Shown one piece after another: positions 1 through 37,159 of a stretch of DNA of 37,159 nucleotides. Position 1 is the stretch's first letter; the number at the start of each line of letters is the position of its first letter. The stretch spans positions 1 through 37,159 of the forward strand of contig JAQXFL010000033.1 of NCBI GenBank assembly GCA_029250345.1, written 5' to 3'. Both the position numbers and the translations under genes were made by a program. The notes beneath the pieces are model-generated. The model worked only from the letters and a program-made list of their open reading frames with translations, was not told the origin of the DNA and did not search any database. This stretch comes from Candidatus Poseidoniaceae archaeon (GTDB taxonomy: Archaea > Thermoplasmatota > Poseidoniia > Poseidoniales > Poseidoniaceae).

Positions 1-434
1 CCGGTGCCTCTGCAGGTGGAATTGTCCATAACCAACGGGTGTGGTTTGATTGCGTTGCCCCTCAAGTCGGTCATGAAATCTGTTCATCGGATGGAACGGT
101 TGCTGGAACTCGAATTGAAGCGGACCTGCATCAGGGATTAACTGGCTCAAACGTTCTCACCTTCGCTTCACATGATGCGACGCTGTTCTTCCTTGCTTCG
201 GGAGAAATGGACGGTGCTGAAACTGGTTCAATACTCTGGCAAGCCTCAGACGGTGAAATATCACCTGCCTATGACCCGTGGCCCGGACTGAACAACCATT
301 CAGCATCTGGAACGTATGGTGGACTTGTTCTTACTGAACACCATCTCATGTTCGCCTCACACGATGGTGTTCGTGGGCATGAAATCCATGCATGGAGTCA
401 CGGTCAAGTCACCGAAGATTGGTTGATTTGGTAG
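1..434 (+). CDS. C-terminal part of a secreted/surface protein with 'SDGTxxGT'-type repeats (5'-truncated by window)
   Basis: Frame 3 is open from the window start to TAG at 432-434; the translation contains GHEICSSDGTVAGTRIEADL, reminiscent of ELWxxDGTxxGTxLVxDI repeat proteins, and a second FASHDGVRGHEIHAW unit. Confidence 0.6.
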   Translation, partial: GASAGGIVHNQRVWFDCVAPQVGHEICSSDGTVAGTRIEADLHQGLTGSNVLTFASHDATLFFLASGEMDGAETGSILWQASDGEISPAYDPWPGLNNHSASGTYGGLVLTEHHLMFASHDGVRGHEIHAWSHGQVTEDWLIW

Positions 435-1292
435 TTATCGCAAATGAATGCAGTGTGGGCAAGATTCCTCGACCACATACTCTGGTGATTCTTGCTCTTC
501 AACCGTTAACGGTTGCCGACACGCAAAGCATTGCACAACATCGCTTTGTTCCAAATCCGGTCGCAATGCAACCCGATGATCGAATACAAAGCAATCGCCA
601 TCCCAGTGCTCGCCGCCAACCTCTTCGAAGTATCCGAGTATCCCGCCTTTGAGTTGTTTGACGTTGGAAAAACCAGCATCCATCATCACCACACTTGCTT
701 TCTCACAACGGATTCCGCCCGTACAGAACATCACAACCGGTGTGTCTTTCATATCCATCGGCAACTTACCGACTGCTTCTGGGAATGCTCGAAACGATTT
801 GATGTTCAAGTCGACAGCATTTTGAAACGTGCCCAATCGGATTTCGTAATCGTTTCGAGTATCGATGATTGCTACTTCTCGTCCTTCGTCAAGCCATTGC
901 TTAAACTCGGTTGGAGTAATCTCATCCCCTGTTCTTTGAGCAGGTTTTACATTATCCATGCCCAACGAAATGATTTCCTTTTTCAGTCGAACGTTCATTC
1001 TGTTAAACGGCTGATAGTCGGTGTAGGAGTATTTGAGCGTCATATCAGCAAATCGATTATCCTCATCCAAGAATTCACGATAAGTATCGATACCTTGTTG
1101 TTCACCTGCAAGAAAGAAATTGATTCCCTCGTGTGAGAGTAAAACGGTACCACGCAATCCCGCTTCCTGGCATTTAGCAAGGAAAGGTTGCCGAAGGTGG
1201 TCACGGTCAGGTAAATCGACAAAGCGGTATCCTGCAATGTTCGAAATCTGTTCCGCCATGGTGGACTCACAAGCCTCAGCCTTTTGATTCAT
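435..1292 (-). CDS. trhO: TrhO/YceA-type rhodanese-domain protein (oxygen-dependent tRNA uridine-34 hydroxylase family)
   Basis: RFVDLPDRDHLRQPFLAKCQEAGLRGTVLLSHEGINFFLAG N-domain plus rhodanese loop VVMFCTGGIRCEKASVVM and GGILGYFEEVGG; start likely at 1292 (MNQKAEA) or 1259 (MAEQISN), not the 1547 start in the track. Confidence 0.85.
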   Translation of the reverse strand: MNQKAEACESTMAEQISNIAGYRFVDLPDRDHLRQPFLAKCQEAGLRGTVLLSHEGINFFLAGEQQGIDTYREFLDEDNRFADMTLKYSYTDYQPFNRMNVRLKKEIISLGMDNVKPAQRTGDEITPTEFKQWLDEGREVAIIDTRNDYEIRLGTFQNAVDLNIKSFRAFPEAVGKLPMDMKDTPVVMFCTGGIRCEKASVVMMDAGFSNVKQLKGGILGYFEEVGGEHWDGDCFVFDHRVALRPDLEQSDVVQCFACRQPLTVEEQESPEYVVEESCPHCIHLR

Positions 1293-1299
1293 TCCGAAC

Positions 1300-3066
1300 T
1301 CAATATCGCCAGTCGTGACGAGAAGCGAGTGGACGGCGCCATCCTTGCCCGAAGGCTCGCTTTGACACGCGAGGTGCCGGTGACATTTGCCAGCGTTTAT
1401 GTTCACTGCGCTCCAGTCGTGTGAGAACTTCGACCACCTCACTGCGATCGAAACCCTTGGCCGCAATGGCCTCAGCATCGAGACCTTCCTCAATGTGGCA
1501 ATGCAAAATCGCATCGAGGGTCGGATACGGTGGCAATGAATCCTCATCTTTCTGGTCTGGCGCTAATTCTGCGGACGGCGGCTTGGTTCGGGAAGAGGCG
1601 TTGATTGGTGGGGTTCTTCCCGCTTGTTCAGCGCGAGCGTTGAAGACATCGGCAAGCCCGTAGACCTGCATTTTGTAGAGGTCGCCAAGCGGTGCGTAAC
1701 CGCCGGCCATATCACCGTACAGCGTACAGTAACCTTGAGCAATTTCGGATTTGTTGCCGGTGGCAATGGCCATTCGACCTTGAGCATTGGCGTGGGCCAT
1801 GACAATCAAGCCTCGGAGACGGGCTTGGAGGTTTTCAGAGGCAACGGGATGCCCATCGCTCAGCATGTCTCCAATTGAGGCTTCAACAGATGCATGGAAT
1901 GAATCGATTTCGATGGAATCGAACACAAGGCCAAGCGACTCAGCAGTATGTCGGGCATCATCGATGGAGTGCTGAGACGAATGACGGCTCGGCATGGCGA
2001 GCCCTGTTACGTTCTGTGGGCCAACAGCTGCTGCAGCAACACACGCTGCAACAGCAGAATCAATTCCGCCGGAGAGGCCCAGAACAATGGAATTGATACC
2101 GGATTTGCGGCAGTAATCGGAAAGACCGGTCACGACAGCGTCGGTGAGGTCTTCAAGCAGGTCTTTGTCGTATTCTCGTCCGTCATCGTCGGCAGAGAGG
2201 TGCCGTAAAGCATCGGAGCCGATGTTCAGTGCGTCCGGTGATTGTGATGGAATCCAGTGACACTTTTCAGCATCATCGATATCGACCATCAATACACCTT
2301 CTTGCCACGCAGGAGCGACAACCACTCGGCCATCAGGCCAAGCGACAAGTGAGTTGCCGTCAAACAACAAATCATCGTTACCTCCAACTTGGTTTGCCAG
2401 CAGGAATGGGTGTCCAAGAACTGCTGCAGCGGTACGGCATACATGGATGCGAGCACTCAATTTATCGGCGTGATACGGCGACGCTGAGAGATTGACTGTT
2501 GCGTCGAGGAGAACGCCTTGCCTGCCCCATTCAGCCAAATGTTCGATGGGGTCCGCAGAGTACGTCGAAGGCGTGAGACCTGCCGTTTGCCATGCGTCTT
2601 CGCATACCGTTACGCCAAGGTTGAGATCGGCAATTGTGCGGGCGATTCCGGAGCGATTATCCGGTTGAAAGTAGCGTGCTTCATCGAACACATCGTAGGT
2701 TGGAAGGAGTTGCTTTCTTGCCACGACATGAGAATTTCCTTCACCACTGGGATGAGCGCCCGATGAACCGGCTCGGACAACACCGTTTGCAGGGAGTTGT
2801 CGTTTGGCTTGAGGCAAAATCGGGGTCCCAACCAGAACTGGAAGATCAACACGCAGTGAACTCGCAGTCTTCTGTGCCAGAGAGATGAATTCTTCTTGCA
2901 GCAGTAAATCACGAGGAGGATACCCGGAGATGGCGAGTTCCGTTGTTACAGCGACATGAGCACCCTGACTGGAAGCGAGCGACGCAAGATGTTCGAGTCG
3001 AGTAGCATTACCCGTCAAGTCACCGACCGTAGGGTCAACTTGCAAAAGGCCAATCCATCGACTCAT
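1300..3066 (-). CDS. nadE: Glutamine-dependent NAD+ synthetase (N-terminal nitrilase-type glutaminase domain + synthetase domain)
   Basis: MSRWIGLLQVDPTVGDL..TTELAISGYPPRDLLL, VTVCEDAW, LGLSGGIDSAVAACVAAAA, ATGNKSEIAQGYCTLYGDMAGGYAPLGD motifs; probable start 3066 rather than 3165. Confidence 0.93.
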   Translation of the reverse strand: MSRWIGLLQVDPTVGDLTGNATRLEHLASLASSQGAHVAVTTELAISGYPPRDLLLQEEFISLAQKTASSLRVDLPVLVGTPILPQAKRQLPANGVVRAGSSGAHPSGEGNSHVVARKQLLPTYDVFDEARYFQPDNRSGIARTIADLNLGVTVCEDAWQTAGLTPSTYSADPIEHLAEWGRQGVLLDATVNLSASPYHADKLSARIHVCRTAAAVLGHPFLLANQVGGNDDLLFDGNSLVAWPDGRVVVAPAWQEGVLMVDIDDAEKCHWIPSQSPDALNIGSDALRHLSADDDGREYDKDLLEDLTDAVVTGLSDYCRKSGINSIVLGLSGGIDSAVAACVAAAAVGPQNVTGLAMPSRHSSQHSIDDARHTAESLGLVFDSIEIDSFHASVEASIGDMLSDGHPVASENLQARLRGLIVMAHANAQGRMAIATGNKSEIAQGYCTLYGDMAGGYAPLGDLYKMQVYGLADVFNARAEQAGRTPPINASSRTKPPSAELAPDQKDEDSLPPYPTLDAILHCHIEEGLDAEAIAAKGFDRSEVVEVLTRLERSEHKRWQMSPAPRVSKRAFGQGWRRPLASRHDWRY

Positions 3067-3082
3067 CGTATCACCAGGGCCG

Positions 3083-6000
3083 TCACTTATGCTGTACAAT
3101 TTCGCCTTCTGCGTTCTTGTACCACCATTCATTGGCTTCTTTGTCATGGTACCACCAGTAACCATCAGAGCCCATTACCCAGTCGGTTTCCTCGGTGTTT
3201 GAAGAAGGTGTGTCTTCGCTTACTGCGCCGGTTGCAGCTGCAGCCGTAGCCACTGATTCCGAACCGGTGTCGTCGACAGCGACCTCCTCTGCCTCTTCCT
3301 CTTCGTCTTCGTCTTCATACTCGAACTCAGAGGAGTATTCATCCCAATCGTATTCGGATTTAGAGCCGCGGTTGAGGGTTTTTCGACGAGCCCAAAGAAG
3401 ACCGGTCGTAATGATGGATACGAAGAGTAGCCCCGCTAAACTACCAAGCAATGGGTGAACATCGCCAAAGATTTGCTCTGAGAAAGAAACCTCGCGAGTT
3501 GGCCGGACATCAATGGATGGACCAATCGCACCTGTATCATCTACAATCTGAACTTCGACCCACTGCAAACCAGTTTGTGTAGGATTCCAGTCCGTGGCCA
3601 CCGGGACAATGCCTCCGAGAGGCACCTCAACGGTGACACGCTGTAGATTTGAGCGTTCACCTGTGGCTTGAACTTCTGTGAAAATCACCTCAACTGAGCC
3701 ATCGAGTGTACCCGTATTTTCAACATAGGCAGTGACAATAGAAGTTTGTCCAAGTTCAACTAGATAGCGTGAATACGTTATGGAAGTGCTTTGTAATTCA
3801 AACTCAGGCTTGAGCCATACCATGTCCCAAACAGCGACTGGAGAACCAGGTTCAGCACCGTCAAGACCGAGGACTTCGTTTCCTGCTAGGTCACGGCCAG
3901 CGACATACATGTGCACTGAAAGTCTGTTCTCAAGCATTTCATCGGTAATCTCGCTGAGGTCAAAAGAGCCAACAACTTCGAGCCTTAGACCGGAGAGATC
4001 TGTGCCGAGTAAGTTCAGTGGTTCGACTCCATTACGAAGACGGTCGCCGGTCGCTTTCTCTTCAACCCACCAAACGAGTTCGAGAGAGTCGACGTCCAAT
4101 CCTCCGGCTTCTGACATCAGGATTTTCACTTCATGAGATTCCGGTTCAAGAACCGAGAACGGTCGAGGATTCGAGACTTCTACCGGTTGAGGCCCTGTGC
4201 CGTCCACAATAATCCAGCGCACAGCGTTGTTAAGGTCGGTGGAGTCGATACCTTGACCTTCAAGACATCCCACTTTCCACGTGAGTGGAATGGTTTGGGT
4301 TGTCGATGGTGCTTGCAATGCTACAGACCAAACGCCATCAAGTGAATTGGCTGAAGAAGTGGAACCGGAGAACAAGAGGTCGATTTGGCAATCAAAGTCT
4401 GGAACGGTTCCTGTTTCCGAGAAGACGACGTTTCCTGCGATTTCGAATGGGCTGCTTGGAGCGATTCGAGCACCATCACCGAGCAATGCACCCTGCGAGA
4501 GAATGAGCGTTACGGTTTCTTCTGGAACTTCAAGAGCAGCGGAGAAACGCCATCGATGTTCTGGGAAGGCACGGAATACTTCCTGTCCTGCTCGGTCAAT
4601 CATGCGGATTCCTGGCTCTCTGCGTGTCTCGCCGAGGTCAGGGGTCGTCCAAGCGAGCTTGAAATCAACATTGAGCGTCAAATCGGTTTCGTAAGGGTCT
4701 GCTGGACCGTCGGCGCCAAGCATTTGACAGTCCTCAATCAAGACGTGAGGGCTGGTTGTCGTACAATTTCCAGTCGTAAAATCCCAACGAATCGGTAACG
4801 GGTCACTGCCTTGGTTTGACGCAAGTTCAACGATGACCGTCGTGAGGTCTGAACCGCCGTTTGGTTCGGTGATATCAACATCTAAGGTGTAAGGCATTTG
4901 TGGGTGAAGCCAAGGGTTCTTTCCGTCGGTATATGAATAAGCATTCGGAGCTACACTCGGGGCGCCGTCAACCGCCAACTGGTACATGAACAGGTGCTTA
5001 TCAACAACATCTGAGCCTCCAAACTCCAAAGGATGGCCTGCATCATCTGTGCCGGTCAAATAAACCGAAACTTTCTGCCCTAGACTGCCTCCGGTATCAT
5101 CCATCATGAACGTGTACTGCCCAATCAGTGGGCTCAAATCGTTCGGAGTGAACAGCGACATAGGCTGGTACTCGCCCTCATCTGGCCACTGGTTTGAATT
5201 GGCATCATCGAACCATTCTCGCCATACCATGGCTTGAATATTGGTTGGGAGAATTGGTTGGTCCGAAATCTGGATTTGGACCGTTTGAGTCGTTGACGGC
5301 ATACGATGGTCGTAGCGGTCCATGTTGACCTCGAGCACTCGCGGAGAGATGGTGTCAATGTGGAACGTTCGCTCAAGAGAGGTGAAGTCCGGATGGACCG
5401 AACCGTTTTCTGAGGTAAGTTCGATGCGCCATGTCAAAGGCCCGAAGGTGAACGGAACCGTGTCCTGATAGTTCCAAGTGTTCTCATCCAATGTTGTTGT
5501 GTTGGCAACCAGAACATCACCTCTGTAAAGCGAAAGCATTCCTTCTCCGTCCATGAAAGCGTCAATCGTAGAGACATTTTCGAATCCGACAAAGGCAGAG
5601 ATGTTGAGTTTAGTGTACGGAAGAAGGTAGTAATCCGATGAACCCAAAATGAGGTTTTCATCAGCGTTCGTGAAGGTCATAATGTTCAGTGTCAAATCAT
5701 TCTCATAGGCTTGGTTGCCGAAAACGCCGTATGTGAAAGTACTCGGCATGGAATACACGGTATTCGAAAGCTGGAGCCGTGTCGTTATTTTCATGGTATC
5801 CGTATCGTCCCATAACGGTAAAATCCGGAATTTTACATCGACGAGAACACTCGTGCCGGTTTGATTGAACGAGATTGACTCCGTTGGATGCAGTTCTATC
5901 AACTCAAAATCACCGGTTCCAAACGGTGTTGCCCCTGAGACTGGAACGGTCCACGTTGCCTGGTGATCATCATCAAGAACATCGAGGCGGATGGAACTCG

Positions 6001-9000
6001 GAGCAACTCCAATCACCGAGTACGACATACTGATTGTTCTCCATCGTTGACTTGGTGTGAGAACATCCACTTCAGGGTCAATGGTAGCGGTGTTCAAAAC
6101 AACGACTGCCGAGGAATTGAGACCGAGAACTTCAACGGTAAGACCGCCCTTTTGAGTAGAGGTGAGAGGCAATGGAATCTCATGCATACCGCCGACCAAA
6201 GGCAGCAATTTTCTGGCATCGTTGAGGTTGAGTACAAAAGTGGAATCGGACTCAAATGTTTGTGATGCCTGAGCGGAATAGGTGACCGAGAGACCGCTAA
6301 AATCGACGGTCGATGACGCATAGACTTCAATGTCGACTTCAACAAATCTTGTACCGAGATGATTCAAGCCGCCCTGGCCAGCAATCGATTGCTCGATGTT
6401 ATCACGAGTCGTCTGGTTGAGTTCAACATGCATAAGCGAAGTTTCATTGATCGTTTCAGATGCAAGAATCTGTGACTGATACAGCATGGTATAGCCGGTA
6501 ATAGAGGAATCAGCGTCCGTAACACCAAACGAGAAAGAGTGGAGTTCCGATAGCGGTACGAGGATTTTGGTTGTTGCATATCCTGAAGAGCCAACCGTTT
6601 CTGAAATGCTCTTGTTACCGTTTGAGAAAACGTCCTGCCAGCCCCAAGTACCGATGGTTGAGAAATCAGCACCCCACTCAAAGTCACCGTCATCGTTGAA
6701 ATCAAACCGTGGGTTGCTTGCGACTTCCCCGTAGTGAACACGGGTCTCAAACGATTCAACAGTCCAATATGCCAAGCCTGAATTCAACGGAACCAAACGG
6801 AACTGAAGCTCATACATTGGAGCCGATGAAGAAACATCGAAAGCACCCATGTTTGCCACAACCGTCCAAGATGCATTTGTTGTATCCCACATCTGGAGTT
6901 CGACATTGGTTCCTGTGACGCTACCGGTGACTCGTGATGTTGGTGCCACCAGTTGTCGAGAATCCATAGTTACGGAACAAGTAGAATCTCCTCGGTAGCC
7001 GTCAATATCGATTCCGGTGACGACGACTGTTGCGTTTTGCGCACCACCAGTCACATTCACCTCATCACCAATGGAATACAATTGCCCACCGTCTTGAACG
7101 AGAGGAGAAAGGAGTTCTCCGCCCCAGTTCCGTACAGCTTGTACCGTAAACATTCCACCGGTTCCTCCAGACACAGTAATTTGGTCGCCCACTGAATATC
7201 CCGAGCCTCGGCCAACAATCGACACTGAAGTTAGATTGCCACCAAGAGCGTAGACTGAATCGATTTCAATACGAGCGTTGAAATCTCCTCCCGAGAGAGT
7301 AATGAGGTCGTTCACCGCATACCCCGAGGCGTTGTTGAGGATGGTGTAACCTGTGATGGTGCCGCCTTGCCGGTTCGTATCGAGCACGGTGAAGTTTGCA
7401 TTGCTGTCCCCACCTGGTATGTTGAGAGTATCACCAACATCGTAATTGAGGCCAGGTGTACTGAATGAAATCGACGTGATTCCGCCACCGGTTTCAGTGA
7501 GACCAGTCGTGTAAAAGTAAGCGTCTGCGTCCCCACCTGAGATGTAGAGTTTATCGTAGAAACCGTAACCTGAACCGCCGCTAATGATGCTAATTGAAGT
7601 GATTGCGCCACCAGAAACTGAATCAATACTGACGCGCAGACCCGAGCCGGAACCGCCGCTCGTGAAAGCAAAACTCGTTGTCGAATAATTCGTTCCGCCG
7701 TTAAGGAGTGAATAACTGGTCGGAATTCCAGTGATAATCGGGCTGGCGGTATAGTCGATTTTCAAACCGCTACCGTTGCCGCCGCTCAATGCGACGTCGT
7801 TCGAGGAAGTGTATCCTGAACCGCCGTTCAACGAGGTGTAGAGTGATACAGCACCAGAACCGGTGATTGGCGTAGCTGTCGTCTGAATCTGTAGACCCGA
7901 ACCACTTCCGCCGTTTGGTGAGATGGTCTGTGAAGTGTATCCTGTGCCTCCCGCTGAAAGGCTTGAACCGTCCACGATACCTGACGTAACGGGGGTGGCA
8001 ACCGTAGCCACTGTGAGGCCAGTTCCGTTACCACCGCTGGTCGCTCTACCGTTACTGGTATTGGTGTAAAGGGAACCAACAGAAGTGACGCTCGAGAGTG
8101 AGTCAACTTCGTCTAAAATGTAAGGCAATGGACTGGTTTGAACGGTTAAACCGGTGCCGTGTGAACTGGTTGTTGCGACCGAGGACGAAGCAAGGTAAGC
8201 CCACCCCGGATCGAGAACATCGACTGTTGTTGCGGAGCCGTATGCGGTGAATTGGCCGTTCGCACCGCACATCGACTCAGAATTTCCGAGGTTTTGCCAA
8301 TCGGAATACCTTGTCGACATTGTCCCATCACCCGTCAGCGAATAGACGAGCGGAAGTATTCCATCCGAACCAGCCGAAAGAGAGAGCCGAATGCGTATCG
8401 AATCATGGACCGACTCATCGATGAGGTGGAGCGGTACTGTGAATGTATTCGAGCCAGTGAAGCCGGGAATTTCAACACCGTTGTCATCGAGTACCGTCCA
8501 GTTGAGTGATGCACCCGCAGGTACATAGGCGTCAATATTCATCGGTGCATAGATCGTTTTTGCCACTTGGAAGGAAGACGAGGAAGACCAACCAATACTC
8601 GGACTTGTCCAGTTCGAAACCGGTGGGGAAGCGATGCGAACATCGTCAAAGAACCAGTAATCATAGGTCGAACCTGTGCCGCCGGTTTGCAACATACGGA
8701 TTTGGGTGTTTGAATGCAATGCTGCTGCGGGCAATGTCCCAGTCCACTGCAGTGGAGGTTGATTGAAGGTGCTGCCGGACCATGTTTGGAGCGTTGTCCA
8801 AGTGCCTGAAGCGGTTTTGTATCGCAGTTGAAGGTCTTCGTTGGTGTCCGGTTCTTCACCGCAACTGGAAGTACCTTGTCGAATCCAAATATGAATAGGA
8901 ACAGCGTTTGCACCTGCCAAATTGATGGTTGGAGAGGTTGCGTGTTCAGAAGATGAGGCAGAAGGTGCTTGTGTTTTGATTGAACCTCCCGAGGTGCCGT

Positions 9001-9478
9001 TGACACCGCATGCGTTCGTGTAAAGGCCGACATAAGAGGAACTGGACACCGTCCAACCCTGTAGCCCGTTGTTGAAATCCCAGAGAGTGCCTGCGCGTGA
9101 ACCGGTCAAGAAGCCGTCAGCGTCAACAGTTGCACCATCATTGACTGCATCACTGTGACCCCATGCAGAAGTACCACTCCACACTAAGCCGTTTGATGAG
9201 GGCTCGATTCCGGGGGACATTGAGAGATGAACATCAGTCACAGGTTGGGATGAAGGGACGTCGAGCGTCAACTCATCACTGTAGAGGCCAGAGCCGTCTA
9301 AAAACAACTGTGAGGCTGGGTCACCACCGGATGCCAACGAAACCGAAGATTCTCTGAGTTCACCGGATGTATCCGTTTCTGCAGTAGATGCAAGAAATGT
9401 ACTCAGTGGCCCGGTCAACATCAAGAACAGTATGAGAAAACATAGCAATTTTAACCGATACCCTGCCGACATCAACAT
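3083..9478 (-). CDS. Giant secreted, C-terminally membrane-anchored repeat protein (about 2130 aa)
   Basis: Signal-peptide-like N-terminus MLMSAGYRLKLLCFLILFLMLTGPLS, MAM/jelly-roll-like LWDFNNGLQGWTV..., glycine-rich repeats, Ig-like segments, C-terminal TM LLGSLAGLLFVSIITTGLLWARRK, acidic linker and W/Y-rich tail. Confidence 0.9.
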   Translation of the reverse strand: MLMSAGYRLKLLCFLILFLMLTGPLSTFLASTAETDTSGELRESSVSLASGGDPASQLFLDGSGLYSDELTLDVPSSQPVTDVHLSMSPGIEPSSNGLVWSGTSAWGHSDAVNDGATVDADGFLTGSRAGTLWDFNNGLQGWTVSSSSYVGLYTNACGVNGTSGGSIKTQAPSASSSEHATSPTINLAGANAVPIHIWIRQGTSSCGEEPDTNEDLQLRYKTASGTWTTLQTWSGSTFNQPPLQWTGTLPAAALHSNTQIRMLQTGGTGSTYDYWFFDDVRIASPPVSNWTSPSIGWSSSSSFQVAKTIYAPMNIDAYVPAGASLNWTVLDDNGVEIPGFTGSNTFTVPLHLIDESVHDSIRIRLSLSAGSDGILPLVYSLTGDGTMSTRYSDWQNLGNSESMCGANGQFTAYGSATTVDVLDPGWAYLASSSVATTSSHGTGLTVQTSPLPYILDEVDSLSSVTSVGSLYTNTSNGRATSGGNGTGLTVATVATPVTSGIVDGSSLSAGGTGYTSQTISPNGGSGSGLQIQTTATPITGSGAVSLYTSLNGGSGYTSSNDVALSGGNGSGLKIDYTASPIITGIPTSYSLLNGGTNYSTTSFAFTSGGSGSGLRVSIDSVSGGAITSISIISGGSGYGFYDKLYISGGDADAYFYTTGLTETGGGITSISFSTPGLNYDVGDTLNIPGGDSNANFTVLDTNRQGGTITGYTILNNASGYAVNDLITLSGGDFNARIEIDSVYALGGNLTSVSIVGRGSGYSVGDQITVSGGTGGMFTVQAVRNWGGELLSPLVQDGGQLYSIGDEVNVTGGAQNATVVVTGIDIDGYRGDSTCSVTMDSRQLVAPTSRVTGSVTGTNVELQMWDTTNASWTVVANMGAFDVSSSAPMYELQFRLVPLNSGLAYWTVESFETRVHYGEVASNPRFDFNDDGDFEWGADFSTIGTWGWQDVFSNGNKSISETVGSSGYATTKILVPLSELHSFSFGVTDADSSITGYTMLYQSQILASETINETSLMHVELNQTTRDNIEQSIAGQGGLNHLGTRFVEVDIEVYASSTVDFSGLSVTYSAQASQTFESDSTFVLNLNDARKLLPLVGGMHEIPLPLTSTQKGGLTVEVLGLNSSAVVVLNTATIDPEVDVLTPSQRWRTISMSYSVIGVAPSSIRLDVLDDDHQATWTVPVSGATPFGTGDFELIELHPTESISFNQTGTSVLVDVKFRILPLWDDTDTMKITTRLQLSNTVYSMPSTFTYGVFGNQAYENDLTLNIMTFTNADENLILGSSDYYLLPYTKLNISAFVGFENVSTIDAFMDGEGMLSLYRGDVLVANTTTLDENTWNYQDTVPFTFGPLTWRIELTSENGSVHPDFTSLERTFHIDTISPRVLEVNMDRYDHRMPSTTQTVQIQISDQPILPTNIQAMVWREWFDDANSNQWPDEGEYQPMSLFTPNDLSPLIGQYTFMMDDTGGSLGQKVSVYLTGTDDAGHPLEFGGSDVVDKHLFMYQLAVDGAPSVAPNAYSYTDGKNPWLHPQMPYTLDVDITEPNGGSDLTTVIVELASNQGSDPLPIRWDFTTGNCTTTSPHVLIEDCQMLGADGPADPYETDLTLNVDFKLAWTTPDLGETRREPGIRMIDRAGQEVFRAFPEHRWRFSAALEVPEETVTLILSQGALLGDGARIAPSSPFEIAGNVVFSETGTVPDFDCQIDLLFSGSTSSANSLDGVWSVALQAPSTTQTIPLTWKVGCLEGQGIDSTDLNNAVRWIIVDGTGPQPVEVSNPRPFSVLEPESHEVKILMSEAGGLDVDSLELVWWVEEKATGDRLRNGVEPLNLLGTDLSGLRLEVVGSFDLSEITDEMLENRLSVHMYVAGRDLAGNEVLGLDGAEPGSPVAVWDMVWLKPEFELQSTSITYSRYLVELGQTSIVTAYVENTGTLDGSVEVIFTEVQATGERSNLQRVTVEVPLGGIVPVATDWNPTQTGLQWVEVQIVDDTGAIGPSIDVRPTREVSFSEQIFGDVHPLLGSLAGLLFVSIITTGLLWARRKTLNRGSKSEYDWDEYSSEFEYEDEDEEEEAEEVAVDDTGSESVATAAAATGAVSEDTPSSNTEETDWVMGSDGYWWYHDKEANEWWYKNAEGEIVQHK
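6995..7620 (-). repeat. Protein-level tandem repeats of about 40 aa, 'GGxITSxSIxxxGxGYxVGDxIxISGGDxNAxFxV' (type B)
   Basis: Consecutive units visible: GGAITSISIISGGSGYGFYDKLYISGGDADAYF / GGGITSISFSTPGLNYDVGDTLNIPGGDSNANF / GGTITGYTILNNASGYAVNDLITLSGGDFNARI / GGNLTSVSIVGRGSGYSVGDQITVSGGTGGMF / GGELLSPLVQDGGQLYSIGDEVNVTGGAQNATV. Confidence 0.85.
7620..8175 (-). repeat. Protein-level tandem repeats 'GGNGSGLxIxxTATPITxG...LxxGGxxYTS' (type A)
   Basis: GGNGTGLTVATVATPVTSG.., GGSGSGLQIQTTATPITGSG.., GGNGSGLKIDYTASPIITG.., GGSGSGLRVSIDSV in series immediately N-terminal to the type B units. Confidence 0.8.
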
Positions 9479-9607
9479 TCCGTAGCGGTCTAACGATTTG
9501 AAACATACCCAAGCCCAATCCGGAGCCACTGCTGCGAATCAGTGGAAAAGGAAACTCCTCATGCCACCTTTGAGAAGGGTGAGGTTCAAGACAAAAAGGC
9601 TTCTCGC

Positions 9608-12600
9608 ATGGCTATGGCACGTCCTCATTCGGCAGGTGAACTCGATGCTGTTGCACTCGAGACTGCGTTATTGGAAACATGGAAGCAAGAAAATGCATTC
9701 CGTGCTTCAATCGATTCCAACGGCAACGGGGCACCTTTCATCTTCCTCGAAGGACCTCCGACGGCAAACGGAAAACCCGGCATCCACCACGTCGTCGCAC
9801 GAGCGTACAAAGACCTTGTATGCCGGTGGAAGACAATGGAAGGCTTCCGTGTCGAACGAAAAGGAGGCTGGGACACTCACGGATTGCCCGTGGAAATCGA
9901 AGTTCAGAAGCGTATGGACTTGATGTCGAATGAAGCAATCGAAGCCTATGGAATGGACAACTTCAACCAAGCTTGTCGTGATTCCGTTTGGACCTATGAA
10001 TCGGCATGGAGAGAAATGACTGAGCGAATGGCCTACTGGGTCGACCTCGACAATCCCTATGTTACACTCGACAATAATTACGTTGAATCCTGTTGGTGGG
10101 CCATGAAGCAAATGTTCGACAAAGGCCTGTTGTACAGAGGACACAAAGTCCTACCGTATTGCCCACAGACCGGCACTTCGTACTCGAGCCACGAAGTCGC
10201 ACTCGGATACAAGGAAGTCGAGGAGCCTTCCGTTTATGTGAAATTCAAACTCATCGATGATGATGCAAGTATCCTTGCTTGGACAACAACGCCGTGGACA
10301 CTACCCGGTAACGTCGGCTTAGCGGTTGGACCTGAAGTCACCTATGTCCGAGTTCGCATCACTGAACAAGCAGAAAACTGGATTGGTGCAGGAGGCGCAT
10401 CCGATGGTGAAGAAGTGATACTGGCAAAGGATTTGATGAAGGATGTTCTTCGTCACAACGTAGAAATTATCGAGGAATTCCCTGGTTCATCTCTGGTAGG
10501 TCGTTCCTATGAACCGCTGTTCCCAGATGCCGTTCCTCGAGGCGAGTCCACTACTGCATGGACCGTTCTTGAAGCCGATTGGGTCACGACCACCGATGGT
10601 ACTGGTGTTGTTCACACCGCTGTCATGTACGGTGAGGACGACTACAACCTCGGAATGGCTGCTGGTCTTCCCGCTTACCACACCGTTGGCATGGACGGTG
10701 CGTTCCTCGCTGGAACGCATCCGCAACTCGACGGACGATACGTCAAAGAATGCGATCAAACGGTCATTGAACTGCTTTCTGCCAAAGGCGGAAGCAACGG
10801 CAAAGGCCCTGAGAGCGGACTGTTGTACAGAGAGAAATCCTACCTCCACGATTATCCACACTGTTGGAGAACAGACCACCCGTTGCTCTACTATGCAATG
10901 GACTCATGGTTCGTTCGCATGACTGCAGTCAAGGAGCGGTTGTTGGAGTTCAACGACGGCGTCGAATGGGCACCTGAATGGGTCGGCGAGGGTCGATTTG
11001 GTGAATGGCTGCGCAACGTCAAAGATTGGGCCATCTCCCGTGAACGCTACTGGGGCACACCACTGCCTGTTTGGCGAGACGATGAAGGCAACATGAAGTG
11101 CATAGGGTCCATTGCAGAACTTCAGAGTGAAGTGGCAAAAGCAGTTGCTGCAGGCTTTGAAAACCCCGAATGTCCTGATGATGTTGACTTGCATCGCCCA
11201 GTCGTCGATGGGTACACGCTTGTTTCTGATGACGGGAAACCAATGCACAGAGAACCTTTTGTCATGGACTGCTGGTTTGATTCTGGCTGTGCACCTTTTG
11301 CTCAATGGCATCATCCGTTTGAAGGAAAGGAAACATTCGATGCTTCGTTCCCAGTCGATTACATCTGCGAAGGAGTCGACCAAACCCGCGGATGGTTCTA
11401 CACGCTGCTTGCCGTTTCGACGACCGTGTTTGACCAACCTGCATACAAGCGCTGTTTGAGCCTCGGTTTGATTCTTGATGCTGAAGGCAAGAAAATGTCG
11501 AAATCTCGTGGCAATATTGTTGACCCATGGGACCATTTCAACCGTGAAGGTGCTGATGCTACACGCTGGTACATGGTCACAGCAGGAGCACCATGGAACC
11601 CTCTAAAGTTTGATTCGAACGGGGTTCGTGAGACCTATGCAAAGATGTTCTTGACGCTATGGAACGTCTACAAGTTCCATGCCGATTATGCCGCTCTTGA
11701 CGGATTTGATCCCGAGCAATCAACATCTGATGTGGCATCTCGCTCGTCGCTCGACCGATGGATTCTCTCCCGCTTGGCGACCACTGCGAACAACTACCAC
11801 GCTGACTTCAAGCAGTGGAACTTCCACAAGGCATGCCGTGACCTTGAAGAATTCATCGTCAACGATGTGTCGAATTGGTACGTTCGACGAAGCCGTCGCA
11901 GATTATGGGACGATGCGGAAACCAGTGACAAAGTCGCTTGTCAGCACACGCTTCACGAGATACTCACCACCGTTTGCCGATTGGTCGCCCCTGTGAGCCC
12001 TTTCATGGTCGATGTCATCCACCGTAACTTGACCGGGAAAACGGTACATCAAGCAGCATGGCCACTTGGCATCCCTGGCTCTTTGGACGGCGCTACTGCC
12101 GATGAATGGGATGAAGAGGCCGCTGCTGAAACTGCAAACTTGCCACCACAAGACATGTCGCTCGAGGCAACAATGGCTCTGGTTCGAGAACTTGCTGAAG
12201 TAGGTCGGCGCATCCGTGTTGAGGCCGGCCGACGCCAACGCCTTCCTTGTGCTCAAGGCTGGATTGTTTCCGGCCCCGACATGGCAGAATTCCACGATAT
12301 CTTAGCCGAAGAACTCAACGTCGAATTAATTGAAGTTGAAAATGACCTTGACCGATTCCAACAAATTGAATTGGCACCCAATTTCCGAGCATTAGCTCCG
12401 AAAGCACGCAGTGAAGTCAACGCTGTAGCCGGTGAAATCAAGAACGCTGGAGACCCAACGGCGATGCTAGCATCCATTCAGGCTGGGACCTGTGAAATCC
12501 TCGGCGTTGCTATCGAAGAAAGCGATGTCGAAGTGCGACGTATCGAGCGAGAAGGTTTTGCAGCCTCAACCGTAACCATTGGCCAAGGCGATGATGCACA

Positions 12601-12901
12601 ACAAATCAGTTTGGTTCTCGACATGAACGACACTCCAGACTTGTTGTCAAAGGGCCTTGCCCGAGACATCACTCGTCGCATACAAGCGATGAGGAAAGAC
12701 CTCAACCTCGCTATTGAAGCAACGATTGATTTGGAAATCTGGACCAAAGATGCTCCCGAAATGTTCGAACAAGACCGGCAATGGATTGTCACTGAAACAC
12801 GTGCTGCTGCTGCTGTATTCCATTCTGAGTCGAGCGGTGCTCCATCAAATGCAGAACACTTTGAAGTGGACGGGACAACCGTTTGGTTCACCGTTCAATG
12901 A
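9608..12901 (+). CDS. ileS: Isoleucyl-tRNA synthetase
   Basis: FLEGPPTANGKPGIHHVVARAYKDLVCRWKTMEGFRVERKGGWDTHGLPVEIEVQK, ICEGVDQTRGWFYTLLAVSTTVF, KKMSKSRGNIVDP; possible start ATG 9608 or GTG 9542. Confidence 0.95.
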   Translation: MAMARPHSAGELDAVALETALLETWKQENAFRASIDSNGNGAPFIFLEGPPTANGKPGIHHVVARAYKDLVCRWKTMEGFRVERKGGWDTHGLPVEIEVQKRMDLMSNEAIEAYGMDNFNQACRDSVWTYESAWREMTERMAYWVDLDNPYVTLDNNYVESCWWAMKQMFDKGLLYRGHKVLPYCPQTGTSYSSHEVALGYKEVEEPSVYVKFKLIDDDASILAWTTTPWTLPGNVGLAVGPEVTYVRVRITEQAENWIGAGGASDGEEVILAKDLMKDVLRHNVEIIEEFPGSSLVGRSYEPLFPDAVPRGESTTAWTVLEADWVTTTDGTGVVHTAVMYGEDDYNLGMAAGLPAYHTVGMDGAFLAGTHPQLDGRYVKECDQTVIELLSAKGGSNGKGPESGLLYREKSYLHDYPHCWRTDHPLLYYAMDSWFVRMTAVKERLLEFNDGVEWAPEWVGEGRFGEWLRNVKDWAISRERYWGTPLPVWRDDEGNMKCIGSIAELQSEVAKAVAAGFENPECPDDVDLHRPVVDGYTLVSDDGKPMHREPFVMDCWFDSGCAPFAQWHHPFEGKETFDASFPVDYICEGVDQTRGWFYTLLAVSTTVFDQPAYKRCLSLGLILDAEGKKMSKSRGNIVDPWDHFNREGADATRWYMVTAGAPWNPLKFDSNGVRETYAKMFLTLWNVYKFHADYAALDGFDPEQSTSDVASRSSLDRWILSRLATTANNYHADFKQWNFHKACRDLEEFIVNDVSNWYVRRSRRRLWDDAETSDKVACQHTLHEILTTVCRLVAPVSPFMVDVIHRNLTGKTVHQAAWPLGIPGSLDGATADEWDEEAAAETANLPPQDMSLEATMALVRELAEVGRRIRVEAGRRQRLPCAQGWIVSGPDMAEFHDILAEELNVELIEVENDLDRFQQIELAPNFRALAPKARSEVNAVAGEIKNAGDPTAMLASIQAGTCEILGVAIEESDVEVRRIEREGFAASTVTIGQGDDAQQISLVLDMNDTPDLLSKGLARDITRRIQAMRKDLNLAIEATIDLEIWTKDAPEMFEQDRQWIVTETRAAAAVFHSESSGAPSNAEHFEVDGTTVWFTVQ

Positions 12902-12963
12902 TGCTCAACTGTGCTTTAACACCTCATCGACGGCTTCAAAGCGATGTGCCGATACGCAACATC

Positions 12964-14370
12964 ATGCGAAGAGTCTTGCTCTCTGTCCTATTGGTTGCCT
13001 CAACGGTCTTGGCTGGCTGTTTTGGCGGTGGTGAAGAGATCATAGACAACGAGTCGGAAATGACCTCGATTTGGGAGTCTTACCAACTCATCGACAGCGT
13101 GGCCCATGAAGATGCACGCATGTTCGTCACCGTCGATTTGAGAACCAATGAGACCACCAACACCTCATGGGCTGTTTTCGATGCTTCGAAAGGCGGCAAC
13201 TGCTGTGAACACTACCTTGCCACGACCATCGAAGGACAAATACTCAACATTGGTGGAGAATATCCGGTCTTCAGTGAAGACCGTGGCCACACATGGGACA
13301 CATACATTCCAGGCGTCTTACCCGCACTCGGCCAATGCGTCACTGCAGTCCCAACGAACCCAGGACAAGAAGGTCTCGGAGAAGGCAGTATCGTCCAAGC
13401 CACCAATGGAGACATCATCTCCATGTCGTGGTTCCCGTACGTTGGTGCAGATGGGAAAATCGACAAATTCTATGCCATCCTCTATGACGAGTCCGAAGAC
13501 GAATGGAAGTGGTGCTACAACCGCTTGACTGAACCGTTTTACGACCGCTCATGGCAGGTTGAGGTCGTAGGCCCGATTACATCCTCTATTGGCAACGGCG
13601 ATTGGGCAAGCATCGTAGTCTCCAATTTCTGGCATCAATCGCTTGATGCTGGAGGCCAGATAAGCGTCGATGGACTCAATTACGTACCATTCCAGTTCAC
13701 GAGCAGAGATTCAAATGACCCGATTATCGAGCTCGACCTTAATTTCACAGAAGAAGGATTGTCGTCCTACTACGATGTCAATAAACCTCACAAAGAAATG
13801 CGAGCATTCCCAATGCCAAGCGGTGGCCTCATTTTCCCGAATTATTACAACAACGGTAACGCCGCCTACATGGATACCACCTTGTCTTGGAATGAATTAG
13901 AAGTTCAGTTCCCTTCGGAATACTGCCACTTTGACTCCGCAGGAACCTTGCATTGTGTTGTCAACTCCGGTACTTCCTTCACGCACTACATGTCCACCGA
14001 CGGTGCACTGACATGGCAAAACCACACCTACGACATGAGTTCGGTATCATCGTCCATTGAAGAATGGGAATTCCAAGCCAACGGTGAATTGGACCTGTTC
14101 GTGTTGAATGTACGTTACCAAAGCACCGGTGGACCAGATATTGACATGATGTACCATGTACGTGGATATTCTGAAGATATGTCTCCAGATTCCATGACCT
14201 ACATTGGTCAAGGTGACCTTGACTCTACCTCGGGGGCTGGAAACGATATCCGTTTCGACTTTGCTTCGCTCGGCATCCTCAACGACGGTGGAGTCGTCGT
14301 GGCATACCATGATTCAACCGACCCCGACCCGTTGTTTGCGGTCGAACTGGAATTACCGTACACTTCATGA
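12964..14370 (+). CDS. Predicted lipoprotein, possibly sialidase/BNR-like beta-propeller
   Basis: Lipobox MRRVLLSVLLVASTVLAGCFGGG; Asp-box-like SEDRGHTWD and STDGALTWQN segments. Confidence 0.75.
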   Translation: MRRVLLSVLLVASTVLAGCFGGGEEIIDNESEMTSIWESYQLIDSVAHEDARMFVTVDLRTNETTNTSWAVFDASKGGNCCEHYLATTIEGQILNIGGEYPVFSEDRGHTWDTYIPGVLPALGQCVTAVPTNPGQEGLGEGSIVQATNGDIISMSWFPYVGADGKIDKFYAILYDESEDEWKWCYNRLTEPFYDRSWQVEVVGPITSSIGNGDWASIVVSNFWHQSLDAGGQISVDGLNYVPFQFTSRDSNDPIIELDLNFTEEGLSSYYDVNKPHKEMRAFPMPSGGLIFPNYYNNGNAAYMDTTLSWNELEVQFPSEYCHFDSAGTLHCVVNSGTSFTHYMSTDGALTWQNHTYDMSSVSSSIEEWEFQANGELDLFVLNVRYQSTGGPDIDMMYHVRGYSEDMSPDSMTYIGQGDLDSTSGAGNDIRFDFASLGILNDGGVVVAYHDSTDPDPLFAVELELPYTS

Positions 14371-14420
14371 ACACATGATTCATACGGAAACAACTTGTAC
14401 TACAACCCTCATTTACCGTC

Positions 14421-14729
14421 ATGATTGAAGCGGTCGACCTCGGTAATTCTGCCCTGCAAGGACTCGTGTTGGGGGTTCTTGCCGCCTTTCTTTTCAAAAT
14501 TGCAAGCACCGCTGTTAAGTTCTTTTTTGTCACGCAATTTATACTTCTAAAATGGCTTGAAGTACGAGGCATTGTCATCGTTGATTGGCATCGACTTACG
14601 AACGGATTACTGGAAGAAACCAATTTGATTCAACAAGCAGATTCAATGCTAAATGCTCTCTTGGAAACCAGTTCCTTCGGGTTAACTGCAGTCGCGGGAT
14701 TCTATGTCACTCGGCGTTTCATCAAGTGA
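14421..14729 (+). CDS. Small membrane protein, FUN14-family-like
   Basis: 102 aa; LGVLAAFLFKIASTAVKFFFVTQFILLKWLEVRGIVIVDWHRL...SSFGLTAVAGFYVTRRFIK resembles the FUN14 layout (helix - long hydrophobic stretch - 'YxGxIxVDW' - C-terminal helix). Confidence 0.6.
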   Translation: MIEAVDLGNSALQGLVLGVLAAFLFKIASTAVKFFFVTQFILLKWLEVRGIVIVDWHRLTNGLLEETNLIQQADSMLNALLETSSFGLTAVAGFYVTRRFIK

Positions 14730-14736
14730 GGTAGAT

Positions 14737-16617
14737 TCATTCAACGCTGACACAGCGTTCATGAAGGCATTCTGGCGGAGTAAAATAGATTTTATCGGCA
14801 GGTACGAATGTATCCATTTGGAGCGTCGAAGATTCTCCTTCTTGGACAAACACAACAGATGAGGTACTTGCTGGCAAGTAATCTTCACCCGTTGAAAGTA
14901 AACTCAATCGAAGCGTATGGCCTTCAAGAATTTCCGCATCGAGAGGCATGAACTCCATCTTCGCATTGATCGTTTCAACAACAGGCGTCCATGATTGAAT
15001 ATCGTCGCCGCCTGCATGGTATCGCAAATCCATAATGGCATGACCGATGTGAATGCAGTTATCCGAATCATCACATTCTTCGAGCAGCGCATACAGTTGT
15101 CCCCCGACGGATGCAGTGGTAACATCAACGTGCAGTCGAGGTGTGCCTGCAACATACATGGTTTCTGAAAGTGGAGCAGATTGCCAAACCGGTCCAGTGT
15201 TCGCATCGGGGAATACAGTCGTCCCGCCTCCTACGCTCTCCATTGAACCGCCTAAATCGAAGGTGATTTCGACCGTGTCGCTTGGAGGATACCTGTCCTC
15301 GAGTCTCCATGAGCCTTGGTTGGACTGAATCTCGATGTAAAGGCCCGGTTGTTCACCGACATCTCGCAAATAGAAATCAAACCATTCGAGTAAATCTTGC
15401 ATCCAGTCATAGCGAATCATTTCGGGGAACGCTTCACCACCACGGCCACCTAAGTCCGATCGGTCATCCAACTGAACTGGGCGGTCTGGATAGTCGTGGT
15501 CCCACTGGCCAAACAACCCCTTTGCATCGATTCCAGCGTCTTTGAGTGCATTCATCGTCGGCACCGCCATGTGCGGGTCAACGTTCCAATCATGCATACC
15601 TTGGATCAGGTAAACACTGCCTTGGTAATTGTCCAAGACCCGTTCAAGGAAGTATCGTTCAGCCCAGTAATCACCGGCCACTTCCGAGCCGAACATGTAC
15701 GCAGTAACGCCTGTACCTGGGCCGATGATGTAATCCGGACAGAGGTTTTGATAATCCTCTTCATCGCCATCCAACCCGTAAGAACCGTAAACGCCATTAT
15801 GCATAATCGGAGCTCTCGCTTCGGAAGAACCGTTGCGCCACATCAATTCCTTGACACCAATCAATCCAGAAATTGGTACAATGGTCTTGAGATAATCGTG
15901 CTCAGCACCGAACATAGCTGCTTGCCAAGGTGTACTTCCATCGTATGATTTTCCAATCATTCCGACAGCGCCGTTCGACCAATTTTGCTCTGCGAGCCAT
16001 CGCACTGCAGCATCGTTACCAAGTTGCTCAGCATTACCCATCAAATCCATGCAGTGGTTCGAGCGTCCAGTTCCGGAAACTGAGACTTGTGCGAATGCAA
16101 AACCGTGCGGAAGAATTTGGTCGATAATCATCTGACCAAGCCAAGTGCCCGGGACTTCGATGCTTGGTGTCTCAACCGATGCTTCCTGGAAATAAGGTCC
16201 AAATTCTGCAATAACTGGTACTTGAACGCCATCAGGAACATTTGGTCGCCAAACAGCGAGACTGATGACGGCATCATCAGGAGCGGCTCCACCTTCTTCA
16301 ATCGGAAGGGCGTACTCAACAAAATGGTGCGTAGAACTCCATTCATTTTCGGTTGGTAGCAATTCATACGGCCCAACTTCAAGGGCAACCCCGAACTCGC
16401 CATCGGTTTGGTAAGGCAAGGTGTTTCGTTCCCAAACCGGAACACGAAGCGCAGAAAGTTGGTCATCATCTTCGACGATTTCGATAATCGCACCACTGTA
16501 TACTGCAGAAACAAAAAGGAAGACCAAAGAAACGGCAACGGTAGAACTCAACACGATGTTGAACTCAAGCATCGAGCGACCATGATCATCTGAACCGTCT
16601 TGATTCAACTCCTTCAC
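14737..16617 (-). CDS. Secreted or membrane-anchored CocE/NonD (X-Pro dipeptidyl-peptidase S15-like) hydrolase, paralog 1
   Basis: Ser-nucleophile motif [20 protein letters not shown], Asp region [15 protein letters not shown], His region GQWDHDYPDRP; N-terminal TM LEFNIVLSSTVAVSLVFLFVSAVYSG; start GTG 16617 or ATG 16572. Confidence 0.88.
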   Translation of the reverse strand: MKELNQDGSDDHGRSMLEFNIVLSSTVAVSLVFLFVSAVYSGAIIEIVEDDDQLSALRVPVWERNTLPYQTDGEFGVALEVGPYELLPTENEWSSTHHFVEYALPIEEGGAAPDDAVISLAVWRPNVPDGVQVPVIAEFGPYFQEASVETPSIEVPGTWLGQMIIDQILPHGFAFAQVSVSGTGRSNHCMDLMGNAEQLGNDAAVRWLAEQNWSNGAVGMIGKSYDGSTPWQAAMFGAEHDYLKTIVPISGLIGVKELMWRNGSSEARAPIMHNGVYGSYGLDGDEEDYQNLCPDYIIGPGTGVTAYMFGSEVAGDYWAERYFLERVLDNYQGSVYLIQGMHDWNVDPHMAVPTMNALKDAGIDAKGLFGQWDHDYPDRPVQLDDRSDLGGRGGEAFPEMIRYDWMQDLLEWFDFYLRDVGEQPGLYIEIQSNQGSWRLEDRYPPSDTVEITFDLGGSMESVGGGTTVFPDANTGPVWQSAPLSETMYVAGTPRLHVDVTTASVGGQLYALLEECDDSDNCIHIGHAIMDLRYHAGGDDIQSWTPVVETINAKMEFMPLDAEILEGHTLRLSLLSTGEDYLPASTSSVVFVQEGESSTLQMDTFVPADKIYFTPPECLHERCVSVE

Positions 16618-16739
16618 CGGTTCTTCCTGCGCCCAGTATCTTTTGAGGTTAACGAGCAGTTGGCCAGCGGCGACTGGTGTTCAAAATTCGATGATATTGA
16701 TGACGTTTGAACAATATCCTCAAAAGCCCTTGACAAACG

Positions 16740-18740
16740 ATGTTGCACATGGTTCTCAGTAAACTGCCCGGTGTCGGCGAACGACTGGCACAGAAAATCA
16801 CCGACCACTTCGGTGGAGAAGATGAAGCAATTGCGTCACTAAAATCGGGCGACATTGCCCGCATTGCAGAAATTGACGGCGTGTCGCCAAAAAGGGCGTT
16901 GAATCTTGCCCGAATGGTTGCAGGTCAATCCGGTTCTTTTCTCGCCACGAAAGAAGCGGAGAAACTTCACCGTGCGCTGTTGCAAGATATTGTCTCCTTT
17001 GCATCGTGTGCCGCAACCCGTGAAAGAATGCAACTTTTGATGCCTGTTGAAAATCCTGCGGAACGAAGGCTCAAAGTCAGCCACTCCATGCAATTTCAGC
17101 AGCAAAACAGTGAACGTATGACCACTCTGTCGGGATTGTTCCACAATCTGCGTCAAACTCGATTCGCAAACGAGCGATATGAGCGAGTGGTCGTCAGCAA
17201 GGAACCGTTGGACACCTTCAAGAAATGGTGCAGGGTATTGCAGCCCGGAGAAGGCGAGACATGGAAAGATTATACCGTCTTCAAATCCGTAACATGGATT
17301 GGCTCAGGTGCGCCTGACGAAGCACCGGATGGATGGGTTATCCTGCCAAAAACAGCATCAAGCGAATTGATTCTACCCGAGCGAACAATCGACTGGTTCC
17401 GCCAGAATCTTCGCACTCTAACCGTCGTATCGGACGTTGTGAAGATGGCACGTAATTCGACAGATTCTCATCCCTTCATCGATGAGTTGTTTTCAATTGT
17501 CACTGGCCTTGAACACTTGCCAGAGATTCTTGAAAGTATAGACGACCAAGGTGATCTCGAAATCATTGCTGAAGTGAAAGACACGCTGTGGAAAGTCGCC
17601 AAAGGACTGGAAGGGCAAGTCAACGATGAAGTGGCCCAAGCCATGGATGACGCCAAAATGAACTTGAGCGGTGCAGAACTGCTTGAAGCTCTTTCGGATG
17701 GAGCAGCCTTTCAGAGAAAATTACAGGAAGCAACCAGTGATGTCATCACTGAGGCTATGCAGAAAGCGAAACAATCGATGGTCGAAACATTGGAAGGCAC
17801 AGGAGTCCGATGCCCATACGATATTTTTGCCACTCAATGGCCAGCCAAAATCAACAGGAAAGTCATCGATGAAATTGACCAAGCACTTGAGCAGAAACTC
17901 AAGACTGGAGAGACCGAACACATGCTCATGCTCGCACAGAAACTTGGTCCACTCCGTTCTCGTTGCGAAGATGCGGTCCGTTCTCTTATCGGATTTGACC
18001 AGTGGGTATGCATCGCCCTTTGGGCCAAGGCAAGGAATTGTGTTCTTCCTGAATCTGTAGAACATGGAATCTACATCGAAGAGGGGCGACACCTGTTGCT
18101 CGGCTGCGAACCAGACCCGGTCACCTACGGATTAGGGAACGCCGGTGAAAACGGTGACCAGCAGTCACTTGCACTTCTTACGGGTGCGAATTCAGGTGGT
18201 AAAACCACGCTGCTTGAGCTGCTTGCACACACTTGCATTCTTGCTCACATGGGCCTCCCTGTCCCTGCCAAATCTGCACGGGTTGGACAAGTCGAGGCAC
18301 TGCACATTCTTGCGAAAGCCGGTGGGACTCAAAGTGCTGGTGCACTTGAACAAACACTCGTAGAACTCGCCAATGTTGTAAGCGACCCAACTCCGAAACT
18401 GATTCTTGCTGACGAACTGGAAGCCATCACTGAACCTGGCGCTGGCGCTCGTATCATTGCAGGAATGTTGCTTGCTGCGGAAGCCCAAGACGACACGACA
18501 ATGATGCTGGTGACTCACCTTGCACCTTCAATACTCAAGGCTACGGGACGCAACGATTTGAGAGTCGATGGTATTGAGGCCACAGGCTTAGATGCGAATT
18601 TGGAACTGATGGTTGACCGAACACCGAAGCGAAACCACCTTGCCCGATCAACGCCTGAACTTATTGTCAAGCGATTGGTTGAGCGCAGTAAAGGACATGC
18701 CCAAACGCTGTTCCGAGACATTCTCGGCATGTTTGACTGA
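16740..18740 (+). CDS. MutS-family ATPase (MutS2/archaeal MutS5-like) with N-terminal helix-hairpin-helix
   Basis: N-term LSKLPGVGERLAQKITDHFGG...IAEIDGVSPKRALNLARM (two HhH-like units); Walker A LLTGANSGGKTTLLELLAHTCILAHMGLPVPA; ILADELEAITEPGAGARI; no recognisable mismatch-recognition domain I or Smr domain. Confidence 0.85.
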   Translation: MLHMVLSKLPGVGERLAQKITDHFGGEDEAIASLKSGDIARIAEIDGVSPKRALNLARMVAGQSGSFLATKEAEKLHRALLQDIVSFASCAATRERMQLLMPVENPAERRLKVSHSMQFQQQNSERMTTLSGLFHNLRQTRFANERYERVVVSKEPLDTFKKWCRVLQPGEGETWKDYTVFKSVTWIGSGAPDEAPDGWVILPKTASSELILPERTIDWFRQNLRTLTVVSDVVKMARNSTDSHPFIDELFSIVTGLEHLPEILESIDDQGDLEIIAEVKDTLWKVAKGLEGQVNDEVAQAMDDAKMNLSGAELLEALSDGAAFQRKLQEATSDVITEAMQKAKQSMVETLEGTGVRCPYDIFATQWPAKINRKVIDEIDQALEQKLKTGETEHMLMLAQKLGPLRSRCEDAVRSLIGFDQWVCIALWAKARNCVLPESVEHGIYIEEGRHLLLGCEPDPVTYGLGNAGENGDQQSLALLTGANSGGKTTLLELLAHTCILAHMGLPVPAKSARVGQVEALHILAKAGGTQSAGALEQTLVELANVVSDPTPKLILADELEAITEPGAGARIIAGMLLAAEAQDDTTMMLVTHLAPSILKATGRNDLRVDGIEATGLDANLELMVDRTPKRNHLARSTPELIVKRLVERSKGHAQTLFRDILGMFD

Positions 18741-20550
18741 TCAGCACAACCGTGCTGAATCGATTGAATAATCATGCATTGGAGCTTGGAAGAGGTCGGC
18801 ACAAGTCCGATTCACCAACGGTAGAGTGAGCGTAGCGCCCGCCCAATTGATTGAATATCCGCCAATAGCACCGGGTGAAGGAACGTAATCCAAACCGGTT
18901 TGCGACATTGTGATTTGGATGGATTCGCCCGCAGAAAGGAAAATATCCATTGGCATGAACTCCATGAGTCCGGTCACCGATACAAACGCACCGAGAGCAA
19001 CATCTCCATCGCGGCCACCGTCAGCGAATCTGAAATCCATGACGGCATGGCCGAGGCGCATTCCTGAGTCGTCGCTCATTTCCAAGAAAGCGTGAGCGCC
19101 GTTGGTTGTATGCGTCGTGATTGGAATGTGGAAAGTTGGCATACCTGCAATGTAGACATCCTCGTCAAATGGACCGTATGAAAGTGTAATCGTTTCGGTC
19201 GTTGTCACCATTGAAGCGCCGCTTGGGTTCATGTCCGCAGCACCGATTTCCATGTAGAAGGTATCCTCAGCCGGATAGGTGGTCTCAAATCTCCAGCCAC
19301 CTCGATTGTCTTGCATTTCAACTCCCAAGGTTGGTGCACGGCCCTCGCCCTTGAGGTACCAGTCGAACCAGTAGAGCATCTCATCGGCCCAATCCCAGCG
19401 AAGAGTGTACGGGTAAGCCTCTGCCCCTTCGCCCGATGGAAGTGCTTCATGGCCGGTTTTACGGTCTGGATAATCGTGGGCCCACTGGCCTGCAAGTGTC
19501 TTGGTTTCGATGCCTGCAGCTTCGACCAATTGGTGCGTCGGGAAAGCCATGTGAGGGTCAACGTTCCAGTCTTGCATACCTTGTATGATGTAGATTGAAC
19601 CTTGATAGTTCTCAACGACTCGATCGAGGAAGGAGCGTTCAGTCCAATAGGTATTGCCTGCATAGTCAACCATTCCGCCGGAAAGATATGCGGCAGGTCC
19701 GTTAAGATAACCTTCAAGATATCCTTCACAGAGGTTCTCTGGGTCTTCTGCATCGCCATCGACGCCAAAGGAGCCGTAAACACCGTTGTGCATAATCATA
19801 CCACGGGCCTCCATACTACCGTTGCGCCACATGAGTTCGTGAACACCAATAAGTCCAGACATTGGAACAATGGTGGCCAAATGCGGATTGCCAAACGTTG
19901 CTGCTTGCCAAGGCGTGGAGCCGTCGTATGACTTTCCAATCATTCCGACTTTGCCGTTGGACCATGGCTGCGTTCCGAGCCATGTCACTGCTGCGTCTAT
20001 GCCGCGTTGTTCATCGGTTCCCATGAGGTCCATGCAATGGTTGGATTCACCGGTCCCAAATACAGAAACTTGTGCAACTCCGTATCCGTGAGGCACGTAG
20101 TTCTCGATGAGGAACTTACCAAGTCGGTCGGCTGGAGTGAGAGCGTCGACGTCTCCGTCGTTGTAGTACGGTCCGACTTCAGCAATGACTGGGATTTGAC
20201 ATTCCGCTGAAAGATTTGCAGCAGTCCAGTCGCAGCCATCAATCACAGGCATCCAAAGTCCAAGATGGACTTCAGCGCCGCCGGTCAAGCCGGAGCCTCC
20301 GTCCGCAGCAGTGATGCTTGGAACTGCGACATAGACGGACTGTACCGTATCAATCGGGTATGAGCCGTTTTGAGTCACACGAGAGTAAATGTCTGAATCA
20401 TCGTATTGCATTTGACTGCGATCCCAAGGCTCAGGAAATACATCGTACGACGCTTCTATGCCGCCTTCGTCAATCAATTGTTCGCCGAAACATCCGGACA
20501 AACTGGTTGTCAACATTACGAACAAAATCAGCCACGGGCGGAAGTTCATG
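18741..20550 (-). CDS. CocE/NonD (S15-like) hydrolase lipoprotein, paralog 2
   Basis: Lipobox [73 protein letters not shown]; clear paralog of 14737-16617. Confidence 0.88.
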
Positions 20551-20608
20551 TTACTACGGGACAGGGTATGTTTCTTGAACACACCGGCTGTTTGAATCGG
20601 CTGGTGAA

Positions 20609-20992
20609 TCACTCGGATTCAGTTTCTTGTGCTGCTTTTTGCGCTTCCATTTCGGCACGGACTTCATCCATGTCCAGTTCTCCAAGTTTGACGACCAAGT
20701 CACGTAGAGCATCCTCTGGGAGAGCTCCTGGCTGCATGAAAACGCCGATGCCATCTTTGAAAGCAACCGTTGTTGGTATTGAGCGTATGTTAAACGATTG
20801 AGAGAGCATTGGCTCGGCTTCGGTGTCGATTTTACCGAAAACAACATCCGGGAATTCTTCGGAAACTCGTTCATAGACCGGACCGTAGGCTTTGCACGGC
20901 CCACACCATTCCGCCCAAAAGTCGAGCAGTACGAGTGAATTGTTGTCGATAATGTCGGAAAAGTTAGGTTCGAGAATCTCTACTGTGGCCAT
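20609..20992 (-). CDS. trxA: Thioredoxin
   Basis: [28 protein letters not shown]...[28 protein letters not shown]. Confidence 0.93.
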
Positions 20993-21082
20993 ATTTTCCC
21001 GTCAAAATCGGCGCTACTTCAACATGTTCGTCCCAAACCACCAAAGCGACGAGTTCATGTGCTCACTGCGGAACGCCATTCC

Positions 21083-23782
21083 ATGCGCCTAGCCCAACTG
21101 ACGACATTGCTTGTCCTCGTTTTGTTTCTTGCACCCTTGATTCCTGCCGATGGAAGTTCACTTGAACAAGCCAACGTCGCCAAAGTTGATGCACGAAATT
21201 CCGACATCGTAGTCTCAGAACTTTTCCGAAGCCCGAACCAACTCAAGTCCAATGCCACCAATGCGAACATCTACAATGCCGTTGATTGGAACAACGATGG
21301 CGACTATGGGAAGTATTCGGACCAATTTATCGAATTGTGGAACACCGGTTCATCGCCAGTGAATGTTTCGGATTGGGTACTCAGTTCAACATCTGGTAGC
21401 CCGCCGTGTCAACTCGCTTGGAATACAGTGATTGACCCAGACCAACGAATCGTTGTATTCAGTGCCGATTCGGACATTGTACTGAGTTATTTCGAAGAGG
21501 AAACTGTATCCATTACCGACACCTCGAACACGCTCGCCAACTCAATGACGATACCAAAAGAATTCGGATTCTACGGCAACTCGATCGTGATTGATTCCTC
21601 TGGAAACGCAATTGAAGTTGACCCGTCTCCTGGTTGGGGTCCTGGCGACGCTGATTCGACCGTTGCTCTCAACATCGTCAAATGCTTCAAGGTTTCAGAA
21701 ACAGGTTCCGACGCTTTCATCCTCAAAGGCCGAGTCGTCACCATGGAAAACGAAAACAGCGTTCTAAACCAAGGAAATGTATTGGTTCGAGACGGTAAAA
21801 TCGAAGGCGTATGGTCGTCGAGTGACTCGGTCCCAGTAACCGCTGACCTTACCAATGCAGTCATCATCGAAACCAACGGAACAATCTATCCAGGACTTAT
21901 TGACTTGCACAATCACGTTCACTACAATCACATCCCATTGTGGGACTTCAATGTCCACTTGAGCGAAAGTCAACGCTCTGACGAAGGAGGATACACCAAC
22001 CGATACCAATGGGGCAACAACTACGATTACGGCCCGAGTATCACATGGATGAAAAACAACATTCAACAAAACAGCCGCTGGGGAATGGCAAGTGAACAAA
22101 TGAAGTATGCAGAAGTTCAAGCCGTTGCAGGTGGAGTGACTGCAATACAAGGCTCGCCAGGCTCAGGCACTTCCGCATGGGACAGCATGTTGGCTCGCAA
22201 CGTCGAATTGTACAACTTCGGACAAGATGGAATCTCTACCTGCGCTGTGTGCGGGGCTGCTGATGACGACTACACTGGAAGCCATCTGATTTCTCAAAAT
22301 CAATCAGGCTCATTGAACGCATGGTTCGTGCATTTGGCGGAAGGAGTGGACAGCAGCAGTAAGTCCGAATTTGACGCTCTATGGGACAAGGGACTCATCA
22401 TGGATGAAACCGTTGTCATTCACGGAACAGCACTTGACCGCCCTCAATTCGATAAGATGGCAACCGTCGGAGCAGATTTGGTCTGGTCACCAATCTCAAA
22501 CCTCCTCCTTTACGGAAACACGACCAATGTCCGGGCTGCAGATGCTGCAGGCGTCACCATCTCTCTCGCACCAGACTGGGGTCCAAGCGGTTCGAAGAAC
22601 AACTTGCATGAACTCAAAGTGGCTGACCTGTGGAATCAAGACGTCATGGATTCGTATTTCACAAACTATGAACTAGCTGAAATGGTCACCAGCAATCCCG
22701 CTAAAGCAGCAAATTGGGATCCATTTGTTGGACAACTCAAGGCAGGAATGTATGCAGACATCGTCGTGATGGACACCTTCCACGATGACCCTTACCGTAA
22801 CTTAATCGAAGCGATTGATGCAGATGTCCGACTTACTGTCGTTCAAGGAAAGGCTGTCTTCGGAGATACGGACATCATGACTGCCATAAACCAAGATGAT
22901 TGGGAGCCAATCACTGGTGGAGGCGTCTCAAAGGCTGTCGATGTAACATCGATGTCTGAGGTCGACGGCTCTCAAACTTGGGAAAGCATCGAATCAGGAA
23001 TGGCTATGGCAATGCGAAACGAAGTTTCTGACATTCGCCAACACTGGTCTGCCCCTGACAACATCGCTTGGGAAACCGATGCCGATGTTCAAGCATACCT
23101 CGACACGGAGTTCGACGGAAAGAACGCAGCAAACACAGGAGTCTCTCAGTTGAAAAGCATGACCGTTGATCCAATTTTCACCACTGGAGATGAACGTTAC
23201 TTCGACGTCATCAACCGCTCGACATGGGCCAACACCCACGTCGACCTGTCCAAACTCTATGCCTACTACGACATCTCCATGGATGCAGATGGAGACCGTG
23301 ACGGCGTCAATGTCGACCTGTCAACCGACCCAGCGAACGCTGGCAACACAGGTGGCAACAGTGGAAACAACGGCGATGCGACCGATGGCACGGACAATAC
23401 CGGCGGCAACACAGATACAACCGACGGAACAGACACGACGGATGGCACGGACGCAACCGACGGAACAGATACGACGGGTGGCACAGACACAACCGACACT
23501 TCAGGAGATTCCGACGCAGACTCAACATCTGGAGATTCAGATGAAAGCAATGCAAAGTACTTGCTTGTTGGAGTTCTAGCCGTGATTGTTGCAGGTTTAT
23601 TTTTCCTCAGTCGAAACGGTGGCGATGAACTGAACTTGAGTCAAGAGGCTCACATCGAAAAGATGTGGGACGATGATGCACTCGATGCCGCTGTGAATAC
23701 AGAAAAGGAATCGACAGGGTTTGTACCAGCCCCGCCTCCGATGGAATTCAAGTCGAGTTCGACGGCGAACGAAGAAGAGTGA
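21083..23782 (+). CDS. Secreted, C-terminally TM-anchored lamin-tail-domain + amidohydrolase fusion
   Basis: Signal MRLAQLTTLLVLVLFLAPLIPADGSS; LTD-like IVVSELFRSPN...YSDQFIELWNTGSSPVNVSDWVLSS; amidohydrolase YPGLIDLHNHVHYNH, AGGVTAIQGSPG, TVVIHGTAL, SLAPDWGPSG; T/D/G linker and TM KYLLVGVLAVIVAGLFFL. Confidence 0.88.
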   Translation: MRLAQLTTLLVLVLFLAPLIPADGSSLEQANVAKVDARNSDIVVSELFRSPNQLKSNATNANIYNAVDWNNDGDYGKYSDQFIELWNTGSSPVNVSDWVLSSTSGSPPCQLAWNTVIDPDQRIVVFSADSDIVLSYFEEETVSITDTSNTLANSMTIPKEFGFYGNSIVIDSSGNAIEVDPSPGWGPGDADSTVALNIVKCFKVSETGSDAFILKGRVVTMENENSVLNQGNVLVRDGKIEGVWSSSDSVPVTADLTNAVIIETNGTIYPGLIDLHNHVHYNHIPLWDFNVHLSESQRSDEGGYTNRYQWGNNYDYGPSITWMKNNIQQNSRWGMASEQMKYAEVQAVAGGVTAIQGSPGSGTSAWDSMLARNVELYNFGQDGISTCAVCGAADDDYTGSHLISQNQSGSLNAWFVHLAEGVDSSSKSEFDALWDKGLIMDETVVIHGTALDRPQFDKMATVGADLVWSPISNLLLYGNTTNVRAADAAGVTISLAPDWGPSGSKNNLHELKVADLWNQDVMDSYFTNYELAEMVTSNPAKAANWDPFVGQLKAGMYADIVVMDTFHDDPYRNLIEAIDADVRLTVVQGKAVFGDTDIMTAINQDDWEPITGGGVSKAVDVTSMSEVDGSQTWESIESGMAMAMRNEVSDIRQHWSAPDNIAWETDADVQAYLDTEFDGKNAANTGVSQLKSMTVDPIFTTGDERYFDVINRSTWANTHVDLSKLYAYYDISMDADGDRDGVNVDLSTDPANAGNTGGNSGNNGDATDGTDNTGGNTDTTDGTDTTDGTDATDGTDTTGGTDTTDTSGDSDADSTSGDSDESNAKYLLVGVLAVIVAGLFFLSRNGGDELNLSQEAHIEKMWDDDALDAAVNTEKESTGFVPAPPPMEFKSSSTANEEE
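23420..23491 (+). repeat. Two copies of an imperfect 36-bp direct repeat inside the Thr/Asp/Gly linker
   Basis: accgacggaacagacacgacggatggcacggacgca (23420-23455) followed by accgacggaacagatacgacgggtggcacagacaca (23456-23491); 4 mismatches by eye. Confidence 0.85.
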
Positions 23783-23784
23783 GT

Positions 23785-25275
23785 TCACTCAAGCTTCCAT
23801 GACGGTCCTTCAGGTGTGTCGACGACAACGACTCCCATCGAGTTGAGTTGGTCTCGTATCTCATCGGCCTTGCCCCAATCTTTGGATGAACGCGCTTCAC
23901 TTCTGGCAACAAGTAACTGTTCGACCTGTTCTGCAACCTCTGCTCGACGTGGGTCTTCCACTGGTTCAGCCAGTGCCATCTCACGGCTTGGAAGCACTCC
24001 TAAAACTGAACCTGCTGTTTCTTCAAGCCAATCGACGGCATAGTGAGCAAAAGCGTGTTGATCCGCCTCATCGAGGCCGCTGTCCATGATTTTCGCCATT
24101 TGACGGACGGCGCCAAGCACCTTTCCTATGGCGTCACGGCTGTTGAAATCATCGTCCATAGCCTGTGCAAACCCCTCGCCCATTTTTTCAAGCAGGCCGA
24201 GAGAACGGGAGAAAGGCTGTTGGCTTGTGATATCAGCGTGAGGAAGGTCAACTGGGTTTGGAGAACTTGAAGCTACTTTCAAGACTCGTACATAGGTCTC
24301 AAGCAATCGATTGTAGTTCCTTTCAGCATCTTTCAGCAAGGTTTCGTTCATGTCAATGGGTGAACGGTAGTGGGCATTGATGAGCGAGAAGCGAAGCACC
24401 ATGGCATCGACTTTCTCAAGGATGTCTCGAATGGTCCAAAAATTACCCAATGATTTGCTCATTTTCTCGCCATCGATGTTAACAAATCCGTTGTGTAGCC
24501 AATGATGGACCACTGGACTGCATCCAGTATGGCATTCACCTTGGAAGATTTCTGCTTCATGATGCGGGAACCGTAAATCATGCCCGCCGCCGTGAATGTC
24601 AAATTGTGCACCAAAATAGTCCATCGACATTGCCGTACATTCGATGTGCCATCCGGGCCGACCTGGGCCCCAAGGAGAGTCCCATGTAGGCTCGTCTGGT
24701 TTCGCTGATTTCCACAAGGCGAAATCTTTGTGATCTTTCTTGGCTGAACCGGTTGCTCCTACTCTGCCGCCTGCACCAGAGCGGACTGCCTCGATGTTTT
24801 GACCGGTAAGCATACCGTATTTCTCTGGTGCTGAATCGATGTGAAAGTAGACACCCTCGTCGGTTTGGTAAGCATGGTCTTTGTCGATGAGGTCTTGCGT
24901 AATTCGAATCATATCATCGACATAATCGGTACAACGAGGGTAATCGTCAGCTCGTAGAATGTTCAATGCGTCCATGTCTTCGTAGTATGTGGCAATGTTT
25001 TGGTCAACCAACGCTTTCCAATCGCCCCCAGTTTCATTTGCTCTTTGAATGATTTTGTCGTCAATGTCGGTGAAATTTTGGACATAATGAACATCATATC
25101 CAGACTTTTCAAGCCACCTGTGAATCAAATCAAAGGCGAGATAACAACGAGCGTGTCCCAAATGACATCGGTCGTAGACGGTTACGCCACAGACGTACAT
25201 CGAGACTTTTCCAGGCTCCATGGTTGAGAAATCGACTTTGTCTCTCCTCCGAGTGTCGTACAGGCGAATTGGCAT
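23785..25275 (-). CDS. cysS: Cysteinyl-tRNA synthetase
   Basis: MPIRLYDTRRRDKVDF..VYVCGVTVYDRCHLGHARCYLAFD (HIGH motif variant), WHIECTAMSMDYFGAQFDIHGGGHDLRFPHHEAE, KMSKSLGNFWTIRD. Confidence 0.96.
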   Translation of the reverse strand: MPIRLYDTRRRDKVDFSTMEPGKVSMYVCGVTVYDRCHLGHARCYLAFDLIHRWLEKSGYDVHYVQNFTDIDDKIIQRANETGGDWKALVDQNIATYYEDMDALNILRADDYPRCTDYVDDMIRITQDLIDKDHAYQTDEGVYFHIDSAPEKYGMLTGQNIEAVRSGAGGRVGATGSAKKDHKDFALWKSAKPDEPTWDSPWGPGRPGWHIECTAMSMDYFGAQFDIHGGGHDLRFPHHEAEIFQGECHTGCSPVVHHWLHNGFVNIDGEKMSKSLGNFWTIRDILEKVDAMVLRFSLINAHYRSPIDMNETLLKDAERNYNRLLETYVRVLKVASSSPNPVDLPHADITSQQPFSRSLGLLEKMGEGFAQAMDDDFNSRDAIGKVLGAVRQMAKIMDSGLDEADQHAFAHYAVDWLEETAGSVLGVLPSREMALAEPVEDPRRAEVAEQVEQLLVARSEARSSKDWGKADEIRDQLNSMGVVVVDTPEGPSWKLE

Positions 25276-25341
25276 GGGATTCAGCCAACGGTGTGGACAG
25301 CCTCACTTCAAAGTTAAGTCCAAATCTCATGTCGGGAGGGT

Positions 25342-26373
25342 ATGGCAGAGGTCAAGCCCGGGTCTTCAAAGAGCATTTTCGTCACCGGCGTGAACGGTCA
25401 CGTAGGAAATCACATTGTTCGAGATTTACTTGAGCACGGCTACAACGTCATCGGTTCAGTTCGTGATTTGAATGACCCGTCTAAGGTCGACCATGTTCGT
25501 CAACATGCATTGGATTTGAACTGTGAAGACCGACTGAAGTTGGTTGAGGCAGATGTACTGGATGCTGACGGATGGAGCGAGGCAATATTGGGTTGTGACG
25601 CACTGTTCCACACCGCTACGGTCTACTCAAATTCGGATAAGGCGGAGATCATCATTGACACCGCTGTCAAAGGAACGACCCACCTGCTCAGTGCCGCCCA
25701 CGAAGCAAAAATTCCTCGCGTCATCTATACCTCGAGTGTTGCTGCAATTGGGAGTACGCCAAAAGGACGTGAAAAAACCGAGGACGATTGGCAAACCGGC
25801 AGCTATTCCCCTTACACCGTTGCGAAGACAGAATCTGAAAAGCGAGCATGGGAACTAGCAAAGCAGTTTGGAATCGATTTACGAGTCATCAACCCCGGGG
25901 GCGTTTTGGGTGGTGGATTTGTCAAACCTACGCCAAGCATTGATTACTTCCCCGATGCCATAGCAGGTAAGTTCCCAGTCGTTCCCAAAATACCAATTCC
26001 TATTGTACATGTGCGAGATGTGGCAAAAGCCCACCGCCTCGCTTATGAAATCGATGAAGCAGAAGGGCGATTCATCGTAGCACCACACAAAAACAAAACC
26101 ATTGCCGAAGTTTGCAAGGCGATAAAAAATCAATTCCCACACACCAAGGCATCTCGTCGAGCAATTCCCCGTTCACTGATGTTCATCGTCGTGTTTCAGG
26201 ATTGGCTGATGGGCCTGTTTGGAGCACAACGCCGCATGACCCGTAAGGCAGTGAAAGGCTATTTCGAAGGCGATGCTGATTTCTCGTCAAAGAAGGCCTC
26301 GGATGTTCTCGGAATCGAGTGGGAATCATTTGAAACCTGTATTCAAGACACTGTGGAGGAATTCTTACAGTGA
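25342..26373 (+). CDS. NAD-dependent epimerase/dehydratase (extended SDR, dihydroflavonol-4-reductase-like)
   Basis: IFVTGVNGHVGNHIVRDLLEHGYNVIGSVRD Rossmann motif; YTSSVAAIG; YTVAKTESEK (YxxxK); RVINPGGVLG. Confidence 0.88.
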   Translation: MAEVKPGSSKSIFVTGVNGHVGNHIVRDLLEHGYNVIGSVRDLNDPSKVDHVRQHALDLNCEDRLKLVEADVLDADGWSEAILGCDALFHTATVYSNSDKAEIIIDTAVKGTTHLLSAAHEAKIPRVIYTSSVAAIGSTPKGREKTEDDWQTGSYSPYTVAKTESEKRAWELAKQFGIDLRVINPGGVLGGGFVKPTPSIDYFPDAIAGKFPVVPKIPIPIVHVRDVAKAHRLAYEIDEAEGRFIVAPHKNKTIAEVCKAIKNQFPHTKASRRAIPRSLMFIVVFQDWLMGLFGAQRRMTRKAVKGYFEGDADFSSKKASDVLGIEWESFETCIQDTVEEFLQ

Positions 26374-27071
26374 GTTTGAGTACGGGTAACGGGATTCAAA
26401 TTGCAGGAATCGAAGTGTCCGATTCAATGCTCATTCGTCTTGGATGGCTTCTCCCATTGGCGACGGTCGTTACTTCAATGTCGATTCACGCCTTCAGCGG
26501 TAATGCGAGAGCAATCCCCTTCTTTGTTTCAGAATCGGATTATCCCGGACCTGAGCGAATAGTGTTCACCACGGGTTTGGCAATCACGGGCGTAGTCATA
26601 TGTTTTCTCGCATACCGATTTAGTCTCATGGTTGAAGAGCAAGACTCCAAATGGAATCGAGTATCACTTTTTTCTGGGATATTATCAGGTCTATCGCTGT
26701 CTGTTCTCGCTTTTGCAAACATGTACGATGCACTCCTGCTCCACAGTATCACGACAATTCTCGTGTTTGTTGGCGGGTTCATTTGGGGAGCATCAATGAA
26801 TCAAATACATTCGAACGTTGTATCCCAAACCCCAAAACTACGCAAAGCCGGATTGTGGATGTCGGGTCTAGGTATTCTCATCATGAATCTCTCGCTGGGA
26901 GTCTATATCTTCTGGAAAAGAGAGAGTTTGGGCCTTCAAGACCCCCAATTTGATATTCTGAATCAAATTCAACCTGCCATCAACATTGCAGCACCTGCCG
27001 AATACCTCCTCATCGTAGGCTTGATGATGACACTCGCTTCGATCGGTAGAGATTTACAAAGCAATGAATGA
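26370..27071 (+). CDS. Multi-pass (about 6 TM) membrane protein, possibly DRAM/Frag1/Sfk1-like
   Basis: GTG start overlapping the upstream TGA (GTGA). Hydrophobic helices plus FVSESDYPGPERIVFTTGLAITGVVICFLAYRF, which resembles the conserved first-loop 'ISDTGxxxPExxIF' region of DRAM/Frag1 proteins. Confidence 0.6.
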   Translation: MSLSTGNGIQIAGIEVSDSMLIRLGWLLPLATVVTSMSIHAFSGNARAIPFFVSESDYPGPERIVFTTGLAITGVVICFLAYRFSLMVEEQDSKWNRVSLFSGILSGLSLSVLAFANMYDALLLHSITTILVFVGGFIWGASMNQIHSNVVSQTPKLRKAGLWMSGLGILIMNLSLGVYIFWKRESLGLQDPQFDILNQIQPAINIAAPAEYLLIVGLMMTLASIGRDLQSNE

Positions 27072-27088
27072 ACAATGAAAATGAGCGT

Positions 27089-28042
27089 TCAATTCTCTCG
27101 CAAAGCCAATATTTTGCGGTCGAGTGATGAAATCGCCACGTCTGCTGGTTCAGTCCCATGCCGACATGTACCTTGCCACACTTCAACAAAAATGTCCCGG
27201 TGGGAAAGCGTATGTTCTACAACACCGATGAAATCCATTCCGGAGACATCGAGATTCTCGTCCATCGGCGGCCCCCACATTCCAGCAAGAATTCCCTCGT
27301 TGCCTCGTTGAATCAACTCTGGCAAGCCATTGGCATCAAAACGAAGGGCGCATTTGAGGTCAAGCCGTTTTCGTTTGACTTTCTTTGGTTGTGGGTAGAG
27401 AAGTGGTTCGTCAATACCGGTGCATGATGAGGAAACTGGGCATTGCTCACACTGCGGTCGTTTCGGCGTACAAACGGTCGCACCGAGTTCCATTAAGGCT
27501 TGATTCCAATCCCCTGCATCGTCCTTGTAGAGAACGGTATTCGCCCAGACTTCAACTTCTTTCATGGTAGGCTCAACATGTTTCGACTGGCGAGCCATCA
27601 CTCGCCGAATGTTACCGTCAACGCATGCGACAGACTCTCCATGAGCAATACTGGCAACTGCTGCGGCCGTATATGGGCCAACGCCAGGCAATGTCAGTAA
27701 TTCAGCCGCAGTCTTGGGTAGGCTGCCGCCAAATCCCCCATCCACTACAGGTAGACATACCCGCACTGAAAGAGCGTGCAGTCGGCGTGCTCGACTGTAA
27801 TAACCTGCTCCTTGCCAAAGGTGGAGCACTGCATCGACATCGGCATCCGCCATGGACTGAGGAGTTGGAAATCGTCCGACAAGTTTCTCCCAGTAGTGTA
27901 TGCCTCGGCTCACTTGAGTTTGCTGGAGAAGAATTTCCGAGAGGAGAATCTTCCATGAATCGTTGGTGTGCCTCCAAGGCAGGTCCCTTTTCGATTCAGC
28001 ATACCAAGCAAGAAGAGCGCTCTGTGACAGGCGTTCACTCAC
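27089..28042 (-). CDS. mutY: A/G-specific adenine glycosylase
   Basis: LPWRHTNDSWKILLSEILLQQTQVSR, LPGVGPYTAAAVASIAHGESVACVDGNIRRVMAR, NQALMELGATVCTPKRPQCEQCPVSSSC (4Fe-4S Cys motif), NUDIX-like C-terminal HTLSHRDI. Confidence 0.94.
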   Translation of the reverse strand: MSERLSQSALLAWYAESKRDLPWRHTNDSWKILLSEILLQQTQVSRGIHYWEKLVGRFPTPQSMADADVDAVLHLWQGAGYYSRARRLHALSVRVCLPVVDGGFGGSLPKTAAELLTLPGVGPYTAAAVASIAHGESVACVDGNIRRVMARQSKHVEPTMKEVEVWANTVLYKDDAGDWNQALMELGATVCTPKRPQCEQCPVSSSCTGIDEPLLYPQPKKVKRKRLDLKCALRFDANGLPELIQRGNEGILAGMWGPPMDENLDVSGMDFIGVVEHTLSHRDIFVEVWQGTCRHGTEPADVAISSLDRKILALREN

Positions 28043-28061
28043 TGTGCCACCTCAATGGTGC

Positions 28062-30101
28062 TCAAGCCTCAGCCGTTTCGGCCTTTTTGGCTTCAATTGC
28101 TGCGTCGTTGGCTTTAATTTGCTCCCAAACAATTTCTGCAATATCTTTGACTTCCATTTCAGAGCCGATGGCACTGAGACCATCTGTGACCATGGTCGAA
28201 CAGAATGGACAACCGACTGCAACGGTTTCAGCGCCCGTCTGTGCCAGTTCCTTTGAGCGAATGATATTGACTCGGTCATGGTCGTCATCAACGTGTTCTT
28301 CCATCCACATTTGAGCGCCACCTGCGCCACAACAGAACGAATCCTTGCCGTGCCGTTCAGCTTCAACTGCAACGCCTCCAATTGCATCACGAGGCGCATC
28401 GAGTTCACCGCCAATTCGGCCAAGATAGCACGGATCGTGATAGGTGACTGAGCCATCGTGTTTTGGCTGAGGTAACTTCCCTTCCTTTTGCAAATGGTTG
28501 ATGAGTTGAGAGTGGTGCATAACTTCGATGTCTTCACCGCCGTAGTCTTTGTATTCTTTCCCAAGAGTATGGAAACAGTGTGGGCAAGATGCAACAATCT
28601 TCTTGACTCCGATTTCTTCGAATGTCTCAAGGTTGGTTTCAGCCAGCATCTGGAAGAGATATTCGTTTCCAGCACGGCGTGCGGCATCACCGCTGCAACC
28701 TTCCTGCATTCCGAGAATACCGACATCCAATCCTGCTTCTTTCATCACACTGATGGTGTCTCTGGCCACCTTTTTGTTGCGTTCGTCGAACGAAGCTGCG
28801 CATCCTGCGAAGTAGATGTATTCAGCAGGTTCTGCAACTTTGACGTCTAAATCAGCAGCCCAATCGCCACGCTCGTGAGCAGGCAGACCGTACGGGTTCG
28901 AGTCGGACTCCAAGTTCTCGATGGTCGCCATGAGTGGCATGACGGTATCCTCTACGGATTCATCAAACTCCATTCGCTCCATCATCAAGTGACGGCGGGC
29001 ATCGGTCAATTTGGGAACATGGTCGATGTAAATTGGACAGGCTTCGACGCATGCATGACAAGTTGTGCACGCCCAAATCGCGTCTTCACCGAACCGTGCA
29101 ATAATGTCCTGTTCAGGTGTTTCACCGGCGAGAAGCGTCGTGGAATTGTCGTTGGCATAGTGCCGCACATCGTGAATGATTTGCATTGGATTGAGTGCTT
29201 TGCCGGAAGCATACGCAGGGCAGACATCTTGACAGCGAGCACATGATGTGCAAGCCCAACCATCAATCAGATTGCGCCAGGTCAAGTCAGTGTAGTTGAC
29301 CGTACCAAAGGATTCGATGTCGAGTTCTTCAAGCGAAACCGCCTTGCCGTCCTCGCCTCGTGCGAGAGGCTCCATCGTGCCCATTGGACGCATGTCATGG
29401 AAGAAGACATTCGGGAACGCCATGACCAAGTGCATGTGTTTTGACAGTGGGATCAAGAACAAAAACGTCGAGATAGCAAGCATGTGCATCCAGTAAGCAC
29501 CTACAACAAGGGATGTCGTTGGCCCAATTGTCGAAGCAACCCAGTAGCCGATTGGTTCCCATGTCGAAGAAACCGTAGATTCGCCTGCTTCGACGAAGAA
29601 CGATGTAACCGTGATGGTCATGATGAGCAACAGGATGGCGTTTCCTTCAAGTTGCGACTTTCCTTTGAGCTTCTCCGGAGTGAAAGCAACACGGCGAGTT
29701 AACGCGGCGACGCAACCTACCAATGCAATGGTGTATCCCGTCTCAACGATAAGATTCCACGGACCTCGAACGAGATCGGGGAGAACATTGTGAGAAAACC
29801 AGTTTGCAGTAGCAAGGTCAAACATATCAGTTGAAAGCATGAGAAAGCCCCAGAACATGAGGACGTGAATACCGCCAGCAATGCGGTCCTTGAGGACTTT
29901 CTTTTGACCGAGCCATCCCGTGATGACTTCCATAATACGTGCCCCCCAGTTGTCAAAGCGGTTGTCTGGAGCCCCTTTCAAAACCAAACGTGTAGCCTTG
30001 ACGACTTGATACAGGAAGAAACCTCCCGAAATACCTCCGAGAAGCAAAAGAAGTATCCATCCAGAAACTGGGCCATAACTCATTGTCAACGGATGTTCCA
30101 T
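28062..30101 (-). CDS. Membrane Fe-S oxidoreductase, HdrD/GlpC-like with NarI-like membrane domain
   Basis: N-terminal TM helices; two 4Fe-4S motifs CTSCARCQDVCPAYASG and CTTCHACVEACPIYIDH; CCG-type domains (EGCSGDAARRAGNEYLFQ..CPHC; YHDPCYLGR..FCCGAGGAQMW..CPFC). Confidence 0.88.
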   Translation of the reverse strand: MEHPLTMSYGPVSGWILLLLLGGISGGFFLYQVVKATRLVLKGAPDNRFDNWGARIMEVITGWLGQKKVLKDRIAGGIHVLMFWGFLMLSTDMFDLATANWFSHNVLPDLVRGPWNLIVETGYTIALVGCVAALTRRVAFTPEKLKGKSQLEGNAILLLIMTITVTSFFVEAGESTVSSTWEPIGYWVASTIGPTTSLVVGAYWMHMLAISTFLFLIPLSKHMHLVMAFPNVFFHDMRPMGTMEPLARGEDGKAVSLEELDIESFGTVNYTDLTWRNLIDGWACTSCARCQDVCPAYASGKALNPMQIIHDVRHYANDNSTTLLAGETPEQDIIARFGEDAIWACTTCHACVEACPIYIDHVPKLTDARRHLMMERMEFDESVEDTVMPLMATIENLESDSNPYGLPAHERGDWAADLDVKVAEPAEYIYFAGCAASFDERNKKVARDTISVMKEAGLDVGILGMQEGCSGDAARRAGNEYLFQMLAETNLETFEEIGVKKIVASCPHCFHTLGKEYKDYGGEDIEVMHHSQLINHLQKEGKLPQPKHDGSVTYHDPCYLGRIGGELDAPRDAIGGVAVEAERHGKDSFCCGAGGAQMWMEEHVDDDHDRVNIIRSKELAQTGAETVAVGCPFCSTMVTDGLSAIGSEMEVKDIAEIVWEQIKANDAAIEAKKAETAEA

Positions 30102-30245
30102 GGTAACTCATCTCAAGGGAGGATTCCCGCAGGTAATGGCAGACGCGCTCATCCCTTCAATGCACCGATAATTCTCGTTCAATGGCAGTGAATGAAGAAC
30201 AAGGGATATGAAGCGAAGGTGCCTCGTGAACACCGAGGGGACACC

Positions 30246-31430
30246 ATGGGTCGAGTTACAGCAAGCGCACCGGGAAAATGTATCCTGTTCGGCGAACATG
30301 CAGTGGTGTACGGCGAGCCTGCGGTTGCGGTGGCAATCGAGCAACGCATTTCTGTTACGCTCGAATCCGTTCAAACCGGTGAAACACCGTGGAAAATTGA
30401 TGGAATGCATTTTGATTCGAGAAAACACCCCCATGTTCAAGCGCTGCGCAATCGCCTCTGGCAAACCTCCCAAGGCGCACCAGGCATCACCATCCAAGTC
30501 AATGGGGACATCCCTCCAGCATCCGGGCTCGGCTCATCAGCCGCGCTTTCAGTTGCCGCGAGTGCAGCATTACGATGCGCTCGTGGTCGCTGGTACACAT
30601 CGGTTGATGACTTGCAAAACCCAGCGACATGGGCTGAAGGATATGCGAGTTCAATTGAAAACCTCGATGTTTACACTCCGGAAAATCGAGAACTTTCATC
30701 GCAACAGTCCAAGTCATCAATGGAGCATTATGTTCACGGCAAAGAAGTCGCATCACTCGATGAATGCGCACTTCTCGCTCACGCTGTTGAAGCGGTGGCT
30801 CAAGCAGGAAGGGCTTCGCCAATGGATGCTTCAACGTGTGCTCATGGTGGCGTCGTGCTGCTCAGCGATGCCATGGAGAAGGATGTCGAATACCTGTACA
30901 CGCGCCGCCTAAAGATGGAGGATGGAGAACGAACATGGCATCTTCACTCGGTTCACATGCCAAACACGACCGAAGACCTGTATCTGGTGATCGGAAACAC
31001 AGGCGTTTACGCTCCAACATCAAACCAAGTGGCAAAGGTCGCTGCAGCCATCGCAGCAAAACCTGAGCGAATTAGAGAAATTCAAACCATTGGAGTGATT
31101 GCACGGCGAGGCATTCAAGCGCTCAAAGAGGGTGACTTTGAAGCGGTCGGAAGAGCGATGTCGGAGAATCAGATTATGCTACAGGGCCTTGGCGTGTCGT
31201 GTCCCGAACTCGAATCACTCATTCGGGCGGCGGCGCCCACCTCTCTCGGTGCTAAACTCACCGGAGCCGGTGGTGGAGGGTGCATGGTTGCACTCACACG
31301 GCACCCAAAACAAACCAGTGAAGCGATTGAATTGGCTGGAGGTCGAACACTGATTTCCAAGTTCGGTAACGCTGGCTTAACGGTTGACGAATGCGAAAAT
31401 ATGCCTCTTTGGTCGACTGGTCGAGAATAA
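30246..31430 (+). CDS. mvk: Mevalonate kinase (GHMP family)
   Basis: MGRVTASAPGKCILFGEHAVVYGEPAVAVAIEQRISV; DIPPASGLGSSAALSVAASAAL; AKLTGAGGGGCMVAL. Confidence 0.92.
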   Translation: MGRVTASAPGKCILFGEHAVVYGEPAVAVAIEQRISVTLESVQTGETPWKIDGMHFDSRKHPHVQALRNRLWQTSQGAPGITIQVNGDIPPASGLGSSAALSVAASAALRCARGRWYTSVDDLQNPATWAEGYASSIENLDVYTPENRELSSQQSKSSMEHYVHGKEVASLDECALLAHAVEAVAQAGRASPMDASTCAHGGVVLLSDAMEKDVEYLYTRRLKMEDGERTWHLHSVHMPNTTEDLYLVIGNTGVYAPTSNQVAKVAAAIAAKPERIREIQTIGVIARRGIQALKEGDFEAVGRAMSENQIMLQGLGVSCPELESLIRAAAPTSLGAKLTGAGGGGCMVALTRHPKQTSEAIELAGGRTLISKFGNAGLTVDECENMPLWSTGRE

Positions 31431-31482
31431 CCGTCGCAGTGCGCTCTTTTTGCTGCTGGAATGCGGTAAGGTGCCTGCCTTC

Positions 31483-31492
31483 TTTTTATATA
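31483..31492 (+). promoter_or_regulatory. Archaeal TATA box of the TBP gene
   Basis: tttttatata, centred about 26 nt upstream of the TBP ATG at 31514; a second AT-rich element ttatatat lies at 31497-31504. Confidence 0.7.
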
Positions 31493-31513
31493 GTCGTTAT
31501 ATATGGGCCTATC

Positions 31514-32128
31514 ATGACAACCGATGAAGAACGTCTAACTGTAGTGAATGTAGTAGCGAGCACCCGTGTCGCTGAAGAACTCGATTTGCCGGATATTGCT
31601 ATCCAGCTCAACTGTGAATACGAACCTGAGCAATTCCCTGGTGTCGTTTACCGAGTGACCGATCCAAAACTTGCTATCCTCATGTTCCGTTCCGGCCGTG
31701 CAGTTTGTACCGGTGGTAAAGACGAAGCAAACATCGAAACTGGAATCGAGAGAATGATTGCAGACCTTCGTGATGCTGGAATTGAAACTTGGGACTTGGA
31801 CCAAGTCGAAATTGAAGTTCAAAACATGGTTGCAACGTACGCACTCCACTACCCAGAAGACTACGATGGGAACGACAAATTTACCAACGAACCACTCGCT
31901 GGTGTCCCTCGTAAACTCAACCTCAACAACCTCACCTTCCACTTGCCCTTCGACAAGGTCGAGTACGAACCAGAACAATTCCCAGGCTTGATTTACCGAC
32001 TTGACTATCCGAAGGTTGTTTGCTTGATTTTCGGCAGCGGAAAAATGGTCATCACCGGCGCACGTCACAAGGACGAAATCCTCGAAGCCGTCGAAATTAT
32101 CAAGGACGAATTGGCCGATCTTCTCTGA
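31514..32128 (+). CDS. tbp: TATA-box-binding protein
   Basis: Two TBP repeats: VVNVVASTRVAEELDLPDIAIQLNCEYEPEQFPGVVYRVTDPKLAILMFRSGRAVCTGGK and LTFHLPFDKVEYEPEQFPGLIYRLDYPKVVCLIFGSGKMVITGARH; ATG at 31514 preferred over the longer ORF at 31391. Confidence 0.96.
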   Translation: MTTDEERLTVVNVVASTRVAEELDLPDIAIQLNCEYEPEQFPGVVYRVTDPKLAILMFRSGRAVCTGGKDEANIETGIERMIADLRDAGIETWDLDQVEIEVQNMVATYALHYPEDYDGNDKFTNEPLAGVPRKLNLNNLTFHLPFDKVEYEPEQFPGLIYRLDYPKVVCLIFGSGKMVITGARHKDEILEAVEIIKDELADLL

Positions 32129-32183
32129 GTTCGCCTAAGAGTTTGAGAGAAGTCTTGATGTTCTATTGCGACTGTGGCCCGAC

Positions 32184-35100
32184 ATGGGCACACGGTCGCT
32201 CCGCTTGGCATCTCCTTTGATGCTCGTGGCACTGCTGTGCTTAGCAACAACTCAACCAATGCTTTCACAACCGTTGTTGGACGAGAACGGTTCACCGAAG
32301 TTTTCCTCTGAAAACCCAGGAGTAAGTGATGTGCCAACATGGAAAGTTGGTGACAAATGGATCTACTCGGGAACCTTTGACCCAACAAAATTGGTCACCG
32401 ATTCTGGAGTTCAAGCAACTGTAGGCGAGATTTACGGCGATACTACAGTACAAGTGATGGCCATCACTGAACGGTCTGTCGACAACATGTCTGTCTTGGC
32501 GTATACCCTACAGACTTCGGCGAACTATGACAAATCAGGAGTATCGCTTGAGGGATACAATGGAAACGTGTTCATTACCTTCAAGCAAACTGAATACCTC
32601 AGAGTGAGCGATCTTTCATCAATGCGCAGTGATTTGGAATTGTATATTCGGTTCGTCCCTTACGGGCTTTCGAGCCTCGCCCAAGTTCTTGGCGATATCA
32701 CCATCACGAACACGTACACTCCGGTAAACGAAGTCTATGATTTCCCCATTCGGGCGAATGAACAATGGACGACAACCACAACTGCATCAACCGCTTGGTC
32801 CGGTTCAAGCGACTACATTACACCGTTCCCAGTCCCGACAACCGGAACCAACAGTACCACTTGGGAAGTCACCGATACAGGAAGACCGCGTAACGACTAC
32901 GGACAAACCATCGGCTATGGCGGATGCAACGCTTCCTACGAACTGACTTCAGTGAACAGCAATGGCGAGGCAAGTGGTTACCGTTGGTATTGCCCTGAAG
33001 CGAGGAACTTTGCTTGGCTACACACTGAAGACGATATTGGCTTGGTTATTGATTTCCGTCTCAAACAATATATTCCGCTTGATTCCACTGGAGTCGACCA
33101 GTACACCAATCCCGGAACTCGCGATGAATGCTTGATGGTCGAATTGGAAAGCGAAATCACCGCACTCAATACTCCAGTCGGCGTTTGGGTCAATGCATCT
33201 GCAAGCTGCTTTTCAACGACGAGCGGGATACCTGTTGAGGTCCATCATGAAGCTTCAGGAATTGTACAACTCGCAACTACCGAAAGCAATGGAAGTGCTT
33301 TTTTCGACATTGACATGGGCGATGAAAAAGATGCTTCGGAATCGGCATTTGATTGGGCAAGTCACGGCATCGTCGCAAGGATTCAACCAAGTGCTGCATC
33401 CTCGTTTGGTACATCTGTGGGTTCGACCACAATCACACTTGATGAATACTTGATAGGGCTCGATTTGATTGCGAGCGAGGATTTTGGTAAAGTTCTTCGA
33501 AATCGAAGTGGAGTACGCACTGAATTGAATTCCCTTTCAGGTTGGAATGTATTGCCTGGTGATGAATTGCTTATCGAAGTCGCTGTCCAAAACAGAGGAC
33601 TTTCCTCCAGCACTCCGACGACCATGTCCATAACCCATCCAGACGGGCAGACCTCATCTCACCCTCTTCCTTCACTGGCAACCTATGAGGCTCACAAAGT
33701 GAACTTCACTTGGACTGTCCCGAGCGAGCAAGCGATTGGAATTGTTCCAGTTTCTTGGCAAGCAGACCCGAGTGGTATCAACAGTGCAGATGCGAACTCG
33801 ACCAATAATCAAGCACTCATCTCCATGTTTGTTGGCCGACTGCCAACACCAGTGTTCACCGACCCAATCGCAATGACATTGGAGGAACTGCAACTCACCG
33901 CCGGTGAAAGTTTTGACGAGGACGGAGGTGTTGTGTTCTGCGAATTCAAGATCCCCTACGACGATGGTTCAAAGAACTGGGCATGGGAAACAGTCCCTTC
34001 CGCCTCTTGTGCTGTCAATTGGACATGGACTGACGATGGCAATTATCCAGTTGAAATCACGGTTATTGACGAAGAAAAAGATGAACAAACTGCAGTCATG
34101 AATGTCATCATCGCCAACAGGAATCCAGAAATTCAAATCCTCAGTTCAAGAACCGAGGTGAAAGTAGAACACCCAATTACTCTCTACGCCTTTGCCAACG
34201 ATTCCGATTCGGAAGATGTGTGGCCTGGAGCCGTCGATGTCTACTGGCCAGATACCCTTTGCGATGAAGGATATTACACTCGAGTGTGTACCACGACTGC
34301 TCCGACTGAAGGCTTGCATACTTTTACTGCCGTAGCCACAGATGATGACTACGCAATAACACCTGCCACTATTGAAATCCAATTCTCAAACATAGCGCCT
34401 CACGGAACTTCCATTGCATTGCAGAAAAACAACCAATTCCTCGAAAGTGATGAACAGCAAATCTGGCACTTAGATGAAGATGAAACCATTGTCGTCAAGG
34501 GGCAAGCACTCGATTCAGTTGATGATTTGGAATCTCTGACGCATACATGGTGGCCGGATGGTGAGCAACCGTCATTGATGTATACGTTCAACGGACGAAC
34601 CTCGACCTTCCCCATGCAATGGAACACTGCTGGACTTCACACCATTCGTTTGGAAGTTCGTGACAACGACGGAGAGGCCAGTACGATTGAGGAACGCTGG
34701 ATTAACATTCGAAATGTCCCCCCAGTGATTCAACCGTTGGTCTCCTTGCTCCCAATTGCTGAAGGGCAATCGGTAACGATTGAAGGCAACTCAACCGATA
34801 CCGCAAGCGACATTGATTCTCTTGTCAAATGTTGGGACATCGACCCAGGTATCGACAGCGATGACATCGGAGGTGCTGACGATGATTGCGACATTACGGG
34901 AGATATTCTCACCTATGCATGGAACAGAAGCGGCTCGCATACCATCATCTATCACGTCACAGATGATGACGGGGCACAATCCAGCGAAGTACTTGTCATC
35001 GAAGTGTTGAACATGCCTCCAATCGTGAGATTGCAAAACACCGAATGCGTCGCTTATAGGGAATGCTACCTGAGTGCTGATCGAACCATCGACTCACTGA

Positions 35101-35765
35101 ATGACCTTCCTGGCCTTACCATTGTATGGGATTTGGACATCACTGTCGACAGCAACGGTGACGGTATCAAAGATAACGATGCAGATTTAATCGGCTCTTC
35201 AGTGACCCATACCTTCCGAGATTCGGGTACTGTTCGAGTGAAAGCCATGGCGTGGGATGAAAATCCGGAACGTCCAGGGCAATCGACCATGTCCATCGTT
35301 GTTGCACCACCTGAACGTACATCAATCGAAGAGGTGAGTGCGGCATTCATCGGTGAAGACGCGAATCCTCTTGCGCAAATTGGATTATTGCTTTCAGCAC
35401 TGTTTGTCTTGGCACTCTTGACACGTCGACGGAAGAAGAATTCGTCGGATGACCCATGGCAAAATGCAGAACTCGCTGGTGAAGACCCTGACGAACGTGA
35501 ATTTGAAACTCAGGCACTTCTCGACCAAGTGCAATCTCGACGCCCAGCAACCCCGCCTTCAACTCAAATGTTTTCAACTGGAGAAGAGATTGTTCAAATC
35601 AACGACCCAATACCAACACTTCCTGCAACAGAAGAACCGGCCACTTTACCGCTCATTGAACAAGGCCCAGCAATTCCAGAAGACGGGATTCCTGAAGGAT
35701 GGACTGCGGAACAATGGTCGCATTATGGGCAACAATATCTCGATGCTCAAGCATCTCACCCTTGA
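32184..35765 (+). CDS. Large secreted protein with PKD/Ig-like repeats, C-terminal TM and cytosolic tail; tandem paralog 1
   Basis: Signal MGTRSLRLASPLMLVALLCLATTQPMLS; PKD-like NTAGLHTIRLEVRDNDGEAS; Ca-binding-like DSNGDGIKDNDAD; TM LAQIGLLLSALFVLALLTRRRKK; tail IPEGWTAEQWSHYGQQYLD. Confidence 0.88.
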   Translation: MGTRSLRLASPLMLVALLCLATTQPMLSQPLLDENGSPKFSSENPGVSDVPTWKVGDKWIYSGTFDPTKLVTDSGVQATVGEIYGDTTVQVMAITERSVDNMSVLAYTLQTSANYDKSGVSLEGYNGNVFITFKQTEYLRVSDLSSMRSDLELYIRFVPYGLSSLAQVLGDITITNTYTPVNEVYDFPIRANEQWTTTTTASTAWSGSSDYITPFPVPTTGTNSTTWEVTDTGRPRNDYGQTIGYGGCNASYELTSVNSNGEASGYRWYCPEARNFAWLHTEDDIGLVIDFRLKQYIPLDSTGVDQYTNPGTRDECLMVELESEITALNTPVGVWVNASASCFSTTSGIPVEVHHEASGIVQLATTESNGSAFFDIDMGDEKDASESAFDWASHGIVARIQPSAASSFGTSVGSTTITLDEYLIGLDLIASEDFGKVLRNRSGVRTELNSLSGWNVLPGDELLIEVAVQNRGLSSSTPTTMSITHPDGQTSSHPLPSLATYEAHKVNFTWTVPSEQAIGIVPVSWQADPSGINSADANSTNNQALISMFVGRLPTPVFTDPIAMTLEELQLTAGESFDEDGGVVFCEFKIPYDDGSKNWAWETVPSASCAVNWTWTDDGNYPVEITVIDEEKDEQTAVMNVIIANRNPEIQILSSRTEVKVEHPITLYAFANDSDSEDVWPGAVDVYWPDTLCDEGYYTRVCTTTAPTEGLHTFTAVATDDDYAITPATIEIQFSNIAPHGTSIALQKNNQFLESDEQQIWHLDEDETIVVKGQALDSVDDLESLTHTWWPDGEQPSLMYTFNGRTSTFPMQWNTAGLHTIRLEVRDNDGEASTIEERWINIRNVPPVIQPLVSLLPIAEGQSVTIEGNSTDTASDIDSLVKCWDIDPGIDSDDIGGADDDCDITGDILTYAWNRSGSHTIIYHVTDDDGAQSSEVLVIEVLNMPPIVRLQNTECVAYRECYLSADRTIDSLNDLPGLTIVWDLDITVDSNGDGIKDNDADLIGSSVTHTFRDSGTVRVKAMAWDENPERPGQSTMSIVVAPPERTSIEEVSAAFIGEDANPLAQIGLLLSALFVLALLTRRRKKNSSDDPWQNAELAGEDPDEREFETQALLDQVQSRRPATPPSTQMFSTGEEIVQINDPIPTLPATEEPATLPLIEQGPAIPEDGIPEGWTAEQWSHYGQQYLDAQASHP

Positions 35766-35767
35766 GT

Positions 35768-35782
35768 CGTCCCTACGGGACG
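35768..35782. other. Perfect short inverted repeat between tandem exoprotein genes
   Basis: cgtccc-tac-gggacg, 3 nt after the stop codon of the upstream gene; no following T-tract. Confidence 0.6.
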
Positions 35783-35824
35783 GAGAATCAAGCCTCTCAA
35801 GTAGGAGAACGCTTTCGGAGTACT

Positions 35825-37159
35825 ATGAATCGAATAGGCCCTGTAGTCATTGGATTGATATTTCTCATGTTTGCAGCACCGTTATCCAGCATGGTAACGT
35901 ACCAAACTCTAGAACTTTCTGAACAAAACATTCAGCATGCTGAAGGATGGAACAAAGACATCGATGTCCCTACATGGCGTATAGGCGATGAGTGGGTCTA
36001 TGAGACCAAATTTGATGTCGCTCAACTGATTGCACAAGCCAATGTTTCTGCAACATTGAACACACTCACCGGTGACACAACCTACACAGTCGAGGATATC
36101 CTCTTTGTCACTCTCGACGGTACACAGACACTTGTATACAAACTCGTCCTCGATGGAGATTTTACATCTGGGAACAACGGTGCGACCCTTGAAGGAGTGA
36201 CTGGAAGACTCAATATCGGATATGAAGGAGAAGATCTTGTTCGAGTTCGTGACCTTGCGGTTGTCAACTCCGAGTTCACACTCGATGTACGGTTCAGACC
36301 GTTCAATCTCGGTTTCCTCGAACAGGACATCGGTGAAATCACCTTTGACACCTATTATTCACCACCAAAGGAAAAGTACGACTTCCCGCTCCACACCGGC
36401 GACCAATGGTACATGCCATTCTACAGCGGCACGGGAGTGTCAGGAAGTTCAGATTACTTTGACCCGACTGAATTCGATAATCAGGGACCAGAAAACAACA
36501 GCTGGCAAATCACTGCTGATGGCGTCCCAACCGACGGAACCAGCTCGATTATTTATTCAGGGTGCGATGATTCATTCAAAATCAATGAATGGAATCAAAC
36601 CGGAGTATCACAAGGTTACAACTGGTATTGCCCCGCAGTTCGGTACAACTCTTGGATGCGTGTCAGCAACGCTGCAGGGTTTACCATTGACTGGCTGTTG
36701 AAGAGTTATTCACCGGCTGATTCCTATGGGATTGCAGCCGGCTCATCACCGGGTACACGCAATATCGAAGTCGATATCGACCTGCAATTTTTGGCAACGC
36801 TTCCAGACTCTGAACAGATGGTAACAGCAACCTATGCAACTTCGCCCAGTGGCACACCGCAAGGAAATACGAACATGCAGATCCGTTACGAATCCACGGA
36901 CTTGTTAGCCAATCCAACTACCGACGGCTCTGGCGTCATCAATTACATGCTCAACGTCTCGGACGGCATGGATTCTACACCATCAAGTGATGATTACTCC
37001 AGTAACGGAATCATTGTTTGGGACCCTGTTAACGAAATCATCGGCGCAACAACCGTCGTCATTGATTTGAATGTTGTTGCCATAGATTTGGTTGCACAAT
37101 CCGATTCAATCATCGTTACCCGCACACGTGGTACTGAAGTCGCTACTCTCAACAAAGCG
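35825..37159 (+). CDS. Secreted protein, tandem paralog 2 (3'-truncated by window; missing from the ORF track)
   Basis: ATG at 35825 opens a frame with no stop to the window end: MNRIGPVVIGLIFLMFAAPLSSMVTYQTLELSEQNIQHAEGWNKDIDVPTWRIGDEWVYETKFDV...; colinear with the N-terminal domain of 32184-35765. Confidence 0.88.
   Translation, partial: MNRIGPVVIGLIFLMFAAPLSSMVTYQTLELSEQNIQHAEGWNKDIDVPTWRIGDEWVYETKFDVAQLIAQANVSATLNTLTGDTTYTVEDILFVTLDGTQTLVYKLVLDGDFTSGNNGATLEGVTGRLNIGYEGEDLVRVRDLAVVNSEFTLDVRFRPFNLGFLEQDIGEITFDTYYSPPKEKYDFPLHTGDQWYMPFYSGTGVSGSSDYFDPTEFDNQGPENNSWQITADGVPTDGTSSIIYSGCDDSFKINEWNQTGVSQGYNWYCPAVRYNSWMRVSNAAGFTIDWLLKSYSPADSYGIAAGSSPGTRNIEVDIDLQFLATLPDSEQMVTATYATSPSGTPQGNTNMQIRYESTDLLANPTTDGSGVINYMLNVSDGMDSTPSSDDYSSNGIIVWDPVNEIIGATTVVIDLNVVAIDLVAQSDSIIVTRTRGTEVATLNKA

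Follow-up and report, generated by a model that had tools for sequence, protein, structure and literature searches.

A recurrent aromatic C-terminal end on a giant Poseidoniales surface protein suggests an undescribed internal docking tag

A giant surface protein encoded on a 37,159 nucleotide contig of a Candidatus Poseidoniaceae archaeon (the window) ends in a compact aromatic block, and related tails on unrelated surface proteins and on a soluble protein suggest that this end is an undescribed internal docking tag. The sequence of the end is conserved, it behaves as a module, it sits at the C-terminus and it is co-distributed with the body of the soluble protein. Its fold and topology are predicted. 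Given this anatomy, we consider it somewhat probable that the aromatic end acts as a C-terminal docking tag in the cytosol. The group concerned, Marine Group II archaea (Poseidoniales), is uncultured and makes up an abundant part of the life in surface ocean waters.

The giant protein has, in order, a signal peptide, a long beta-rich ectodomain, a transmembrane (TM) helix, the residues ARRK, an acidic linker and the aromatic end. The translation of 9529-3083 (-), whose C-terminal region reads ...HPLLGSLAGLLFVSIITTGLLWARRKTLNRGSKSEYDWDEYSSEFEYEDEDEEEEAEEVAVDD...TDWVMGSDGYWWYHDKEANEWWYKNAEGEIVQHK before the stop, bore out the preliminary description of the last four of these elements. TM and signal peptide calls were hydropathy-based throughout. 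The features are as follows:

3083..9529, (-) strand: coding sequence for the giant type-I surface protein (2148 aa when the called GTG start is used)
9380..9472, (-) strand: signal peptide-like N-terminal stretch MSAGYRLKLLCFLILFLMLTGPLSTFLASTA, aa 20-50 (hydropathy scan)
8633..8929, (-) strand: Reelin_subrepeat-B-like ectodomain stretch, aa 201-299 (Pfam PF21471, E 2.9e-6)
3470..4834, (-) strand: TM-proximal ectodomain of all-beta sandwich domains, aa 1566-2020 (AlphaFold, pLDDT 74)
3404..3460, (-) strand: the one C-terminal TM helix, aa 2024-2042 (hydropathy scan)
3380..3391, (-) strand: ARRK, positively charged, on the cytosolic side of the TM (translation, ortholog comparison)
3188..3355, (-) strand: acidic linker, aa 2059-2114, variable in length and weakly conserved (ortholog comparison)
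3086..3187, (-) strand: aromatic C-terminal mini-domain, a predicted beta-meander, aa 2115-2148, 34 aa (orthologs, AlphaFold)

M18 (9478) or M20, directly ahead of the hydrophobic signal sequence, is a likelier start than the GTG. In Foldseek searches the TM-proximal ectodomain matched complement macroglobulin-type domains (E 3e-10) with a global TM-score of only 0.2-0.3. The giant-protein ectodomain was found in 88/88 Poseidoniaceae genomes sampled, and the 20 loci from named genomes belonged to Poseidoniaceae/Poseidoniales or to unclassified Euryarchaeota MAGs. Most relatives share the gene order ileS (divergent), giant gene, NAD synthase and rhodanese, where the contig reaches. Paralogs of the giant protein (L240, which is in the window's own genome on G000:C95, L241 and L242) carry a different, Pro-rich tail, GPYG...SPGENPY[KQ], which is conserved in three genomes. 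Elsewhere in the window, two X-Pro dipeptidyl-peptidase (S15) genes (14737-16617 and 18741-20612, both on the (-) strand) flank a MutS_V/HHH gene at 16740-18740.

The aromatic end was identified in 33 of 36 genomes of the same genus, the window's own included (E 1e-14 to 1e-21), and the three genomes without it are 57-74% complete. Among intact orthologs the end is 68-100% identical to that of the window. The corresponding range is about 50-100% in the ectodomain and 38-100% in the linker, which contains gaps and is mostly 40-58% identical outside the closest relatives; two ortholog rows with masked N read lower (74% identity). The end is the most conserved portion of the protein's cytosolic region, and between near relatives its codons with synonymous vs amino-acid changes numbered 4 vs 0, 6 vs 1 and 12 vs 1. 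These comparisons indicate that the aromatic end is real and selected, and no product of chance. Across genera the fixed positions are W, GxWW, WW and G, as in the ends from g12 (DGVWWWQDPNDSSWWYKDANGEIL), g14 (DGVWWYHDPKDGSWWYRGADG) and g17 (DGRWWWQDKQNNEWWYQDENGN) and in the consensus DxGxWWKxNxEGYWxRLxxDGxWY from g15, g19 and g140. In g13 and g16 the giant protein keeps its TM and ectodomain and terminates after the acidic stretch, so the aromatic end has been lost in both genera. A viral or plasmid origin of the window-type end was considered and rejected, as no relatives were found there.

Related ends were sought in G003, a near-complete relative of about 2.05 Mb in which a simple codon-score script called 1274 genes, 101 of them single-TM type-I candidates by hydropathy. 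At least three Trp residues in the last 35 aa were present in 20 of 69 long-tailed single-TM proteins vs 51 of 1134 other proteins (Fisher p 2e-10). Nine of the G003 ends, referred to here as class A, follow the pattern DGxEWxExP-xGSGxWWYRxxxTGxWxxW or the shorter VDEDGxEWxEDEDGxWWYRxxxxxxW. Leave-one-out HMM searches recovered eight of these nine members, the exception being the window-type end (E 9). However, hhalign aligned the window tail with class A across 16 columns at a probability of 86% (E 5e-6), whereas reversed controls reached 1-3%, and the window end has the class A placement at the extreme C-terminus behind a single TM. By this comparison, the window-type end is probably a divergent member of class A that is only distantly like its core.

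Most carrier genomes have 3-11 copies of class A. In all 46 distinct genes the motif ends 0-4 residues before the stop (0-1 residue in 45). The preliminary description asked whether such ends always follow a C-terminal TM; this held for the majority, 31 of the 46, and did not hold for ten genes that make up one soluble family or for five with no TM within the sequence examined; the end is thus neither mainly a feature of soluble proteins nor poorly conserved among orthologs. Lys and Arg residues average 1.3 after the TM vs 0.3 before it, and this charge pattern, together with the related end on a soluble protein that has no signal peptide, upholds the earlier placement of the tail in the cytosol. 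Class A proteins mostly have ectodomains that are unrelated in sequence and contain different adhesion-type domains (FG-GAP, CBM96, TIG, TSP3, C-type lectin and propeller), which argues that the end behaves as a module. Judged from sequence, class A, with the window end included, would be an undescribed and wider Poseidoniales family of C-terminal aromatic mini-domains; the open-access literature did not describe an end of this type, which is not proof of absence.

Class A occurs in every Poseidoniaceae genus sampled and in the Thalassarchaeaceae genera g5, g7, g9 and g21, with one marginal match in g3. The genome-wide search covered the Thermoplasmatota at phylum level; among its 293 genomes a single match fell outside the order, and that one was at chance level (7e-4). 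Because most of the genomes are MAGs, 57-97% complete, an absence carries limited weight. Archaellin genes lie about 14-17 kb from the giant gene in many Poseidoniaceae genomes (e.g., at about 533 and 550 kb of G003:C1). A link between class A and the archaellum was rejected since the two do not occur together in Thalassarchaeaceae: archaellin is present without class A in g4 and g20, and g7 has class A with archaellin not found.

The soluble class A protein has 236 aa in G003 (C7:144197-144907) and is on contig C187 of the window's own genome. It has neither a TM nor a signal peptide by hydropathy, and its N-terminus is conserved, basic and rich in glycine and hydrophobic residues (M-A-K-K-(K)-G-G-F-G-R-F-L-G); the protein is probably membrane-peripheral. 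Its C-terminus is a class A end in each of the 20 genomes checked, which represent both families. A search with its tag-free body found it in every Poseidoniaceae genus of the sample and in g5, g7, g9 and g21 of the Thalassarchaeaceae, and in none of g2, g3, g4, g6, g8, g10 and g20. Two class A genomes per comparison did not have the soluble protein (e.g., G074 and G051), as expected from genome incompleteness. The class A searches include the soluble protein's own tag, and carrier genomes have further copies. Should the four Thalassarchaeaceae genera prove to be a clade, this co-distribution may represent a single ancestral gain or loss. In 10 of 10 loci compared (e.g., L143:3352-4104 (-) and L143:4197-4904 (+)), the gene for the soluble protein and a Prok-JAB gene are arranged head to head. 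The JAB gene was rejected as a partner because it occurs almost throughout the order, also in genera that lack class A. The body of the soluble protein is, in contrast, confined to class A genera, making it the best candidate partner.

Class A was not the only recurrent tail type. The window has a second surface protein with a different end, class B:

32166..35765, (+) strand: second type-I surface protein with a PKD/CARDB ectodomain and the class B end GPAIPEDGIPEGWTAEQWSHYGQQYLDAQASHP (tail 35664-35762)

The class B consensus is P-L/I-PxxGLPxGWTxEQWxxYGxxW/YL, and class B was identified in 113 of 113 Poseidoniales genomes at 1-12 copies each; the tail had no match in Pfam or NCBIfam. The possibility that class A reads the Pro-rich class B tails was rejected, as class B and its P-L/I-P stretch also occur in genera without class A, and this persistence indicates that class B is independent of class A. 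Two other kinds of tail were seen on single-TM proteins of G003: three (C3:174116, C7:5770 and C2:168798) have a third recurrent end, YxxxLIAQGYxxxxAxxYAxQYY, and in four surface proteins (C7:87073, C7:119572, C1:589963 and C12:6277) the cytosolic tail ends in a CxxC zinc-ribbon-like sequence.

We propose that the 34 aa mini-domain at the C-terminus of the single-pass surface protein is held inside the cell on a flexible acidic linker that would serve as a tether. Class A tags would bind a common cytosolic surface, either the soluble protein itself or a receptor shared by it and the membrane proteins, and binding could thereby cluster or position diverse adhesin-like surface proteins or couple them to the cell interior. 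The ectodomain would be functional without the tag, which fits the retention of the giant protein in g13 and g16 after the tag was lost. A broader speculation, which we offer tentatively and regard as possible and no better than that, is that the surface proteins of Poseidoniales are labelled at their inner ends by a limited repertoire of C-terminal tags in the cytosol (class A, the GWTxEQW end of class B and others). Together these would form a sorting or anchoring code for the cell surface that acts from the inside and is recognised by cytosolic partners, the soluble class A protein among them.

AlphaFold, run on 19 orthologous ends, gave a disordered lead-in and a confident block (pLDDT 85-87) with strands at model residues 18-19, 25-29, 34-38 and 44-47. 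The aromatic end is accordingly modelled as a single beta-meander mini-domain with W, GxWWY, xWW(Y) and GxIV on successive strands. The preliminary description had read the W/Y repeats as two tandem units; with one meander in the model, these units are better seen as adjacent strands of a single fold, and the tandem reading is not supported. Such a meander has edge strands, and membrane and soluble proteins bear the same kind of tag, both of which would suit mini-domains that bind one another, for instance along their edges as propeller blades do, and gather their carriers into clusters without a separate receptor. The nearest PDB folds were single propeller blades; those of virginiamycin B lyase ranked best (E 0.56, rmsd 1.6 over 31 columns), and a designed propeller stood further down the list (E 4.3). 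However, none of these Foldseek matches is significant, and for the small C-terminal SHOCT domain, also a proposed oligomeriser, the authors' first experiments were unsupportive (PMC3581485). We view self-association as rather unlikely.

It is also unlikely, in our estimation, that the compact end is a cap with no dedicated partner, one that keeps cytosolic proteases off the disordered acidic tail or marks the full-length protein. The strict placement of class A at the extreme C-terminus and the constant Prok-JAB neighbour of the soluble gene would fit a role in stability or quality control. However, a generic cap would not need a surface-type Trp/Tyr pattern that hardly varies within the order, many tails finish without any such fold, and the JAB gene is found where class A is not.

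The position of the end directly behind a stop-transfer TM raised the idea that its folding stops or times translocation, as a signal for membrane insertion or export. This we think very unlikely, as the g13 and g16 orthologs without the end keep their TM and ectodomain, many type-I proteins of the same proteome have short tails, and a soluble protein bears the end. We find it hardly credible that the C-terminus is outside the cell and that the end is a choline-binding-type repeat which binds glycan or the wall there: choline-binding autolysins were the top PDB profile matches (LytA 4iwt, E 7e-5 summed over repeats), but single repeats were insignificant (best i-E 0.5), the Pfam choline-binding models reached only E 0.077-0.12 in 2-4 of 12 members, short of the curated cut-off, and a single C-terminal copy behind a TM and ARRK, with a soluble member lacking a signal peptide, places the end inside.

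Returning to the docking tag as our preferred interpretation, a lineage-restricted recurrent cytosolic end and a co-distributed soluble carrier supply named genes and a named partner candidate, and with these the question of how the surface is connected to the interior in these archaea becomes testable by expression.

Several known systems invite comparison. The resemblance to WW or OCRE repeats that had been suggested loosely was not sustained: the window end and its orthologs matched nothing in Pfam at E<=10, neither WW nor OCRE, PDB profile searches returned no WW or OCRE chain, no WW domain was among the best 50 Foldseek matches, and the WWY units are spaced by 10 residues, not the 8 of OCRE. 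The WW domain, a small aromatic antiparallel sheet, may be alike in kind and differs in spacing; the meander has three longer strands and a short one. Short Trp-rich cytosolic modules such as DUF2510 and GYF_2 are found in bacterial membrane proteins, and we take the g18 ortholog end, QWTDEKGYTWRMEGDNTPKWWDGTSWKDV, to look like these. Nevertheless, no scanned end matched any Pfam family, DUF2510, GYF_2 and SHOCT included, the aromatic end likewise had no NCBIfam match, and the open-access literature on DUF2510/GYF_2 and on Poseidoniales surface tails offered nothing useful. With Choline_bind_1 and Choline_bind_4 the end shares short beta-hairpins, a GxWYY..G pattern and weak profile similarity, although choline- and cell-wall-binding repeats are extracellular and tandem and the aromatic end is single, terminal and cytosolic. 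The closest parallel in behaviour is SHOCT, which is short, mostly C-terminal, present on many different architectures and unsettled in function (PMC3581485). The aromatic end and class A are likewise short, C-terminal, attached to multiple architectures and of unsettled function, and they differ from SHOCT in being a Trp-rich, predicted beta-meander found, among the genomes searched, only in Poseidoniales.
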